Shown: positions 1 through 64,000 of the stretch, piece by piece
Layout of the letters: each line of letters opens with the position of its first letter
Position numbering within the stretch: the first letter of the stretch is position 1
From: Hymenobacter lucidus
GTDB taxonomy: Bacteria > Bacteroidota > Bacteroidia > Cytophagales > Hymenobacteraceae
Assembly (NCBI RefSeq): GCF_020447265.1
Contig: NZ_JAJADR010000001.1
Location: 1-64,000, forward strand
Direction of reading: 5' to 3'
Length of the DNA stretch: 64,000 bases
Translations under genes and position numbers: made by a program
The notes under the pieces: generated by a model
What the model was told of the DNA's origin: nothing
Database searches by the model: none
What the model saw: the letters and a program-made list of their open reading frames with translations, nothing else

Positions 1-305
1 AGCGCCTATGGTACTGCCTTCACCGGCGGGAGAGTCGGTCGCCGCCAACCTTTTCTTTGCCAATGCCCCCTCCGCGCTGCGTGCTGCGGACGGGGCATTG
101 CTCGTTTACAGCCCGCCCTACCCGCCCCACCACCTCTCGCGTGCCACTAGACGGGGTAGCTCAGGGGCGGATAGAGGCTTACCAGTTGCTCCTGGAAAGG
201 ACTGTCAGTAAGTGACCATAGCTATATCCTTGTCGGGTGAGTGGCAAAGCATTATTATAGCATGACAGCGTTGGTATAGTGCGTAACTTACGCTTAGCTA
301 GGTAC
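1..305. other. intergenic start of window, no supported gene
   Basis: No convincing gene is seen downstream of the trehalase stop. The only possible reading frame (about positions 8-211) is short, matches no known family and lacks a promoter. The one structural feature is the inverted repeat at 61-100. Confidence 0.5.
61..100. repeat. 40-bp inverted repeat
   Basis: Arms 61-75 and 86-100 are complementary except for one C/C pair (70 with 91), around a 10-nt loop. The outer arm reads CAATGCCCC. There is no T-run on either side, so it is not a standard terminator. Its role is unknown. Confidence 0.6.
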
Positions 306-1877
306 TTACTTAGCTACCGCTTTTGCTTTTCTGTTAAGAAGGCTTAGTAGAACTCCATTAGTCCATCCAAAACCATCCTGCAAAGCATATTCTCCTCCAC
401 CAGCTAAGAGCGAAGTATTCAGTACATTATATTTTTCCAATAGCTTGCCCGTTTGCTGGAATACCCGTGTATTGAGCTTTACCCAGCGTTGGGTTACTGT
501 ATCAGCTAAAGCCTGCTGGTGGTAGCGGTGTAGCCCCTGAATGGCTATATACTGTAAAGGGGCCCAAGCATTGGGCGCGTCCCATTGCTGGCCACTTTTG
601 GCCAAAGTGGTCAGTAAACCACCTTGCTTCAGAAAATCGGCCTGCAACCCTTTGGCAATAACTATAGCTTGCTTTGAGCTGGCGGTGGCAAAAGCTAGCG
701 GGAATACGCCGGCCAGCGTGCGTAGTGGGCTGGGCTGCTGGCGCGTCCAGTCGTAATCGGTGAACCAGGCAGCCTTTTCATTCCAGCAGTACAGGCTGAT
801 TGCCTGCTGCCGCTGCTTGGCTCGTTGTTGCCACAACTGGGCGGCTGCTTTCTTGTTGGCAATGGTGTAGCTGCGGGCTATAGTTTGCTCTAAAGCAACC
901 AATAGGCAATTCAGGTCAACAGGTAACAGCGCGGTAGTGCGGATGCTGGATAGGCTGCCATCGGGACCAAACCAACGGGTGCTGAAGTCCCAGCCGGAAG
1001 CGGCAGCAGCGCGAATGTCGCGGTAGAATTCGGTGGCGGGACGTTTACTGATTTTAGCAGCGGCGACATCTTCGGCATAGGATTCTTCGCGGGGCTCACT
1101 GCTGCTGTCCCAATAGCGGTTCAGCAACTCGCCACCTGGTAAACGCACCACCCGTTGTGTGGCCTGCCCGCGCGGCAATGGCTCGGCCCCCGCCATCCAA
1201 TAAGCATATTCCTTTAGTAGCTGTGGCTGGTAACGCAGCAGGACCGTATCACCTTGCTCTTGGGCCAATAGCTCTACCATGAGCGAAAAAAAGGGCGGCT
1301 GGGAGCGGGTCAGGTAATAGGTACGGTTGCCGTTGGAAATGAAGCCATATTGCTCGATGAGATAAGCGAAATTGTCGGTCATGCTGCGTAGTAGGGTAGT
1401 GCGATGCGCCTCGCGTAGCCCCAGCATAGTGAAATAGGAATCCCAGTAATAAATTTCCCGAAAGCGGCCACCCGGCACCAGATAGGGCTTGGGCAGAGGC
1501 AGCAGGGACGAGTAGGGCACTACGGTGCTAGTAGCCGGGCGCTGCAGCACTGTCCAGAGGGTATCAAGGTGATGCCGCAGGCCCTTGGTGACATCACTGC
1601 GGTAAACGGCCGTAGCTTCAGTAGGTAGCTGAAAATGGGCCCGCACGAAACGGCTCAGATCAAAGCCCGGTTGTTGGCTTTGCTGCTGCCAGGCGGCCAG
1701 AATAATGGCTGGCGTCTGTAATGGTACCGCGTCGACGAACGTTTTATTATCGGGAAATACGTGACCCAGTTGCACAGCTTCAAATAAGCCAGGAAATAGC
1801 TGTCGGGGAGTAGCTGGCTGGGCGTAAACCGGCCCGGCTAGCAACAGCCAGGCCGCGAGTAAAAAACGTTGGTACAT
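306..1877 (-). CDS. treA: periplasmic trehalase (GH37)
   Basis: Hydrolyses alpha,alpha-trehalose to two glucose molecules, probably in the periplasm. The chosen ATG gives 523 residues starting with a typical signal peptide (MYQRFLLAAWLLLAG, cleavage near VYAQ); an upstream in-frame ATG at 1940 would bury that signal. Trehalase signature 1 (PGGRFREIYYWDSY) lies near residues 135-148 and signature 2 (QWDAPNAWAP) near 431-440. The likely acid, Asp in SGWDFSTRW, is near residue 297, and the base, Glu in GGGEY before QDGFGWTNGV, is near 496. The length suits bacterial GH37 enzymes. A LacI-family regulator and a LacI-type operator lie 0.8-1 kb away, so sugar-responsive control is plausible but not shown. 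Confidence 0.94.
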   Translation of the reverse strand: MYQRFLLAAWLLLAGPVYAQPATPRQLFPGLFEAVQLGHVFPDNKTFVDAVPLQTPAIILAAWQQQSQQPGFDLSRFVRAHFQLPTEATAVYRSDVTKGLRHHLDTLWTVLQRPATSTVVPYSSLLPLPKPYLVPGGRFREIYYWDSYFTMLGLREAHRTTLLRSMTDNFAYLIEQYGFISNGNRTYYLTRSQPPFFSLMVELLAQEQGDTVLLRYQPQLLKEYAYWMAGAEPLPRGQATQRVVRLPGGELLNRYWDSSSEPREESYAEDVAAAKISKRPATEFYRDIRAAAASGWDFSTRWFGPDGSLSSIRTTALLPVDLNCLLVALEQTIARSYTIANKKAAAQLWQQRAKQRQQAISLYCWNEKAAWFTDYDWTRQQPSPLRTLAGVFPLAFATASSKQAIVIAKGLQADFLKQGGLLTTLAKSGQQWDAPNAWAPLQYIAIQGLHRYHQQALADTVTQRWVKLNTRVFQQTGKLLEKYNVLNTSLLAGGGEYALQDGFGWTNGVLLSLLNRKAKAVAK

Positions 1878-1974
1878 AACGCGCAGAAAAGGTGACTCTG
1901 CTGATACGCGAATGAAGCGGACAGTGGCTGGGCTTGCCACAGGCAGTACCCTTTGCTCAGCCCTTATAAAGCAA

Positions 1975-2010
1975 AATTCCTCCGCGAAGCCCAGGCTCTG
2001 CGGAGGAATT
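1975..2010 (-). terminator. hairpin downstream of the HTH gene
   Basis: Perfect 11-bp stem (1975-1985 with 2000-2010, AATTCCTCCGC) and 14-nt loop, followed on the minus strand by TTTTGC. It lies between the HTH gene and the trehalase gene, both on the minus strand, so it would separate their transcripts. Confidence 0.6.
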
Positions 2011-2035
2011 GCGCTGAAATGAGACGTGAGTACTA

Positions 2036-2542
2036 CTAAGCAGCTTGCTCTTCGGCAATGCGGGTGCTTTGCACCATAGCATAGGCCGACTGGTCGGTGG
2101 AGGCAAGGCTGGCAGCTTGCACCTGCCGCAGGGCCCGCTGTACCGTGACGGTGCAGATACGGTCGGCATAGCCTAGCTCTACCACCCGCTTGGCAATGAG
2201 GGCCAGCGTAAGGCGCTTGCCTTTGGCCGCGGCCTGTTGGGTGAGACGACGTAACAGGGTTTCGAGCTTGGGCGTCAGCTTATTGGGCGCGCCACAACGA
2301 GGTACAGCGTGCAGATAGTCTTTGAAGCCTTGCTGCGAGAAAGCCCGGCGCATACTGTACACCCGGTCGATGCTCAGGCCCAGCAGTTCGCCCGACTCCT
2401 GCACCGACAGGTCGGAAACCCAGTGCTGGAGCACCTGGGCGCGGTTGCGCTGCTGCTTGGAGAGAATGTCAGAATTGATGAAATCAGCGAGGTAGGCCTG
2501 TTGCTTGCGGGACAGGCTCAAGGAATGACGATGACGACCCAT
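2036..2542 (-). CDS. stand-alone IS630-type helix-turn-helix protein
   Basis: A 168-residue protein. The middle (RAQVLQHWVSDLSVQESGEL through SIDRVYSMRRAFSQQGF and CGAPNKLTPKLETLL) and the end (ELGYADRICTVTVQRALRQV) follow the double helix-turn-helix layout of the N-terminal DNA-binding part of IS630-type transposases. The DDE catalytic domain is absent: the frame ends about 25 residues after the second HTH, and no catalytic remnant is visible downstream. It could be a domesticated transposase domain acting as a DNA-binding regulator, or a relic. The frame is intact and a terminator-like hairpin follows it. Transcription would run away from the palindrome at 2666-2709, so the two may be related. 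Target unknown. Confidence 0.65.
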   Translation of the reverse strand: MGRHRHSLSLSRKQQAYLADFINSDILSKQQRNRAQVLQHWVSDLSVQESGELLGLSIDRVYSMRRAFSQQGFKDYLHAVPRCGAPNKLTPKLETLLRRLTQQAAAKGKRLTLALIAKRVVELGYADRICTVTVQRALRQVQAASLASTDQSAYAMVQSTRIAEEQAA

Positions 2543-2665
2543 GGACTTAACTGACGAATACTGGCAATGACTACCGGTGGAAGGTTTTGGGCATTATTAG
2601 CCGCCCAGGAAGGACGCGGCAATATCCTCTCAACCGAAAAAGAGTTTGAAGAGCCGAATGTAGGA

Positions 2666-2709
2666 AGTTGGTTACAATTGTGCAAACGTTTGCACAATTG
2701 TAACCAACT
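2666..2709. promoter_or_regulatory. 44-bp perfect palindrome with a LacI-type operator core
   Basis: Bases 2666-2687 are the exact reverse complement of 2688-2709. The centre reads TGCAAACGTTTGCA, the classic symmetric operator of LacI/GalR-family regulators with the central CG. The flanks (AGTTGGTTACAATTG and its complement) extend the dyad well beyond a normal 14-20 bp operator. It sits between the divergent HTH gene (start 2542) and lacI-family gene (start about 2893), so it could control either or both. The length would also permit a cruciform or a strong RNA hairpin. Confidence 0.75.
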
Positions 2710-2892
2710 ATTCATCTTGTAGCGCCTTAGCAAAGCCTACTGCCCGGCTTACTCGGTCTGGAAACAGTAATATTGCTGATGTACCAGCCTGAACCACTGA
2801 CTAGTTTTGGCGGTTCTCCAAATGACTGTCCCGTAGCCCAGGCAGCTGATTAGCCGATTTGTGCGAACTTGCTCTCCATTTCCCTGCTTCTT

Positions 2893-3939
2893 GTGTCTAT
2901 TCATCGCGCTTCCATATCCGATCTTGCTGCCCAACTCAATCTGTCGGTTTCGACCGTTTCGCGGGCGCTGAGTGACCATAGCCGTATTAGCGCGGCTACT
3001 AAAAAGCGGGTCTGGGAGTTGGCGAAAGAGTTGAACTACCAGCCCAACCAGTTGGCTGCTGCGCTACGTAAGGGCCGTAGCAATACGCTGGGTGTAGTAG
3101 TGCCTCACATTGATGGGCAGTTTTTTGCTTTGGTCGTGAAGGGCATTGAAACTATTGCCAATCAGGCTGGCTTCAACGTGATGATCTGCCAGTCGAATGA
3201 GGACGCGGCCCAGGAACAGAAGAACATCGAAACCCTAGTCAATGCGCAGGTCGATGGTATTCTGCTGTCTTTGTCCTTATCGACACACGACTACCAGTAC
3301 CTGGACGACGTGCGACGGCGCGACATTCCGCTGGTGTTCTTTGACCGGGCCCTGGAAAGCACCAATGTGAGTGCCGTCGTACTAGACGATTATCAGGGCG
3401 GCTACCAGGCCGTATGCCACCTTATTGAGGAAGGCTGCCGGCACATTGCCCACCTGGGTGGGCCGCAGCACCTGAATATCTGCCGTAACCGGTATCAGGG
3501 CTACGCCGATGCCCTGGCGCAGCACAACATACCAGTAGACCCAGCGCTGGTGCATTTCAGCGACCTGTCGATGCAGGATGGGCGGCAGGGCATGGAGTTG
3601 TTGCTGAGCCAAGCCCCGCAGGTGGACGCCGTTTTTTCCTGCAACGACCTGGCGCTGGTAGGGGCCATGCAGATTGTGAAGCGGCGCGGGCTGCGTATTC
3701 CGCAGGATGTGGCCCTGGCGGGCTTCAGCAACGAGCTGTTTGACTCCCTGACAGAGCCCATGCTGACCTCAGTAGACCAGCGGTGCGAAGAAATGGGCCG
3801 CACGGCGGTGCAGCTACTACTGGAAATGATTCATGAAGGCCCGCAGAAAGTGCAGCCTCGGCAGGTAGTTCTGCAACCCAAATTGTTGGTGCGGGAATCG
3901 TCGCAGCGGAGCGTACTGCTGCAGGAATCCAAGCTCTAG
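2893..3939 (+). CDS. LacI-family transcriptional regulator
   Basis: Repressor-type regulator with an N-terminal LacI helix-turn-helix (ISDLAAQLNLSVSTVSRALS) followed by the hinge helix (YQPNQLAAALRKGRS) and a periplasmic-binding-protein-like sensor domain starting at LGVVVPHIDGQF. No ATG lies upstream of the HTH in frame. GTG at 2893 places eight residues before the HTH, the usual spacing; TTG at 2869 is the alternative. The length (348 aa) is typical. The palindrome 185-230 bp upstream has a LacI-type core, which points to autoregulation. The sugar ligand is unknown; the nearby trehalase makes a disaccharide or glucose derivative a reasonable guess. Confidence 0.9.
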   Translation: MSIHRASISDLAAQLNLSVSTVSRALSDHSRISAATKKRVWELAKELNYQPNQLAAALRKGRSNTLGVVVPHIDGQFFALVVKGIETIANQAGFNVMICQSNEDAAQEQKNIETLVNAQVDGILLSLSLSTHDYQYLDDVRRRDIPLVFFDRALESTNVSAVVLDDYQGGYQAVCHLIEEGCRHIAHLGGPQHLNICRNRYQGYADALAQHNIPVDPALVHFSDLSMQDGRQGMELLLSQAPQVDAVFSCNDLALVGAMQIVKRRGLRIPQDVALAGFSNELFDSLTEPMLTSVDQRCEEMGRTAVQLLLEMIHEGPQKVQPRQVVLQPKLLVRESSQRSVLLQESKL

Positions 3940-3970
3940 GGAATAACGGCGTCGCAGAAACTCCTACAAT

Positions 3971-4005
3971 AAAAAAAGCCTGGTTAATACGACCAGGCTT
4001 TTTTA
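3971..4005. terminator. bidirectional terminator
   Basis: Stem GCCTGGT/ACCAGGC with a 7-nt loop, preceded by seven A and followed by six T. It lies between the convergent lacI-family gene and the DUF3850 gene and can serve both. Confidence 0.88.
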
Positions 4006-4185
4006 TTTCGACGAAGGTAAGGAGTGTGGCGCAGCCAAAGCAGGCGCAGCTGCCGCAGAAAGCGCGGGGTATTATCGGCAGAAAGATGCCAGACAGGAGG
4101 AATATACATACGAGAGAAAGTAAAGTGAGGAAAAACCGGTTGGCTGATGACATAGGCGCCGGCAGGAAAATACCCTTGGCAGGCT

Positions 4186-4521
4186 CTACCAGAGCTTGGT
4201 GTCGTTGATGCCGGGCGGCAAGGGCGGCAAGGAGCCGAAGCCGACCACGCACCAGCCGGCCTCAAGGCCGAAGGAACCGCCGAGCAGCACGTAGCTCACG
4301 GCCCGTAGCACGGTCTGGCCGCTGTATTGCTCGGTTTCGGGTTCGTACTCACGCAGTAGCAGCACGTCGCCCACCTGGAAGTTGCGGTCGTTCTGGCGCA
4401 CGTCGAAGGGCTTGGCCCCCGACTCGACGGCGGCAAAGCAGGCTGGCCAGATCTTCAGCTCGTGAGTTTGGCGTGGGGCCAGATTAGCCAGCGGGCCGGT
4501 GAATGAATTATCGGTTTTCAT
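4186..4521 (-). CDS. DUF3850 domain protein (ASCH/PUA-like fold)
   Basis: A 111-residue protein from ATG at 4521. The family pattern HELKIWPACFAAVESGAKPF, then RQNDRNFQVGDVLLLREYEP and the closing VVGFGSL, matches DUF3850, a small PUA/ASCH-like domain that probably binds RNA or modified nucleotides. The biochemical role is not established. A longer start at 4563 adds 14 residues outside the domain. The C-terminal 15 residues are proline-rich and unconserved. Confidence 0.8.
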   Translation of the reverse strand: MKTDNSFTGPLANLAPRQTHELKIWPACFAAVESGAKPFDVRQNDRNFQVGDVLLLREYEPETEQYSGQTVLRAVSYVLLGGSFGLEAGWCVVGFGSLPPLPPGINDTKLW

Positions 4522-4675
4522 GGAGTGTAGCGTTTGAGGTTCAGGCAGTAAGCACAATGCCACCAGCGGTAAGGCAGCAGCTTATTGCGGAAATCAACTG
4601 GGACGGACTGCCAGCCTGAGCGAGCAGGTCCGTTGGGTAATGTGCAGGCTCTGGAGCTGGCCACTGTTAGCCGAC

Positions 4676-5890
4676 CTATGTGGCAGGCTGTGGCCTGGCC
4701 GTTTGGGGTGCAGCCAAGCGGAGGTTAAGCCCCACGCTGACCAGCACCACAAACAGGCCTGCTACAATGCCCAGCGCCCAGCGTAGGGTCAGGGCGTCGG
4801 CGAGCCAGCCGATAACGGGTGGCCCCAGCAGGAAGCCCCCGTAGCCGATGGTGGAAATGATGCCCAGCGCGATGCCGGGAGAAAGGTCGTGCTGCTGACC
4901 AGCGGCACTGAACACGGTGGGAATGATGGTGGCCAGGCCCAGGCCAATCAGAAACAGCCCACCAATACCGACGGCCGTGAGTGGTACCAGCAGCAGGCTC
5001 AGTAGCCCCACTAAAGCCAGCAGGCCACCTACCACTACCAGGCGCTGCGGCCCGAAACGCAGGGCCAGGGCATCCCCGAAAATCCGGCCGACGGCCATAG
5101 CCAGGGAGAAGGCCGCGTAACCCAACGGGGCCAGCGCCGCACTGGCGGCCGTATCCTGCACCAGGTAAATAGTGCTCCAGTCGGCCATGGCGCCCTCGGC
5201 CAGCATTGAGCAGAAGGCCACTACCCCCAGACCGAGCACCAACCGGCTGGGCCATTGAAAGCCGGGCTGAGCAGCTTGCGGAGTAATTTCGGCTTCAGGC
5301 GTACCAACTGGCAGTAGTTGGAAAGCGGCAACTGCTACCAGCGCCAGACTAACCAGGGAAAAGCTCAGCAGGTGATTGGCAAAGTCAACGCTCATATGAG
5401 CAGCCAGGGCGCCGGCGCCGGCACCCAGCATGCCGCCGAGGCTGAACGCCGCGTGAAACGACGACATGATAGGCTGCCGGCGTTGCTGCTCTACCTGAAT
5501 GGCCTGGGCATTCATGGCTACATCGAGCAAACCCGTAGCCGCACCCAGCACCAGAAACAGGGCCATAAGCTGCCCCACACTGTGCAACAGGGCCAGACCG
5601 GGAATGAAGACACAGAACAAGACGGCGCCGATGGTCGTTAGCCGGCGGCTGCCGAGGCGGGGCATCAGCCAGCTGGCCAGGGGCATAGCGCACCAGGCAC
5701 CCACGGCGTTGCAGAACAACACCTGGCCCAACTCACTATGCTCGATGTTGTAGCGGTGCTCCAGCTCGGGCAGGCGGGCGGCCCAGTTGGCAAACAGCAG
5801 GCCGTGCAGGAAGAAAATAAGCGTTACCGCCCACCGGGCCCGGCTCAGATGAACCGGGCCGGATAGGCGGTGAGTCGGCAGGCGTAGCAT
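4676..5890 (-). CDS. MFS transporter, YbjJ/fucose-permease-like
   Basis: A 404-residue inner-membrane protein with about 12 hydrophobic segments. It shows MFS features: a loop with PRLGSRRLTTIG after the second segment, and the sequence GLLDVAMNAQAIQVE with SSFHAAFSLGGMLGA, typical of the YbjJ-like subgroup. Substrate unknown; relatives carry sugars or act in efflux. It is divergent from an AraC regulator with a cupin-type sensor (135-bp gap), the usual arrangement for a regulator and its transporter. A -7 element (TACCTTTG on the minus strand) lies about 20 bp upstream, giving a leader of roughly 15 nt. Confidence 0.88.
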   Translation of the reverse strand: MLRLPTHRLSGPVHLSRARWAVTLIFFLHGLLFANWAARLPELEHRYNIEHSELGQVLFCNAVGAWCAMPLASWLMPRLGSRRLTTIGAVLFCVFIPGLALLHSVGQLMALFLVLGAATGLLDVAMNAQAIQVEQQRRQPIMSSFHAAFSLGGMLGAGAGALAAHMSVDFANHLLSFSLVSLALVAVAAFQLLPVGTPEAEITPQAAQPGFQWPSRLVLGLGVVAFCSMLAEGAMADWSTIYLVQDTAASAALAPLGYAAFSLAMAVGRIFGDALALRFGPQRLVVVGGLLALVGLLSLLLVPLTAVGIGGLFLIGLGLATIIPTVFSAAGQQHDLSPGIALGIISTIGYGGFLLGPPVIGWLADALTLRWALGIVAGLFVVLVSVGLNLRLAAPQTARPQPAT

Positions 5891-5910
5891 AACTTCTCAG
5901 ATTACAAAGG

Positions 5911-5918
5911 CAAAGGTA
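5911..5918 (-). promoter_or_regulatory. Bacteroidota -7 element for the MFS gene
   Basis: TACCTTTG read on the minus strand matches the TAnnTTTG consensus and ends 20 bp before the MFS start codon. Confidence 0.55.
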
Positions 5919-6025
5919 GAGCGGTGCCAGTACACTCACTACCTACTGATTGGCTACTTGTAATACTATTTTAACTAAATTAGTCGTTAAATGGATTGTA
6001 GTACCCAGTTCCATGTTAACTAAGT

Positions 6026-6886
6026 ATGAAGCTCGAATTTGAACCCATTCAACCCTCAGCCGGTAGCTCCTTCACGCTGCTGCATTACACGGAGGCGCAG
6101 GAAGGCGGAATTCTCTGGCACTACCACCCCGAATACGAGCTGCTCTACATTCCGCAGGGCAGCGGGCGGCGGCACATCGGGCAGCACGTGTCGCACTACG
6201 AAGGCGGCGAGCTGCTGTTTATGGGCCCCAATCTGCCCCACCTCAGCTTCAGCCACGAGCAGCACGGCCCCTTCGAGCAGGTGGTAGTGCAGCTGCGGGC
6301 CGACTTTCTGGGTGAAACTTTCCTGCAGCGGCCCGAGCTGGCAGCCGTGCAGCAGCTGTTTGTGCGCTCGGCCCAGGGCCTTTCATTTGGCCCCGCAACC
6401 CGGGCCGCCGTGGGCGACGCGCTGCGCCAGATGAGTGAGCAGCCGGCGGCCCGGCGCCTGCTCACGCTGCTGCAGCTGCTCTACCAACTGGCCGAAGCGC
6501 CCGACGTAACTCCGCTGCACGCCGATATGGGCAGCTCTGGGGCGCAGGTAAAGGAACAGAAACGCCTGGGCCGCATCTACCAGTACATTCAGGAGCACTT
6601 TGCCGAGCCTATTACGGTGCAGGAGCTGGCCGATATTGCCAACCTGTCGGTGCCCGCCTTCTGCCGCTACTTCAAGAAGATGACCAGCCAGACGCTCACC
6701 AATTTCCTGCAGGAGTACCGTATCAGTCATGCCCGGCTGCTGCTGCTCCAGGATTTACCCATTACGGAGGTGAGCTACGCCAGCGGCTTCAACAACCTGT
6801 CGCACTTCAACCGCACTTTCCGTCGCCTCACCGGTCAGACGCCCTCGGCCTACCGCGACCAGAAAAGCCCAGCCGTAGTAGGGTAG
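6026..6886 (+). CDS. AraC-family transcriptional regulator
   Basis: A 286-residue activator-type regulator. The N-terminal half is a cupin-like sensor (HYHPEYELLYIPQGSGRRHI, MGPNLPH). The C-terminal 100 residues hold two helix-turn-helices: ITVQELADIANLSVPAFCRY and ITEVSYASGFNNLSHFNRTF, with the family ending RLTGQTPSAYR. The cupin half suggests it senses a small metabolite such as a sugar. It probably controls the divergent MFS transporter, and possibly aspA, which starts 134 bp downstream on the same strand. Confidence 0.92.
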   Translation: MKLEFEPIQPSAGSSFTLLHYTEAQEGGILWHYHPEYELLYIPQGSGRRHIGQHVSHYEGGELLFMGPNLPHLSFSHEQHGPFEQVVVQLRADFLGETFLQRPELAAVQQLFVRSAQGLSFGPATRAAVGDALRQMSEQPAARRLLTLLQLLYQLAEAPDVTPLHADMGSSGAQVKEQKRLGRIYQYIQEHFAEPITVQELADIANLSVPAFCRYFKKMTSQTLTNFLQEYRISHARLLLLQDLPITEVSYASGFNNLSHFNRTFRRLTGQTPSAYRDQKSPAVVG

Positions 6887-7019
6887 CTTGCGGTGGAGCT
6901 GTCGGGGAAAAATCGGTACTTGCCGGCCCGGGCCGCCGCAGGGCCCACAGTTGTTTTTCTTTCCGCCCTAGCTCCTCTGTTTGCGTAGAAGGGCCACCAC
7001 CTACCTGAACGGTTTTCTT

Positions 7020-8426
7020 ATGACAAATTCCCGGCTTGAGCACGACTTTCTTGGCGAACGGGCCATTCCTGAGCACGCGTATTACGGCATCCAGACGCTG
7101 CGGGCTCTGGAAAACTTCGACATCACCGGCATTCCGCTGCGCACCGAGCCGCTGTTTGTGCAGTCGTTGGCCTACGTGAAAAAGGCCGCGGCCCTGGCCA
7201 ATAAGGAGTTGGGCGTGCTCGATGCCAACATTGCCAAGCACATTGCCCTAGCCTGCGACAAAGTAGCCGTCGGCCAGTACGACGACCAGTTTCTGACCGA
7301 CATGATTCAGGGCGGGGCGGGCACGTCGGTGAATATGAACGCCAACGAGGTAATTGCCAACGTGGCCCTCGAGCTGATGGGCCACCAGAAAGGCGAGTAC
7401 CAGTATTGCCACCCCAACAACCACGTCAACTGCTCGCAAAGCACTAATGACGCTTACCCCACGGCTTTCCGCATTGCGCTCAGCAATAAGCTGGTAGGCT
7501 ACGCCCAAACGCTGGGCGAACTGGCCGATGCCTTTGCCGCCAAGGGCGAGGAATTCCGGAACGTACTTAAAATGGGCCGCACCCAGCTCCAGGATGCCGT
7601 GCCGATGAGCATGGGCGACGAGTTCAAGGCCTTTGCCACCAACCTGCGCGAGGAATTGCTCCGCATCGAGGACTCGCGCCGTCTCATCAGTGAAATCAAT
7701 ATGGGCGCTACGGCCATCGGTACCCGCGTGAATGCCCCCAACGGCTACGCCGAGCTAGTTACCGAGCACCTGCGCACCATCACCGGCCTCGACCTGAGCC
7801 TGGCCGGCGACCTGATAGAAGCTACTTACGACACGGGCGCTTACGTGCAGCTCTCCGGGGTACTGAAGCGCACCGCCGTAAAGCTCTCCAAGATCTGCAA
7901 CGATTTGCGGCTGCTCTCGTCGGGGCCACGCACCGGCTTCAACGAAATCAACCTGCCGCCGCTGCAGCCGGGCTCCAGCATCATGCCGGGCAAGGTGAAC
8001 CCTGTAGTGCCCGAGGTGGTAAATCAGACGGCCTTCTACGTTATCGGGGCCGACCTGACGGTAACCATGGCTGCCGAGGCCGGGCAGCTGCAACTCAACG
8101 TGATGGAGCCCGTTATTTCGTTTGCCCTGTTTACCTCTATTTCCTACATGACCCGCGCCTGCCGTACCCTGCGCGAGAAGTGCGTGGTGGGCATTACAGC
8201 CAACGTGCAGCACGCCGAAAACCAGGTGCGCAACAGCATCGGCATCGTGACGCAGCTGAACCCGGTGCTGGGCTACGAAACCAGCGCCGAAATTGCCAAG
8301 GAGGCGCTGCGCACCGGCAAATCGGTGTACGATGTGGCCGTGACGGAGCGCGGGCTGCTCACCCAGGCCAAGTGGGACGAAATCTTCACCTTCGAAAACC
8401 TGATTCGGCCGCACTTCATCCAGTAG
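7020..8426 (+). CDS. aspA: aspartate ammonia-lyase
   Basis: Reversibly deaminates L-aspartate to fumarate and ammonia in the cytoplasm. The ATG at 7020 gives 468 residues, normal for AspA. It begins with RLEHDFLGERAIPEHAYYGI and carries the fumarase/aspartase signature GSSIMPGKVN near residues 318-327, whose flexible loop holds the catalytic serine. NCSQSTNDAYPT and GRTQLQDAVP are further family blocks. Fumarase C, argininosuccinate lyase and aspartase share the signature; the N-terminus and the QLQDAVPMSMGDEF block favour aspartase. Confidence 0.95.
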   Translation: MTNSRLEHDFLGERAIPEHAYYGIQTLRALENFDITGIPLRTEPLFVQSLAYVKKAAALANKELGVLDANIAKHIALACDKVAVGQYDDQFLTDMIQGGAGTSVNMNANEVIANVALELMGHQKGEYQYCHPNNHVNCSQSTNDAYPTAFRIALSNKLVGYAQTLGELADAFAAKGEEFRNVLKMGRTQLQDAVPMSMGDEFKAFATNLREELLRIEDSRRLISEINMGATAIGTRVNAPNGYAELVTEHLRTITGLDLSLAGDLIEATYDTGAYVQLSGVLKRTAVKLSKICNDLRLLSSGPRTGFNEINLPPLQPGSSIMPGKVNPVVPEVVNQTAFYVIGADLTVTMAAEAGQLQLNVMEPVISFALFTSISYMTRACRTLREKCVVGITANVQHAENQVRNSIGIVTQLNPVLGYETSAEIAKEALRTGKSVYDVAVTERGLLTQAKWDEIFTFENLIRPHFIQ

Positions 8427-8457
8427 GTCCGACCAGGACTATTGGCTCCCAAATATG

Positions 8458-8524
8458 CTAGCAGTGGTGCTCTTGGTAGAGGTTGGGCTTATGGCTTGGC
8501 TGATGCCAGGAACGCCACTGCTAG
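8458..8524. repeat. inverted repeat between convergent genes
   Basis: Ten-bp perfect arms CTAGCAGTGG (8458-8467) and CCACTGCTAG (8515-8524) with a 47-nt loop, between the aspA stop and the flavoprotein stop. There is no T-run next to the stem. It may be a weak terminator or chance. Confidence 0.4.
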
Positions 8525-8530
8525 TGTTAC

Positions 8531-9997
8531 TTACAACAGGTACAAAATGCCGGTGTCCAGGAGGCTAATGGCCGTGCGGGCGGCCTGCGGCAGCGGCAGC
8601 CGCTGGTTCCAGCGGCTAAGCAGGTCGCCAAAACTGGTGGCTTCTGCTGCCATTGCCAGTAGCGGAATAATGTCGGCCTCCTGAATGAACGTTATGGGCT
8701 TCGGCAGATTCGGGTGGCTTACCGCCGTTCTTTCTTCCAGTAGGTCACCGGTAACACAGGTAGCCGTAACATAGCGAAGTCGGGGCGAAGTCCGGATTTG
8801 CCGATTCCACAAGGCCGGCAAAGCTGTCCGTAAATCAATATCTGGCCGTGGAGCAGCGGAAGGCTTTTTGTCGACGACCCCAAAGGCAGCCGCTAGCTTT
8901 GCGCCAAAGGTACTTGCGGTAGCACTGCCAGCCGGCTCAAAGGCGGCTCTCTGCTGCCAGAACGATTGGCGTTGGCCGGGCCAGGCGCTGGCGTAATAGT
9001 CGCGCGTCCAGCGCGTATGGCTGACTGTGGACTCGATGAGCTGGCTCTCGAAGTACTCCTGGGCCAGGCGGCTCCCTGGCTTGCGCAGGGCGGTGTTGAC
9101 AGCCAAAGCGGCCTGCAGGGAAAAGCGCATGGCTTTTTCCACCCCCGAGGAAGAGAGTGGATCCAGCGAAAACGCGCACTCCCCGATGCGGAGGTAGTTC
9201 TTGTTCCAGGGCTTGGCATGCACGTAGTTGTGCACCAGGCAAGCCTCGGTTGGTACCGACGACGCATCTCTACTCACCGTCTGAAACAGCTGACTACGAG
9301 CGGTAAAGGCCCGAAACAGGGCCCCCGGCGACTCGTGCCTGAGTGCCGCCGCATCTGTAAAAAGCATTGTCCTGAACTGCTGCCCCGCCACGGGAGAGCC
9401 CCAGAGCCAGCCCGCTTCGAGGGCTTCCACCAATACTTCCGCCGGCAGTAGCTTCGCCGGCAGGTCAGCCCATAGGGCCGCGCTGGTGGGGGCGGTGGCT
9501 ATGCGGGAGCTGCTGCGGCCACCGCGCCGGCCGCGCGCATCTACTACGAAAGAGGCCGTCAATTCCTGCAAAGCGCCGTTACTGGCAATGCTGATATACC
9601 AAGTCGGCTCCCGGAAAATACTGGCCGTGTACCGCGCCGGCTGAAACAGGCATAGGCCCCGGCTCACCGCCAACGCCAGCAGACCCGCATCGAAAGCCCC
9701 CCGGCTCACCACCACGCCCCCGGCTTTCTGGTAGCTGCTGGCCGTGGTTGATTCCCATATTATGCGGGAAGTGAGGCCGCTGATACCCCCGATGCTTTCC
9801 AGGAGCCCATCGGCCCCCAAGTATTCTAGGATACTGCCAACGCCTGGCGACAATGCTTCCCCGATCTGGCTCCGGGGAAACGCTTCGGCTTCGACCAGGG
9901 CCACCGTATGGCCCATGCCCAGGAGCCGGAGTGCGGCGCAGCTCCCGGCGGGGCCACCGCCAATGATAACGACATCAAATGCAGGAGGGAAACTCAT
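8531..9997 (-). CDS. LodB/halogenase-like FAD-dependent oxidoreductase
   Basis: A 488-residue flavoprotein, last gene of the four-gene operon. The N-terminus holds the FAD dinucleotide-binding motif DVVIIGGGPAGS, and about 20 residues later the PRSQIGEALSPGV block shared by tryptophan halogenases, LodB and QhpG-type monooxygenases. A WLWGSP segment resembles the halogenase WxWxxP motif loosely. In known quinoprotein systems such flavoproteins (LodB, GoxB, QhpG) oxygenate the tryptophan that becomes the quinone, and I infer that role here from the adjacent LodA-like gene. The ATG at 9997 lies 14 nt after the radical SAM stop; a GTG at 10006 is the alternative. No signal peptide, so it is cytoplasmic. 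A true halogenase is less likely given the context. Confidence 0.8.
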   Translation of the reverse strand: MSFPPAFDVVIIGGGPAGSCAALRLLGMGHTVALVEAEAFPRSQIGEALSPGVGSILEYLGADGLLESIGGISGLTSRIIWESTTASSYQKAGGVVVSRGAFDAGLLALAVSRGLCLFQPARYTASIFREPTWYISIASNGALQELTASFVVDARGRRGGRSSSRIATAPTSAALWADLPAKLLPAEVLVEALEAGWLWGSPVAGQQFRTMLFTDAAALRHESPGALFRAFTARSQLFQTVSRDASSVPTEACLVHNYVHAKPWNKNYLRIGECAFSLDPLSSSGVEKAMRFSLQAALAVNTALRKPGSRLAQEYFESQLIESTVSHTRWTRDYYASAWPGQRQSFWQQRAAFEPAGSATASTFGAKLAAAFGVVDKKPSAAPRPDIDLRTALPALWNRQIRTSPRLRYVTATCVTGDLLEERTAVSHPNLPKPITFIQEADIIPLLAMAAEATSFGDLLSRWNQRLPLPQAARTAISLLDTGILYLL

Positions 9998-10011
9998 TAC
10001 CGGCACTTCGC

Positions 10012-11397
10012 CTACTCGAACTGGCCCGGTACCAGCCGGTCGATTCGGGTTTGGGCCTGAATAGTATAGTACAGCCAGCTGCGGATATACTCACAGGCGT
10101 TCCGGCCCTTCGACAGCACTTCGTGGTGGCAGCCGCCGCCGCAGAGGTAGCGGGCCCAGCACTGGTTGCAGGGCTCCTGAGTATGCACATGCCGGGCGGC
10201 CAGCCAGCTGTTCTGCCGCTCGTGGTCTACGCCGGTATTCAGGTTGCCCATTGCGCCGGCCGGCTCATTCACGAAGCGGTGGCAGGCGGCCAGCTCACCA
10301 TCGGCTGATACACCCATGTAGCCGGCCCCGGCCCCGCACGGGTAGGGTCGGTGCGTGCCCTTGGCCACTTCCTTGAGGGCATTCACCATGTTGAGAAACG
10401 GGTACCGCACCCCGGCCAGCGACTTTTGCTCGAAGTTCAGCCCGCATTCAATCATGGCCTGCAACATACTTTCCAGGTCCTCGGCCGACATTTCTCCCGT
10501 GCCGCTGCTCGAATTGAGCAGCGGCGAAAAGCCTACGCTATGGAAGCCGAGGCCGATAAACTCATCCAGCGTCTCGGCCAGATCTACGTTGGTGGGCGTT
10601 ACCGTTACGCGGGCGGCCACCTGCATCTGGCGCTGCCGGGCGAGCAGCGGCTTTATCTTTTCCATAATGACGGCGTAGCTCCCACGCCCGCCTTTCATGG
10701 GCCGTAGCTGGTCGTGCTGCTCCTGCTTACCATCTAGGCTGATGGTAACGGAAAAGCCGTATTCTTCGAAAAAAACGGCGTCGGCTTCGGTGAGCAGCGT
10801 ACCGTTGGTGGTGATGGAGAAGCCCAGCCGGATTTGCTTTTCCCGCGCCTTAGTAGCTGCGTACAGGGTAGCGGCCCGCAGCACCGGCCGGTTGATAAGC
10901 GGCTCACCTCCCAGAAACGTGAGTTGGGCCTTGCCTCCCACTGGGCAGTCCGCCAGCAGCAGATCAATAGATTGCAGCGCGGTTTCGAGGCTCATATTTT
11001 TTACTGCGCCGCCAAAGTCGCCTTGGTTGGCGTAGCAGTAGGAGCAGCCCATATTGCACTTTTGCGCCACGGCCAACGACAGCGCATACAGCGCCGGTGC
11101 CTGCAGCGGCACATCGGTGACGTACTCCGGCGCCGTTATTCCCAGCGTGTTCAGCTCTTGGGTGATGCCGGTTTCGTCGCCGGCCAGCAAATAGGCGCGC
11201 AGGCGCTGCTCCAGCTCCTGGGAAATGTCGTAGAGTCGGCTGCCGTTCACAACGAACAGCTTGGTGGCACTACCGGCCTGAATCAGGTGAATCTGCGCGG
11301 ATAGGGGCCGTGCCTGCGCTGCTATCTGCCGGGATAAGATGGTTGCTATACTTTTGGTATCGGCCTGCTCAATATCGTAACTCATAGTAGTAAGCAT
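10012..11397 (-). CDS. radical SAM/SPASM maturase next to a LodA-like oxidase
   Basis: A 461-residue iron-sulfur enzyme. The radical SAM CxxxCxxC motif (CNMGCSYC) is at residues 114, 118 and 121. The C-terminal SPASM region has cysteines at about 354 and 372 (PCGAG, ACHRF) and then 410, 413, 419, 423 and 435 (CNQCWARYLCGGGCHHE), enough for two auxiliary clusters. The 110 residues before the core could be a peptide-recognition region. This layout is that of peptide-modifying enzymes, and resembles QhpD, which makes thioether crosslinks in quinohaemoprotein amine dehydrogenase. The ATG at 11397 overlaps the lodA-like stop in TGATG, so the two are translationally coupled and the LodA-like protein is the likely substrate. 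A second ATG at 11385 is possible. Confidence 0.85.
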   Translation of the reverse strand: MLTTMSYDIEQADTKSIATILSRQIAAQARPLSAQIHLIQAGSATKLFVVNGSRLYDISQELEQRLRAYLLAGDETGITQELNTLGITAPEYVTDVPLQAPALYALSLAVAQKCNMGCSYCYANQGDFGGAVKNMSLETALQSIDLLLADCPVGGKAQLTFLGGEPLINRPVLRAATLYAATKAREKQIRLGFSITTNGTLLTEADAVFFEEYGFSVTISLDGKQEQHDQLRPMKGGRGSYAVIMEKIKPLLARQRQMQVAARVTVTPTNVDLAETLDEFIGLGFHSVGFSPLLNSSSGTGEMSAEDLESMLQAMIECGLNFEQKSLAGVRYPFLNMVNALKEVAKGTHRPYPCGAGAGYMGVSADGELAACHRFVNEPAGAMGNLNTGVDHERQNSWLAARHVHTQEPCNQCWARYLCGGGCHHEVLSKGRNACEYIRSWLYYTIQAQTRIDRLVPGQFE

Positions 11398-13670
11398 CAA
11401 ACGGCTGAGTCGGGGCTGCCGGAGGCGGTTTCAATGGCGTCCTGGCCCTGAATAATAAAGCTGAGCTCTCCCTGCCAGTTTTTGAACAGGTCGTCGTAAG
11501 ACAGTAGTCGACTGTCAGTGCGGTCGTCGGGAATATACTCGCCGGAGCGCTTCTTCGCCATCCAGTTGTCGCCGGCGCTGAGGCCTCTTTCGTTGGGCTG
11601 CACGTTCACGAAATCGGGGCGGCTGGCGGCCCAGTAGTAGCAGGCACATTCCCGGTAATCGTTTTGCCAGGGGGCGCAAAGCCCCTGGGTAAGCTCGCCC
11701 GGCTTGATAATCTCGTCCGACAGCGCCGCGCTGTCGGGCATGAAGATGTGGTTTACCGTCAGGGTTGCTTGCTGGTACTTTTCCGGATTAGAGAGGTCAT
11801 CCTTGTTGGCTACCACCTCGTGCAGGCTGGGGTTTTTCGTAAAGTGACATACCACTTCCTGGCCCTGTTTCTGCAGCACATCGGCCAGTGAGTTTGACCA
11901 TTCCATGAAGGACACTCCGTTGGGGTTGTCGGCGGTCTGCAGTGGCACATTGTCGCCGCCCGGAAATACCGGCCCGCTGGTGGCTACCGTAGTCAGCTTA
12001 TGGTCGACGGCTACCAGGCGGCAATGCAGCAGATGCTGGTACTCCTCCGTGGTTTCTAGTACGTAGTTGTTGTTCTCAATCAGCACGATACCCTGAAAAA
12101 CGCGGCGCCACAGATTGCGGAAGTCAAACTCCAAGCCCGGAAAGCAGTTGGAAATGGCCGTGCGCGGCAGTACCGAAATAGGGTTGCCCTTGGCCTGGTA
12201 GTGCAGTTGCGCCGTGAGGTTGGCCGCTTTCAGCGGCGCTTCGGCGGCGGGAGCTGCCGTGGTTGCTGCCGGTACTTGGTCCTCAAACATGGCGCTGACG
12301 GCCGCTTTAATAACCGTATTAATCTGCCGGTGCGTGAGTGTGAGGGCCCGACCGTCGGCGCCGCGCATAAGGGCCGGCATCTTCCGGCGCATTCTATCCG
12401 ATAAGTCCCCGATTTGATCGGGCCGGCGGAACACGTCGGAAAACCACGGCGCGGCCCCGGTACTCAGGCCACTGAAAATCCGGTCGTGCAGGGCCAGTAC
12501 CGCCAGATTGTCGACGATGGACTGGGCCATGATGGGCTCATATAGCCGGCCGAAGTCGTTGGTGTCCTGGCGGACCATGGTGCTGGCCGTGTTCCATTTG
12601 CCTTCGAAGGGGTTGCCATTCATCACCGCCGTATTCATGAGCCGCACTGTTTCCAGGGCCCGCCGCACGATTTCTTCGGCCTCATCAATGGTGGCTCCGT
12701 CTACTTCCGGCCCCAGCAGAATCTGCTCCAGCTCATCCGACACAACCCGCACGGGCAGCGTATCGGGCGCAAAAGCCGGTGGCCCCGCGCTAATGTGGGC
12801 CCGGGCCAGCAGCGGGCCTCCCGGGGCTTGCAGGTGAAACTCCACGAACCCGTCACACTCGTCGTCGAGGTAGCCCCAGCTCACGCGGTTGCCATTGCTG
12901 GCGTTGTAGCCCGCGAATATCTGCGCCGGGTTTGTGTAGAGCGGGTTGGGAGTGCCCGTTTCGGAATATCCTAGCCACTTACCTTTCTGCTTGTCGTAGA
13001 GAATCTGCTCCTCCAACTGAATAATCGGGTCCGGCTGCATTGTGCCCGTGTCGTCTTTTTGCCGCTCCAGGGCGGCCCCGTACACGGCCCCCGTAGCGGG
13101 CACAAACCGTAGCCGAATCTGGGGAAACTCCTGGGTGGGTGCAATGAACTGCACAGTGCCCAGGGGCAGGGTTTTGCCGTCAATAAAATTGCCGCACACG
13201 CCGGCCAGTGCCTGTACTTCGTGACTCCGAATATCCCGCAGCTCGGCAATAATCTTGTCCTGCTCATCGCCGGTGCGGCGGAACACCTTGATATTGCCGA
13301 CCGACACCTGCCAGTGAATATCCTGCATCGTGCAACCCGCCTGCTCCAGCATATCTACTGTGAGCGGCACCAACGCGTCGGGGGCCTCGTCGGTGATGGC
13401 GAATACCTCCAGAAAGGGCGCTACCGGCCGGATACGACCGTCTTTTGCCCGCACGGAGGCGGCATCCTTGAAACGGATGGACTTTGGCAAGTACTCCGTT
13501 GCGGTGCCGGTGGCCGTGTCTATCTGTAAGGTGTCGCGGGGAATAATCTGCCGGAAATCAAGCGGCTTGTCGGCGGCTATGGCTAGGTCGTAGGCTTCCA
13601 GAGGGGTTTCGGAAGCGCCCAGCCGGCCAATGGCAATTGGGGGCAGAATGCGTAGGGCTATAATATTCAT
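11397..13670 (-). CDS. LodA/GoxA-like CTQ-type oxidase
   Basis: A 757-residue protein of the LodA family, whose studied members are cysteine tryptophylquinone (CTQ) amino-acid oxidases (lysine 6-oxidase LodA, glycine oxidase GoxA). The N-terminus (ALRILPPIAIGRLG) and PATGAVYGAALERQ are family blocks. The C-terminal third has CFPGLEFDFRNLW (509-521) and LCAPWQNDYRECACYYW (664-680). Compared with the Asp-x-x-x-Cys spacing I recall for LodA (D512/C516), D671 and C675 are the best candidates for the active-site Asp and cofactor Cys, with W732 (KNWQGELSF) the best Trp; this assignment is inference. Extra cysteines at 665 and 677 flank C675. No signal peptide is seen. Substrate unknown. Confidence 0.85.
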   Translation of the reverse strand: MNIIALRILPPIAIGRLGASETPLEAYDLAIAADKPLDFRQIIPRDTLQIDTATGTATEYLPKSIRFKDAASVRAKDGRIRPVAPFLEVFAITDEAPDALVPLTVDMLEQAGCTMQDIHWQVSVGNIKVFRRTGDEQDKIIAELRDIRSHEVQALAGVCGNFIDGKTLPLGTVQFIAPTQEFPQIRLRFVPATGAVYGAALERQKDDTGTMQPDPIIQLEEQILYDKQKGKWLGYSETGTPNPLYTNPAQIFAGYNASNGNRVSWGYLDDECDGFVEFHLQAPGGPLLARAHISAGPPAFAPDTLPVRVVSDELEQILLGPEVDGATIDEAEEIVRRALETVRLMNTAVMNGNPFEGKWNTASTMVRQDTNDFGRLYEPIMAQSIVDNLAVLALHDRIFSGLSTGAAPWFSDVFRRPDQIGDLSDRMRRKMPALMRGADGRALTLTHRQINTVIKAAVSAMFEDQVPAATTAAPAAEAPLKAANLTAQLHYQAKGNPISVLPRTAISNCFPGLEFDFRNLWRRVFQGIVLIENNNYVLETTEEYQHLLHCRLVAVDHKLTTVATSGPVFPGGDNVPLQTADNPNGVSFMEWSNSLADVLQKQGQEVVCHFTKNPSLHEVVANKDDLSNPEKYQQATLTVNHIFMPDSAALSDEIIKPGELTQGLCAPWQNDYRECACYYWAASRPDFVNVQPNERGLSAGDNWMAKKRSGEYIPDDRTDSRLLSYDDLFKNWQGELSFIIQGQDAIETASGSPDSAV

Positions 13671-13686
13671 GGTGGGGTAGGCTAAC

Positions 13687-15198
13687 TTATAGGGGCGATT
13701 TAGTCGTGAGCTGGGTAACCAGCTGCAGCAGCTGCTTATCGGCTTCTAGCAGTGAATTCAGGTACGTTTGATTGGTGGCGCTCAGGGCCATAATGTCGTG
13801 GGCAACCGTGGCGGAGGCTTCCAGCAGGTCTTTGTGCTGCAGCCACTTGTTGAGTTCCCCCATGGGCAGGTCCAGGGTGTAGGGAATCATGAAGGGCGGG
13901 CCGGCCAGCTTGTCGCCAGTATCGGCGAGCGGCAGCCGCACCAGCACGTTGGCAATGCTGCGCAGGTTGTACATTTCCCCGAAAGTGGCGGCAATGATGG
14001 TGCCCCGGGGCGTGCGGGTCCCGTAGATATCGGCGCTGTCGTCTAGCTGGAAACTGTGCATCAAATAGTTCAGCAGCATACGGTAGCGCAGGTTGAACAA
14101 CTCGGCCCAGGCCTTGGCTTCCTCATTCGTAATTGGCTCGCAGGTATAGTCGGTAGGCTGGCCGCTCTTGGTCAGGTTGGTGCTGGCTTCGTCTGGCTGC
14201 CCGGAGCCCACGTAGGGATTGGTGGCCAGGTTGCGCGAGGGTAGCCAGCTGCCGCCGGTGTTGGCCAGCACCTCCCGCATTTCCTTGTAGATGGTCAGGA
14301 ACCGCGCAAAGTGGGAGGGGCCTGATTCGTCGGCGGCCACGTGGGGTGCTTCGCCCTGCTCCGATATAGCCAGCAGCGCGTTGTAGGCATCATCCCGCGA
14401 CAGCAGGGGCATCACCAGCACATCGGGAGTGCCCGGCGGGTTGCCCCCGGTGGTGTTGCCCCGGTTGCCGCCCGTGTAGCCCCGGCCCCACTCGTCAAAT
14501 TTCGCCTGGTAGGGGTAGGTTTTCGACTGAAAAACCTCGTCGCTAATTAAGTCTGGGTCCTGAATAAGCTGCAGAATGACAGTGAATAAGGTCCCAACCC
14601 GGTGCGGATCGGCGGTTACCTGCTGCATCTTTTCCTTAATTTCCCGCGCAATCGGGTCGTCGCTGTCAATCCAGCCTTCCGGCGACTCCGCAAAAACGTA
14701 CTTGGCCAGCGAGTCGAGCGTGAGGGGTTGCAGCGTAAAAGGGAAGGGGTAGAATGGCGTATCCCAGGGGTAATCGTCGCGGGCGAAGTTCAGCGGCGCG
14801 CCAATCAGGCGCAGCACATTCTGACAGGAAATGAAGTGACCCATTTCCTCTTTCGCAATGCCCAGGATAACCTCCTGCCACCGCCGGACCCGGTCGCGGT
14901 ACTGCTCCGGCACCTGCTCGCCGCCGATGCTGTAGGCGGCGTAGAGGTACTGCACCATCAGGCCATGCTCGATTTCAGCGTTGATGTGGAGCAGGAACCC
15001 CAGGTACCCCTTGCCGGTGAGCTCGCGCGGAATGACGGGCTTGGCCGGGGCCGCTGCTTCTGTGGTAGTGGGGGCGGCAAGCAGAGCCTCGGCTCCTGGC
15101 GCCAGGGCTCTGGCAGCGCGTAGCTGAACAGCTTCCCGGTGGGTTTTTTCGGCGATACTGAAGATTGGCTCCAGATAGCGGGCAATATTACCTTGCAT
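13687..15198 (-). CDS. ferritin-like protein (VioB-type N-terminal domain)
   Basis: A 503-residue protein and the first gene of the operon, ending 16 bp before the LodA-like start. Residues 60-135 match the ferritin-like domain found in iminophenylpyruvate dimer synthase (VioB) relatives: GFLLHINAEIEHGLMVQYLY and GIAKEEMGHFISCQNVLRL. Possible diiron ligands are E75 or E77, E118 and H121 (ExxH), with further acidic and His residues in the helix AKAWAELFNLRYRMLLNYLM near residue 370. Bacterial relatives are often near oxidases of secondary metabolism. It may bind iron and react with oxygen or peroxide produced by the oxidase; the role is not known. No signal peptide. Confidence 0.78.
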   Translation of the reverse strand: MQGNIARYLEPIFSIAEKTHREAVQLRAARALAPGAEALLAAPTTTEAAAPAKPVIPRELTGKGYLGFLLHINAEIEHGLMVQYLYAAYSIGGEQVPEQYRDRVRRWQEVILGIAKEEMGHFISCQNVLRLIGAPLNFARDDYPWDTPFYPFPFTLQPLTLDSLAKYVFAESPEGWIDSDDPIAREIKEKMQQVTADPHRVGTLFTVILQLIQDPDLISDEVFQSKTYPYQAKFDEWGRGYTGGNRGNTTGGNPPGTPDVLVMPLLSRDDAYNALLAISEQGEAPHVAADESGPSHFARFLTIYKEMREVLANTGGSWLPSRNLATNPYVGSGQPDEASTNLTKSGQPTDYTCEPITNEEAKAWAELFNLRYRMLLNYLMHSFQLDDSADIYGTRTPRGTIIAATFGEMYNLRSIANVLVRLPLADTGDKLAGPPFMIPYTLDLPMGELNKWLQHKDLLEASATVAHDIMALSATNQTYLNSLLEADKQLLQLVTQLTTKSPL

Positions 15199-15363
15199 AA
15201 TGAAGAGAGTAGGATAAGACTAACTGGTCGTAAGTAGCAATAAAAATTGTTATATAACTATATAAAACAACGAGTTGTAGTTTTTTGCCGGCCTTGCGGA
15301 TTTCTTCCGCCTAGGTCGGGCTTTGCTCGTGGCTCAACTGATAGAACCGTCTGTAATTCAATA
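15199..15363 (-). promoter_or_regulatory. AT-rich promoter region of the quinoprotein operon
   Basis: A stretch (about 15238-15280) much richer in A and T than the genes, containing ATAAAAATTGTTATATAACT, lies 40-80 bp upstream of the first operon gene. It probably holds the promoter; no clear TAnnTTTG element could be picked. Confidence 0.35.
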
Positions 15364-15398
15364 GAAAGGGCCGCCCGATAATACGGACGGCCCTTTCG
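15364..15398 (-). terminator. terminator of the alpha/beta hydrolase gene
   Basis: A near-perfect stem GAAAGGGCCGCCCG/CGGACGGCCCTTTC with a short ATAATA-type loop, 25-60 bp after the hydrolase stop on the minus strand. Confidence 0.7.
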
Positions 15399-15421
15399 GC
15401 GCAGGTAAGCTATTGTAGCAA

Positions 15422-16396
15422 CTAAGCCTTGCGTGGCAGCTTTTTCAGGAAGGTGGCTATGGCTTGGTTAAACTCCGTGGGGCTTTCGATGAGGGCGTAG
15501 TGCCGACCGGGCACGAGGGCTACCTGCTGGTTGGGGAAGCGAAAGGACTTGTAGTGGTCGGGGCCCACCATGTAGTCGTCCTGGCCCGAAACCACCAGCA
15601 CCGGCATCGTCAGCTTGGCCGTGGCGGGCGTCAGATCCTGTACGTAGCCCTGAATGGCCGGGCCCTGGAACAGCGTAGTGGCAAAGTCGCGGTTGGTGGG
15701 CACGCCCTTCATAGCCCGGCTCAGGCGGGCCGGCGTCGAGTCGTTGGCATACATAAACTTGTTCATCAGGCCCTGCTGGCCCAGCATACCCATCACCATA
15801 CCGAAGCGTTGGGGCAACGGGGCGTTGGGGTCCATGGGAGGGCGGCTGGCGGCGGGCAGCAGCTGGTAGCCGTTGGTAGCGGTGCTTTCCATGGAAGCCG
15901 GCAGGTTCAGAATGCTGTTGACCAGCACCAAGCCCTGCACCCGCTCGGGATATTTGCTGGCGTAGGCCGTGGCAATGATGCCCCCGAAGGAGTGCGACAT
16001 CACCACCCATTTTTCCAGCTGCAACTGCTGGCGCACGTCTTCCAGGTCCTGCACAAGCCGGTCGATGACGTAGTTCTTGTTCGGGTCACTGGCCGAGCGG
16101 CCGCTACCGCGCTGGTCGAGGTAAATCATCTGGAAGTTCTGCTCCAGCGTTTTGCCAGCCAGTGCTTCGATGCCGTAGCTGCCCGAGCCGGGGCCGCCGT
16201 GTACAAACACGCAAGGCAAGCCTTTGCCGGCTACTTTGGTGTAGAGCTTCACACCATCGGTTGTCGTCATGGTAGGCGTACCGTTGGCCAGGGGCGTGGC
16301 TTTGCGCTGGGCCACGGCCAGCTGGGCAGTAGAAAAAGCCAGCAGCAGGCCCAGCAGCCAAGTAGAAAAACGGGGCAGACGAAGAACAGAATCCAT
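15422..16396 (-). CDS. exported alpha/beta hydrolase, proline iminopeptidase-like
   Basis: A 324-residue secreted or periplasmic hydrolase. The signal peptide spans about residues 1-29 (LLGLLLAFSTAQLAVAQ). The HGGPGSGSYGIEAL oxyanion block and DQRGSGRS are typical of the proline iminopeptidase subgroup. The nucleophile serine is in SHSFGG, the acid is probably the Asp in GQDDYMVGPDHY, and the His is in GRHYALIESP. The substrate is uncertain; relatives cleave N-terminal proline or act as esterases. It is transcribed alone, with its own terminator. Confidence 0.88.
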   Translation of the reverse strand: MDSVLRLPRFSTWLLGLLLAFSTAQLAVAQRKATPLANGTPTMTTTDGVKLYTKVAGKGLPCVFVHGGPGSGSYGIEALAGKTLEQNFQMIYLDQRGSGRSASDPNKNYVIDRLVQDLEDVRQQLQLEKWVVMSHSFGGIIATAYASKYPERVQGLVLVNSILNLPASMESTATNGYQLLPAASRPPMDPNAPLPQRFGMVMGMLGQQGLMNKFMYANDSTPARLSRAMKGVPTNRDFATTLFQGPAIQGYVQDLTPATAKLTMPVLVVSGQDDYMVGPDHYKSFRFPNQQVALVPGRHYALIESPTEFNQAIATFLKKLPRKA

Positions 16397-16593
16397 AAGA
16401 TAAAGCAGGTTAAAAGTAGATTTGAGCGGAAGATAGAAATTCCGCTGCCGCTAGCTACTCCATTGGCGGCTTTATCGGATATCCATGGGGAAAGGGGCAG
16501 CAGCTGCTCGGGGTTGCAAAGGTTGCCTTCGGGATTATCGGCCCAGTTGTAATGCCCGGCTACGGGCGTGGGCACTGCCGGGCCGCCGGAACG

Positions 16594-16629
16594 AAAAAAG
16601 GCGCTCCATGTGCTATGGAGCGCCTTTTA
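16594..16629 (-). terminator. terminator of the downstream M13 gene
   Basis: Ten-bp perfect stem GGCGCTCCAT/ATGGAGCGCC with a 5-nt loop, followed on the minus strand by a T-run. It lies 25 bp beyond the M13 peptidase stop. Confidence 0.88.
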
Positions 16630-16653
16630 AGCTGCTAAAACGAAGCTGCGGAA

Positions 16654-18774
16654 TTACCAGATTTTGGCCCGCTCGTTGGCGGCGCGTACCATTTTGGCAT
16701 CTTCCTTACAGCCGAACGCCTCGTAGAACTGGGGCATGTTCATCAGGGGGCCGTTGGTGCGATACTGGGCCGGGGAGTGCGGGTCGGTGAGCACCTGCTG
16801 GCGCAGGTATTCGGGCCGGGCGTTGGTGCGCCAGATCTGGGCCCAGCTCAGGAAAAAGCGCTGCTCGGGCGTGAAGCCGTCGTAGTTGGGGCGCGGGTTG
16901 GAGCCGTATTTCTTCTCCAGCTGCTTTTCCAGAGCCGAATAAGCCAGGGCCAAGCCGCCGAAGTCGGCCAGGTTTTCGCCCATCGTGAGCTTGCCGTTTA
17001 CGAACACCGAGTCGAGCGGGGAGAAGGCCGAGTACTGGGCGCCCACCATGTCGGCGCGCTTCGTGAAGTTGTCGGCGTCTTCCTTGGTCCACCAGTCGCG
17101 CAGGTTGCCTTCGGCATCCGACTGCCGGCCTTTGTCGTCGAAGCCGTGGGTGATTTCGTGGCCGATAACGGCCCCCATGCCACCGTAGTTTACCGCGTCG
17201 TCGGCCTTGGGGTCGAAGAAGGGTGGCTGCATGATGCCGGCCGGAAACACGATTTCGTTTAGTGACGAGTTGTAGTAGGCATTCACCGTTGGCGGCGTCA
17301 TGCCCCATTCGCCCCGGTCAATGGGCTTGCCGAATTTTTGGGCGTCGTCTTTGTATTCCCAGATCCGAGCCGCCATTACGTTCTGCAGGTACGACTCGCG
17401 CGACATATTCAGGGCCGAGTAGTCCTTCCACTTGTCGGGGTAGCCGATTTTAACGGTAAACGAGTTCAGCTTTTTCAGGGCTTCGGTCTTGGTCGCGGCA
17501 CTCATCCAGTCGAGCTGCTGAATATGCTCGGCCATCGAGGCCTTGATGTTGTTCACCATTTCCAGGGCCTTCTGCTTGGTTTCGGGCGTGAAGGCCTTGT
17601 CCACGTAGAGTTGGCCGAAAGCTTCGCCCAGCGTGCCGTCGGTCGAGCGGAGCATACGCTTCCAGCGGGGCTGCTGCTGCTTGGCGCCGCTCAACACTTG
17701 GCTGAAGCGGAACGCTTCGTCGCTGTAAGCCTTGGGCAAAGCTGAGGCCGTGGAGTTGACAAGGTGCCAGCGCAGGTAGGTTTTCCAGTCGCCCACCGGC
17801 TCAGCTTTCAGGGCGGTGCTGGCTTCCTTCAGGAAGTCGGGCTGGCCCACAATTACCTCTTTGGCCGAACCCAGACCCAGTTGCTGGAGCAGGCCCGTTA
17901 CGCCCAGGTTGGGAAATTGCTGGCTGGCCTGGGCCACCGTCATCTTGTTGTAGTTGGCGTAGGGGTCACGCAGGGCTACGCGGTCCTTGGAGGCCTTGGC
18001 TAGGCGCGTTTCCAGGCGCACTACGGTGGCCGCATTCTTGGCCGCGGCGGCTTCGGTGTCGCCGAGCTGCCGGAACATGTTGGTCAGGTAGGTAACGTAG
18101 GCCGTGCGTACCTGCTTCGAGCGGGCATCGTCCTTGAGGTAATAGTCACGGTCGGGCAGGGAGAGGCCGCCCTGCATCATGTACACGGCGTACTCGGTGC
18201 TTTTCTTGCGGTCCTGGGCCACGCCCACGCCCAGCACCGAGCGGGTTTGGAGCATCTGCTGGCGGGCCAGGGCGGTTTGCAGCCCTTTCAAATCCTTGAT
18301 GGCGGCAATGCGGTCCAGCTCGGGCTTGAGGTATTTCAGGCCGGCCTTTTCAATGGCGGCCGAGTCCATGGCTGAGGCGTAGAAGTCGCCTACTTTCTGC
18401 AGGTTGGTACCCTTGGCGGCAGTGCGGTTGGCGGCGGCATCGTCCAGAATCTGCCGCATCACGGCTTCGTTCTGGTTGATGAGCGTGTTCCAGGAGCTCC
18501 AGCGCGACTCGGCGGCCGGAATCGGGTTGTTCTTGAGCCAGGTGCCCGAGGCGTACTGGAAGAAATTGTCGCAGGCCGACACCGACTTATCGATGTTGTT
18601 CACGTCGAGGCCCACGCCGGGAATGGAGGGCTGAGCGGCTGGCGCGGCGGCTACGGCGGTAGTGGCCGCCGCGGTAGTGGTAGCCGTAGTGGCGGTGCTG
18701 CTGGCGGCGCAGCCGGCCAGCGTGAGGCCGGCGGCAGCTCCAACGGCGAGCAGGAGTTGATTTTTATTGGTCAT
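16654..18774 (-). CDS. M13 (neprilysin-type) metallopeptidase lipoprotein
   Basis: A 706-residue zinc endopeptidase of the PepO/neprilysin family, anchored as a lipoprotein (lipobox LTLAGC after a short signal). The chosen ATG at 18774 gives that signal directly; an earlier in-frame start would hide it. A low-complexity Ala/Thr linker (TTATTTAAATTAVAAAPAA) follows the cysteine. The zinc site HEITHGFDD (HExxH) and the third-ligand block ENLADFGGLALAY are intact, as is the C-terminal CKEDAKMVRAANERAKIW. The substrate is probably oligopeptides in the envelope. It is a tandem paralogue of the gene 112 bp upstream, and both are likely in one transcript. Confidence 0.95.
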   Translation of the reverse strand: MTNKNQLLLAVGAAAGLTLAGCAASSTATTATTTAAATTAVAAAPAAQPSIPGVGLDVNNIDKSVSACDNFFQYASGTWLKNNPIPAAESRWSSWNTLINQNEAVMRQILDDAAANRTAAKGTNLQKVGDFYASAMDSAAIEKAGLKYLKPELDRIAAIKDLKGLQTALARQQMLQTRSVLGVGVAQDRKKSTEYAVYMMQGGLSLPDRDYYLKDDARSKQVRTAYVTYLTNMFRQLGDTEAAAAKNAATVVRLETRLAKASKDRVALRDPYANYNKMTVAQASQQFPNLGVTGLLQQLGLGSAKEVIVGQPDFLKEASTALKAEPVGDWKTYLRWHLVNSTASALPKAYSDEAFRFSQVLSGAKQQQPRWKRMLRSTDGTLGEAFGQLYVDKAFTPETKQKALEMVNNIKASMAEHIQQLDWMSAATKTEALKKLNSFTVKIGYPDKWKDYSALNMSRESYLQNVMAARIWEYKDDAQKFGKPIDRGEWGMTPPTVNAYYNSSLNEIVFPAGIMQPPFFDPKADDAVNYGGMGAVIGHEITHGFDDKGRQSDAEGNLRDWWTKEDADNFTKRADMVGAQYSAFSPLDSVFVNGKLTMGENLADFGGLALAYSALEKQLEKKYGSNPRPNYDGFTPEQRFFLSWAQIWRTNARPEYLRQQVLTDPHSPAQYRTNGPLMNMPQFYEAFGCKEDAKMVRAANERAKIW

Positions 18775-18885
18775 TATGGGAGTAAAAGTGGGAAGCAGAA
18801 AAAGGGCGGAACCCGATGCACCGACAACCTGCCGGGCGGTCTGGTTCCGCTGAGGAAAGGTAGCGGGTGATTTTGAGCGGCGCAA

Positions 18886-21024
18886 TTACCAGATTTTGGC
18901 CCGGTCGTCGTCGGCCCGCACCATCTTCTGCCCGGGCTGGCAGCCAAAGGCTTCGTAGAACTGGGGCATGTTCATCAGCGGGCCGATGGTGCGGTACTGG
19001 TCGGGGGAGTGGGGGTCGGTCAGGATCTGCTGGCGCAGGGCTTCGGGCCGGATGTTGGAGCGCCGCAGCTGGGCCCAGCTCAGGAAAAAGCGCTGCTCGG
19101 GCGTGAAGCCGTCAATCAGCGGCCGTTTGCCCACGCCGTACTGCTTGTCGAGCTGCTTCTGTAGGGCCTTGTAAACCACAGTCAACCCGGCGAAATCAGC
19201 CAGGTTTTCGCCCATCGTGAGCTTGCCGTTCACAAATACCGAGTCGAGCGGGGAGAAGGCCGAGTACTGGCGGCCGACCACGGCGGCGCGCTTCGTGAAT
19301 TCGGCCGCGTCGGAGGGCGTCCACCAGTCGCGCAGGTTGCCGGCCGCGTCGTACTGCCGGCCCTGGTCGTCGAAGCCGTGGGTCATTTCGTGGCCCATTA
19401 CCCCACCGATGGCGCCGTAGTTTACTGCGTCGTCGGCGTTGGGGTCGAAGAAAGGTGGTTGGAGGTAGCCGGCCGGAAACACGATTTCGTTCATCGGCGG
19501 GTTATAGTAGGCGTTAATTGTGGGCGGCGTCATGCCCCACTCGTTCCGGTCGATGGGCCCGCCGTACTTTTTCAGGTCCTGGCGGTAGTCCCACTCCCGG
19601 GCGGCCAGCAGGTTGCGCACCAACGACTCCCGCGAGATTTTCAGGGCCGAATAGTCTTTCCACTTGTCGGGGTAGCCGATTTTCACCTTCAGCGCGTTGA
19701 GTTTTTTCAGCGCTTCGGCCTTGGTGGGTTCACTCATCCAGGTATTGGTTTGGATGTGCTCGGCCATCGAGGCCTTGATGTTGGCCAGCATGTCGAGGGC
19801 CTTTTGCTTGGCGGCCGGCGAAAAGGCCTTATCGACGTAGAGCTGGCCGAAGGCCTCGCCCAGGGTGCCGTCGGTAGCGGCCAGCATCCGCTTCCAGCGG
19901 GTGAGCTGCTGCTTGGTGCCGGCCAGGATCTGGTTGTAGCGGAAGGTTTCTTCCACGTAGGCCTTGGGCAGCCCCGCCGATACCGAGCGGACCAGGTGCC
20001 AGCGTAGGTAGGTTTTCAGGTCGCCCACGGGCTCGGTCTGCAGCACTTTGTCCAGTTCCTCGAAGAAAGCCGGCTGACCCACGTTCACCTCCTTGGCCGC
20101 GCCCAGCTGCAGGGCGCTCAGCAGCCGCTGCGGGTTCAGGGTGGGGTAGCGCTTCTGCAGCTCGGCTACGGTGAGCTTGTTGTAGTTGGCCTGCGGGTCG
20201 CGCAATTCCACGGGGGCGCGGGAGGCTTTGGCCAGGCGGGTTTCAATGCGCTCCACGGCCGCCGCATTTTTCTGGGCCGTGGCCTGGTCGTCGCCTAGCA
20301 GCCCAAACATATTGGTCAGGTATTTCCGGTAGGCCCCGCGGATGGCTTCGGTGCGGGCATCCTGCTTGAAGTAGTAGTCGCGGTTGGGCAGGGTGATGCC
20401 GCCCTGGTTGAAGCCAATGGTATACTGGGTCGACTTCTTTTCGTCCACTTCTACCCCGGCCCGGAAGAAGGAGCCGGTCTGCAGGAATTTCTGCCGGATA
20501 ATCTCATCCTGCACGCCTTTCAGGTCCTTAATGGCCGCAATTCGGTCCAGCTCGGGTTTCAGGGGCGTAATACCGGCCTTTTCAATGGCCACGGTGTCCA
20601 TGGCCGCCGCGTAGAAGTCGCCTACTTTCTGCAGGTTCGAGCCTTTGGCGGCGCTGCGGTTGGCAGCGGCTTCGTCCAGAATCTGGCGCAGCTGCAGCTG
20701 AATACGGTCACTGAGCAGGTTGCGCGGACCCCAGCGGCTAGCGTAGGAGGGCACGGGGTTGTTCTTGAGCCAGTTGCCACCCGAAAACCGATAGAAATCC
20801 TCGCAGGGTGCCACCGACCGGTCGAGGTCGGCGAGGTTGATGCCCACGCCCTCCTGGGCAGTGGTGGCGGAGCCCGTAGTAGTGGGCGCTAACGAGGCCG
20901 TAGCCGTAGGGGCTGGTGTGGGAGTGGCGGCCGTTTGGGGCGTCTGGCTGCTGGTAGCGCAACCGGTGGCCAATGCCAGGCCGGCGGCCACCGCGCAGGC
21001 CTGGAGAGTAGTACGTTTGGTCAT
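18886..21024 (-). CDS. M13 (neprilysin-type) metallopeptidase lipoprotein, paralogue
   Basis: A 712-residue paralogue of the next gene, with the same order of blocks: signal and lipobox (LALATGC), a variable Thr/Pro/Ala linker, VGINLADLDRSVAPCEDFYR, zinc motif HEMTHGFDD, ENLADFAGLTVVY and the terminal DDDRAKIW. Identity between the two is high around the catalytic part and low in the linkers and first third. ATG at 21024 is chosen for the lipoprotein signal. It is divergent from the NUDIX gene; the intergenic region carries a plus-strand -7 element. Confidence 0.95.
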   Translation of the reverse strand: MTKRTTLQACAVAAGLALATGCATSSQTPQTAATPTPAPTATASLAPTTTGSATTAQEGVGINLADLDRSVAPCEDFYRFSGGNWLKNNPVPSYASRWGPRNLLSDRIQLQLRQILDEAAANRSAAKGSNLQKVGDFYAAAMDTVAIEKAGITPLKPELDRIAAIKDLKGVQDEIIRQKFLQTGSFFRAGVEVDEKKSTQYTIGFNQGGITLPNRDYYFKQDARTEAIRGAYRKYLTNMFGLLGDDQATAQKNAAAVERIETRLAKASRAPVELRDPQANYNKLTVAELQKRYPTLNPQRLLSALQLGAAKEVNVGQPAFFEELDKVLQTEPVGDLKTYLRWHLVRSVSAGLPKAYVEETFRYNQILAGTKQQLTRWKRMLAATDGTLGEAFGQLYVDKAFSPAAKQKALDMLANIKASMAEHIQTNTWMSEPTKAEALKKLNALKVKIGYPDKWKDYSALKISRESLVRNLLAAREWDYRQDLKKYGGPIDRNEWGMTPPTINAYYNPPMNEIVFPAGYLQPPFFDPNADDAVNYGAIGGVMGHEMTHGFDDQGRQYDAAGNLRDWWTPSDAAEFTKRAAVVGRQYSAFSPLDSVFVNGKLTMGENLADFAGLTVVYKALQKQLDKQYGVGKRPLIDGFTPEQRFFLSWAQLRRSNIRPEALRQQILTDPHSPDQYRTIGPLMNMPQFYEAFGCQPGQKMVRADDDRAKIW

Positions 21025-21095
21025 GCTGAGAACATGCAGGTTGGGGAGTTGGCCCAAAGACCAGCATTGGCGGGCGGGGCTGCATTGGCCCAGCT

Positions 21096-21103
21096 TATCT
21101 TTG
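21096..21103 (+). promoter_or_regulatory. -7 element of the NUDIX gene
   Basis: TATCTTTG matches TAnnTTTG exactly, 43 bp before the NUDIX start codon, and suggests a leader of about 40 nt. Confidence 0.55.
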
Positions 21104-21146
21104 CGCGCGCACTCTATATATAAGGTGCCCAATTATCAACTGCCCT

Positions 21147-21548
21147 ATGCACGTCATCGACAAAGTGGCCTGGCTGCATCTGCACCAGGGCAAGGTGCTC
21201 AGCACCAGAAGCCACGGCAAAAACCGTTACTACTTTCCCGGCGGCAAGCGGGAGCCCGGCGAAACCGATGCCCAAACCCTGATCCGAGAAATCCGGGAGG
21301 AGCTAACGGTGGAGCTGGAGCCCGGCAGCCTGCGCTATATCGGGACGTTCGAGGCTCAGGCCCACGGCCACGCCGCCGGGGTGCTGGTCCGGATGATTTG
21401 CTACGCGGCCCGGTACGAGGGCGTGCTGCAGCCCGCCGCCGAAATTGCGGAAGTGGTCTGGCTCACCTACCAGCACCGGCCCCAGGTGTCGCCCGTCGAC
21501 CAACTAATTTTCGACTGGCTGCAGGCGCAGGGCCAATTGGCTGATTAG
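21147..21548 (+). CDS. NUDIX hydrolase
   Basis: A 133-residue cytoplasmic hydrolase of nucleoside diphosphates linked to another group. The Nudix box is complete: GGKREPGETDAQTLIREI followed by REEL, fitting Gx5Ex7REUxEExGU except for the last glycine. The preceding GKNRYYFPGGK block resembles MutT-like or ADP-ribose pyrophosphatase members. The exact substrate cannot be read from sequence. Confidence 0.9.
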   Translation: MHVIDKVAWLHLHQGKVLSTRSHGKNRYYFPGGKREPGETDAQTLIREIREELTVELEPGSLRYIGTFEAQAHGHAAGVLVRMICYAARYEGVLQPAAEIAEVVWLTYQHRPQVSPVDQLIFDWLQAQGQLAD

Positions 21549-21572
21549 GGTCAGGGCCCACCCTAAAATAAC

Positions 21573-21660
21573 GTCCTGCTGCGCTTGCCGAAGCATCTAT
21601 ACTGCACCGGTAAAATCAGTTACCATTGCGGGAGAGATGCTTCGGCAAGCGCAGCAGGAC
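21573..21660. repeat. REP-like inverted repeat, probable bidirectional terminator
   Basis: Perfect 26-bp arms (21573-21598 and 21635-21660) starting GTCCTGCTGCGCTTGCCG, with a 36-nt loop that itself contains GGTAA/TTACC. It lies between the convergent NUDIX and old-yellow-enzyme genes. The arm starts GTCCTGCT, as does the element at 27543-27609. Confidence 0.75.
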
Positions 21661-21693
21661 CGTTTTATATTTAGCCTTAATTGCCAAGCGCAC

Positions 21694-22767
21694 CTACTTC
21701 TTCGCGCGCTTCGCCCGGGCGTACTGATCGGGCCAGGCCACGTCCACGCCCAGCTCCTGGGCCGCGTGCAGCGGGAAGTACGGGTCGCGCAGCATTTCGC
21801 GGGCCAGCAGCACCAGGTCGGCCTGGCCGCTGGCAATGATGGCCTCGGCCTGGGCCGCGTTGGTGATAATGCCCACGGCCCCGGTCAGGATGTCGGCTTC
21901 CTGGCGGATTTTTTCGGCAAACTGCACCTGGTAGCCCGGGCCCACCGGAATATCAGCGGTAGGCACGTTGCCGCCGGTCGAGCAGTCAATCAGATCCACG
22001 CCCCGGTCTTTGAGAATGGCGGCCAGCGCCACCGAGTCGGCGGGCGTCCAGCCGCCCTCGGTCCAGTCGGTGGCCGAGATGCGCACAAACAGCGGGTACT
22101 CGGCCGGCCACTCGGCGCGGGTAGCTTCCACTACCTGCAGCAGCAGCCGGATGCGGTTGTCGAACGAGCCACCGTAGCTGTCGGTGCGGGCGTTGCTCAG
22201 CGGCGACAGAAACTCCTGGAGCAAGTAGCCGTGGGCTGCGTGTATCTCAACCACCTGAAAGCCAGCAGCCAAAGCCCGTAGCGTAGCCGCCCGGAAGTCG
22301 GCAATTACCCTGTCGATACCGGTCTGGTCCAGCTCCGTGGGGGCGGGTTGGCCGGCGTGAAAGGGAATGGCGCTGGGCGCTACTGTTTGCCAGCCGCCTT
22401 CCGCTTCGGGCACGATGCCGCTGCCTTTCCAGGACGTGTAGGTGCTGGCTTTGCGGCCGGCGTGGGCCAGCTGAATGCCCGCCACCGCGCCGTGCTCGGC
22501 CAGAAACGTGGTAATGCGCTTGAGGCCCGGCAGGTGCTCGTCGTGCCAGATGCCCAGGTCGTCGGGGGTGATGCGGCCCTCCGGCGACACGGCCGCCGCC
22601 TCGGTAATAATCAGGCCCGCGCCGCCCACGGCCCGGCTGCCCAGGTGTACCACGTGCCAGTCGTTGACAAACCCATCGATGCTGCTGTACATGCACATGG
22701 GCGACACGGTAATGCGGTTTTTAATCGTGAGGCCGCGAATGGTAAGCGGGGTGAACAGGCTGGACAT
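21694..22767 (-). CDS. NADH:flavin oxidoreductase, old yellow enzyme (YqjM-like)
   Basis: A 357-residue FMN enzyme that reduces activated C=C bonds using NAD(P)H. The sequence starts [17 protein letters not shown] and has [13 protein letters not shown] (the Cys of the YqjM class), [10 protein letters not shown], the [20 protein letters not shown] block and the C-terminal [14 protein letters not shown]. Length and motifs fit the YqjM/NamA subgroup. The physiological substrate is unknown. It is transcribed alone. Confidence 0.94.
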
Positions 22768-22848
22768 AGGTAGAAGGGAAGGTATAATGGACGAACGTAA
22801 GTAAGCTAAACTACCACCGGCCAGCCAGGGTTTTGCCGCGCTAGCGGC

Positions 22849-23457
22849 CTACTCGACAATCACGCCGTATTTGCCCACCAGCCCGAGCAGGCCGGGCAGC
22901 GTGAAGCGGGCCTTGGTAAGCGTGTTGCCGTCGGGGTCGATGCTGAACTGGGAGGCGGTGGTGAAGTCGGCGGCCGTGAGCAGGGTATTGCGAAACACGG
23001 CGTTGAGCAGCGTGCAGTCCTGAAACACGGCTTCGGTGAGGTCGGCGCTGGTGAAGTCGGCCTCGGTGAGGGAGCAGCCCACGAATCGGGCGCCGCGCAT
23101 CTTCTTGCCAAAAAACGAGGCGTAGTGCAGCTGGCAGCCCGTGAAATGGACCTCAAACAGAAAGTCGCGGCAGGCTGCAAACTGTAGGCCCGAGAGCTTG
23201 CAGTCGGTGAAGGCCACGTTCTGCAGGCCCGCGCCCGAGAGCTTGGCCGAGGCCAGGTTGCAGCGCTCAAACAGACAGTCGGTAAACCGAAAAGCGCCTA
23301 GGTTAGCCCCTGAAAAGTCGCCGCCCACGAAATGGCACTGCTCAAACTCCGTATCGGGGTGGGCGGCCAGCGTGCGGGCATCCCACTGCTCGAAGCGGTT
23401 TTCGGGGGCAAATACGGTGGACTTGCGTGAAGACTGGGCGGCGCGGCGTGGTTTCAT
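22849..23457 (-). CDS. pentapeptide-repeat protein
   Basis: A 202-residue protein made of A(D/N)LXX-type five-residue repeats that would form a right-handed quadrilateral beta-helix (GANLGAFRFTDCLFERCNLA, TEADFTSADLTEAVFQDCTL). The N-terminal 30 residues are basic and lack a signal peptide, so it is probably cytoplasmic. Some members protect DNA gyrase from quinolones, but this one lacks features that would show that. Function unknown. Confidence 0.88.
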   Translation of the reverse strand: MKPRRAAQSSRKSTVFAPENRFEQWDARTLAAHPDTEFEQCHFVGGDFSGANLGAFRFTDCLFERCNLASAKLSGAGLQNVAFTDCKLSGLQFAACRDFLFEVHFTGCQLHYASFFGKKMRGARFVGCSLTEADFTSADLTEAVFQDCTLLNAVFRNTLLTAADFTTASQFSIDPDGNTLTKARFTLPGLLGLVGKYGVIVE

Positions 23458-23505
23458 GGCTGCTAGTAGAAAAAAGGGTAATTCAGGTTCCTAGCTGATA
23501 ACAAC

Positions 23506-23919
23506 TTACAGCTGGCGCTGCAGCCACGCAATAGCCGCACCTTCCTCCACAAACCGCTCCCCTAGAAATGGCTTGTCCTGAAAATAGGCCGCGGGTGGAA
23601 AGGCAGCGTCGGCATCCTGGTCGCGCAGCGTAACGGGGGCCAGCAGGTAGGCCAGGTAGGTGCGGGCGCCCAGGCGTGGCTGCAGCAGCGGCAGAAAGGT
23701 AGCGACCATCCATTGAGCCCCTTCCCGGTCGGTATTGAAGCGCCGCCGCCCATCGAGCAGCCAGTGCCGGCAGCGGTAGTGTGCCGCGTATTCGAGCAGC
23801 AGCAGGTAGCCCTGCTGCATTTCGGCCACCGTAATTAGCCGCTGCCACCGCACCACCAATATGCCCAGATCGGGGCGGTAGTCGATGGTTAGAAACTCGG
23901 GCGGCGGGGGCAGCATCAT
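23506..23919 (-). CDS. small cytoplasmic protein, STAS/SpoIIAA-like
   Basis: A 137-residue protein from ATG at 23919; the upstream in-frame extension is unlikely. The pattern (LTIDYRPDLGILVVRWQR, then helix, then HWLLDGRRRFN, then helix) suggests an alpha/beta fold resembling SpoIIAA/STAS proteins of Bacteroidota. No catalytic motif is seen. A minus-strand terminator-like hairpin lies about 80-115 bp upstream and might attenuate this gene. Confidence 0.6.
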   Translation of the reverse strand: MMLPPPPEFLTIDYRPDLGILVVRWQRLITVAEMQQGYLLLLEYAAHYRCRHWLLDGRRRFNTDREGAQWMVATFLPLLQPRLGARTYLAYLLAPVTLRDQDADAAFPPAAYFQDKPFLGERFVEEGAAIAWLQRQL

Positions 23920-24528
23920 GGCGGGCTTTAAGCCGGTAAAGCTACGGCTCAGCTCTGCAATCCGGAACGGGCGGCCGGAATATTGCGGCGGGCCAGCAAA
24001 AAAACAGGCACGAGACAAAGCCCCGCGCCTGTAAACAAGCGGGTTGAGAGTTCAAACGCCCAACCACTACTTGCCCGGATCTGGCGCCGGAGCGCCGTAT
24101 GTAGTACGCTTTATTGACGAAGACGCCGGCTCCGATACGCCCCACCTGCCCCTGAATTACTCTTGCCGTCGGCAGCTAAGACGAGCACAATATTCCTCAC
24201 CGGCGTCTGCTTCCGCAATACCCACTTCTGGGTATTCTGCCGGCCGCACCAGAGGCCGAGCGAGCCTGCCGGGGCCGGCCTGTCGCCACGCCAGATGCGC
24301 TTATAGTTCTATTGGGCTGGGCTGGCCAAGAAGGCCGGCAATTGCCTTTGCCATTGCTAACCGTTGTTAGTCAGTTGGGTAGTCAGTGTTCAGGCTTGAA
24401 AAATTACAAGTTATTCTATTTAACGAATAACCATTTGTTCGGAATAATACAATAAACTTGTAGTTCAGTCGGAAGACTGAGCTGGCCTGAAATGGTCGGC
24501 TTAGCCTGTTACCTGCCAAGTTGGATTT
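23920..24528. other. 608-bp intergenic region between divergent genes
   Basis: Between the minus-strand STAS-like gene and the plus-strand serine hydrolase. It holds a minus-strand hairpin with a T-run (23998-24032) and an AT-rich stretch near 24395-24470 that is probably the serine hydrolase promoter. Possible short frames here show no family resemblance. Confidence 0.45.
23998..24032 (-). terminator. orphan minus-strand terminator-like hairpin
   Basis: On the minus strand, ACAGGC (24032-24027) pairs with GCCTGT (24009-24004) and is followed by seven T (24004-23998). No minus-strand gene ends upstream of it, since the serine hydrolase runs the other way. It could end a small RNA or act as a leader attenuator. 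Confidence 0.5.
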
Positions 24529-26301
24529 GTGAAGAAATTACTGGCCCTGTTGCTGGGGCTGCTGGCTTTTCCTGCGCTAGCCCAAACCGGAGCCTCCACC
24601 CCGCAGCTCGCTCACTGCGACGCGGCCATCGAGCAATTTATGCAGCGCTGGAAAATTCCCGGTGCTTCCGTGGCTATCAGCCGGCAGGGCAAGCTGGTGT
24701 ATAGCCGCGCCTTTGGCTACGCCGACCTGGCCCGTACCGTGCCCCTGCAGCCCTCTCACCTGCTGCGAGTAGCCAGCGTATCGAAGCCCGTGACGGCTAC
24801 GGCCATTATGAAGCTGGTGGAAGAAGGGCGCATCGAGCTGAGCCACAAAGCCTTCGGGCCGGAGGGCTACCTACAGTCGGCCTACTACACCAGCGCCATT
24901 CACGACGAGCGGATCTACGACATTACAGTACAACAGCTGCTGGAGCACAGCGCCGGCTGGAACCGCAACAACGGCACCGACGGCTTCTCCACCTCCGACC
25001 CCATCGACTTCCCGCTGCACGTGGCCGATGCGTTGAGCGTACCCAACCCCGTTGGCGACTCCACGATGGTGCGCTTCCTGCTCACTAAAGGCCTCGATTT
25101 CCGGCCCGGGGCGCGGTTTGCCTATTCCAACGTGGGCTACCTGGTGCTGGGCAAGATTCTGGAAAAGGTAACCGGGCAGCCCTACGAAGCCTGGGTACAG
25201 CAGCACATTCTGGCTCCGGCCGGCATTCAGGAAGCCCACTTGGGCCACAACCTGCTGGCCGACAAAGCCGAGCGGGAAGCCGAATACTTCAGCAAAGACC
25301 ACCGCGCCTCGTGCTACGGCACCGGCAAAAGCGTATCGGCCCCTTACGGCAGCTGGAACCTGGAGGCCATGAATGCCCACGGCGGCTGGCTGTTTACGGC
25401 CCGCGACTTGGTGCGCTTTCTGCTGGCCACCGACGGCAACCCCGCCCGCCCCGACGTGCTGGCGCCGGCCACCGTGGAGCTGATGCAGGAGCCCTCAGAA
25501 AATAACCGCCACTACGGCAAAGGCTGGATGGTGAGCAAAAAGGTGAACTGGCACACGGGCAGCCTCGACGGCACCGCCAGCTGCGTAGCCCAAACGGCCG
25601 ACGGCTACACCTGGGCCATTCTGCTGAACGGCCGCGCCAACCCCAACCGCTTCTGGAACGACCTGGAAAAGCTGGGCTGGGAATGCGTGGAAGGTGTGAC
25701 CGAGTGGCCCGCCCAGGATTTCTTTCCGCCCGACCAAAACGCGGCCCATCTGCGCGGTACCGCCGTGCAGCCCACCACCGCCACCCTGCGCTGGACCAAC
25801 GGTAACGGCACTCGGCGCTTGGTGGTGCTCAAGGAAGGTAGCCCCGTCGAAAACCTGCCCCAGGATGGCACCAGCTACGCCGCCGATGCCAGCTATGGCC
25901 ACGGCTCGGCGCTGGGCAAGGGCACCTTCGTGGTAGCCGCCGGTCCCGACAGCCTCGTGGCCCTGCGCAACCTGCTGCCCAACAAGACTTACTACGCCCG
26001 GGTGGTGGAGTATTTTCAGAATGAGGCCACCGGCCAGCAAGCCATGTACGCCCTGGATGGTAACCCTACCTGGCAGTTTCATACGCCGGCTGCGCCTTCA
26101 CTACTGGCTAAGATGAGTCGGCCGGCCACCAAGAAAGCATCGGCGGCACGACACACCGGGAGAAAGACCAACGTGAGCAAAACACCCGCTAAAAAGCCGC
26201 TTCCGGCCCCAGCCACACCGGCCGCCGACGACCCCACCCACGTGTCGCAGTCGTACCTAGAGAAGCTGCGTACGTTGCTTAAGTGGTTTGCTAAAGCATA
26301 A
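24529..26301 (+). CDS. exported serine hydrolase (class C beta-lactamase fold)
   Basis: A 590-residue protein with a GTG start and a clear signal peptide (KKLLALLLGLLAFPALAQ). The catalytic domain has the SxxK motif SVSK in VASVSKPVTATAIM, YSN in FAYSNVGYLVLGKIL and HTG in NWHTGSLDG. Members act as esterases, D-aminopeptidases or beta-lactamases. After about residue 390 there is a beta-sandwich (fibronectin-like) segment with LRNLLPNKTYYARVVEY, then a tail rich in Lys, Ala and Pro (about 530-580). The tail is too basic for a membrane anchor and could bind wall polymer. Role unknown. Confidence 0.88.
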   Translation: MKKLLALLLGLLAFPALAQTGASTPQLAHCDAAIEQFMQRWKIPGASVAISRQGKLVYSRAFGYADLARTVPLQPSHLLRVASVSKPVTATAIMKLVEEGRIELSHKAFGPEGYLQSAYYTSAIHDERIYDITVQQLLEHSAGWNRNNGTDGFSTSDPIDFPLHVADALSVPNPVGDSTMVRFLLTKGLDFRPGARFAYSNVGYLVLGKILEKVTGQPYEAWVQQHILAPAGIQEAHLGHNLLADKAEREAEYFSKDHRASCYGTGKSVSAPYGSWNLEAMNAHGGWLFTARDLVRFLLATDGNPARPDVLAPATVELMQEPSENNRHYGKGWMVSKKVNWHTGSLDGTASCVAQTADGYTWAILLNGRANPNRFWNDLEKLGWECVEGVTEWPAQDFFPPDQNAAHLRGTAVQPTTATLRWTNGNGTRRLVVLKEGSPVENLPQDGTSYAADASYGHGSALGKGTFVVAAGPDSLVALRNLLPNKTYYARVVEYFQNEATGQQAMYALDGNPTWQFHTPAAPSLLAKMSRPATKKASAARHTGRKTNVSKTPAKKPLPAPATPAADDPTHVSQSYLEKLRTLLKWFAKA

Positions 26302-26387
26302 GACCAAAAAACAGCGGAACAGAAGTAGCGGCTGTTTCTGGGATACTGCTGGTTACTGAAATAAAGGAAAAGTCCGGGCGGGGCGTG

Positions 26388-26394
26388 TACTTTG
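26388..26394 (+). promoter_or_regulatory. -7-like element of the Gfo/Idh gene
   Basis: TACTTTG, 58 bp before the start codon. Similar TACTTTG elements lie before other genes in this window. Confidence 0.4.
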
Positions 26395-26411
26395 CACCTG
26401 CCGGCCGCCGG

Positions 26412-26434
26412 GCCGTACACTGAGCCGTACACTG
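26412..26434 (+). repeat. tandem 11-bp direct repeat in a leader
   Basis: Two copies of GCCGTACACTG separated by one A, in the leader of the Gfo/Idh gene. Too short to assign a role. Confidence 0.4.
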
Positions 26435-26452
26435 GCTTTTCCGCTTTCAGTT

Positions 26453-27481
26453 ATGACCAAGATTCGCACGGGCCTGCTGGCCTACGGTATGTCGGGCAAG
26501 GTATTTCATGCCCCGTTTGTAGCCACCCACCCCGGTTTCGAGCTGGCCGCCGTAACGGAGCGCAGCCGCAAGGAAGCCCACGAGCACTACCCGCAGGTGA
26601 AAAGCTACGACAGCGTGGCCGAGCTGCTGGCCGACGACTCGCTGGAGCTGGTAGTGGTAAATACGCCCAGCAACACCCACGCCGACTTCACGCAGCAGGC
26701 GCTGCTGGCCGGCAAACACGTATTGCTGGAAAAGCCTGTGGCTACCTCGCCAGCCGAGGTGCGGGAGCTGTGGGCCCTGGCCCGGCAGCAGGGTCGGCAT
26801 CTGCTGGCCTATCAGAACCGCCGCTGGGACAGTGACTTTCAGCAGGTGAAGCAGGTGGTGGAAAGCGGGCAGCTGGGCCAGCTCATCGAAGTCACGTTTC
26901 GGTACGACCGGTTCAAAACGGCGCTGAACCCTAAGCCTTTCAAGGAAACGCCCCTGCCCGGCAGCGGCCTGCTCTACGACCTGGGCCCTCACCTGCTCGA
27001 CCAGGTTATCAGCCTGTTTGGGCAGCCGCTGAAGTCGCGCAAAACCACCGGCCGCTTCCGCGCCGGCACCCAGGTCGACGACTACTTTTCCATTCAGCTG
27101 CTGTATTCGGGCTTCACGGCTACGGTGGCATCGGGGCTGCTCATTGCCGATGCGCTGCCGGCTTTCGTGCTGCACGGCACGCAGGGCAGTTTCCGCAAGC
27201 ACCGCAGCGACGTGCAGGAGGCTCAGCTCATCAGCGGCCTTTCGCCCCTGGCGCCCGGCTACGGCATCGAGCCCGCCGAACACGCCGGCAGCCTTACCCT
27301 GGCTGGGGCCAACGATGTGAAAACCACCACCGTACTGCCTTCTCTACCGGGCAATTACACCGGCCTGTTCGAAGCCGTGTACCAAACCATTCGCCACGAC
27401 GCGCCTTACCCCATTCAGGAGGAGCAACTGGTGTGGCAGAACGAAATATTGGCCCAAACCGACGACGCCTGGATGTTGTAA
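26453..27481 (+). CDS. Gfo/Idh/MocA-family oxidoreductase
   Basis: A 342-residue NAD(P)-dependent dehydrogenase. The N-terminal Rossmann domain starts IRTGLLAYGMSGKVFHAPFV and ends with the family motif EKP (E93-K94-P95 in LLEKPVATS). The C-terminal alpha/beta domain carries GSGLLYDLGPHLLDQVISLF with the conserved Asp and His. The AYGMSGKVFHAPFV start is typical of the YdgJ/scyllo-inositol 2-dehydrogenase subgroup. Sugar or inositol substrate, not determinable further. Confidence 0.93.
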   Translation: MTKIRTGLLAYGMSGKVFHAPFVATHPGFELAAVTERSRKEAHEHYPQVKSYDSVAELLADDSLELVVVNTPSNTHADFTQQALLAGKHVLLEKPVATSPAEVRELWALARQQGRHLLAYQNRRWDSDFQQVKQVVESGQLGQLIEVTFRYDRFKTALNPKPFKETPLPGSGLLYDLGPHLLDQVISLFGQPLKSRKTTGRFRAGTQVDDYFSIQLLYSGFTATVASGLLIADALPAFVLHGTQGSFRKHRSDVQEAQLISGLSPLAPGYGIEPAEHAGSLTLAGANDVKTTTVLPSLPGNYTGLFEAVYQTIRHDAPYPIQEEQLVWQNEILAQTDDAWML

Positions 27482-27542
27482 CGTAGCAAGAGTACTGCTG
27501 AAAGAACGTCATACGAAGTATCTCGCGTGCTAACGTTGTTGG

Positions 27543-27609
27543 GTACCGACAGTAAAACGACCGTCCTGCTTGAGCAAGCTCAGCAGGACGGTCGTTTTAC
27601 TGTCGGTAC
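27543..27609. repeat. REP-like inverted repeat, probable bidirectional terminator
   Basis: Perfect 28-bp arms (27543-27570 and 27582-27609) beginning GTACCGACAGTAAAACGACC, extended inward by TGAG/CTCA with one bulge. It lies between the convergent Gfo/Idh and PPK2 genes. T-runs are short (TTTTAC). Confidence 0.78.
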
Positions 27610-27615
27610 GGCTTC

Positions 27616-28392
27616 TTACTCCCGGGGGCGGGCCAGCTTACTGGCCGGGTACTGCGGATTCAGCTCTTTTAGCGCATCGCGCAGGGTTTTGGCTACCACG
27701 TAGGCCTTGTACCAGTTTTGGTCGGCGGGCACCAGGTGCCAGGGGCAGCTGTCGGGGCTACAGTGCCGGAATACGTCTTCGTACATCTTGCGGTAGAGCG
27801 GCCACTGCCGGGCTTTATCCTGGTCGCCGGCTTCGTACTTCCACTGCTTGGCCGGGTCGCTGATGCGCTCCTGCAGCCGCTCGCGCTGCTCATCTTCCGA
27901 TACGTGTAGGTAGAATTTGAGCACCGTGGTGCCGGCCTGCTGCAGTAGCTTTTCAAAGGCATTAATGGCCGCGAAGCGCCGCCGGGCTTCCTCAGTCGTT
28001 ATCAGCTTGAGCACGCGGGTAATAAGCACATCCTCGTAGTGGGAGCGGTTGAACACCTGAATCATGCCGTGGCGCGGGGCGTGCATATGCACCCGCCACA
28101 GAAAATCGTGGGCCAGCTCCTCGGTAGTGGGCTCCTTAAACGAATGCACCCGCACGCCCTGCGGATTCAGCCCGCTGAACACGGTGCGGATCAGGCCGTC
28201 TTTGCCGCTGGCATCCATACCCTGCAGAATGATAAGCACGCTCTGCCGATTTTCGGCGTAGAGGCGGTCCTGCAGCTCCACTAGGTCCTGACGAATTCGG
28301 GCGGTTTCGCGCTTGGTTTCCTGCTTGTGCAGCTCGTGGGGTGCCCGACTAGGTAGTTTGCGCAAATTGAAGCGGGCGGCCGGCTTTTTCAT
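27616..28392 (-). CDS. PPK2-family polyphosphate kinase
   Basis: A 258-residue cytoplasmic kinase transferring phosphate between polyphosphate and nucleotides. Walker A is LQGMDASGKDG, followed by FSGLNPQGVRVHSFKEPT and the DFLWRVHMHAP block; the basic lid and the RSHYEDVLITRV segment with Walker B-type acid are present. Length and these blocks fit class III or I single-domain PPK2. Neighbouring Hsp20 genes fit a stress role, but that is context only. Confidence 0.94.
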   Translation of the reverse strand: MKKPAARFNLRKLPSRAPHELHKQETKRETARIRQDLVELQDRLYAENRQSVLIILQGMDASGKDGLIRTVFSGLNPQGVRVHSFKEPTTEELAHDFLWRVHMHAPRHGMIQVFNRSHYEDVLITRVLKLITTEEARRRFAAINAFEKLLQQAGTTVLKFYLHVSEDEQRERLQERISDPAKQWKYEAGDQDKARQWPLYRKMYEDVFRHCSPDSCPWHLVPADQNWYKAYVVAKTLRDALKELNPQYPASKLARPRE

Positions 28393-28597
28393 GAGTTCGG
28401 GACGGGGAAAGTCAGGAGATGGAGACGTATACGTAGGTGGCAGCAGGGCGCCGGAAGTATCATCTTAGCAGGTAATTATGATATTTTTAGGGCCTGAAAA
28501 AAGCACTAAAAAACTGCTTTTTTAGTGAAACCCGGGAGAATTGGCCCGCCGTATAAAGCACGTTTTTTCTGTTCCACCATTTTAACTAACCACTACA

Positions 28598-29239
28598 ATG
28601 GCTATCCAGAAATTTCAGGACAACCTCTCCGACATGATGCCCGCCTCCTTTAGCTCCATGTTGGACCGATTCTTCAACGACTCGCTGGCTTCCCGCGGCC
28701 GTCTGTCCAGCTTCTCTCCGCAGGTAGATGCCTACGAAACCGAGCGAGGGTACGAAATCGAAGCTGCTTTGCCCGGCATGAAAACCGAGGACATCAAGCT
28801 TGATTTTCAGCAGGGCCGCCTGACGATATCCGGGGAACGGCGTTTCCAGAACGAGCAGAATGAGCGGCGCTACCACGTGGTCGAAAGCTCGTTTGGGTCC
28901 TTCCACCGCTCCTTCCAGCTCCCCGATATTGTTGATCCGCAAAAGATTGAAGCCCGCTTTGAGCAAGGTGTACTACGCATCACCGTGCCCAAGGATGAGC
29001 AGAAAACCATGCGGCATCAAATTGAAATAAAGGCCGGCCAGGTCAACGCCGGACAACCCCAGGGCCAGATGTCGGAACGCGTGGGCCAAGGGGCTACCGA
29101 CGTGCCGGTACAGAACATGGGCAACGAGCCGGAACGCACCGGCACTGGTACTCAGCCGGTCGGGCAGGAGCAGCGCGCCACTTACCAGACCAGCGCACAG
29201 GGACGGGCCAATAAAAACGGCCATCGAGCCAATGCGTAG
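28598..29239 (+). CDS. Hsp20/alpha-crystallin family small heat-shock protein
   Basis: A 213-residue chaperone that holds unfolding proteins. The alpha-crystallin domain covers about residues 40-140 (YEIEAALPGMKTEDIKLDFQ, GVLRITVPK). The C-terminal 70 residues are rich in Gln, Gly and Pro and are longer than usual; the IXI anchoring motif is not evident. The N-terminus (FQDNLSDMMPASFSSMLDRF) is the usual assembly arm. It is followed by its own terminator and another Hsp20-like gene. Confidence 0.93.
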   Translation: MAIQKFQDNLSDMMPASFSSMLDRFFNDSLASRGRLSSFSPQVDAYETERGYEIEAALPGMKTEDIKLDFQQGRLTISGERRFQNEQNERRYHVVESSFGSFHRSFQLPDIVDPQKIEARFEQGVLRITVPKDEQKTMRHQIEIKAGQVNAGQPQGQMSERVGQGATDVPVQNMGNEPERTGTGTQPVGQEQRATYQTSAQGRANKNGHRANA

Positions 29240-29262
29240 CTGATGCTGAGTAGCTGATCGAC

Positions 29263-29295
29263 AAAAAAGGCTCTCTTCCGAGGAGCCTTTTTTGT
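29263..29295 (+). terminator. terminator of the Hsp20 gene
   Basis: Stem AGGCTC/GAGCCT with a short purine-flanked loop, preceded by A6 and followed by T6, 25 bp after the stop. Confidence 0.85.
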
Positions 29296-29518
29296 TGCCC
29301 GGTAAGGCACGCCCCCGCCGTTGGGCAAAAATGATAAAGCGTCAGATAACCTGCTGTAAACCCTGAAGAAGCACGATTTTAGGTGCCATTATGGCCGTAA
29401 AAGGTACTTGGGAGGCAACGTTGCCGGCCAATATGGCTTGAATGCTGCGTTTCGGCCGGGACCTTAGAGCTGGTACAGCATTTGTATTTATGCTCTCAAC
29501 CAAGAAAGGAAAACCGCC

Positions 29519-29902
29519 ATGAATCTGATTAGCCGAGAGTTTATTCGCAACATTGCCCCCCAGCTCGATTTGCTCAACACGTTGGGTGGCGGCACGGCGC
29601 AGGCAGCAGTGCGCGTAGATACCCGCGAGCAGGGCGTGGTCGTGCGGGTGGCTGTGCCGGCCGTAAGCCCCGAAAACTTCCACGTAGTGCTCGACAATAG
29701 CCGCCTGACGGTGTACTGCGAGTTCCGCCACCAGCCCGAGGATAAGCTGGCCGCTCCGCTGTTTGCCCATACCCTCGACCTGCCCGCTACCCTCGACCTG
29801 AGCCGTATCGACGCGGTGCATAAGGGCCACGAGCTGCAGGTGCGCATTCCGTTCAAGGATGCCGCCGCCCAGAAGCGCGAAATCGAAATCAAGCAGCGCT
29901 AG
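29519..29902 (+). CDS. short Hsp20-like protein
   Basis: A 127-residue protein with an alpha-crystallin-type beta sandwich: AAVRVDTREQGVVVRVAVPA, VSPENFHVVLDNSRLTVY and HELQVRIPFKDA. It is diverged from the Hsp20 upstream and has a short C-terminus ending EIEIKQR. Probably a co-assembling or specialised small heat-shock protein. Confidence 0.8.
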   Translation: MNLISREFIRNIAPQLDLLNTLGGGTAQAAVRVDTREQGVVVRVAVPAVSPENFHVVLDNSRLTVYCEFRHQPEDKLAAPLFAHTLDLPATLDLSRIDAVHKGHELQVRIPFKDAAAQKREIEIKQR

Positions 29903-29962
29903 GAATCTGCTCCAGCTGCTTTGTATATATCGTCGGGGCCGACCGACGCCATTGTTCCACCT

Positions 29963-29989
29963 GGCCACTGCCTCCGCAGTGGCTTTTTT
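29963..29989 (+). terminator. terminator
   Basis: Nine-bp stem GCCACTGC-type (GGCCACTGC.../GCAGTGGC) followed by six T, 60 bp after the short Hsp20-like stop and just before the convergent membrane-protein gene. Confidence 0.8.
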
Positions 29990-30000
29990 ATTGCCCTGCT

Positions 30001-30324
30001 TCAGCCAAACAGCGGAATCAGCAGCACGAAACCCAGCAGCAGCGAGAGGTAAAACCAGCCCATCACCTGCCCACGGTAGCGCCGGGGCAGCCGGTTGCTG
30101 AGCACCAGCACGGCTCCTACTACCAACGCTAGGTGCAGCAGCAGAAACACCACGGTCTTCACCCAATTACTGACGATAGTATTCTCGGGCTGCATCTGGT
30201 CGGCCATGCCCAGGCCCGAGGTCAGGTACTTCAGCAGGTAATACGCGCCGGTTTCGAATGCAATGAATAGGAACAGGCCGACAAGGCGCGCCAGTGGTCC
30301 GGTTTTTTCGGTGATTTCAGCCAT
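30001..30324 (-). CDS. small membrane protein of unknown function
   Basis: A 107-residue protein from ATG at 30324 with three probable membrane segments (LVGLFLFIAFETGAYYLLKY, TVVFLLLHLALVVGAVLVL, GWFYLSLLLGFVLLIPLFG). No known family recognised. Confidence 0.6.
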   Translation of the reverse strand: MAEITEKTGPLARLVGLFLFIAFETGAYYLLKYLTSGLGMADQMQPENTIVSNWVKTVVFLLLHLALVVGAVLVLSNRLPRRYRGQVMGWFYLSLLLGFVLLIPLFG

Positions 30325-30456
30325 CGGGTCCCAAGCTACAAAAACAAGTCGGCCAGTGGAGCGCGCCACTGGCCGACGGCGGTTATCAGCTACGGATGGG
30401 AGCCGGAATACCTTCTTTCCCTTTCAAAGGTCATCATCCATCGTGCGGGGCCGGTG

Positions 30457-30732
30457 TTAAGGCAGCTTCCGACCCAGCACCTCTGCCGTGCGGGTTTTTA
30501 TGTACAGATCTTCCACCTTGGTGCGGGCCCAAGGTGTGCGGCGCAGAAACGTGAGGCTCGACTTGATGCTGGGGTCTACCGCAAAACAGTTGACTTTGAT
30601 GCGCTCATCGAGGCCGGGCCAGCCGTAATGGGCCACCAGGTATTCTAGTATCTGGGCTAGTTTGATACCGTGCAGCTCACGGATAAGATGGCCGGATTCG
30701 TCGCGGACGTCGGTAGGATCGGGGTGAGGCAT
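30457..30732 (-). CDS. VF530 family (DUF2132) DNA-binding protein
   Basis: A 91-residue protein with the family core LHGIKLAQILEYLVAHYGW, INCF-like VNCFAVDPSIKSSLTFLRRT and PWARTKVEDLYI. VF530-type proteins are small and may bind DNA. Nothing in the context shows its role. It is divergent from the lysozyme gene. Confidence 0.86.
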   Translation of the reverse strand: MPHPDPTDVRDESGHLIRELHGIKLAQILEYLVAHYGWPGLDERIKVNCFAVDPSIKSSLTFLRRTPWARTKVEDLYIKTRTAEVLGRKLP

Positions 30733-30857
30733 AGGGAAAGCAAAAAGGAACTACAAAGGTGCTCAAAAGCCTGTGCATATACGAGCCATGCCCTTTCTTT
30801 GCCATTAGCAGGCTGGTTTTGGCCCCTGCCGGGCATCACTGGGCCCAAGATGTTCGT

Positions 30858-30865
30858 TACCTTTG
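30858..30865 (+). promoter_or_regulatory. -7 element of the lysozyme gene, decides the start
   Basis: TACCTTTG lies 14 bp before the ATG at 30880. The ATG at 30868 is too close to be in the transcript, so 30880 is the first usable start. Confidence 0.55.
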
Positions 30866-30879
30866 GCATGGCCACTCTC

Positions 30880-31719
30880 ATGAACCGACGTCCACGACCT
30901 ACTTCCCGCCGCCGCGCCGCTTCGCCCTGGCGCCGCTACCTAGGCCTGGCTGTGCTGGCCTTGACCGTAGCGGCTCTGGCGACGTACCTGCGGTATCAGC
31001 GCCAAATTCACCGTTACGCCCGGCGGGCCTACGCCAGCTTCACGCTGGGCAGCCTCACGGGCCGTGAAAAAACGCCGCTGCTGGCCGGCTACACCGTGCA
31101 CGGCATCGACGTATCGTCGTACCAGGGCATTATCGACTGGAAAACTGTGGCCGAGCACCAGGTGCGGTTTGCCTTCATCAAGGCCAGTGAGGGCGTTACG
31201 CTGCGCGATGCACGTTTCCGCCGCAACTGGCGCGAGGCCCGGGCGGCCGGTGTGTACCGAGGGGCTTACCACTATTTTCAGCCCAATTACGACGGGGCCA
31301 AGCAGGCCAACCTGTTTACGCGCACCGTGCCGCTTTCCCCCGGCGACCTGCCGCCCGTGCTCGACGTGGAAGCGCCCGAGTTTCATGATGTGGCCGTGAT
31401 GCGGCGCGGCGTGGGCACCTGGCTGCGCCTCGTGGAGCGGCACTACGGCGTGCGGCCCATTCTGTATTCCAATTACAGCTTCTACAAGCGCCACCTGGCT
31501 GGGCACTTCGACGACTACCCACTCTGGCTGGCCCACTACGAGGTGGAAACCCCGGTATTGCCCCGCGAGAAGTGGATTATCTGGCAGCACAGCGACGAAG
31601 CCTACGTACCCGGCATCCGGGGTACCGTCGATTTTAACGTGTTTCAGGGCAACTTCCAAAGCCTGCTGGCCCTGCGTATTCCCGAAGCCAGCAAGAAGCC
31701 CCGACCCGGCACCAACTAA
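30880..31719 (+). CDS. GH25 lysozyme (muramidase)
   Basis: A 279-residue membrane-anchored enzyme cleaving the glycan strand of peptidoglycan. A very basic N-terminus (RRPRPTSRRRAASPWRRY) is followed by one membrane segment (LGLAVLALTVAALATYL). The GH25 domain then begins VHGIDVSSYQGIIDW, whose Asp and the DVEA Asp/Glu pair (PVLDVEAPEF) are the catalytic acids. FAFIKASEG, YHYFQP and IWQHSDE are conserved blocks. The domain faces the periplasm. RlpA follows 11 bp later, giving a cell-wall pair. Confidence 0.92.
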   Translation: MNRRPRPTSRRRAASPWRRYLGLAVLALTVAALATYLRYQRQIHRYARRAYASFTLGSLTGREKTPLLAGYTVHGIDVSSYQGIIDWKTVAEHQVRFAFIKASEGVTLRDARFRRNWREARAAGVYRGAYHYFQPNYDGAKQANLFTRTVPLSPGDLPPVLDVEAPEFHDVAVMRRGVGTWLRLVERHYGVRPILYSNYSFYKRHLAGHFDDYPLWLAHYEVETPVLPREKWIIWQHSDEAYVPGIRGTVDFNVFQGNFQSLLALRIPEASKKPRPGTN

Positions 31720-31730
31720 CGATTCTGCTG

Positions 31731-32123
31731 ATGACCGTATCCTTTTTTCGTGCCGTATCGGGCAGCCTGCTGGTTGCGGCGGCCCTGCTCAGCAGCTGCG
31801 GCGGCAGTAAAGATGCCTTTACCCAGTCGGGCGGCGCATCGTATTACGCCGACAAGTTCAACGGCCGCAAAACGGCCAGTGGCACCACCTACCGGCCCAA
31901 CAAGCTCACGGCGGCCCACAACACGCTGCCCTTCGGCACGGTAGTAAAAGTGACTAATCCGCGCAACAAACGCTCGGTGAAAGTAACCGTAACCGACCGT
32001 GGTCCGCACGCCAAAGGCCGTATCATCGACCTTTCACGCAAGGCAGCTCGTAAAATTAACATCGTGGAGGCCGGCGTGGCCCCGGTGCAGCTGAAGGTGG
32101 TGAAAGCCGCCGGCAAGCGGTAA
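31731..32123 (+). CDS. RlpA-like septal ring lytic transglycosylase lipoprotein
   Basis: A 130-residue lipoprotein (lipobox LLSSC). The double-psi beta-barrel domain has GGASYYADKFNGRKTASG, HNTLPFGTVVKVTNPRN and VTDRGPHAKGRIIDLS, with the catalytic Asp in TDRGP. It has no SPOR domain, and is shorter than E. coli RlpA. It likely cleaves denuded glycan strands. It is co-oriented with the GH25 gene (11-bp gap). Confidence 0.9.
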   Translation: MTVSFFRAVSGSLLVAAALLSSCGGSKDAFTQSGGASYYADKFNGRKTASGTTYRPNKLTAAHNTLPFGTVVKVTNPRNKRSVKVTVTDRGPHAKGRIIDLSRKAARKINIVEAGVAPVQLKVVKAAGKR

Positions 32124-32162
32124 GCCTCCCCATCTTTTTTCACTTCAAACCGCTGTTGCTAT

Positions 32163-32357
32163 ATGCGCATCCGCAAAAAAGTAAAGTGGCTCCAGCCCGC
32201 TGAAGCCGACCGGTTTACGGCCCTGAGCGTCTTCGTAAAAGCGGCCGAAGCTCAGAGCTGGACCGAGGCCGAAATTCAGTTCGTCATCAATGAAATCGTG
32301 GAAGCCCGCGACGATAACGAAGTGCGGGAAATCCTGCTGGACTACACCCAGCGCTAA
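32163..32357 (+). CDS. small unknown acidic helical protein
   Basis: A 64-residue protein from ATG at 32163. The sequence is helical and charged ([20 protein letters not shown]) without a signal peptide or known motif. Codon use resembles neighbours and it lies 40 bp after rlpA before a shared terminator, so it is probably a real gene. Confidence 0.55.
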
Positions 32358-32372
32358 GCCCCAAAACCAAAA

Positions 32373-32403
32373 CAAGCTCCGGCGCGCACGGCCCCGGAGC
32401 TTG
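32373..32403. terminator. bidirectional terminator
   Basis: Stem AAGCTCCGG/CCGGAGCTT with a GC-rich loop, flanked by A-rich and T-rich sequence, between convergent genes ending at 32357 and 32430. Confidence 0.7.
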
Positions 32404-32429
32404 TTTCATTATAAATAGCCGGTAAAAGG

Positions 32430-32846
32430 CTACTTGCGCTTGGCTTTCATTTTAGTTTTGCCCCCGCCGTTTTTGGCGGCCATCATCAGGCTATCCTGCT
32501 CGGCCTTCATGGCGGCCGTGGTGAGGCGGCCGCTGAGCGACATCATGTCGCCTTCCGTGAGCATTACGCTGCTACCGTCAGCCTTGGTTACGGTGCCATC
32601 GGCCATGATTTTGGTGCCGTTGGTCAGCGTGGTTGGCTCCGTCAGCGACATGGTGTGGCCCTGCTGGGTTACCAGCACTTTGCCGCCCTGCATCACTACG
32701 CCGTCCTTCATCGTAACGCCTTCCCGGACCACTACTTTTTCCTTGGGAGCTACTGCCCGGCGCGGGGCAACTTTGGTTTGAGCCTGCGCGGCGAAGCCTG
32801 CCACAGCCAGCCCGAGAGTCAGCAGAAATGAGAAACGGAGTTGCAT
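32430..32846 (-). CDS. exported protein with DUF6799-type repeats
   Basis: A 138-residue secreted protein with signal peptide (LLTLGLAVAGFAAQAQ). Two related blocks follow, VTMKDGVVMQGGKVLVTQQG and TKIMADGTVTKADGSSVMLT, typical of small DUF6799 proteins of Cytophagales. The C-terminus is a basic Lys tail. Function unknown. Confidence 0.7.
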   Translation of the reverse strand: MQLRFSFLLTLGLAVAGFAAQAQTKVAPRRAVAPKEKVVVREGVTMKDGVVMQGGKVLVTQQGHTMSLTEPTTLTNGTKIMADGTVTKADGSSVMLTEGDMMSLSGRLTTAAMKAEQDSLMMAAKNGGGKTKMKAKRK

Positions 32847-33019
32847 ACGCTAGTAAGTTGGGGTGAGAGAGGATTTCGACTGTTGTCAGTGGTGTAAAAT
32901 ACAAAAAGCCGGGTAAAGTTCCCGGCCGCTTTAAAGTAACCTCCGATGCATTCCCGGCGTTAGAAAAGTGTTTTTGCACTGCCAATGCATCTTTTTTAAC
33001 TTAATTTAGACTCAACAGT

Positions 33020-33358
33020 ATGACTACGTCTTCCAACTCAACGGATATATACGCCGAATTCCGCCAGCAAGTGAATATGACGGCCTCGGAGCTAGAGCAG
33101 TGGCTGGCCACGGCAGAGTCCAAATCGGTGGGGCAGGATGCCGGCGACGGAGAGAGCATCGGCCATAAATCCGGCCAGCATATTATTGCCATTCTACACA
33201 AGAAAAAAGCCGACCTTACCAGTGCCGATGAGGCCCACATGCACAAGGTCCATGCCTACATCAGCCGGCACCTGGCCCAAGGGCCACACGCCGATAAAGA
33301 ACACTCGCGCTGGCGCTACTCACTCATGAACTGGGGCCACGACCCACTGAAAAAGTAG
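33020..33358 (+). CDS. DUF3140 family protein
   Basis: A 112-residue cytoplasmic protein matching DUF3140: FRQQVNMTASELEQWLATAE, SKSVGQDAGDGESIGHKSG, and the closing RWRYSLMNWGHDPLKK. Biochemical function is unknown; it is widespread in stress-tolerant bacteria. Confidence 0.87.
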   Translation: MTTSSNSTDIYAEFRQQVNMTASELEQWLATAESKSVGQDAGDGESIGHKSGQHIIAILHKKKADLTSADEAHMHKVHAYISRHLAQGPHADKEHSRWRYSLMNWGHDPLKK

Positions 33359-33433
33359 CTGAGTGCAGGTTGAATGAAAGGCTGCCTTGCCTTTGATCAA
33401 CCCACACTTAGTCACTCATCCGCTCATTCATCA

Positions 33434-34369
33434 ATGGATTACAAAGACTACTATAAGATTCTGGGGGTAGACAAAAATGCTACCACCGACCAGATCAAGA
33501 AGGCTTACCGCAAGCTAGCCCGCCAGCACCACCCCGACGTGAACCCCAACGACGCCCAGTCGGAGCAGAAGTTCAAGGAGGTAAACGAAGCCAACGAAGT
33601 ACTCAGCGACGAAGAAAAGCGCCGCAAATACGACCAGCTGGGCGCCGACTGGCAGCGCTACCAGCAGGCCGGAGCTGGCCGCGGCAGTCAGCCGGGCGGC
33701 GGCGGCTTCGACTGGTCGCAATATGCCCAGCCGGGCGGCGGCTTCGGCGGGGGCGGCAGCAACGACCCATTCGGCGGGGCCGACTTCTCCGATTTCTTCA
33801 GCTCCATCTTTGGCGGCGCCAGCGGCCGGGCCGGGGGTAGCCCCCGCGCAGCCGCTGGCCAAGACTACCAGGCCGAGCTGGAGCTGACGCTGGAAGATGC
33901 CTACCAGGGCGGCCCCCGCACGCTCACGGTGAATGGCAAAAAGCTGCGCATCACCATTCAGCCCGGGGTAGAAGATGGCCAGACCATCCGGCTGCGCGAC
34001 CAGGGCGCGCCCGGCCGCAACGGAGGTCCCAGCGGCTCACTCTACATTACCATCCGCCTCCAGCCCGACGCCCGCTACACCCGCACCGGCTCCGACCTGA
34101 CGATGGACGTGCCCGTAAGCATCTATAAGGCGCTGCTGGGCGGAGAGCAGGTAGTCGATACGCTTTCCGGGCCGGTGAAGATTAAAATAAAGCCCGAAAC
34201 GCCGAACGGCACCCGCCTGCGGCTGCGCGGCAAAGGGTTTCCGGTGTACCGGCAGGCCGGCCAGTTTGGCGACCTGTACCTACGCCTCACCCTGACGCTG
34301 CCCCAGCACCTGACCGACGAAGAAAAAGGCCTGATTCAACAGTTGGCCGCCCTCCGCAACGAAGCCTGA
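33434..34369 (+). CDS. cbpA: CbpA-type DnaJ co-chaperone
   Basis: A 311-residue Hsp40. The J domain starts [16 protein letters not shown] and has HPD in [10 protein letters not shown]; a Gly/Phe-rich linker covers about residues 75-140. The C-terminal substrate-binding domains lack the four CxxCxGxG zinc motifs, so it is the CbpA type. The start at 33434 is set by the J domain. CbpM follows 6 bp downstream. Confidence 0.93.
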
Positions 34370-34375
34370 CCCGTT

Positions 34376-34702
34376 ATGGAAACCCACCTCATCACCATCA
34401 CGCTGCGCGAATGCTCGGTCCAGTACGGCTTGAGCGAAGCCGATATCCGGGAGTTTATCGAGTTGGGGCTGCTCCGGCCGGCCGATACGCCCGAAGCCAT
34501 TCTGGGCGAAACCGACCACCTGGCCCGCCTTGCCCGCCTGCACCACGACTTAGGCATGAGCAAAGAGGCCATCGACATCATCGTTGCTATGCGCCAGCGG
34601 CTTGTCACGCTCCAGGAGGCCCTGAACCGGCAAACCGCCCGCACTACCCAACTCGAACGGTACCTGCGCGGCTCCGGCCCCACCATCGACGCCGACTTGT
34701 AA
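34376..34702 (+). CDS. cbpM: chaperone modulator CbpM
   Basis: A 108-residue protein matching CbpM/MerR-like modulators: ITLRECSVQYGLSEADIREF, IELGLLRPAD and RLHHDLGMSKEAIDIIVAMR. CbpM binds the J domain of CbpA and inhibits its activity. The 6-bp gap to cbpA supports the pairing. Confidence 0.88.
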   Translation: METHLITITLRECSVQYGLSEADIREFIELGLLRPADTPEAILGETDHLARLARLHHDLGMSKEAIDIIVAMRQRLVTLQEALNRQTARTTQLERYLRGSGPTIDADL

Positions 34703-34706
34703 GCGC

Positions 34707-35444
34707 TTACACCAGATCTACGGCCAGGGCCAGGGCGCAACCGGCCACTGTGGCGCCTAGTTTGGGCAGGTTCAGGTGGTGCTCGGGGCTGGTTTCAAAC
34801 AGAATGGTAGTGGATACGTGCAGGAAGTTGCCAGCCACCAAACCCAGCAAGGCCGCGTACCAGCCGTCTTGTAGCAGCTCTTCCAGCACCACGTAATTGC
34901 TGACGATGATACCGGCTGGGCCGGCCAGCGCAAACACCACTAAGTACGGGAAAGCCCGCTTAAAGCTGTTGAGCCGTAGCAAGAGCGCCGCCATCAGGGC
35001 AAAAGCCGCCGGAATATGGTGCAGGGCAATGCCAGTCAGAATGGAGTAGAAGTTCTGGCCCACACCCGCTGCGTCTGGCGACTTCACTAATATGCTGCCT
35101 TCCAGAAATGAGTGTAGCACCAGCGAAAACAGCAGCAGAAAGGGCACCCGGCCGGCGTGGGAAGTGTGGTAATGCACGTGGCCGTGCTCCACGCCCTGCG
35201 AGAAAACCTCCAGCAGCAGCTGCCCAAAAAAGCCTGCCAACACGAAATAGCCAATGCGGTGGCTTAGAGCGGGAGCCAGGCTCAGGGCCTCCGGCAGCAG
35301 ATGCATAATGGTGAGCGTGAATAGATAAGCCCCGCTGAATGCCAGCAGCGGCTTCATCCAGGTAGTACGTGCCGTTGGTACAAAGCGCGTCAGCCACCCC
35401 GCGCCCATCACGGTAAGAAACAACAGAAAAACGGCAATCCACAT
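34707..35444 (-). CDS. ZIP-family metal transporter
   Basis: A 245-residue inner-membrane protein with about eight hydrophobic segments. ZIP motifs include HLLPEALSLAP and LHHIPAAFALMAALLLR, whose His residues form the metal path (ligands differ slightly from HNFPEG of ZupT). Probable Zn2+ or other divalent metal uptake. Upstream lies an AATGTG-rich repeat. Confidence 0.87.
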   Translation of the reverse strand: MWIAVFLLFLTVMGAGWLTRFVPTARTTWMKPLLAFSGAYLFTLTIMHLLPEALSLAPALSHRIGYFVLAGFFGQLLLEVFSQGVEHGHVHYHTSHAGRVPFLLLFSLVLHSFLEGSILVKSPDAAGVGQNFYSILTGIALHHIPAAFALMAALLLRLNSFKRAFPYLVVFALAGPAGIIVSNYVVLEELLQDGWYAALLGLVAGNFLHVSTTILFETSPEHHLNLPKLGATVAGCALALAVDLV

Positions 35445-35446
35445 GG

Positions 35447-35587
35447 TTAATGTGCTAATGTGGGAAATGTGCTGATGTGCTAATAGGATGTGGTCAATGC
35501 GCCGAATGTGAGCAATGTGGGCAATGTGTTGTAATGACGCCCAACTACCTTTAGCACATTCTCCCCATTAGCACACCAGCACATTAA
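35447..35587. repeat. AATGTG-rich inverted array
   Basis: Left part 35447-35535 has at least six AATGTG/GATGTG units; right part ending at 35587 carries the reverse complement (CACATT...AGCACATTAA). TTAATGTGCT occurs in the left arm and its complement in the right. It lies just after the methyltransferase stop and before the ZIP gene. A second array is at 37684-37780. Confidence 0.7.
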
Positions 35588-35590
35588 TTT

Positions 35591-36331
35591 TCATTTCTTC
35601 AGAATAAAGATCATGCGGGGGCTGGTTTTCTCGGTGTAGGGCGCTAAGTGGTAGTCGCCCAGCACTTCGGCCAGCCTTAGCCCTGCCATCTGGAAGTATT
35701 CCTCAAACCGTTCCTGGCTCAGGGCCCGCACCCGCTCCTCGAAGTGCTGCGGCTGGCCCTCCCGGTCAGCAAAGCTTATTTCTTTGACAATAAAGTCGTT
35801 ATCGAGGTGGCGGCGCAGTTGAAAGGTGATGCCATCCACCGTCTTTTCCTCCCGGGCCACCAGTTCACGCACGGTCAGCTCGGTATTCATAAAGTCGATA
35901 ACCATCTTGCCGCCGGGGCGCAGCGCCGCCGCCGCCGAGCGTAGCGCTACTACGTTCTCGGTTTCGTTGGCGAAGTAGCCAAAGCTGGTAAACAGGTTGA
36001 ATATGAAATCAAACGGGCCGTAGGGCAGTGGGTCGCGCATGTCGTGCACGTAGAAGCGCAGTTGTTCGGTGGCATACTGTCGCGCGTAGTCGATGCTTTC
36101 CGGCGACAGGTCTACCCCGGTTACGTCGTAGCCTTTCTCACTCAGGTAAATGGCGTGCCGGCCCTTGCCGCAGCCCAGGTCCAGCAGGCGGGTAGCCGGC
36201 TTGGGGTGCAGATGTACCAGTAGCTCGTCGATAAAGGCCTGAGCCTCGGAGTGGTTACGGTCCCGGTAGAGCAGATGGTAGTAGGGCGAATCGAACCAGG
36301 TACTAAACCATTCAGCAACAGGTTGTGGCAT
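35591..36331 (-). CDS. class I SAM-dependent methyltransferase
   Basis: A 246-residue cytoplasmic enzyme from ATG at 36331. Motif I is LLDLGCGKGRHAIYLS, followed by YDVTGVDLSPESI; the sequence PFDFIFNLFTSFGYF is the usual motif for later strands. Substrate unknown. An earlier in-frame ATG (36475) is rejected because the extra segment lacks conservation signs. Confidence 0.88.
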   Translation of the reverse strand: MPQPVAEWFSTWFDSPYYHLLYRDRNHSEAQAFIDELLVHLHPKPATRLLDLGCGKGRHAIYLSEKGYDVTGVDLSPESIDYARQYATEQLRFYVHDMRDPLPYGPFDFIFNLFTSFGYFANETENVVALRSAAAALRPGGKMVIDFMNTELTVRELVAREEKTVDGITFQLRRHLDNDFIVKEISFADREGQPQHFEERVRALSQERFEEYFQMAGLRLAEVLGDYHLAPYTEKTSPRMIFILKK

Positions 36332-36542
36332 CAGGCAGGCAAAAGTGGGCGGAAAAGGAGCGGCACATCGGCCACTACGAAGAGACGCAGCGGCGTTATT
36401 TTGCAACAATGTTACAAAAAGCTGCCGACACTTGGGGCGCAGCCCGTCGCCAGTAGAATACATCGGCCCCAACATCAGCTACCCCGACCCAAAGGCAAAG
36501 GCAGCTGGCGCTGGGGCCAAACGATTTATAGTAAAGAGGTTT

Positions 36543-36914
36543 CTATTCCTCTTTCATCTTTTCAGCAGGCTTCTCGCTGTTGTCATGGGGCGTTTCGGCC
36601 GAAGCGGGGGCAGCTGCCTCCTTTTTGGTGCGGTCAGTCTCCTCGCCGTTGGCCGAAATGCCGTGCTCAGCAGTAGGATGACGGTCTTTCTCGAAGTCGG
36701 TGTGGGAGCTAACGGGCTCGGCAATGGCGCCGCCCTTAGCCTGGTGGGCTTCTTCCGCAGTGCCTTGGTCAAAGTTGTCGGTAGAGCGGGAGCCGGGCGC
36801 TACCTGGTCGAGCGATACTTTAGCTTCCGGACGCAGGTCCGAAGGTTCGCCGCTGCAGGCGTTCAGGGCCAGGCTGGCCACGGCCAAAGCGGAGAGCAGG
36901 AGGGTCTTAGTCAT
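36543..36914 (-). CDS. small lipoprotein, low-complexity
   Basis: A 123-residue lipoprotein (signal LLLSALAVASLALNACS, lipobox LNAC). The mature part is mostly Glu, Lys, Ala and Thr without predicted folds. A -7-like TACTTTG lies 20 bp upstream on the minus strand. Function unknown. Confidence 0.65.
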   Translation of the reverse strand: MTKTLLLSALAVASLALNACSGEPSDLRPEAKVSLDQVAPGSRSTDNFDQGTAEEAHQAKGGAIAEPVSSHTDFEKDRHPTAEHGISANGEETDRTKKEAAAPASAETPHDNSEKPAEKMKEE

Positions 36915-36934
36915 GTTCGTAAGAAGTTGAAATG

Positions 36935-36941
36935 CAAAGTA
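36935..36941 (-). promoter_or_regulatory. -7-like element of the lipoprotein gene
   Basis: TACTTTG on the minus strand, 20 bp before the start codon. Confidence 0.4.
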
Positions 36942-37031
36942 GATAGCCGGTAGCAAGCCGCAAGTCGGCCAATTACCTATGGCCCAGCCAGCGGTAGCCG
37001 AAATTACAGTACCGGCCGGGCGGGCGCAAAG

Positions 37032-37670
37032 TTACGCGGAAGTTGGGCTCGTCGGCGCGGCCGGCGCGGGAGATTGGGCCGGCAGCAGGTTTTTCCGGCG
37101 CAGCATCGAGTCAAACAGCTTGATATCGTTGGGCGAGTTGAAGATGCGCAGGGGCAGGTGCAGGAAAATCGGCACATTGAAGGTGCGCGCCATCCAGCCC
37201 TTGAAGCCTTGCAGCTCGTCGGCCGCGGCCGGGGGCTGCAGCCACAGCAGGTAGGCGTCGTCGTCGCGGCGGGCCTGCCCAATCATGTCCCAAGTGAGAC
37301 CCATGCCTTTGGTTTCGCTCTGGCGCAGCACGATCTGGCGGTTGTCGATTTCGTAGTTCATACGCTCAAACAGCGCCTTGCTTTGCTCCATCTGGGCCAC
37401 GCCCGTAATCTGGGCCGAACGCAGCAGCACAAACAGCAGCGTGAGCAGAAAAGCACCCAGCACCCACCACCACGAGGGCCAAATGAGGGCCGGCAGCAAA
37501 CCAATAGCTAGTGGAATCAAGGCATACCACCATTCTTTCTTCCAGACCTGCGCCATGGCCATGCTCGTGTAAGTATCAGTGCTGAGCTGGTATTTTTTGG
37601 TTCGGATGGCCATGGGCGCGGGGCCCTGGGCCTGCTGCCGGTAGCTGCCGCGTTGGTTGGGTTGTTGCAT
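37032..37670 (-). CDS. membrane protein, YcxB-like
   Basis: A 212-residue protein with two close membrane segments (WWYALIPLAIGLLPALIW, SWWWVLGAFLLTLLFVLLR) and a C-terminal soluble domain (TWDMIGQARRDDDAYLLWLQ) resembling YcxB. The Pro/Ala C-terminus is low-complexity. Function unknown. Confidence 0.68.
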   Translation of the reverse strand: MQQPNQRGSYRQQAQGPAPMAIRTKKYQLSTDTYTSMAMAQVWKKEWWYALIPLAIGLLPALIWPSWWWVLGAFLLTLLFVLLRSAQITGVAQMEQSKALFERMNYEIDNRQIVLRQSETKGMGLTWDMIGQARRDDDAYLLWLQPPAAADELQGFKGWMARTFNVPIFLHLPLRIFNSPNDIKLFDSMLRRKNLLPAQSPAPAAPTSPTSA

Positions 37671-37683
37671 TGGGGTAATGAGA

Positions 37684-37780
37684 AAATGTGTTTTGAATGT
37701 GGTGAATGTGAAAATGACGATGTGGATTCAGTTCGTAGAACACTCCACATTCAGCACATCTACCACATTCTTCACATTTG
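37684..37780. repeat. AATGTG-rich inverted array, second copy
   Basis: Left arm 37684-37725 with AATGTG units; right arm 37743-37780 with CACATT units. It lies between nadC (stop 37784) and the YcxB-like gene. Confidence 0.7.
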
Positions 37781-37783
37781 AAA

Positions 37784-38644
37784 TTAAAACGCTTTCAGGC
37801 TCAGATCTAGGCTCTTAACCGAGTGAGTAAGCGCGCCTACCGAAATATAGTCGACGCCAGTGCCGGCTACTTCGGCAATGGTTTGCTCAGTAATGCCGCC
37901 CGAAGCTTCGGTTGGGCAGCGGCCGTCAACCAGGTTCACGGCCTCGCGCAGCAGGCTGGGCGCCATGTTGTCGAGCATAATCCGGTCGATGCCGCCAATG
38001 TCGAGCACCTGCTGCACTTCGGCCAGCGTGCGGGTTTCGACCACGATGGGCAACTGCCGGTTAGTGCGCTCTAGGTAAGCCTTGGTGGCTTCAATGGCCG
38101 GGCGGATGCCGCCGGCGTAGTCTACGTGGTTGTCTTTGAGGATGATACCGTCGAAAAGACCGTATCGGTGATTTACGCCGCCCCCGATAAGCACTGCCCA
38201 CTTCTCGCAGATGCGGAAGTTGGGGGTGGTCTTGCGGGTGTCGAGCAGCTTGGCCTTGGTGCCGGCCATCAGGCTGGTGAGGTGGGCCGTGTAGGTGGCA
38301 ATGGCGCTCATGCGCTGCATACAGTTGAGTACCAAGCGCTCAGCGGTCAGGATACTTTGGGAACGGCCTTCTACGATAAAGGCAATGTCGCCGTGTTTTA
38401 CCCGGTCACCGTCGTTGAGGAGTTGCTCTACCTGCAGGTCGGCATCCACTTCCCGGAAAATAAGGTGGGCCAGCGCTACGCCCGCCAGCACACCTTCGCC
38501 TTTTACCAGCAGATGCGCCCGGTTGTGGGCTTCGGCCGGAATAGCCGCCAGGGAAGAATGGTCGCCGTCGCCGATATCCTCGGCCAGGGCCGTGCGAATA
38601 AAGGTGGTGAGAGCGTCGGGGGTGAGGTAGGGTGGAATTTGCAC
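37784..38644 (-). CDS. nadC: nicotinate-nucleotide pyrophosphorylase (quinolinate phosphoribosyltransferase)
   Basis: A 286-residue enzyme converting quinolinate and PRPP to nicotinate mononucleotide in NAD synthesis. Blocks include DTRKTTPNFRICEKWAVLIG, GGVNHRYGLFDGIILKDNH and EASGGITEQTIAEVAGTGVD. No ATG fits; GTG at 38644 gives VQIPPYLTPDALTTF, the usual start of Bacteroidota NadC. A -7 element lies 5 bp upstream of it, so the mRNA is probably leaderless. Confidence 0.94.
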   Translation of the reverse strand: MQIPPYLTPDALTTFIRTALAEDIGDGDHSSLAAIPAEAHNRAHLLVKGEGVLAGVALAHLIFREVDADLQVEQLLNDGDRVKHGDIAFIVEGRSQSILTAERLVLNCMQRMSAIATYTAHLTSLMAGTKAKLLDTRKTTPNFRICEKWAVLIGGGVNHRYGLFDGIILKDNHVDYAGGIRPAIEATKAYLERTNRQLPIVVETRTLAEVQQVLDIGGIDRIMLDNMAPSLLREAVNLVDGRCPTEASGGITEQTIAEVAGTGVDYISVGALTHSVKSLDLSLKAF

Positions 38645-38648
38645 GGTG

Positions 38649-38656
38649 CAAAAATA
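38649..38656 (-). promoter_or_regulatory. -7 element abutting the nadC start
   Basis: TATTTTTG on the minus strand, matching TAnnTTTG, 5 bp before the GTG start. Confidence 0.5.
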
Positions 38657-38686
38657 GAAAAAGGCCCCGACTTGCGCCGGAGCCTT
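38655..38686 (-). terminator. terminator of the DUF4783 gene
   Basis: Stem AAGGCTCCG/CGGGGCCTT (one mismatch) followed on the minus strand by TTTTTC. It overlaps the nadC -7 element, so termination and nadC initiation share the same bases. Confidence 0.65.
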
Positions 38687-38787
38687 TCCTGGAATCCTCA
38701 AAAACAATTGGCCGCTTAATGGGTATCGTAGGGAAGCAGTAAGTGGCTTTTTTTCAAATTCTTAGCGCTTCGGAGCCAGTCAGCGGA

Positions 38788-39186
38788 CTATTCCTTGGTA
38801 AAATCGATGGTGTCGATGACCAAATTGCCTTGGGCCGACTTCATCTTGACGAACATCCGGTAGGCACCGGTTTTGCTCACGTACTTGCCAACCGCGTAGG
38901 GCGTTCCTTCGTTACTACCACCGTAGTGCACAAAGTCGAAACCGGCGGGAGAATTCTTGGCGAAGAAGTCTTTCATCACGAATTCAGCCTGCGTCGAGCT
39001 ATAGCTCTGCTTGTCACCGTCAAAGCTCAATTCCACCGTCGAGCCAAAATACTGGGAAAGTTCTCGGGAAGAGCCGCTCCGGATGGCATTGCGCACCGGG
39101 GCGAAGGCCTCACCCTGCGCCAGTACCGTTACGGAGAGTAACAAGAACCAAACGACGGTAATAACCTGGAATATGTTGCGTTTCAT
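38788..39186 (-). CDS. DUF4783 exported protein
   Basis: A 132-residue secreted protein with signal peptide (VITVVWFLLLSVTVLAQ). The remaining sequence (AIRSGSSRELSQYFGSTVEL, AEFVMKDFFAKNSPAGF) matches DUF4783, an NTF2-like fold common in Cytophagales. Function unknown. Confidence 0.85.
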   Translation of the reverse strand: MKRNIFQVITVVWFLLLSVTVLAQGEAFAPVRNAIRSGSSRELSQYFGSTVELSFDGDKQSYSSTQAEFVMKDFFAKNSPAGFDFVHYGGSNEGTPYAVGKYVSKTGAYRMFVKMKSAQGNLVIDTIDFTKE

Positions 39187-39324
39187 ACTAGAGTAGGGAA
39201 TGTATCATGCTGTTCGCTAAAACTATGCCAAGTAGGCATTGTCCATAAAATGTCCCCACAGCCAGCCGCCACGGCTCCAAGGTAATCCAAACCAACAAAA
39301 TGTGCGCGTTCCGAGTGGTGCGCT

Positions 39325-39332
39325 TATCTTTG
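39325..39332 (+). promoter_or_regulatory. -7 element abutting the gpmI start
   Basis: TATCTTTG matches TAnnTTTG exactly, 5 bp before the ATG of gpmI; the transcript would be leaderless or nearly so. Confidence 0.6.
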
Positions 39333-39337
39333 CAGCT

Positions 39338-40891
39338 ATGAATAAACAGGTATTGCTGGTAATCTTGGACGGGTGGGGCTTGGCTCAGAATAAGGACGTA
39401 TCGGCTATAGACAAAGCCAATACTCCATTTGTTGATTCCCTGTTTCAACGTTTTCCGCACAGCAAGCTACAGGCCTCCGGCGAAGCCGTGGGTTTGCCCG
39501 ATGGGCAGATGGGCAATTCGGAAGTGGGCCACATGAATATCGGGGCCGGCCGGGTAGTGTACCAGGATCTGGTGCGCATCAACAAATCCATTCGGGAGCG
39601 GAAGCTGGGCGCTATGCCCGCGCTGGAAAAGGCCTTCGAGTATGCCCGCACCACGGGCCGCAACCTGCACTATATCGGGCTGCTGTCGGATGGGGGCGTA
39701 CATTCCCACATCGAGCACCTGAAAGCCCTTTGCACCCTGGCCCACGACGCCGACGTGCATAAGGTCTTCATTCACGCCTTCACCGACGGCCGCGACACTG
39801 ACCCCAAAGGTGGCGTGAACTATGTGAATGACCTGGAGCAGAGCTTAGCCCGCAGCGGCGCCAAAATTGCCTCGGTGGTGGGCCGCTACTACGCCATGGA
39901 CCGCGACAACCGCTGGGAACGGGTGAAAATAGCCTACGACCTACTGGTAAACGGCAAGGGCGCGCCTTCCCAGAACCTGATTCAGAGCATGCTCGACTCC
40001 TACAAGGACGGCGTGACGGATGAGTTTCTGATGCCGATTGTGAAGGTGGGCGCCGACGGACAGCCGCTGGCCACCATCCAGGAAGGCGACGTGGTCATTT
40101 GCTTCAACTTCCGCACCGACCGGGGCCGGGAAATTACGCAGGCCCTAACCCAGCAGGATTTCCACGCCTTCAACATGCACCGGCTAAACCTGCACTACCT
40201 GACGATGACCAACTACGACGCCACGTTCGTGGGCGTCACCCCGATTTTTGAGAAGGATAACCTCGAAAATACACTGGGCGCAGTGCTGGAAGCCAACGGT
40301 AAAAAGCAGATCCGGATTGCCGAAACCGAAAAGTACCCGCACGTCACGTTCTTCTTTTCGGGCGGCCGGGAAGTGGAGTTCAACGGGGAAACTCGCCTGA
40401 TGCGTGCCTCGCCCAAAGTGGCCACCTACGATTTGCAGCCCGAAATGAGTGCCTACGAGCTGCGCGACGCGCTGGTGCCCGAGCTGCAAGCTAAGTCGGC
40501 CGATTTTGTGGTACTCAACTTCGCCAACCCCGACATGGTGGGCCACACCGGCGTGTTTGAGGCCGCCGTGAAGGCGGTGGAAACTGTGGATGCCTGCACC
40601 CGCGACGTGGTAACGGCCGCGCTGGAAAGCAACTACGCCTGCATCGTTATTGCCGACCACGGCAACGCCGACATGATGATTAACCCCGACGGCACACCAA
40701 ATACAGCTCACACCACTAATCTGGTGCCCTGCATCCTGGCCGATACTGACTTCCGGGGCACGCTGGCTGATGGCAAGCTGGGCGACATTGCGCCAACCGT
40801 GCTGGCGCTGATGGGCCTGCCCCAGCCCGCCGATATGACCGGCGTTTCACTGCTGCAACCCACTGGCATTGCTACTCCCACGAATGCGTAG
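39338..40891 (+). CDS. gpmI: 2,3-bisphosphoglycerate-independent phosphoglycerate mutase
   Basis: A 517-residue Mn-dependent glycolytic enzyme interconverting 3- and 2-phosphoglycerate. Start MNKQVLLVILDGWG is set by the DGWG metal-binding motif. The phosphorylated serine is S61 in GNSEVGHMN. HTTNLVP, ADHGNADMM and TDGRDTDPKGG are conserved. A small lipoprotein gene overlaps its last 8 bases. Confidence 0.97.
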   Translation: MNKQVLLVILDGWGLAQNKDVSAIDKANTPFVDSLFQRFPHSKLQASGEAVGLPDGQMGNSEVGHMNIGAGRVVYQDLVRINKSIRERKLGAMPALEKAFEYARTTGRNLHYIGLLSDGGVHSHIEHLKALCTLAHDADVHKVFIHAFTDGRDTDPKGGVNYVNDLEQSLARSGAKIASVVGRYYAMDRDNRWERVKIAYDLLVNGKGAPSQNLIQSMLDSYKDGVTDEFLMPIVKVGADGQPLATIQEGDVVICFNFRTDRGREITQALTQQDFHAFNMHRLNLHYLTMTNYDATFVGVTPIFEKDNLENTLGAVLEANGKKQIRIAETEKYPHVTFFFSGGREVEFNGETRLMRASPKVATYDLQPEMSAYELRDALVPELQAKSADFVVLNFANPDMVGHTGVFEAAVKAVETVDACTRDVVTAALESNYACIVIADHGNADMMINPDGTPNTAHTTNLVPCILADTDFRGTLADGKLGDIAPTVLALMGLPQPADMTGVSLLQPTGIATPTNA

Positions 40892-41468
40892 AGCATTTTG
40901 GGCCGCCGCCTTCCTGCTCCTGACTACGGCCTGTAGCCAGGAGCAAGAGGCTGTCCGTACTGGCCAGCCCGTGCGCAAGCCGCTGTATTTCGACGTGAAA
41001 GGCTTTCTGGACCAGCAGACAAAGCTGCTCACTGATCAGCAGCCGGCCGTGGAAAAGCAAGTGGCCCTGCGCGACGGAAAGATGGAAACCACGCGGGTAG
41101 AAAAGGTTGATTGGAGCAAGGAGCTGCAGATTTTCTACCAAGCCGATATTAACAAGCCCGCCCTGCGCGGCGCCTATGATTCATTGGCTGCCCCAACCGG
41201 TGACACGATAGCCATTGGTAAGGTGTACCGCCGAAAAGTTGGTATCGAGAACATCGTAGACCAGCTGCGGGTGACGCAAAACGATACCAAAGACGGGACT
41301 ATTGAGGCCGTGCTGACGCAGGATAATCCATTGTTTTTCTCGCGCAAAACCCTAACACTACAGTATCAGAATGGGCTGCTGAGCAGCTATGAAGTGCGGG
41401 GCGTGCAGAAGCTGGTGATGTTCGACACACTGCGTTATTCAGCCACGGTGCGGGTGTTAACGCGGTAA
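40884..41468 (+). CDS. lipoprotein of unknown function
   Basis: A 194-residue lipoprotein (signal FWAAAFLLLTTACS, lipobox LTTAC) from ATG at 40884, overlapping gpmI by 8 bp, so it is translationally coupled. The rest (VDQLRVTQNDTKDGTIEAVL) suggests a beta-rich fold; no family recognised. An earlier TTG at 40869 is possible. Confidence 0.7.
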   Translation: MRRAFWAAAFLLLTTACSQEQEAVRTGQPVRKPLYFDVKGFLDQQTKLLTDQQPAVEKQVALRDGKMETTRVEKVDWSKELQIFYQADINKPALRGAYDSLAAPTGDTIAIGKVYRRKVGIENIVDQLRVTQNDTKDGTIEAVLTQDNPLFFSRKTLTLQYQNGLLSSYEVRGVQKLVMFDTLRYSATVRVLTR

Positions 41469-41477
41469 AAGCAGGCA

Positions 41478-41999
41478 ATGGTCTGGCTCGGTCAACTCCT
41501 GACAGCTAACTATAATGGGTACGCCCTGGTAGCTCCACTGTTACTGCTTGTGGGAAAGCGACAATGGCTGACTCAGAAGGCGCATCTGTTGCCCCTGCTG
41601 AATCTATTATTGGCACTAGATGGTCTGCTGGGAGCTGTTTTGCTCTGCTATTCCCTTTTCTCAGCTTACACTGCCTCGGATGAATCTGAGTGGTTCGCCC
41701 TTGCAAACCGCTACACAGGCCCTTACTGGTGGGCGACGCTATTATACTGGCTGCCGCTACTATTGGCGCAGCTGTTTTGGCAAAGGCGGTTTCGAGGCAG
41801 CCGGCTGGTAATGGTGCTGATTATAGTGCTTATGTGGGCTATCCGGGCGGCTCCTTTTCTGCCGTTGCTGTGTGCCGGTTGCCTACCCAGTGTCGGGGTG
41901 CTGTTTACACCACCACACGTTTTGCTGCTGGAAATCCTGGGGTACTGTGCCGTGGTGTTGGGCCTGAACCAATGGCGGTTGAGTCGCCAGCAACATTAG
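41478..41999 (+). CDS. membrane protein of unknown function
   Basis: A 173-residue very hydrophobic protein with about five membrane segments (LLLALDGLLGAVLLCYSLFS, LVMVLIIVLMWAI). No family recognised. It starts 9 bp after the preceding gene and ends overlapping the convergent gene in TTAG. Confidence 0.6.
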   Translation: MVWLGQLLTANYNGYALVAPLLLLVGKRQWLTQKAHLLPLLNLLLALDGLLGAVLLCYSLFSAYTASDESEWFALANRYTGPYWWATLLYWLPLLLAQLFWQRRFRGSRLVMVLIIVLMWAIRAAPFLPLLCAGCLPSVGVLFTPPHVLLLEILGYCAVVLGLNQWRLSRQQH

Positions 42000-42571
42000 T
42001 CCAGATACGGCTCCACGCGGGCTACGGCGGGTTTGCCTTCCGAGAAGGTAGCCGACACATTATTGGCCCGCTCCGTGTCGCGAATCTGCATTTTGATGCA
42101 AGAGCCACCATTTTGCCGGGCCGAAGCATCCAGGGTCACGCGAAGGCGCTGGCCGTAGGCAGGGCGGAAGTTGGTAATGACAGCCCGCCGCAACAGGCGC
42201 TGCTCGGGCATGCAATAGAACTCGAACTGGTTGCCTTGATGCTGTAGCGTCAGAATGGTGTCGGTCTGGCCTTTCTCGTGCACGTTGGCAAACGGCTTAC
42301 GCGAAACCACTTTGGCCCCCGCGCTCAGCAGCTCGGCCACAGTGGGCTCGGTGCCGAAAGGCTGCCCGGCCAGCGTGTCGTTGGTGGTAATGCAGGAGGC
42401 TTTGGCTACGGGCTTAGCCACCGGGGCTTTTCGTCGGGCAGGAGTCGGGGGCGCGGTTTGCGCTTTAGCCACCGCCGTATCGTCGCTGTGGCACGCGCCC
42501 AAGCCCAACGCCGCGTATACGGCCAGGGTCGTTACCAGTTTGGCGGAAGAAAGTACGGCGGCAGAAAACAT
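41996..42571 (-). CDS. exported protein of unknown function, probable lipoprotein
   Basis: A 191-residue protein with signal and lipobox-like LGLGAC. A Pro/Ala/Lys linker follows, then a soluble region (LAGQPFGTEPTVAELLSAGA, GNQFEFYCMPEQRLLRRAVI). No family recognised. Its stop overlaps the convergent neighbour by 4 bp. Confidence 0.6.
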   Translation of the reverse strand: MFSAAVLSSAKLVTTLAVYAALGLGACHSDDTAVAKAQTAPPTPARRKAPVAKPVAKASCITTNDTLAGQPFGTEPTVAELLSAGAKVVSRKPFANVHEKGQTDTILTLQHQGNQFEFYCMPEQRLLRRAVITNFRPAYGQRLRVTLDASARQNGGSCIKMQIRDTERANNVSATFSEGKPAVARVEPYLD

Positions 42572-42654
42572 AGCGCGACAAGGGCCTTTTCTGCCTCTTA
42601 CGCAAATAGATGCCGCCCGGCCTGCTACGCGCGGGGTTTATTTTCGGGGTCCGG

Positions 42655-43083
42655 CTAACCCTCGGTGCCCATCAGCGTGGCCACTATCCAGCGGCGGCCG
42701 CCGTGGTTGCGGTGCTCCCCCAAGTAGATTCCCTGCCAGGTGCCCAGGGCCAGTTCGCCATTGGTAATCGGGATAGAAATGGAGGTGCCCAGCATGGCGG
42801 CTTTCAGGTGGGCCGGCATATCGTCGGGGCCTTCCTGTGTGTGGTGGAAGTAGGGTGCATTCTCGGGCACGGCCCGGTTGAAATACTGCTCGAAGTCGTG
42901 CCGCACGGTGGGGTCGGCGTTTTCGTTGATGCTCAGGCTGGCCGAGGTATGCTGAATAAAGAAGTGAGCCGTCCCAATTTTTAGGCCTTCGAGCTCGGGT
43001 AATTCGGCCACCAGCAAGTCGGTGATGAGGTGGAAGCCGCGGCGCACGGCCGGCATCCGCAGACGTTTCTGAATCCAGATCAT
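42655..43083 (-). CDS. YjbQ family (UPF0047) protein
   Basis: A 142-residue protein with the family blocks FFIQHTSASLSINENADPTV, the GTWQGIYLGEHR motif and HTQEGPDDMPAHLK. Family members are reported to have phosphatase-like, thiamine-phosphate synthase or RNA-related roles; the conserved His residues are intact. It lies 12 bp after the beta-helix gene and is likely cotranscribed. Confidence 0.92.
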   Translation of the reverse strand: MIWIQKRLRMPAVRRGFHLITDLLVAELPELEGLKIGTAHFFIQHTSASLSINENADPTVRHDFEQYFNRAVPENAPYFHHTQEGPDDMPAHLKAAMLGTSISIPITNGELALGTWQGIYLGEHRNHGGRRWIVATLMGTEG

Positions 43084-43095
43084 AGCAGTAGCAGG

Positions 43096-44583
43096 CTAGT
43101 CGCGGCGCTCGTAGGCACCAGGGTCGGGCGTGGCCGGGTTGCGGGGCCGGTTGAGCATATCCACCGCCACACCGAAGGGCTGGGCCTTGTCGCGCACCAG
43201 CGAAAGGGTATCGAGGCTGTAGTCGAACTTATCGATAAACTGGCCGGCGGGCCGCTTGAACTTGGGCTCCACGTTGATCAGGTTACCGAAAACGCTGCCG
43301 GCAAAGTCCGTTTTATAGAGTTGGGTGCGCAATACGCTATTCTGAATGCTCAGGGCCGCATAGTCGCCGCCGTTTTTGAAAAACAGCTCATCCGGAATCG
43401 AGCCCCAGACAATGGAGTTGCGGATGGTGACCCGCATAAGCAGTGGCCCCGGCACCGTCTTCAGCACCGACTCGTTGGTAAACCAGAGCGACTCGGATTC
43501 GCGCCGGAACTTGGGCGTGAAGTTGGCAACGGTGCAAAAGTTGAGGTTAAACGTGCCGCCAGCCTGGCCTAGAATAGCATACTCGCCACAGTTGGTAAAC
43601 AGGCAGTTGGTCAGATCAAACTCGCCGGCAATGCTCAGTACGCCCGCCCCGTCGAAAGTCTGGCCGCCGCTGGCAAAGGTGAGGCCGGCCCCAGAAATAT
43701 TCTGGATAATGCTGTTGGCTACCGTCACCTTGGGCCGGGGCTGGCGGTTGGCGGGATTGTAGACGAGCAGGCCGAAGCTAGAATTCTTCAGTTCCGCGTA
43801 GCGGATAACGTTGTTGCGGCTGCTGGTTTCGTCGAACTGAATGCCGGCCCACTGGCCCGGAATGTCGTTGTAGAAGGGCTCCAGCCGGTCGCCGGAAAAG
43901 CGCACGATGTTACGGTCATCCGGCTTGATAGGGCCCGTAGGCGCAAAGTCGGGGTTTACCCGCAGCGTACCCTGCACAATGATGGCCGCCCCGGCGTGGG
44001 AGTACACCCGCGCGCCGGCTTCGATGGTAAGCACGCAGCCGGCCGGCACCAGTACCGAGCCGGGCAGCACGTGGGGCTTGTCGGCTCGCCACACTTCGCC
44101 GCAGGCCAGCACGCCCCGGTGGAAGGCGGCGGTACGGCCGTAGGCTACCAGCTCCACCTGCTGGTCGTTGCCGTTGGTTTTGAACCGGAGCTGGTCGGTG
44201 TTCAGAAAGGGCTTGTCTTCCGTTTGGGCCCCGGGGCCGAGCTTGGCCCGCACCAGCACCAGTACGCTGTCTTTGCCCCTGATTTCGACGTTATTGGCCA
44301 CCGGTCCGGCGTCGCCGTTCACGATAATGGTATACTCTGATACGGCCGGGTTCAGCACGCTGATCTGCTCCACCTTCACGGCCCGGCTGTTGCGGTTATA
44401 CACCCACAGGCGCTTAGTAACCGTGCCGACCTGGGCGAAAACCGTGTCGAACATCACCGTATCGGTCGAGAATTCGAGCTTGGCGCTTGGGTCAGTGGTA
44501 AAGACGTCTTCTTTCGGCTCGCAGCCCGGCAGCACGGTCAGCAGGCACGACAACACGAGCAGGCAGGGTAGCAGAAAGCGCAT
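43096..44583 (-). CDS. right-handed beta-helix lipoprotein
   Basis: A 495-residue lipoprotein (LTVLPGC). The first 130 residues form an immunoglobulin-like domain (FDTVFAQVGTVTKRLWVYNR), followed by a parallel beta-helix with many short stretches (VIRYAELKNSSFGLLVYNPA, LFTNCGEYAILGQAGGTFNL). The family is common in Bacteroidota surface proteins. Ligand unknown. Confidence 0.82.
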   Translation of the reverse strand: MRFLLPCLLVLSCLLTVLPGCEPKEDVFTTDPSAKLEFSTDTVMFDTVFAQVGTVTKRLWVYNRNSRAVKVEQISVLNPAVSEYTIIVNGDAGPVANNVEIRGKDSVLVLVRAKLGPGAQTEDKPFLNTDQLRFKTNGNDQQVELVAYGRTAAFHRGVLACGEVWRADKPHVLPGSVLVPAGCVLTIEAGARVYSHAGAAIIVQGTLRVNPDFAPTGPIKPDDRNIVRFSGDRLEPFYNDIPGQWAGIQFDETSSRNNVIRYAELKNSSFGLLVYNPANRQPRPKVTVANSIIQNISGAGLTFASGGQTFDGAGVLSIAGEFDLTNCLFTNCGEYAILGQAGGTFNLNFCTVANFTPKFRRESESLWFTNESVLKTVPGPLLMRVTIRNSIVWGSIPDELFFKNGGDYAALSIQNSVLRTQLYKTDFAGSVFGNLINVEPKFKRPAGQFIDKFDYSLDTLSLVRDKAQPFGVAVDMLNRPRNPATPDPGAYERRD

Positions 44584-44612
44584 AGAAGGAATAGGGAGCA
44601 GGTTAAAAACGG

Positions 44613-44697
44613 GTCATCCTGAGCACAACGAAGGACCTTATGCCAGTGGAACTATTTGTTCTAGCGTGGTAAGGTCCTTCGCGGTGCTCAGGATGAC
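44613..44697. repeat. REP-like inverted repeat
   Basis: Arms 44613-44640 and 44670-44697 match at 26 of 28 positions, starting GTCATCCTGAGCAC, with a 29-nt loop. It lies between prfA and the beta-helix gene, upstream of the latter. The sequence resembles a palindromic element common in Bacteroidota genomes (from memory). Confidence 0.72.
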
Positions 44698-44730
44698 AAA
44701 CGGATGAGTCGGTTGCTTAGTACGTTACGC

Positions 44731-45801
44731 TTACGCCACGCCTTCCTGCAGACGCTCGGCGCTCTCGGCGATGCGCAGCTGCTCCACGAAGTCGTCGATG
44801 TTGCCTTCCATCACGCTGGCTAGGTTATACACCGTGTAGCCGATGCGGTGGTCCGTGACGCGGCCCTGGGGGTAGTTGTAGGTGCGGATTTTATCCGACC
44901 GGTCGCCGCCGCCAATCATGCTTTTGCGCTGGGCACCTTCGGCCTCATTCTTCTTGGCCAGTTCAATTTCGTAGATGCGCGAGCGAAGTACCTGCAGAGC
45001 CTTGTCGAAGTTTTTAAGCTGCGACTTCTGGTCCTGGCACTGGGCCACGAGGCCCGTGGGTAAGTGGGTGAGGCGCACGGCCGAGTAGGTCGTGTTTACC
45101 GACTGCCCACCGGGGCCCGACGACATAAACAGGTCCTTCCGAACGTCGTTCATGTCGATCTGCACATCCAGCTCTTCGGCCTCGGGCATCACCACAATAG
45201 AGGCTACCGAGGTGTGAATGCGGCCCTGGGTTTCGGTGGCCGGCACGCGCTGCACGCGGTGTACGCCGCTTTCAAACTTGAGCTTACCGTACACGTCCTC
45301 GCCTTTCACGGCCAGGATAATTTCCTTGTAGCCGCCCGACGTGCCTTCGGTGGCGTCCACGAGTTCCATTTTCCAGCCCATGCGCTCGGCAAAGCGCATG
45401 TACATACGCTGCAGGTCGCCGGCGAAAATGGCAGCCTCGTCGCCGCCGGCCCCGGCCCGGATTTCCATGATAACGTCCTTGGAATCGTTCGGGTCCTTGG
45501 GAATCAGCAGCTCCTTGATGATGGTTTCGAGGCGCTCCTGCTCGGGCAGCAGCGTTTCGAGCTCATCCTTAGCCATTTGGCGGAAGTCTTCGTCTTTTTC
45601 GGTCGCAATAACTTCGCGGGCCCCTTCGATATTGGAAAGCACCTGCTGATAATTCCGGTACTCGGTCACGATTTTGCCGAGGTCCTTGTATTCTTTATTC
45701 AAGGTCTTGTAGCGCTTCATGTCGCTCATGGCCTCGGGCTGCATCAGCTGCTCGTTTACGTCTTCGTAGCGCTGGCGAATGGCCTCCAGTTTATCTAGCA
45801 T
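44731..45801 (-). CDS. prfA: peptide chain release factor 1
   Basis: A 356-residue factor that reads UAA and UAG stops and releases the peptide. GGQ is in SSGPGGQSVNTTYSAVRLTH; the stop-codon contact PAT-like motif is in RVPATETQGRIH. Start MLDKLEAIRQRYEDV at 45801 is normal; a -7 element TACCTTTG lies 31 bp upstream. Confidence 0.97.
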   Translation of the reverse strand: MLDKLEAIRQRYEDVNEQLMQPEAMSDMKRYKTLNKEYKDLGKIVTEYRNYQQVLSNIEGAREVIATEKDEDFRQMAKDELETLLPEQERLETIIKELLIPKDPNDSKDVIMEIRAGAGGDEAAIFAGDLQRMYMRFAERMGWKMELVDATEGTSGGYKEIILAVKGEDVYGKLKFESGVHRVQRVPATETQGRIHTSVASIVVMPEAEELDVQIDMNDVRKDLFMSSGPGGQSVNTTYSAVRLTHLPTGLVAQCQDQKSQLKNFDKALQVLRSRIYEIELAKKNEAEGAQRKSMIGGGDRSDKIRTYNYPQGRVTDHRIGYTVYNLASVMEGNIDDFVEQLRIAESAERLQEGVA

Positions 45802-45831
45802 CTTGCCTTCAGGGAATTGTATTTGCAACTG

Positions 45832-45839
45832 CAAAGGTA
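45832..45839 (-). promoter_or_regulatory. -7 element of prfA
   Basis: TACCTTTG on the minus strand, 31 bp before the prfA start. Confidence 0.55.
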
Positions 45840-45895
45840 AGCAAACAAACACGATGAACCCCGCCTAGCGTTCCGGGTGGCCAGTAGAATATAGT

Positions 45896-45995
45896 AGTAG
45901 CGCGAACTTTATGGTTCGCATGCCAAAACGACCTTGAATGGCGCGGGCTACGCAAACTACAACCGAAGGTCGGCGTAGCTAAAGTTCGCGCTACT
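45896..45995. repeat. 100-bp structured inverted-repeat element
   Basis: Perfect 16-bp ends AGTAGCGCGAACTTTA (45896-45911) and its complement (45980-45995). Nested inside are CGACCTT (45929) with AAGGTCG (45967) and other short complements such as GGCTACG/CGTAGC. It lies between the divergent prfA and thr promoters. Confidence 0.7.
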
Positions 45996-46038
45996 GGTAA
46001 ATATTCAAAACCAATGTTGGACGGGCCGGAATATTCAC

Positions 46039-46045
46039 TACTTTG
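46039..46045 (+). promoter_or_regulatory. -7-like element of the thr operon
   Basis: TACTTTG, 20 bp before the leader-peptide ATG. Confidence 0.45.
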
Positions 46046-46064
46046 GGCCCACACTCGTATCTGA

Positions 46065-46154
46065 ATGCCTAAGATTTTTCTGAGTCTTCCGTTTCACACT
46101 GCCCTGACTGTCACCTTCGCAGTCACGCCCACACGCATGGACATTACCCGCTAG
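46065..46154 (+). CDS. thrL: threonine-rich leader peptide of the thr operon
   Basis: A 29-codon frame (MPKIFLSLPFHTALTVTFAV, then TPTRMDITR) with its own ATG and TAG. Six codons are Thr (ACT, ACT, ACC, ACG, ACA, ACC) and two are Ile, far above chance for this length. It lies between the promoter and the terminator-like hairpins before thrA, as in classical thr attenuation leaders. thrL is applied by analogy. Too short to be found by protein similarity. Confidence 0.7.
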   Translation: MPKIFLSLPFHTALTVTFAVTPTRMDITR

Positions 46155-46245
46155 CGGGCTGCCCATACCTCTCCCGTTTCTTTTCGAGTCAGCAGCCCGC
46201 CGCCCCCGCATTCTTCGGAATCCGGATGGACGAAGCGGGCTTTTT
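46154..46245 (+). promoter_or_regulatory. thr operon attenuator hairpins
   Basis: GCGGGCTGC (46154-46162) pairs perfectly with GCAGCCCGC (46192-46200). A terminator-like hairpin, CCCGC (205-209) with GCGGG (235-239), inner TTCG/CGAA, is followed by T5 (46241-46245), 25 bp before thrA. GCGGG at 154-158 can instead pair with CCCGC at 205-209, and GCCCGC at 195-200 with GCGGGC at 235-240, so the structures compete. Which pairing is used on Thr-tRNA starvation is inferred. Confidence 0.6.
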
Positions 46246-46270
46246 CATGTGCGTTCCAACCCCAATAGTT

Positions 46271-48715
46271 ATGCAGGTTTTAAAATTCGGCGGTACTTCC
46301 GTAGCCAACGCGGCCAACATCAGCAAGGTCATCGACATCATTACCACCGCTGCGCAGCAGGAAACCACGCTGGTGGTGGTATCGGCGCTGGGCGGCATTA
46401 CCGATGCCCTCATTGAGGCCGGCCACCTAGCCGCTACCGGCAACGAAGACTACAAGCAGCGCCTGCACCTCATCGAAAGCCGCCACATGGAAGCCGCCCG
46501 GGAGCTAGTGCCAGTAACCAACCAGAGCAGCGTGCTGAGTTTAGTGAAAAAGCACTGCAACGAGTTGGAAGGCATCTGTGACGGGATATTTCTACTCGGC
46601 GAGCTGAGCGTGCGGACCCTGGATAGAGTCATGAGCTTCGGCGAATTGCTGTCGTCGCAGCTGGTAGCGGCCAGCCTGAAAGCGCGGCAGGTTCCGCACC
46701 AGTGGCACGACAGTCGCCAGCTCATCCGCACCGACTCTCAGTACGGCTTTGCTACCGTCGATTTTGCTGCTACCAATCAGCTTATCAACAACTTCGTGGC
46801 CGCCCAGCCCGAATCCTTATACCTCGTGCCCGGCTTCGTGGCCGCCGACGCGCAGGGTGCTACTACCACCCTCGGCCGCGGCGGCTCCGACTATACGGCC
46901 GCCATTTTTGCCGGTGCGCTGGGAGCCAGCCGCTTAGAAATCTGGACCGACGTGAGCGGCATGATGACGGCCGACCCGCGCTTGGTGCCCCACGCCCGAC
47001 CCATTCCGCGCATTTCCTACCAGGAAGCCATGGAACTGTCGCACTTCGGGGCTAAGGTGCTGTACCCGCCCACTATTCAGCCCGTGATGAGCCAGGGAAT
47101 TCCCCTCTGGATCAAAAATACCTTTGCGCCCACCGACCACGGCACGCTGGTGGAAGTGAGTCCGCCAGCCAACGATCATATCGTGCGGGGCTTGTCGAGC
47201 ATCGGGCAGCTGGCCCTGCTCAGCCTCGAAGGCAGCGGGATGGTGGGCATTCCGGGCTTCTCCAAGCGGCTGTTTGAGGCCCTGGCCCGGGAGAAAATCA
47301 ACGTCATTCTCATCACCCAAAGCTCCTCGGAGCACTCCATCAGCGTGGGCATCAACGCCCGCGACGCGGCGGCGGCCCAACGCTCAGTCGACCAGGAGTT
47401 TGCCTATGAAATAGCCGTGGGAAAAGTAGAGCCGCTGCACCTGGAAACCGACCTGGCCATTGTGGCTTTGGTGGGCGAAAACATGAAAAACCACACCGGT
47501 ATCAGTGGGCGCATGTTTGGGGCGCTGGGTACCAATGGCGTCAATATCCGGGCTATTGCCCAGGGCTCGTCAGAGAAGAACATTTCCACCGTCATCCGGG
47601 CCCAGGACGTGAAAAAGGCCATCAACGTGCTGCACGAGTCGTTTTTCGAAGCCACCAGCAAGCAGGTAAACCTCTTTGTGGTGGGTGTGGGCAACGTGGG
47701 CCGCAAGCTGCTGGAACAACTGGCCCGGCAGCAGGCGTATCTGCAGGAAAAGCTAAAGCTGAACGTACGCGTGGTGGGCGTGGCCAACAGCAGCCGGTTT
47801 GCCCTACACGAGCAGGGCCTGGAGCTGCACGAGTGGCAAGCCGCGCTGAAAAATGGCGAGCCGCTGCACCTGCCCACGCTGGTGGAAGCCATTCATGCCC
47901 GCAACCTGCGCAACGCCGTGTTTGTGGACGTGACGGCCAGTGCCGACGTGGCCCAGGTTTATGGGGCGCTACTCGAAAAAAGCGTGGCCGTGGTAGCGTG
48001 CAACAAGATTGCCTGCTCCTCGGAGTACGTAAACTACGCCCGGCTGAAGTCGCTGGCCCAAGAGTTCAACACCGATTTCCTGTTCGAGACCAACGTGGGT
48101 GCCGGGCTGCCCGTTATCGGCACGCTCAACGACCTGCTACGCAGCGGCGACGTGGTAAACCGCATCGAGGCCGTGCTGTCGGGCACACTCAACTTCGTCT
48201 TCAACCACTACGACGGAAAGCGGCCCTTTGCCGAGGTGGTACGCCAGGCCCAAAAGGAGGGCTATACCGAGCCCGACCCACGCCTCGACCTGAGCGGCAC
48301 CGACGTGGCCCGTAAAATCCTGATTCTGGCCCGCGAAACGGGGGAGAAGCTGGAAATGGAGCAGATTCAGAACGTGTCGTTTCTACCCGAGTCGTGCATG
48401 CAGGGCGACGTAGAGGAGTTCTACGGGCAGCTAGCCGTGCACGAGGACCACTTCCGGGGCCTGTACGAAGCGGCAGCGGCCCAGGGCAAAAAACTCAAAT
48501 TCGTGGCCCGCTACGCCGACGGCAAAGCCAGCGTGGGGCTGCAGTCCATTGCGCCCGGCCACGATTTCTACGCCCTGCATGGTAAGGACAACGCGGTATT
48601 GTTCTACACCAACCGCTACGCCGAGCAGCCCCTGGTGATTAAAGGTGCCGGCGCCGGGGCCGAGGTTACGGCCTCGGGCGTATTTGCCGACATCATCCGC
48701 ACGGCGCGGGGGTAG
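46271..48715 (+). CDS. thrA: bifunctional aspartokinase/homoserine dehydrogenase
   Basis: An 814-residue enzyme carrying the first and third steps from aspartate towards threonine and methionine. ATG at 46271 begins MQVLKFGGTSVANAANI, the aspartokinase start. An ACT regulatory region lies near residues 310-460 (GISGRMFGALGTNGVNIRAI) and the homoserine dehydrogenase domain starts near 470 (NLFVVGVGNVGRKLLEQLAR) with NVGAGLPVIGTLNDLLRSGD. An upstream in-frame ATG (46226) lies in the terminator hairpin and is rejected. First gene of thrABC. Confidence 0.97.
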   Translation: MQVLKFGGTSVANAANISKVIDIITTAAQQETTLVVVSALGGITDALIEAGHLAATGNEDYKQRLHLIESRHMEAARELVPVTNQSSVLSLVKKHCNELEGICDGIFLLGELSVRTLDRVMSFGELLSSQLVAASLKARQVPHQWHDSRQLIRTDSQYGFATVDFAATNQLINNFVAAQPESLYLVPGFVAADAQGATTTLGRGGSDYTAAIFAGALGASRLEIWTDVSGMMTADPRLVPHARPIPRISYQEAMELSHFGAKVLYPPTIQPVMSQGIPLWIKNTFAPTDHGTLVEVSPPANDHIVRGLSSIGQLALLSLEGSGMVGIPGFSKRLFEALAREKINVILITQSSSEHSISVGINARDAAAAQRSVDQEFAYEIAVGKVEPLHLETDLAIVALVGENMKNHTGISGRMFGALGTNGVNIRAIAQGSSEKNISTVIRAQDVKKAINVLHESFFEATSKQVNLFVVGVGNVGRKLLEQLARQQAYLQEKLKLNVRVVGVANSSRFALHEQGLELHEWQAALKNGEPLHLPTLVEAIHARNLRNAVFVDVTASADVAQVYGALLEKSVAVVACNKIACSSEYVNYARLKSLAQEFNTDFLFETNVGAGLPVIGTLNDLLRSGDVVNRIEAVLSGTLNFVFNHYDGKRPFAEVVRQAQKEGYTEPDPRLDLSGTDVARKILILARETGEKLEMEQIQNVSFLPESCMQGDVEEFYGQLAVHEDHFRGLYEAAAAQGKKLKFVARYADGKASVGLQSIAPGHDFYALHGKDNAVLFYTNRYAEQPLVIKGAGAGAEVTASGVFADIIRTARG

Positions 48716-48752
48716 CAGAATCAACGATTTCAAGCGTTTTATTATCAATCAT

Positions 48753-49706
48753 ATGTCTCGTTCCATTACCGTGCTGGCTCCGGCCACCGTGGCCAATGTC
48801 GTCTGCGGCTTCGACGTGCTGGGCTTTGCCCTGGCCACGCCCACCGATACCATGCACCTGCGCCTGACCGACACGCCCGGCGTCACCATCATCAACGAGG
48901 ACGACTACAACCTGCCCACCGAGCCCACCCGCAACGTGGCCGGCGCGGCGCTGCTAGCGTTGCTGCGGGCGGCTCCGGCTGGTACGGGCATCGAGGTCAG
49001 GATTCAGAAAAACATCAAACCCGGCAGTGGTATTGGCAGCAGCGCGGCCAGCGCGGCCGGGGCCGTAGTGGGGGCTAATGAGCTGCTGGGCAACCCATTC
49101 AGCAAGGAAGAGCTGGTGCGTTTTGCCATGTTTGGCGAGGAAGTGGCCTCGGGCGTGCAGCACGCCGACAACATCGCGCCGGCCATTTATGGCGGCATCA
49201 CCCTGATTCGCTCTACCGAGCCCACGCCCGATATTGTGACGCTGCCCGCACCCGAGCTGCACGTGACGGTAGTACACCCCCAGATTGAGGTAAAGACCTC
49301 CGACGCCCGCCAGATTCTCAAGAAGCAGGTGCTGCTCAAGGACGCCATCCGGCAATGGGGCAACGTAGGTGGGCTGGTAGCGGGCCTGCTCAAAGGCGAC
49401 TACGACCTGATTGGCCGCTCCCTAGAAGACGTCATCATCGAGCCAGTGCGCAGCATTCTGATTCCGGGCTTTGCCGCGGTGAAGGAGCAGAGCCGGTTGG
49501 CCGGGGCGCTGGGCGGCGGCATTTCCGGGTCGGGGCCGTCCATCTTCATGCTGAGCCGCACCGAGGAAACGGCACAGGCCGTGGCCGAGGCTATGCAGCA
49601 GATTTACCGTGGCCTGGGCATCGACTTTCACACCTACGTCACGCGCATTAGTCCCGCCGGAGTGCGCGTGGTTCCCTCTGAAATTCATTCCAATGCAGTA
49701 CTATAG
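48753..49706 (+). CDS. thrB: homoserine kinase
   Basis: A 317-residue GHMP kinase phosphorylating homoserine. ATP-loop motif IKPGSGIGSSAASAAGAVVG and the C-terminal GGGISGSGPSIFMLSRTEET. Starts 37 bp after thrA; ends overlapping thrC by 14 bp. Confidence 0.96.
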   Translation: MSRSITVLAPATVANVVCGFDVLGFALATPTDTMHLRLTDTPGVTIINEDDYNLPTEPTRNVAGAALLALLRAAPAGTGIEVRIQKNIKPGSGIGSSAASAAGAVVGANELLGNPFSKEELVRFAMFGEEVASGVQHADNIAPAIYGGITLIRSTEPTPDIVTLPAPELHVTVVHPQIEVKTSDARQILKKQVLLKDAIRQWGNVGGLVAGLLKGDYDLIGRSLEDVIIEPVRSILIPGFAAVKEQSRLAGALGGGISGSGPSIFMLSRTEETAQAVAEAMQQIYRGLGIDFHTYVTRISPAGVRVVPSEIHSNAVL

Positions 49707-50988
49707 CTTAAAGCACCAGGCTCCCCGCGTCGATTTTCGGGCCGCTACTATTGCCGGCCAGGCGCCCGACAGCGGCCTGTACTTCCCCGAAACTGTGCCG
49801 CGCTTCGCGCCCGAGTTGCTGCAAAGCCTCAAAACGCTACCCAAAGCCGAGCTGGCTTTCCAGGTGATGCAGCCCTACGTGGGCACTACGATTCCGGCCG
49901 CCGAGCTGGCCCGCATCTGCGCCGACACCGTGGACTTCCCGTTTCCGGTGGTGCCTGTAACGGCGCAGATTGCGGCTCTGGAGCTATTTCATGGCCCTAC
50001 GCTGGCTTTTAAGGACGTTGGCGCGCGGTTTATGAGCCGCTGCTTGGGCTACTTCTCGCGCCAGCAAACCAAAACTATAACCGTGCTGGTCGCCACTTCC
50101 GGCGACACTGGTGGGGCCGTGGCCAACGGCTTTCTGGGCGTGGAAGGTGTGGAAGTCGTTATTCTCTACCCAGCCGGCAAGGTAAGCCCCGTGCAGGAGC
50201 AGCAGCTCACGGCCCTGGGCCAGAATATTACGGCCCTGGAAGTGCAGGGCGACTTCGACGACTGCCAGCAGCTGGTGAAGCAGGCCTTCACCGATGCGGC
50301 CGTCACCAGCCACCTCACGCTCACCTCGGCTAACTCCATCAACGTGGCGCGGTGGCTGCCCCAGCAGCTGTATTACCTCTACGCCTGGCAGCAGTGGCCG
50401 CACCCCGAGCCGCCGGTGGTGGCCGTGCCCAGCGGCAACTTTGGCAACCTCTGCGCTGGGCTGCTGGCCTATGCGTCGGGCTTGCCGGTGGCCCACTTTG
50501 TTGCCGCCTGCAATGCCAACGACTCGGTAGCCAGCTACTTACGCACCGGCGACTTTGCCGCCAAAGCTGCCGTAGCTACCATTTCCAACGCCATGGACGT
50601 GGGCAACCCGAGCAATTTCACCCGCATTCTGGAACTGTTTGCCCAGAGCCACGCCACCATCAGCAGCCTTATCAGCGGCTACACCGTGACGGATGCGGCC
50701 ACCAGCGCCACCATTCGGCAGGTGCACCAGCAAACCGGCTACCTGCTCGACCCGCACGGCGCGGTGGCGTTTCATGCCCTGGCCGACTATCTGCAAACTC
50801 GGCCCGGGCAGCACGGGCTGTTGCTGGAAACGGCCCATCCAGTGAAGTTCCCTGATGTTGTGGAGCCGCTTATTGACCAGCCCGTTGCCCTGCCCGAGTC
50901 GTTGGCCGATTTGATGCGCCAGCCCAAGCGCAGTATTCCGCTAGCGCCGCGCTACGAGGAGTTGCGCGAGTATCTGCTGAGCCGCTAG
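49693..50988 (+). CDS. thrC: threonine synthase
   Basis: A 431-residue PLP enzyme converting phosphohomoserine to threonine. The PLP lysine is in GPTLAFKDVGARFM, and TSGDTGGAVANGFLGVEG and VPSGNFGNLCAGLLAYASG bind the phosphate. The ATG at 49693 lies 14 bp inside thrB, so it is coupled. Last gene of thrABC. Confidence 0.97.
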   Translation: MQYYSLKHQAPRVDFRAATIAGQAPDSGLYFPETVPRFAPELLQSLKTLPKAELAFQVMQPYVGTTIPAAELARICADTVDFPFPVVPVTAQIAALELFHGPTLAFKDVGARFMSRCLGYFSRQQTKTITVLVATSGDTGGAVANGFLGVEGVEVVILYPAGKVSPVQEQQLTALGQNITALEVQGDFDDCQQLVKQAFTDAAVTSHLTLTSANSINVARWLPQQLYYLYAWQQWPHPEPPVVAVPSGNFGNLCAGLLAYASGLPVAHFVAACNANDSVASYLRTGDFAAKAAVATISNAMDVGNPSNFTRILELFAQSHATISSLISGYTVTDAATSATIRQVHQQTGYLLDPHGAVAFHALADYLQTRPGQHGLLLETAHPVKFPDVVEPLIDQPVALPESLADLMRQPKRSIPLAPRYEELREYLLSR

Positions 50989-51073
50989 CGGCCAACTTCT
51001 GATTCTTTCCGTTGTTTGCACTACCGAATCCGGTGGTTGCCGGTTTGCCTGTTTTCCGTGTTTCCCTGCCGTT

Positions 51074-51760
51074 ATGCGCTCTGCTTTTCAATTCCTGGCC
51101 GCTGGATTCCTCTTGCTCAGCCTGCTGGCCGGCTGCCGACCCGACCAGATTGAGCACATCGAAAACGGGAAGCAGATTGCCACCACTTTGGAAAACATGG
51201 CCGTGAAGCGCATTCTGCCCGCCGACTTCCTGCACGCCACGCGCTGGGCCGGCGACTCACTCACGGGCCAAGCCGACCGGGAATTGCGCCGCCGGCTGGC
51301 CGAACAGTTGCAGGCCGGCGGCGTGGCGGCGGCGCTGTCCTACTGTCGCCCCGAATCTTACGCCTCTACCGACACGCTGGCCCGCATCCTGCTGGCCGCG
51401 CCGCGCCGCTTCTCCACCCGCCCCCGCAACCCCCGGAACCAAAGAGCCATATCGACCGACGAAATTCGGCCCGATACGGTGCGGCGCATCGAGCGGCCGA
51501 CGGCTGACGTGTTTATCTACCAGCGGCCTATTGTGCTGGCCGATGCGCAATGCCTGCGCTGTCACGGCGCTGTTGGTAAGGATATTACAGCTGCCGACTA
51601 CACCCTAATCAAACAGAAATACCCCACCGATATGGCTACCGGCTACCGCCTCGGCGACGCTATGGGCGTGTGGCGCGTGAGCTTTGCCCGCAACGGCATA
51701 GCCGAGTTTTACACTATGAAAACTCGCAAGGTGATGAAGCCGCGCAAGCCGTTGTTTTAG
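51074..51760 (+). CDS. DUF3365-type c-haem lipoprotein
   Basis: A 228-residue lipoprotein (signal FLLLSLLAGC). The DUF3365 (Tll0287-like) region follows with one c-type haem motif CLRCH near residue 160 and an Ala/Arg-rich helix before it. Probably a periplasmic electron-transfer or redox-sensing protein. Immediately upstream is thrC; no link in function is evident. Confidence 0.82.
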   Translation: MRSAFQFLAAGFLLLSLLAGCRPDQIEHIENGKQIATTLENMAVKRILPADFLHATRWAGDSLTGQADRELRRRLAEQLQAGGVAAALSYCRPESYASTDTLARILLAAPRRFSTRPRNPRNQRAISTDEIRPDTVRRIERPTADVFIYQRPIVLADAQCLRCHGAVGKDITAADYTLIKQKYPTDMATGYRLGDAMGVWRVSFARNGIAEFYTMKTRKVMKPRKPLF

Positions 51761-51861
51761 CTGTCGTGCAAAGCTGAGTTTACGGCCCGGGGTCTTTAAT
51801 TCCGCCAGAACCACTGCCCATTTTGCCTAACCTTCCGGCCCCTATTGGAGTTGAGGAGGCT

Positions 51862-53124
51862 ATGAGCCACTCTTCTGCTTCTCCCATCATCATTATCGGG
51901 GCCGGTATGGCGGGCCTCACCTGTGCCAATTACCTGCACCGCGCCGGCCGGTCCGTGCTGGTGCTCGACGCGGCCGACGCCGTGGGAGGCCGGGTCCGGA
52001 CCCACGTGACGCCCGACGGCTTCCGCCTCGACCGTGGCTTTCAGGTGCTCCAGACGCGCTACCCCGAGGTGCAGCGCCTGCTCGACTACGGCGCGCTGCA
52101 GCTGCGGGCGTTTCGCTCGGGGGCCGTTATTCGCCTCGCTGATGGTCGCCAGACCACCCTAGTAAACCCATTGGACCAGCCACTGGCCGCTTTTTCAGCG
52201 CTGGCCTCACCCATTGGTACGCTCTCCGACAAGCTGCGTATTCTGGCCCTGGCCCAACGGGTGAAAAGCAGCTCCAGCCAGCAGCTGCTGGAATTTCCCT
52301 CGTCCGACACGTTGGCTTACCTACGTCAGCACGGCTGGAGTGAGCAGATTATTGACTCTTTTTTCCGGCCTTTCTTCGGCGGCGTTTTTCTGGATCGGGG
52401 ACTGAGTACGGCTAGTAATTTCTTCGAATTTGTGTTCAAGCAGTTCGTGGAAGGCGAAGCGGCTATTCCGGCCCTGGGCATGCAGCAGATTCCGGAGCAG
52501 CTGGCCGCCCGCTTGCCCGCCGGCAGTGTGCGTCTCCATACCAAAGTAGAAGCCGTGCAGGGCACCACGGTACAGTTGGCCAATGGTGAAACCCTGACGG
52601 CCGCTGCCGTAGTAGTGGCTGTGGAAGGGGAATCGGCGGCTCGGCTGCTGCCCACGTCCCGCCTGAGCTACCCCACCGCCTGGCGGCGCACCACCTGCAC
52701 CTATTTCGCCGCCGACCACCCCCCAGTCAAAGCCGATAAGCTTCTGCGCCTCAACGCTGCCCCCGAATCGCTGGCCCACAATGTAGCTTTCCCCAGCGAC
52801 GTAGCGCCTAGCTATGCGCCCGAGGGCCGCACCCTTGTTTCTGTTAGCACCCACGGTGCGCAGAATCTGCCGGAGGCTGAGCTGACGGCCCGTCTGCGCA
52901 CCGAGTTGGCTGCCTGGTTTGGCCCAGTGGCTGAGCAGTGGCAGCATCTGCGCACTTACCATATCCCCCAGGCCTTGGCTGTGTACCCGGCCGGGCAGCC
53001 CCCGCACCAACCACTACAGCTAGCCGAAAACCTTTACCGTTGCGGCGACTACACCGCCTATCCGTCATTGAATGCGGCTATGGCTTCGGGCCGGGAGGTG
53101 GCGGAAGCTCTGCTGGCATCGTAG
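51862..53124 (+). CDS. FAD-dependent amine oxidase/phytoene desaturase-like protein
   Basis: A 420-residue flavoprotein. The FAD motif is IIIIGAGMAGLTCANYLHRA with VLVLDAADAVGGRVRT; the C-terminus has YRCGDYTAYPSLNAAMASGR, the flavin-binding end of the family. ATG at 51862 has a strong Shine-Dalgarno-like GAGGAGG just upstream, rare in this phylum. Substrate unknown; similar proteins oxidise carotenoids or amines. Confidence 0.9.
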   Translation: MSHSSASPIIIIGAGMAGLTCANYLHRAGRSVLVLDAADAVGGRVRTHVTPDGFRLDRGFQVLQTRYPEVQRLLDYGALQLRAFRSGAVIRLADGRQTTLVNPLDQPLAAFSALASPIGTLSDKLRILALAQRVKSSSSQQLLEFPSSDTLAYLRQHGWSEQIIDSFFRPFFGGVFLDRGLSTASNFFEFVFKQFVEGEAAIPALGMQQIPEQLAARLPAGSVRLHTKVEAVQGTTVQLANGETLTAAAVVVAVEGESAARLLPTSRLSYPTAWRRTTCTYFAADHPPVKADKLLRLNAAPESLAHNVAFPSDVAPSYAPEGRTLVSVSTHGAQNLPEAELTARLRTELAAWFGPVAEQWQHLRTYHIPQALAVYPAGQPPHQPLQLAENLYRCGDYTAYPSLNAAMASGREVAEALLAS

Positions 53125-53139
53125 CAGCAAGCCAAAACT

Positions 53140-53185
53140 AACCGGCCCCAGCGCTGCTTTTGTCAAGCACTGCTGGGGCCAGTTA
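53140..53185. terminator. inverted repeat between convergent genes
   Basis: CCGGCCCCAGCGCTGCTT and its near-complement AAGCACTGCTGGGGCCAG form a long GC stem; it includes the xth stop codon on the minus strand. Confidence 0.65.
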
Positions 53186-53947
53186 GCTCAACTCCACCAC
53201 AGCCGGGCAGTGGTCGGAGTGAATCACGTCGGGCAGCAGGGCGGCATTGACAATGCGTGGCTGCAAGCTCTGGTCGACCAACAGGTGGTCGAGGCGCCAG
53301 CCTACGTTGCGGGCCCGGGCTCCGGCCCGGAACGTCCACCAAGAGTAGTGCCCAGTGGAGTCGCCGTAGTGGTGGCGGAAGGAGTCCACGAAGCCATCGG
53401 CTAGGAAATCGGCAAACCAGGCCCGCTCCTCCGGCGTGAAGCCGGGGCTTTTCTGGTTGGCCTTGGGGTTGTGCAGATCAATGTCGCGCTGGCAGCAGTT
53501 GTAGTCGCCGCCAATAATGAGCGGGGGTACGCTGCCCTTGATCTGCTCGATGTAGCGTCGGAAAAAGTGTAGCCACTCCACCTTGAACGCCTGCCGCTCC
53601 TCACTGCTCGTGCCCGAGGGCATATACACGTTAAGCACCGCGCAGTCGGCAAAGTCGAGGCGTAGTACACGGCCTTCTTGGTCGTAGCACTCGGTGCCGC
53701 AGCCGTATTCCACGTGCTGCGGCGCTATTTTGGTAAAGGTAGCCACGCCGCTGTAGCCGGGCTTCTGGGCCGGATGAATGTATGCCTGGTAGCCCAGCGC
53801 CTCAAAGCCGGCCACGTCCAGCGCTGCCGTCCCCGCTTTTATTTCCTGCAGGCACAGCACATCGGGTTGGGCTTCCTGCACCCAATCAAGCAGGCCTTTG
53901 CTTAGCGCCGAGCGGTAGCCGTTGACGTTGTAGGTAATTATTTTCAC
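53183..53947 (-). CDS. xth: exodeoxyribonuclease III
   Basis: A 254-residue base-excision-repair AP endonuclease with 3' exonuclease activity. Starts with GTG (MKIITYNVNGYRSAL); the conserved Asn is in TYNVNGYRSA, catalytic Glu in CLQEIKAG, and HSDHCPAVVEL ends the sequence with Asp and His. All key residues are present. Confidence 0.96.
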   Translation of the reverse strand: MKIITYNVNGYRSALSKGLLDWVQEAQPDVLCLQEIKAGTAALDVAGFEALGYQAYIHPAQKPGYSGVATFTKIAPQHVEYGCGTECYDQEGRVLRLDFADCAVLNVYMPSGTSSEERQAFKVEWLHFFRRYIEQIKGSVPPLIIGGDYNCCQRDIDLHNPKANQKSPGFTPEERAWFADFLADGFVDSFRHHYGDSTGHYSWWTFRAGARARNVGWRLDHLLVDQSLQPRIVNAALLPDVIHSDHCPAVVELS

Positions 53948-53970
53948 AGACTCAGGGGTAAGGCCGGGCG

Positions 53971-54339
53971 TTATTCTTCTTCCCGCATGAATGCCTCAAA
54001 ATACTCCAGCATGTGCCATTTCAGCATCCGTTCCTGCTCCTTGAGGTTGGCAAAAGGCACCGGGCGCACCAGCTTGTAGTGAGGCCAGCCTTCGGCATCC
54101 ACATGGTCGAGGGCATAGTGGCCCGACAGGCTGAAGAGGCGGCAGGTGGCAATGTGCATCAAATCCTGCTTCTGCTCCTTGGTGAAGGGCCCGGCTCCCT
54201 GGCCCAACTCCTGCACTCCAATTAGCAGCAGCAGTGCGTTCAGGTCGGGCTTTTTGCCAAACCGGGCGCGCATCTCGTTCATCAGCTGCCACCAGCGGGC
54301 CTCAAACTGCGCTTCGGTTTCTTCCGTGTGCAGGGCCAT
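53971..54339 (-). CDS. conserved small protein of unknown function
   Basis: A 122-residue helical protein (EETEAQFEARWWQLMNEMRA) from ATG at 54339, next to the carboxymuconolactone decarboxylase gene (2-bp gap). No motif seen; likely functions with that gene. Confidence 0.65.
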   Translation of the reverse strand: MALHTEETEAQFEARWWQLMNEMRARFGKKPDLNALLLLIGVQELGQGAGPFTKEQKQDLMHIATCRLFSLSGHYALDHVDAEGWPHYKLVRPVPFANLKEQERMLKWHMLEYFEAFMREEE

Positions 54340-54341
54340 TG

Positions 54342-54719
54342 CTACGCGTCGTGGTGGTGGGGTGGGGCTACGGGCGCGGCTTCCTCCTTCAGAATCTCCC
54401 AGTACTCCACGGCCCGCCGAAAGTGCGGAATCACGATGCTGCCCCCAATCAGGTTGGCAATGGCAAACACCTCGTAGATTTCCTCGTCGGTGAGCTTCTC
54501 CTCGAAGCACTTACCCAGGTGGTACTTGATGCAGTCGTCGCAGCGCAGTACCATAGAGCAGGCCAGGCCCAACATTTCCTTGGTTTTCACGTCCACGGCC
54601 CCGGCCTGGTAGGTGTTGGTATCGAGGTTGAAGAAGCGCTTGATGACTTTATTATCGGCCGCCATGATCTTCTCATTCATGCGCTGGCGGTACTCATTAA
54701 ACTCGGTGACTTGGCTCAT
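54342..54719 (-). CDS. carboxymuconolactone decarboxylase family protein
   Basis: A 125-residue AhpD-like fold protein with the CxxCxxxH motif in RCDDCIKYHLGKC, giving peroxidase- or decarboxylase-type chemistry. The C-terminus ends in a His-rich tail (PHHHDA). Coupled to the next gene by a 2-bp gap. Confidence 0.9.
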   Translation of the reverse strand: MSQVTEFNEYRQRMNEKIMAADNKVIKRFFNLDTNTYQAGAVDVKTKEMLGLACSMVLRCDDCIKYHLGKCFEEKLTDEEIYEVFAIANLIGGSIVIPHFRRAVEYWEILKEEAAPVAPPHHHDA

Positions 54720-54898
54720 GCGAACAGCTTACTAAATGGTGTGGGCTATAAACACGAAAGTAGGTACAAAAGTCGCCCATCGGTGCCACCGGTTTTGCCT
54801 GCGTGGCTCAGTGTGCTCATTCCCGGACTTTTATAGCGGGCAAGTCAGGCAAATCCGTATCTTTTCTGCCGCTACCCTTATCCGTTATTGCGTATCCC

Positions 54899-55606
54899 AT
54901 GTCGTTACTCCCCACGTTGTTCGCCGATTTCTTCGGTCTGGTTTTCCCGCAGGTCTGCCTGGCCTGCTCCGATTCATTAGCCCGGGGCGAAGACCACATC
55001 TGCACCAGTTGCCGCACCCAGCTGCCCTACACCGACTACCATACGCTGCCCGAAGCGCACAACCCCATTGCCCGCCGTTTCTGGGGCAAAGTGCCGGTGC
55101 GCCACGCCTTGAGTTACCTGCGGTTTCTGCGCCACGGCCGCGTGCAGCACCTGCTGCACCAGCTCAAATATCAGGGCCAGCGTGAAGTGGGACAGGTGCT
55201 GGGCCGCTGGTATGGCACTGAGCTTACCCAACAGGGAATCAACCAGGATTTCGACCTGATTGTGCCCGTGCCGCTGCACCCGCGTAAGCTGGCCAAGCGC
55301 GGCTTCAACCAGTCCGACTCCTTCGCCGAAGGTTTGGCGGCCGGCCTAAGCGTGCCCTGGAGCCCCACCGCGTTGCGTCGCACCGAGCACACCGATTCCC
55401 AAACCCAGAAAAACCGCACCCAGCGCTGGCACAATGTAGCCACCGTGTTTGAAGTAGCCGACTCGGCCGCCGTGGCTGGCAAGCGTGTACTCGTAGTCGA
55501 TGATGTACTGACCACCGGTGCCACGCTCGAAGCCTGTGTCGCCGCGCTAATAGCGGCTGGTTGCCCCCAGGTGAGCATTGCCACCATTGCCTGCGCCGAG
55601 CAGTAG
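54899..55606 (+). CDS. comF: ComF family phosphoribosyltransferase-like protein
   Basis: A 235-residue protein with an N-terminal Cys pair region (CLACSDSL, CTSCRT) and the PRTase loop VLVVDDVLTTGATLEACVAA. ComF helps DNA uptake in competence; many Bacteroidota have it outside of a com operon. The start at 54899 is set by MSLLPTLFADFFGLVFPQVC. Confidence 0.9.
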   Translation: MSLLPTLFADFFGLVFPQVCLACSDSLARGEDHICTSCRTQLPYTDYHTLPEAHNPIARRFWGKVPVRHALSYLRFLRHGRVQHLLHQLKYQGQREVGQVLGRWYGTELTQQGINQDFDLIVPVPLHPRKLAKRGFNQSDSFAEGLAAGLSVPWSPTALRRTEHTDSQTQKNRTQRWHNVATVFEVADSAAVAGKRVLVVDDVLTTGATLEACVAALIAAGCPQVSIATIACAEQ

Positions 55607-55676
55607 GCCTGAACTACTGATTGAGGTAGATTTTCGAACTCCCTGGGTGTCGTGGCTGGTGTCGGTCAACCTGCAT

Positions 55677-55719
55677 AAAAGAAAAAAGGCCACCCGGTTG
55701 GGTAGCCTTTTTTCTTTTA
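55677..55719. terminator. bidirectional terminator
   Basis: Stem AAAAGAAAAAAGGCCACCC with GGGTAGCCTTTTTTCTTTT (few mismatches) and 4-nt loop, between convergent comF and gldJ. Confidence 0.88.
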
Positions 55720-55750
55720 TCGATCCACAAAATCTGCGGAATCGATAGGG

Positions 55751-57013
55751 TTACTTGTTCGAACCAGCGTTGATCATGGCGCAACGGAAGCCGATAGCAG
55801 CCGTAGCCGAATCTTCAGCCATGAAACGGCGCGTACCGGGCGACAGCCAGTAGGCTACGTCTTTCCACGAGCCACCTTTGTAGACGCGTACGTGGTCATC
55901 GATGAGCGACTGGTAGTTCTTCTTGTCGTACTTCTCCGAAGGGTCAAGGAAGCCGTTGCGACGGAAGGGGTTCAGATCTTCCACGTCTTCAAACGACAGG
56001 GGACGGTATATGTCCTGTACCCACTCGTTTACGTTGCCCGACATGTTATACAGGCCGTAGTCATTTGGTGGATAGGCGTATACGTACTCCGTAATCATAG
56101 CGCCGTCGTTCAGGCTGCCGGCAATACCGGCATAGTCACCGCGGCCACGCTTGAAGTTGGCCAAGAAAGAGCCCATGCTCTTGCCATACGGGTTCCGCAC
56201 CTGACGACCATCCCAAGGATAGATGCGCTTGTTTTCCTGGTTCTCGTTACCTACTTCCTGGGTACCGATCAAAGCCTGAGCGGCGTATTCCCATTCAGCC
56301 TCGGTGGGCAGACGGTAGTTGGGCAGCGTGTTGCCGTTTTCGATGGAGATTTTTACGCCGCTGGCGGTTTCAGTGCCTTCGGCTGCGTCGCCGGCGCCGG
56401 CATCCTTGTTTTTGCGGCCAAACAGACCACCTTTTTTCTTCGGAGCGCTTTCGCCTTCGTCACCCTCGCCTGCCAGACGCTCGTTCACCTTGGCAGTACG
56501 CCAAGTGCAGTAGTCGTTGGCCTGTAGCCAGCTTACGCCCACTACAGGGAAGTAGCGGAAGCCGGGGTAGCGGAGATAGTAGTCAACGTAAGGGTCGTTA
56601 AACGACAGCTCGCGGGCCCACACGGTCGTGTCGGGCAGGGCGCGCTGATAGATTTCCTCCGACGAGTCCTTACGTACGAAGTGCAGATACTCAAGCCAGT
56701 GAATGTTAGCTACTTCGGCTTCATCCATGTAGAAAGAGGCGATGGTAACGGTACGCTCGATGTTATCGTGCGACATGGTTACGTCCTCTTCCTGCGAGCC
56801 AAGCACCGTACGGCCGCCCTCAATGAAGACCAGACCGGGGCCTTCGGGAATGCCTTTATAATCGGCCACTCGCATGCCTTCCTCAGTGTTGTACTCAATG
56901 CCCGTGGTCGAGCTGTACTTACCGGGCTTGGTAGCAGTGGGCGGCCCACCCTTACAGGAAGCCAGCGCGCAGGCTCCTACGACCGCGAAACGCAGGTACT
57001 TAGAAAATTTCAT
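55751..57013 (-). CDS. gldJ: gliding motility lipoprotein GldJ
   Basis: A 420-residue lipoprotein (lipobox ALASC) with a formylglycine-generating-enzyme-like (SUMF1) fold: GPGLVFIEGGRTVLG, VTIASFYMDEAEVANIHWLE, FPVVGVSWLQANDYCTWRTA, GNVNEWVQDIYRP and the end RRFMAEDSATAAIGFRCAMI. YLHFV and ALPDTTVWARELSFNDPYVD point to GldJ rather than GldK. Required for gliding and type IX secretion in Flavobacterium. A charged insertion (EGESAPKKKGGLFGRKNKDA) interrupts the domain. Start 57013 set by the signal. Confidence 0.88.
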   Translation of the reverse strand: MKFSKYLRFAVVGACALASCKGGPPTATKPGKYSSTTGIEYNTEEGMRVADYKGIPEGPGLVFIEGGRTVLGSQEEDVTMSHDNIERTVTIASFYMDEAEVANIHWLEYLHFVRKDSSEEIYQRALPDTTVWARELSFNDPYVDYYLRYPGFRYFPVVGVSWLQANDYCTWRTAKVNERLAGEGDEGESAPKKKGGLFGRKNKDAGAGDAAEGTETASGVKISIENGNTLPNYRLPTEAEWEYAAQALIGTQEVGNENQENKRIYPWDGRQVRNPYGKSMGSFLANFKRGRGDYAGIAGSLNDGAMITEYVYAYPPNDYGLYNMSGNVNEWVQDIYRPLSFEDVEDLNPFRRNGFLDPSEKYDKKNYQSLIDDHVRVYKGGSWKDVAYWLSPGTRRFMAEDSATAAIGFRCAMINAGSNK

Positions 57014-57081
57014 GATCAAGTTGAAACTACCTGAGAGAAAATGATTTATGAAAGGCAATTTGGATGCAATAATACGAAAAA

Positions 57082-58146
57082 TTAGAACGCCGGGCAAGGA
57101 ATTGACGGGTAATTACGGCGTTTCAACCGGCGCCAGGCCGCTTCCAGCGAATCGAACTGCCGCAGGCTAAGCGAAATCTCGTGGGCGCCACCCAAGTCGG
57201 CACTCAGCGCGCTGAGGCTGGCATCGTAGCTATAACCGAGCCGAAATGCTCCTACACTCACCCCGGCAATGGCCGTCAGGAGCTGCTGGGGGCGCTGGGA
57301 GCCCGGCAACGGAACACCCCGGTAGACAATCCCCAGCGTAATGGGTGTGACTACCACGTAGAGTCCCGCCTCGGCCCGCTGGCTACCGCCCTGCCGGGTG
57401 TAGCTGAGGGTAGGTGACAGGCTGATTTCTCGGTACTGCTGCTTCACATTGGTGCGCACGAAGTAATGTTTGTAGCCCCCATTTAAGTTCAATCGGAGCG
57501 GGAGCTGGGTTTGGCTGCGGAAGCCCAGGTCGGGCTGGTTGAGGTGGTGCCCGGCCAGGCCAAACCAGAACCGGTCGGAATACACCAGAATGCCGGTCCC
57601 CAGCGTGAGGTAGCTGACGGGGTTGAAGTCGAGCGTTTCGCGGGTGCCACCCTGCACGCTGCCGTTGGCGTCGAGCTGGTCGCCAAACACCAGATTGCCG
57701 TAGCTGATGCGCTGGTTGCCATAGCTCACCTGCGCCCCACCGCTGAAGCTAAACTGGGGCGTAAGGCGGGCGTGGTAGGCGTAGGTGCCGCCCACTTCGA
57801 TGCGGGTGTAGCCGATTTCGCCGGTCCGGTCCACGTTCAGCAGCAGCCCAACGGCGCTGGTCTGGTCCTTAAAGCGGTAATCGGCGGCCAGCTGGCTGGT
57901 TTGGAACGTGCCGGCCAGGGTGGGGAACTGGTTGCGGTAGTTGAGCGTGAGGCTATAGTCGTCGAGCAGGCCGGTGAAAGCCGGGTTGGTATGCAGGCGG
58001 GTGGCGTAGGGCTGGGCGAAGTACAAATCCTGCCCGTGCGCTACGCTGCTACCAGCCAGGCCCAGGCCGAAGGCCAGTGCTGCCCGGGCCGGCAACTGCC
58101 AGCGGGAACGGTAAGGCGTAGAAGAAACAAAGTCGCAGGTCCGCAT
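57082..58146 (-). CDS. PorP/SprF family type IX secretion membrane protein
   Basis: A 354-residue outer-membrane beta-barrel protein with signal peptide (ALAFGLGLAGSSVAHGQ) and the family start DLYFAQPYATRLHTNPAFTG, then NYRNQFPTLAG. C-terminal blocks GAFRLGYSYDASLSALS and GAHEISLSLRQF follow. SprF-like proteins help export specific surface adhesins by the type IX system. 68 bp upstream of gldJ. Start 58146 chosen over 58230 for the signal. Confidence 0.92.
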   Translation of the reverse strand: MRTCDFVSSTPYRSRWQLPARAALAFGLGLAGSSVAHGQDLYFAQPYATRLHTNPAFTGLLDDYSLTLNYRNQFPTLAGTFQTSQLAADYRFKDQTSAVGLLLNVDRTGEIGYTRIEVGGTYAYHARLTPQFSFSGGAQVSYGNQRISYGNLVFGDQLDANGSVQGGTRETLDFNPVSYLTLGTGILVYSDRFWFGLAGHHLNQPDLGFRSQTQLPLRLNLNGGYKHYFVRTNVKQQYREISLSPTLSYTRQGGSQRAEAGLYVVVTPITLGIVYRGVPLPGSQRPQQLLTAIAGVSVGAFRLGYSYDASLSALSADLGGAHEISLSLRQFDSLEAAWRRLKRRNYPSIPCPAF

Positions 58147-58394
58147 AAGCAACTTCTCTAACGCACTCAGGATCTGCTTTGGTACGTGGCTTGCGTGGTG
58201 TTGCGGAACTAAAATGCCAAAATCATCCATCTTCTAGGCGTGGTAGCTGGTTCTGCCTTATTTAGGGCTCGCACTAGCGGCTTTTTCCAAATCAAATCTA
58301 CTTTTACCCGGCGGCCCGTCCGCTCCGCCTTTCCCGGCCGCTGCACGGCTCCGGCTGGGCTGCTACTACTTCCCGACTCCTTACTCTTACTCGT

Positions 58395-61300
58395 ATGCGC
58401 AAATTCTTTTTAGGCTTACTGATCTTTCTGGTGGTACTGGTGGCGGCTGTGGCCCTCACGCCCATCCTGTTTAAAGACAAAATCAAGCAGGCCCTCGACC
58501 AGCAGCTAGCCCAGCGCGTGAATGCCAAGGTAGAGTATGACCCGGGCAATGTGAGCCTGAGCTTGTTCCGGACTTTTCCCGACCTGGCCCTGAGCATCGA
58601 CCAGCTGCGCGTGATTGGTAAAGACTCATTTGCCCGCGACACGCTGGCTTACCTGCCCGCGTTTCGAGTGGGTATGGATTTGATGAGCGTGGTGCGCGGG
58701 GAGCAAATTAAGATTAAATCCATTGAGCTCGACCAGCCCGATATCAGCGCCAAAGTACTGAAAAGCGGCCGGGCCAACTGGGACATTATGATTTCGGACT
58801 CGGCTGCCGCCGCCCAGGGCCAGGATACGAGCCAAGTGAGCCTCGCCATCAAAGGCTGGAAGGTGAACAACGGCCACCTGCGCTACGAGGATCGTACCAT
58901 CCCGTTCAGCATGGAAATGCGCGGACTGAACCACTCGGGTTCGGGCGACTTTGCCCAGAACATCTTCGACATGGTGAGCCAAACCACGGCCGAGCAGATG
59001 TCGATGACCTACGCCGGCACTGAGTATATCTCGAAGAAGAAGCTGACGGCCGACGTGACCATGGCTATGGACCTAGACAAGATGCTGTTCACCTTCAAAG
59101 ACAACAAGGTGCAGCTCAACGATTTCCCGGCTTCGTTCCAGGGCAGCATTGGGCTGCCCAACGCTACCGACATTACCTACGACCTGACCTTCAAGGCGCT
59201 GGAAACCGACTTCAAGAACATTCTGAGTCTGGTGCCGGGCGTATACACCGCGCAGTTTAAGGACGTGGAAGCCAGCGGCAAAGTGGCTTTCGACGGCTAC
59301 TTCAAGGGTGTGCAGAATGAGGTGAAGATGCCCGGCTACGGTGTGAATCTGCAGATCAAGAACGGCATGTTTCACTACCCGCAGCTGCCCCAGGCGGCCC
59401 GCAATATCAACGTGGACATGAACGTGGACAACCCCTCGGGCTTCACCAACAACGTGAAAGTCAACGTGAAGCAGTTTCACCTGGACCTGGGTAAAAACCC
59501 AGTGGATGGCAACGTCATCGTGGACGGCCTGGAGCCGATGAAGATTGACGGCCGCGTGAAAGCCAACGTGGATCTGGCCGAGATGATGAAGGTGTACCCG
59601 GTGCAGGATTTGGTGCTGCGCGGGCAGCTGTTTGTGGACGCTACTGGTAAAGGCATCTATTCCAAAACCCAAATGCCGGTGGTGAATGCCAAGATGAATC
59701 TGACGAATGGCTACGTGAAGTCGAAGCAGTTTCCGGCCCCGATTGAAAACCTGACCCTGAACGGCACGGTGATGAACAGCACCGGGCAGGTAAACGACAC
59801 GCGCATTGATATTCTCCGCTTCCGGATGCTGCTGGATGGGGAGCCGCTGGAAGGCCGCGTGGCCGCTCAGAATATCGACAAGCCCATTTTCGACGCCGAC
59901 ATTAAAGGCGTGGTAGACCTGACCAAGCTCACCAAGATTTTCCCTCTGGAAGGCATGACCGTGACGGGCCGCCTGAACGGCAACGTGGCCGCCAAGGGCA
60001 AAATGGCCGATATCGAAGCCGGCCGCTACCAGAGTGTGGTGGCCTCGGGCACGGTGAATGCCCAGAACGTGACGTATAAGAGCAAGGACCTGCCCCAGGG
60101 CGTAAAGGTGACCAAAGCCACGGCCACGTTCAACAACGACCAGATTGTGCTGCGCGATATGACGGGCTTCGTGGGCTCGTCGGACATTGCCGCTTCGGGC
60201 ACGATTTCCAATTATATGGGCTACCTCTTCACGCCTGGCCAGAGCCTGCGCGGTACCCTGAACGTGGATTCGCGCCGCTTCAACGTGAACGAGTGGATGG
60301 TGGATAACGTGAGCGGCAAGCCCAGCGCCGGCGCCGCCACGGCTGCCAAAGCCCCGGCCACCGCCACTAAGGCCGACGGCGTGCTGGAAATTCCGCAGTT
60401 CTTCGACCTGACCCTGAACGCCAATGTAGGCCAAGTGGTGTACGACAACCTGAAGCTCGACAACATGAAAGGCGCGGTAGTGGTGCGCGACCAGGCCGTG
60501 AACCTCAACGGGCTGACCTTTAACACGCTCGGTGCCAACTTCGCCACCACCGGCGGCTACAATAGCAAGGATTTGGCGCACCCCAAATTCAACCTGGGCC
60601 TGAACATCAAGAACCTCGATTTCCAGAACGCCTTTGCTGCCTTCAACTCGGTGAAAAAGCTGGTGCCGCTGGCCTCACAGGTGGAAGGTATCTTCTCGAC
60701 CAACTTCAACGTGAGCGGCGAAATGGGCCAGGATATGATGCCGGTATATAGCACGCTTACTGGCAAGGGCCTGTTTGAGATAATTCGGGCGGCGGTGGGC
60801 GCCTCGCCGGTACTCAGCAAAATCAGCTCCCTGACCCAGCTGCAAGAGCTCAAGAGCTTCGCGGTGAACAACAAGGACGTGGCCGCGGAGCTTATCAACG
60901 GCAATTTCATCGTGAAACCGTTCGACTTCACCGTCGGCCAGATTAAGAGCACCCTGGGCGGCTCGTCCAACATCGGCGGGGGGCTGGAGTACGTTATGGC
61001 CCTCGACGTGCCGACGGGTAAAGTTGGTAATGCCCTGAATGCCAAGCTCACGCAGCTTACGGGCGTGCAGGACATCAAAGGCACGGAGCGCGTGACGCTG
61101 GGCCTCAAGATAGGGGGTATGGTAACTTCCCCGCAGGTAGCCCTGACCACGGGCGGCGTGAAAAGCCAGGCCAAGGATGTGGCTAAAAACCTAGTGCAGA
61201 GTGTGGTGCAAAGCAAGGTAAACGACGCCAAGCTCAAGCTGGCGGCCAACACTCAAGTAGCTCAAGACAGTGCCCGCAAGGAACTGGACCGCAAGCGGGC

Positions 61301-61475
61301 CGAGTTGGAGGAAAAAGCCCGGCTGGAAATTGAGAAGAAGCGCCTCGAAGCCCAGGCTAAGCTCAAGAACCAGGCTACCCAGACACTGGGTAACCTATTT
61401 GGCAAGCCCAAAAAGCCGGCTCCCAAAAACCCTGACCCCACGCCAACTGATACCGCCAAGGCCAGCGGGCAATAG
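58395..61475 (+). CDS. AsmA-like membrane-anchored protein
   Basis: A 1026-residue protein with an N-terminal membrane anchor (LGLLIFLVVLVAAVALTPIL) and a long periplasmic repeat-rich region, AsmA-type N-terminal domain (LSLFRTFPDLALSIDQLRVI) and C-terminal AsmA-like part (LPLASQ, NIGGGLEYVMALDVPTGKVG). The last 90 residues form a charged Lys/Glu coiled coil (RKRAELEEKARLEIEKKRLE) and Pro-rich end. AsmA proteins are thought to transport phospholipid towards the outer membrane. Role inferred from family. Confidence 0.88.
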   Translation: MRKFFLGLLIFLVVLVAAVALTPILFKDKIKQALDQQLAQRVNAKVEYDPGNVSLSLFRTFPDLALSIDQLRVIGKDSFARDTLAYLPAFRVGMDLMSVVRGEQIKIKSIELDQPDISAKVLKSGRANWDIMISDSAAAAQGQDTSQVSLAIKGWKVNNGHLRYEDRTIPFSMEMRGLNHSGSGDFAQNIFDMVSQTTAEQMSMTYAGTEYISKKKLTADVTMAMDLDKMLFTFKDNKVQLNDFPASFQGSIGLPNATDITYDLTFKALETDFKNILSLVPGVYTAQFKDVEASGKVAFDGYFKGVQNEVKMPGYGVNLQIKNGMFHYPQLPQAARNINVDMNVDNPSGFTNNVKVNVKQFHLDLGKNPVDGNVIVDGLEPMKIDGRVKANVDLAEMMKVYPVQDLVLRGQLFVDATGKGIYSKTQMPVVNAKMNLTNGYVKSKQFPAPIENLTLNGTVMNSTGQVNDTRIDILRFRMLLDGEPLEGRVAAQNIDKPIFDADIKGVVDLTKLTKIFPLEGMTVTGRLNGNVAAKGKMADIEAGRYQSVVASGTVNAQNVTYKSKDLPQGVKVTKATATFNNDQIVLRDMTGFVGSSDIAASGTISNYMGYLFTPGQSLRGTLNVDSRRFNVNEWMVDNVSGKPSAGAATAAKAPATATKADGVLEIPQFFDLTLNANVGQVVYDNLKLDNMKGAVVVRDQAVNLNGLTFNTLGANFATTGGYNSKDLAHPKFNLGLNIKNLDFQNAFAAFNSVKKLVPLASQVEGIFSTNFNVSGEMGQDMMPVYSTLTGKGLFEIIRAAVGASPVLSKISSLTQLQELKSFAVNNKDVAAELINGNFIVKPFDFTVGQIKSTLGGSSNIGGGLEYVMALDVPTGKVGNALNAKLTQLTGVQDIKGTERVTLGLKIGGMVTSPQVALTTGGVKSQAKDVAKNLVQSVVQSKVNDAKLKLAANTQVAQDSARKELDRKRAELEEKARLEIEKKRLEAQAKLKNQATQTLGNLFGKPKKPAPKNPDPTPTDTAKASGQ

Positions 61476-61532
61476 CAGGAAAGAAAGAGCGTTAGTGTAA
61501 AACCGGACTGATTATTGTCTGAAACGAAGAAA

Positions 61533-61571
61533 CGGGTAATGCGTACAAGACCCGCACTACCCGCTCTTTTT
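61533..61571 (+). terminator. terminator of the AsmA-like gene
   Basis: CGGGTAATGCG with CGCACTACCCG (10 of 11 paired) and T-run CTCTTTTT, 60 bp after the stop. Confidence 0.78.
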
Positions 61572-61591
61572 CCCACCTCACCTCTTCCCGT

Positions 61592-62437
61592 ATGAAGTTT
61601 TCAACCCTTTTCTCTCTCTCTCTCCTGGCCGGACTGGGCTTGGCTGGCTGCTCCAAAGACAACTCCTCCGATAACTCAGGCAATGCCAAACTCGAAGTGC
61701 GGCTGACCGATGCACCCGGCGACTTTAGTCGGGTAAGCCTGGATGTGCAGCAGATAGAAGTACACCTGAAGGACGCAAACGACCCCACGGGCTGGCAGTT
61801 CCTACCCTTCACGCCGCAGGCCATCAATGTGCTCGACTATGTGAATGGACGCTCGGCGCTGCTGGTTAGCACCGATTTCGCGGCCGGCGACTTAAAGGAG
61901 ATTCGCCTGATTCTGGGCCCGAACAACACCGTAACAACCCGTGACGGCGAAGTCTATACGCTCAAAACGCCCAGCGGCCAAACCTCGGGCGTGAAGCTGA
62001 AACTAGACAAAGTGACCCTTCGGCAGGGGGAGGCGTTCCAACTGCTGCTCGACTTTGACGTAGCCAAATCTATTGTGGAACGTGGCAACTGGAAGGCCGG
62101 CAACGACAAGAAGGAGCGGTTTCTGCTGAAGCCCGTTATTCGTCTAGTAGCCCAGGATGTAGCTGGTGGCCTTTATGGGCAGGTTACTCCAGCGGCAGCA
62201 CTTCCCCAGATTCTGGCTATCCGCTCGTCGCTCACCGTTGCCGATACTTTCAGCACTTCGGCCGATGCTACTGGTGCGTTTAAGCTGCAGGCCTTGCCCG
62301 CCGGCACCTACCGCGTCGAGCTGTATCCCACCACGACTGCCCCGGCCAACGAGTCGGCTTACAAGCCCGTGACGGTTAATGGAGTAGTAGTAACCAACAA
62401 CCGGGCTACCGACTTAGGTGCACTTAAGCTTAATTAA
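61592..62437 (+). CDS. DUF4382 lipoprotein with carboxypeptidase-regulatory-like tail
   Basis: A 281-residue lipoprotein (GLGLAGCS). DUF4382 spans about 30-185 (EVRLTDAPGDFSRVSLDVQQ, FAAGDLKEIRLILGPNNTVT, TPSGQTSGVKLKLD) and a C-terminal 70-residue beta domain (GAFKLQALPAGTYRVELYPT) follows. Function unknown. Paralogue of the next gene. Confidence 0.85.
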   Translation: MKFSTLFSLSLLAGLGLAGCSKDNSSDNSGNAKLEVRLTDAPGDFSRVSLDVQQIEVHLKDANDPTGWQFLPFTPQAINVLDYVNGRSALLVSTDFAAGDLKEIRLILGPNNTVTTRDGEVYTLKTPSGQTSGVKLKLDKVTLRQGEAFQLLLDFDVAKSIVERGNWKAGNDKKERFLLKPVIRLVAQDVAGGLYGQVTPAAALPQILAIRSSLTVADTFSTSADATGAFKLQALPAGTYRVELYPTTTAPANESAYKPVTVNGVVVTNNRATDLGALKLN

Positions 62438-62455
62438 GGCGGCTACCGTAGCTGC

Positions 62456-62488
62456 AAAAGCCCGGCTGCTTACAGCCGGGCTTTTTTG
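62456..62488 (+). terminator. terminator of the DUF4382 gene
   Basis: Stem AAAAGCCCGGCTG/CAGCCGGGCTTTT with a 4-nt loop and T6, 20 bp after the stop. Confidence 0.9.
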
Positions 62489-62755
62489 TGCCCGCATACG
62501 CACCCTAAAGGCAATAGCGTAGAAAAAGCACTGTCAATGAGCAACAGCGGAGAATAAAAAGCGCAATAAAACATAGTGAAAATTATATGTTTTTCTCAGT
62601 ATGAGAAATGTACAGGTTGATATTCTGTTAGTGTTATAAGGTTAAGAAACAGGTCGATACAAAAATATTTATCTGCCTATATGGTTGGATATTGGAGGTG
62701 TTTTTCTACGTTTGATTCGGCAATTCTTCAGTCTTTCTGTTCCACCACCGTTTGT
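62489..62755 (+). promoter_or_regulatory. AT-rich upstream region of the second DUF4382 gene
   Basis: About 270 bp, AT-rich from roughly 62555 to 62680. It contains no gene-like frame and no clear TAnnTTTG element; probably holds the promoter. Confidence 0.35.
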
Positions 62756-63364
62756 ATGAAAACTCAACTACTTTTTTCCGGACTGCTCGCGGCCGGCTTT
62801 GCATTTACTAGCTGCGAAGATGCTCTCCAAGACGTAGCAACTCCCACGGCTGCCACTGCCACGCAGGCCGCCAAAAAAGAGAAAGAGCCTGTTGTATCGT
62901 ATCAGGCCATCAACATCGACCTGCAGCGGGTAGAAGTTAGCCAGGATGCGGCTGAGAGCACTGGCAACTGGACTACGCTCACGGATGTGCAGCCGGGAAG
63001 CCGCAACCTGCTGAATGCCGCCACTGTGGCTGCACCGCTGTTTACCACCTCAGGCTTTCAGACGGGCACTGTAAAGCAGATTCGTTTGGTACTGGGTGCC
63101 AACAGCACCATTACTCTCAGCAACGGCCGCGTGGTGGCCCTGGATACTCCCAGCGGCCAGACTTCGGGCCTGAAGGTGAAAGTAGATGCCCGCGTGTCGG
63201 GCGGGCGGCCCTACGCCGTGCTCATCAGCATTGATCCAGACTGGCAGGTAGTGGCGAAGGGCAACGGCTCTTATGGCCTTAAGCCAGTGCTGCAAGGCTA
63301 CGTAGCCCCGGCTAGCAGCGACAATGGCGGCGGTGGCGAGTCGGAAGCCCGCGCGCAACGCTAA
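62756..63364 (+). CDS. DUF4382 lipoprotein, paralogue
   Basis: A 202-residue lipoprotein (AGFAFTSCE) sharing with the previous gene the blocks QTGTVKQIRLVLGANSTITL and TPSGQTSGLKVKVDARVSGG. It lacks the C-terminal beta domain. The first 30 mature residues are low-complexity. Probably a recent duplicate with a changed end. Start 62756 chosen for the signal. Confidence 0.82.
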   Translation: MKTQLLFSGLLAAGFAFTSCEDALQDVATPTAATATQAAKKEKEPVVSYQAINIDLQRVEVSQDAAESTGNWTTLTDVQPGSRNLLNAATVAAPLFTTSGFQTGTVKQIRLVLGANSTITLSNGRVVALDTPSGQTSGLKVKVDARVSGGRPYAVLISIDPDWQVVAKGNGSYGLKPVLQGYVAPASSDNGGGGESEARAQR

Positions 63365-63381
63365 GCAAAGCGCAGTAAATA

Positions 63382-63417
63382 GAAAAGCCTCTCTTCCGTC
63401 AGGAAGAGAGGCTTTTC
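63382..63417. terminator. bidirectional terminator
   Basis: Perfect stem AAAAGCCTCTCTTCC/GGAAGAGAGGCTTTT with a 4-nt loop, between convergent genes. Confidence 0.92.
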
Positions 63418-63433
63418 TGCTTTTAGAAGTAGT

Positions 63434-64000
63434 CTATTGCAAGGTGTGCAGCAACTCAACTAGCTCTCGTTGTGTGCTCTGAGTTTTGTCTTTGGCATAC
63501 CAGCCGTGCAGCTGGGTGCTGAATTCCTCAAATGGCAGGTTCTGGCTTTTCAGGTTCAGAAACATGGCTTGGGCCGGTGCCGGGCGCGGGCCCCACTGCG
63601 CTGCTTCCGCCAGGGTATCGACGGCCAGCACCACGAGTTTGGGAATGGAGCGGCCACCCGCCGTTAGGTACTGGTCTATCAAATCCAGGTTTTCGTCGCG
63701 CAGTACGTAGTGGGTCGTAATCTTGCCCGCCGAGGCTTTGGCCACGGCTTCCAGCACCGGCACAATCTGGGCCGCGTCGCCGCACCAGCCTTCGGTGATG
63801 ATAAGCCAGATGTAGGGCTTGGTCAGCCGGGCCAGCGCCTCTTGCAGCTCGGGCAGCAGCTGCACCGTTTTGTCGAGCCGCTGCATGCGCTGCACGTTCA
63901 GGCGGGTGTAGTTGGTGAGCAGCTCCGACTGCTGCGGACCGGTGGTCTTGCCTTCGGCCTGCAAAGCGTCAATCAGCTGGCGGTAAGCGGCGTAGGAATA
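63434..64000 (-). CDS. thioredoxin family protein, cut by the window end
   Basis: At least 188 codons are open and the frame continues to the window edge, so the start is outside. The active-site-like segment EGWCGDAAQ has one Cys followed by Gly-Asp, not CxxC. AYRQLIDALQAEGKTTGPQQ at the beginning is typical of a Bacteroidota family of thioredoxin-like proteins. Redox or other function uncertain because the second Cys is missing. Confidence 0.82.
   Translation of the reverse strand, partial: YSYAAYRQLIDALQAEGKTTGPQQSELLTNYTRLNVQRMQRLDKTVQLLPELQEALARLTKPYIWLIITEGWCGDAAQIVPVLEAVAKASAGKITTHYVLRDENLDLIDQYLTAGGRSIPKLVVLAVDTLAEAAQWGPRPAPAQAMFLNLKSQNLPFEEFSTQLHGWYAKDKTQSTQRELVELLHTLQ

Follow-up and report, generated by a model that had tools for sequence, protein, structure and literature searches.

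Two routes to the cofactor cysteine tryptophylquinone (CTQ) have been described, that of LodA and GoxA, which involves the flavoprotein LodB or GoxB, and that of quinohemoprotein amine dehydrogenase (QHNDH), which involves QhpD and QhpG (PMC7876137). The thioether and CTQ bonds of QHNDH have been listed (PMC8172795), and QhpC, its gamma subunit, is described with a 28-residue leader that is required for QhpD binding. A ferritin-like gene has already been noted beside fungal lodA/lodB genes (PMC4417212). Among the titles and abstract openings listed by searches of open-access literature, none dealt with a LodA-type gene accompanied by a radical SAM gene.

In this work we focused on a four-gene locus (Table 1) in a stretch of 64,000 nucleotides of Hymenobacter lucidus, hereafter called the window. 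The genes encode a ferritin-like protein (Fer), a protein with the LodA fold (LodX), a radical SAM/SPASM enzyme (rSAM) and a flavin monooxygenase (FMO). From the sequences, we consider it probable that this operon encodes a thioether-caged CTQ oxidase matured by a QhpD-like rSAM and a QhpG-like FMO, and LodX is likely to belong to a novel type of quinone oxidase that bears cross-links.

Table 1. Features of the LodX locus, with positions numbered from the first nucleotide of the window.
Feature	Position	Strand	Remarks
Aspartate ammonia-lyase, neighbour	6981-8426	+	
FMO: QhpG-like flavin monooxygenase	8531..10006	-	491 aa
rSAM: QhpD-like radical SAM/SPASM enzyme	10012..11400	-	462 aa
LodX: LodA-fold protein, putative CTQ enzyme that rSAM and FMO are predicted to modify	11397..13670	-	757 aa
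C677-x8-D686, predicted thioether pair 3 (= QhpC Cys41-Asp49)	11613..11642	-	199/200 and 200/200 rows
C675-x4-W680, predicted CTQ pair (= QhpC Cys37-Trp43)	11631..11648	-	both 200/200 rows; aligned to QhpC
C665-x5-D671, predicted thioether pair 2 (= QhpC Cys27-Asp33)	11658..11678	-	both 200/200 rows; from alignments
C509-F-P-G-L-E514, predicted thioether pair 1 (= QhpC Cys7-Glu16)	12129..12146	-	least certain pair
Linker, LodX residues 465-476	12243..12278	-	pLDDT <50; two genes meet nearby in 20/80 loci
Fer: ferritin-like protein	13687..15198	-	503 aa, PF12902
Alpha/beta hydrolase, neighbour	15422-16396	-	

In the ORF list the four genes appear as abutting ORFs, all on the minus strand and in the order Fer-LodX-rSAM-FMO. 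Fer and LodX are separated by 16 bp, LodX and rSAM overlap at TTGATG, with one base common to TGA and ATG if this ATG is used, and the gap between rSAM and FMO is 5 bp from a GTG or 14 bp from an ATG three codons further in. The initial annotation had proposed a four-gene operon with spacings of 16 and 14 bp and a TGATG overlap, which agree with the ORF ends (the 14 bp being counted from the ATG start), and had named the joint occurrence of the genes as its test. The operon is real and conserved: among the 80 related loci examined, out of 136 found, the four genes stand together in this order in 75, with 4 cut by contig ends and 1 rearranged. These loci were retrieved through the words WQNDYRE or AISNCFPG, so that conservation of residues belonging to these words, including that of D671, is partly a matter of selection. 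The cassette keeps the same order across at least six phyla, according to the origin labels attached to the rSAM tree. LodX is divided into two genes in 20 of the 80 loci, the domain predicted to be modified then forming a separate chain of about 280 residues, in the manner of QhpC; Collimonas humicola (L065) and Pseudoduganella violaceinigra (L067) are examples. Its distribution is sporadic: a search of 200 genomes of its family returned its own genome and one short LodA-like match, and a search of 399 genomes of one order, in which at most two candidates per genome were scored, returned the centre genome and one short match of 24.1 bits. Nearly all LodX relatives are named 'hypothetical' or 'uncharacterized' at their source.

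The G+C content of the operon (0.606) is unremarkable against that of the window (0.594), and a recent transfer, as judged by base composition, was discarded. Flanking families were clustered from ORFs of at least 90 aa within 6 kb, and neither the hydrolase nor the ammonia-lyase type of neighbour was among the 15 largest recurring families listed for the related loci. A promoter and terminator scan, which gave 4 promoter-like sites for 2.0 expected and 8 terminator-like sites for 7.5 expected, was set aside. An anti-phage role was dismissed, as rSAM gave viperin-like radical SAM matches only and Fer, LodX and FMO gave no match.

With the LodA_C model, LodX reached 24.7 bits in the protein scan (cut-off 25) and 27.3 bits when the genome was scanned. 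Among 60 LodX sequences at E <= 1, all 60 carried LodA_C and 32 carried LodA_N. The predicted fold matches LodA/GoxA over residues 4 to 746, in keeping with the LodA-type identity assigned by the initial annotation; the loop 673-679 has a pLDDT below 50 in the AF2 model. No leader comparable to the 28-residue one of QhpC is visible in LodX. From a reading of the four N-termini, a cytoplasmic product, as suggested by the initial annotation, is plausible.

The rSAM protein matched Radical_SAM with 59.6 bits. Its best NCBIfam model is TIGR03906 (QhpD) with 320.7 bits, followed by PapB with 270.1, so that the QhpD-like call of the initial annotation holds, although the score lies under the equivalog cut-off of 453. 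In three LodX-associated rSAM proteins this model gave 320.7, 303.3 and 309.1 bits, compared to 721.2 for the QhpD of a QhpC-bearing genome, and the identity of rSAM to QhpD is approximately 30-34%. When 38 of these enzymes were aligned with three QhpD sequences, the 3 + 7 cluster cysteines were found at the QhpD positions in all 38; C319 is an additional cysteine, invariant in these enzymes and missing in all three QhpD. No rSAM match was found at 12 LodA-like loci. The rSAM tree, whose SPASM outgroup lay too far away and was attached through long branches, served for the origin labels of the loci and not to relate the LodX-associated enzymes to QhpD.

The flavoprotein, described as LodB-like in the initial annotation, turned out to be nearer to QhpG. 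FMO, an FAD monooxygenase by family match, scored 285.6 bits with the QhpG model NF049967 (cut-off 240), against 115.8 bits with LodB and 97.0 bits with GoxB (cut-offs 400), and the same QhpG model gave 262.6-289.7 bits for four of four LodX-associated FMOs and 444.8 and 456.1 bits for the QhpG of QhpC-bearing genomes. Since three LodB-like controls themselves fell under the LodB cut-off (212.7, 226.3 and 210.5 bits), the comparison depends on relative scores and on a C-terminal extension, which is common to FMO and QhpG and is lacking in two LodB-like controls of the alignment. With FMO being QhpG-like, the two enzymes predicted to build the cofactor both belong to the QHNDH side, the LodB side contributing none.

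Residue conservation in LodX was assessed in an alignment of 200 rows, 187 of them distinct. C665, D671, C675, W680 and D686 are present in every row and C677 in 199, a Phe replacing it in P0090. In a profile comparison, the CTQ pair and thioether pairs 2 and 3 fall exactly on their QhpC counterparts. The match covers a short segment and is of moderate strength (hhalign probability of 26% and E of 7e-4 for a single comparison, with a shallow QhpC family), LodA-like profiles score equally (28.8) but out of register, and the Pfam QhpC model touches 2 of 60 LodX sequences with a best E of 0.11. On the LodA side, C675 is aligned to LodA C516, D671 also aligns with LodA D512 and GoxA D678, and W680 is aligned to the WPA tryptophan of LodA-like proteins in the profile comparison only. 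The position of C665 holds Ala or Gly in 12 of 12 LodA-like controls, LodA C507 sitting one place off, and none of these 12 has a Cys at the position of C677, two past the CTQ Cys. Pair 1 is different: E514 is invariant (n = 60) and C509 occurs in 193 of 199 readable rows, with Ala in 6 (L051 and L060 among them), but the Cys-to-Glu spacing is 5 in LodX against 9 in QhpC, and the match of this pair relies solely on the surrounding PG-x-E-x-D. In 11 of the 12 LodA-like controls, which are devoid of rSAM, a Cys lies within 10 residues ahead of PGxE; pair 1 is therefore not tied to rSAM, and C665 and C677 alone qualify as markers of this enzyme, instead of all three thioether cysteines.

On these grounds we propose that rSAM would form two thioethers at an Asp beta-carbon, C665-D671 and C677-D686, which we regard as likely. 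A third one, linking C509 to the Glu gamma-carbon of E514, is less certain. FMO would likely then place two oxygens onto W680, after which C675 would add to the W680 ring and oxidation would give CTQ. For these maturation steps (thioethers, dihydroxylation and CTQ) the basis is the residue-by-residue correspondence together with the gene partnership. By homology with LodA/GoxA, the mature LodX may oxidise a primary amine or an amino acid. D671 would be the active-site acid/base and O2 would accept the electrons, the products being ammonia, H2O2 and either an imine or an aldehyde. In a last step, the weakest of the scheme, Fer might work on this output.

Several other readings were weighed against this scheme. 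In LodA and GoxA, CTQ formation has been described as involving LodB or GoxB, with a first hydroxylation regarded as autocatalytic (PMC7876137); LodX might follow a similar route, its flavoprotein completing the cofactor after a self-made first hydroxylation while rSAM modifies another target, such as a small peptide or Fer. The rSAM branch does also hold peptide maturases, as reflected by the 270.1 bits of the PapB model, but LodX has the extra cysteines and acids used by QhpD, the LodA-like controls are without C665 and C677, and FMO is QhpG-like. A small-peptide substrate was rejected, as the 15 largest flanking families listed, built from ORFs of at least 90 aa, include no short-peptide family, and we judge this route as a whole improbable. 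We assign an equally low probability to the idea that the rSAM cross-links only stabilise LodX, with no working CTQ and FMO acting otherwise: it would suit the low confidence of the predicted loop 673-679, whereas C675, W680 and D671 are conserved in all 200 rows and correspond to the residues that form CTQ or act as the acid in LodA, GoxA and QhpC, and FMO lies above the cut-off for a known family of peptidyl-tryptophan dihydroxylases. RiPP maturases are found among QhpD-like enzymes and the C-terminal part of LodX has a gene of its own in 20 loci, so that LodX could be viewed as a precursor from which a cross-linked C-terminal peptide, a RiPP, is set free. This is very improbable, given a predicted fold matching LodA/GoxA over residues 4 to 746, a second chain of about 280 residues and four genes without a protease or exporter, whereas QHNDH has QhpE and QhpF (PMC7876137).

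The place of Fer was considered in the same manner. It matched PF12902 with 95.0 bits (gathering score 22.3), and this domain is what stood of the 'VioB-type ferritin-like' assignment in the initial annotation; VioB itself did not, as model TIGR04492 gave 33.5 bits for a cut-off of 1250, and the 503 aa of Fer compare with 1003 model positions. A VioB-like function was rejected, PF12902 alone being in common, and VioB is kept as an analogy. VioB/RebD-type enzymes act on the imine and H2O2 produced by an amino-acid oxidase. Fer is encoded by the leading gene of the operon, occurs in 79 of the 80 loci, the remaining one being at a contig start, and has invariant Glu and His residues that are potential metal ligands, all of which would suit a maturation enzyme, for example a metal oxygenase hydroxylating the Trp first, in place of a partner of the finished oxidase. 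Yet a Fer-type gene also accompanies the LodA operons L143 and L113, both devoid of rSAM, where L113 (row L104) and the LodA of the L143 genome (row L093) show the LodA-type CTQ motif without C665; Fer thus probably serves the oxidase. No PF12902 match was found in 8 of the 11 other LodA-like genomes, and in QHNDH, with QhpD present, QhpG inserts both oxygens (PMC7876137). A maturation role is thus unlikely, and Fer probably follows the oxidase and not the type of maturation.

Compared with LodA/GoxA and LodB/GoxB, the LodX system differs by the extra cysteines C665 and C677, by a QhpG-like flavoprotein, by an added rSAM gene and by a spacing of 5 residues between its predicted CTQ Cys and Trp, against 65 in LodA (C516 and W581, PMC4417212). 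Adjoining ferritin-like, LodA-like and flavoprotein genes are shared with lodA/lodB-like loci of fungi (PMC4417212) and of bacteria (L143 and L113), the latter two differing by the lack of an rSAM match, and the PF12902 domain is shared with VioB/RebD-type proteins. The differences from QHNDH (qhpABCDEFGR) are the following. The segment predicted to be modified is part of a 757-aa protein with the LodA fold or, in 20 loci, of a chain of about 280 aa, with no visible leader. QhpC (PF08992) was found neither in the genome of LodX nor in 14 other LodX genomes; no control genome gave a match in these searches, but the model did find QhpC in 4 of 190 alphaproteobacterial genomes. The di-heme alpha subunit QhpA, the propeller beta subunit QhpB and a protease or transporter are not among the four genes, whereas QHNDH possesses QhpE and QhpF (PMC7876137); rSAM has the extra C319, and a ferritin-like partner is added. 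The likeness to QHNDH comprises the set C-x5-D-x3-C...C...W...D together with PG-[LW]-E-x-D, the ten cluster cysteines that the QhpD-like rSAM has in common with QhpD, and the C-terminal extension that the QhpG-like FMO has in common with QhpG. The view of the initial annotation that the locus combines LodA and QHNDH parts is borne out, the former by the fold and the latter by rSAM and FMO. More tentatively, LodX may be a living link between the two classes of CTQ enzymes, in which an ancestral thioether-caged domain made by QhpD and QhpG gave rise to the QHNDH gamma subunit and, once cage and rSAM had been lost, to LodA/GoxA, the domain of LodX being modified without a leader inside a large oxidase (and already a separate chain in 20 of 80 loci) and Fer channelling imine and peroxide into a product. 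LodX predicts radical SAM cross-linking within a large enzyme, and its natural two-chain versions offer a domain, predicted to be modified, that can be produced and weighed alone. With the predicted fold of LodA/GoxA and the putative modification sites and likely builders of QHNDH, LodX makes a common origin of the CTQ enzymes testable.

The four open reading frames proposed in the initial annotation were borne out on the window in position and spacing. They encode a PF12902 ferritin-like protein (Fer), a LodA-fold protein predicted to be a cysteine tryptophylquinone (CTQ) enzyme (LodX), a QhpD-like radical SAM/SPASM enzyme (rSAM) and a QhpG-like flavin monooxygenase (FMO). In that order, the first two genes are 16 bp apart, the second and third overlap, and the third and fourth are 5 bp apart (14 bp if an alternative ATG is used). 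The neighbouring genes, for an alpha/beta hydrolase and an aspartate ammonia-lyase, have no visible tie to the set.

Coordinates of the four genes in the window
Gene	Position	Strand
Fer	15198-13687	minus
LodX	13670-11397	minus
rSAM	11400-10012	minus
FMO	10006-8531	minus

A scan with the LodX alignment, run on a collection of genomes described as covering 84,980 species, gave 184 candidate stretches and 136 LodX relatives, of which the best 80 were all examined as loci. The pairing of a LodA-type gene with an adjoining rSAM gene, whose conservation the initial annotation had proposed to check, is well kept: 75 of these best 80 carry the complete same-strand order Fer-LodX-rSAM-FMO. LodX identity to the window's protein goes down to 40% among the relatives. 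Contig ends interrupt the set in L036, L056 and L063, the L080 contig starts within LodX, and L050 is rearranged, with FMO upstream of Fer. By record labels, the complete order occurs in Bacteroidota, Pseudomonadota, Verrucomicrobiota, Acidobacteriota, Planctomycetota and Myxococcota; the contig of the sole actinomycete locus (L036, Kitasatospora) carries Fer and LodX only. The distribution is nevertheless sporadic. Within the window's own family, the window's genome was the only one of 200 to have the system, one further genome having a short LodA-like match, and among 399 genomes of one order it was found in the centre genome only, one other having a short 24-bit match.

Several observations were made around these operons and on relatives. 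A fifth gene (~380-520 aa, cut off in L051) adjoins the operon, upstream or downstream, in 11 of the 80 loci from several phyla (L007, L008, L011, L014, L030, L032, L051, L068, L077, L078 and L079); three representatives had no Pfam match above cut-off, and both genes flanking the window's operon belong to other families. Another recurrent ORF family adjoins the operon in L043, L046, L048, L050, L055, L058 and L061, in most of them sharing a few bases with the end of the set, and its L061 representative resembles, by eye, a SAM-domain and cyclase-type regulator. In L053 (7758-9989) a Lumazine_bd_2/SnoaL-like domain precedes the ferritin-like protein in one frame. The window's genome has a second PF12902 gene (479 aa) on contig 11 near 1.34 Mb (L142, 4699-7758), following a 535-aa ORF whose start resembles, by eye, a Dyp-type peroxidase. 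In L113 (5798-9876), from the window's genus, a PF12902 gene accompanies a compact 515-aa LodA-like protein with the CTQ motif KCNTEWWPTQRPD and a weak match to the Pfam QhpC model (E 0.0056), together with a LodB/GoxB-like flavoprotein spread over two ORFs that overlap; no rSAM match was found there. LodA_C matches only one of 14 well-known control genomes, Caulobacter vibrioides, and PF12902 matches that one only.

The radical SAM enzyme had been described as QhpD-like, and QhpD is indeed its best NCBIfam model, with 320.7 bits against a cut-off of 453, followed by PapB with 270.1. In 38/38 LodX-rSAM sequences the CX3CX2C motif is present, and seven more cysteines stand where QhpD has them. 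An eleventh cysteine, C319, N-terminal of the SPASM cysteines, was seen in all 38 and in none of three QhpD sequences. The earlier label of a LodB-like flavoprotein did not hold, since FMO passes the QhpG cut-off of 240 with 285.6 bits. The same model gives 262.6-289.7 bits for three other LodX-FMOs, 444.8 and 456.1 for two QhpG proteins of QhpC-bearing genomes, and 147.6, 157.9 and 125.2 for three LodB-like proteins. A C-terminal extension is common to LodX-FMO and QhpG and missing from both LodB-like proteins aligned. Passages of PMC7876137 attribute both tryptophan oxygens to QhpG, with QhpD required to be present, and only the second oxygen to the flavoprotein in LodB and GoxB. As the window's genome has a single rSAM match and, like 14 other LodX genomes, no QhpC match, LodX is the obvious target.

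Residue conservation was counted over 200 rows, comprising the 80 loci and the 120 proteins listed out of 1851 matches; of these rows, 187 are distinct around the motif, and 12 loci duplicate one of the 120 proteins. C665, D671, C675, W680 and D686 are each present in 200/200 rows, C677 in 199 (Phe in P0090) and C509 in 193 of 199 readable rows, with Ala in L036, L042, L049, L051, L052 and L060. The loci were retrieved with the words WQNDYRE or AISNCFPG, and the chain of each was chosen by PWQNDYREC (present in 80/80), so that the conservation of D671 and C675 in the loci is partly due to selection; C665, C677, W680 and D686 lie outside these words. None of the 12 LodA-like control proteins has Cys at the C665 position, where Ala or Gly stands instead, or at the C677 position; LodA itself has Ala aligned with C665 and Cys one place further. 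C509 behaves differently, as 11 of the 12 have a Cys within 10 residues before PGxE. No rSAM gene was detected in LodA-like loci (6 to 18 kb stretches) by blastp (11 loci) or tblastn (12 loci), indicating that in this sample C665 and C677 accompany the rSAM gene.

In QhpC, the gamma subunit of quinohemoprotein amine dehydrogenase (QHNDH), the thioethers are Cys7-Glu16, Cys27-Asp33 and Cys41-Asp49, and CTQ is Cys37-Trp43, according to passages of PMC8172795. The QhpC consensus from four genomes, C-x8-E (ending PGWEVD) plus LCQPMEADLYGC-x3-CWWP-x4-D, has its LodX equivalent in CFPGLEFD plus LCAPWQNDYRECACYYWAASRPD, both with minor variation. This match designates C665-D671 and C677-D686 as two predicted thioether pairs, C675-W680 as the CTQ pair and, by context, C509-E514 as the third thioether pair, less certain than the other two. 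Alignment of 199 LodX C-terminal parts with 120 QhpC sequences by hhalign placed QhpC C27, D33, C37, C41, W43 and D49 exactly on LodX C665, D671, C675, C677, W680 and D686 (score 28.9, E 7e-4, probability 26%, 33 columns), and 0/300 column shuffles scored as high (mean 13.8, sd 3.1). LodA-like profiles reach 28.8 with QhpC, above 300/300 shuffles, yet out of register, so that LodX is singled out by its cysteines and not by score alone.

LodX is encoded by two genes in 20 of the 80 loci (L036, L042, L059, L062, L064-L078 and L081), from actinobacterial, acidobacterial, myxobacterial and proteobacterial records; in L047 it is broken at another place. The two genes meet near residue 470, in 17/20 with one or more possible starts of the second lying within the end of the first, and the junction coincides with residues 465-476, where pLDDT is <50 in the single-chain model. 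The second chain (~280 residues) holds all predicted modification sites and, as a separate protein, recalls stand-alone QhpC.

What the analysis establishes is the gene set, the predicted fold, the residue conservation and the family relations. We consider it quite probable that LodX receives Cys-to-Asp/Glu thioethers from rSAM and that its CTQ is built by FMO. Thioether formation by rSAM would be joined by dihydroxylation by FMO and CTQ formation, with LodX then oxidizing an amine and Fer possibly handling the product. Assignment to QHNDH was rejected on the missing QhpC match and the missed QhpD cut-off, and assignment to LodA/LodB on the lack of a LodB-type flavoprotein. None of the mainly open-access titles and abstract openings listed in literature searches showed this combination. 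The system is classed with LodA-fold, predicted CTQ enzymes having QHNDH-type maturation, every element of which is of a known kind.
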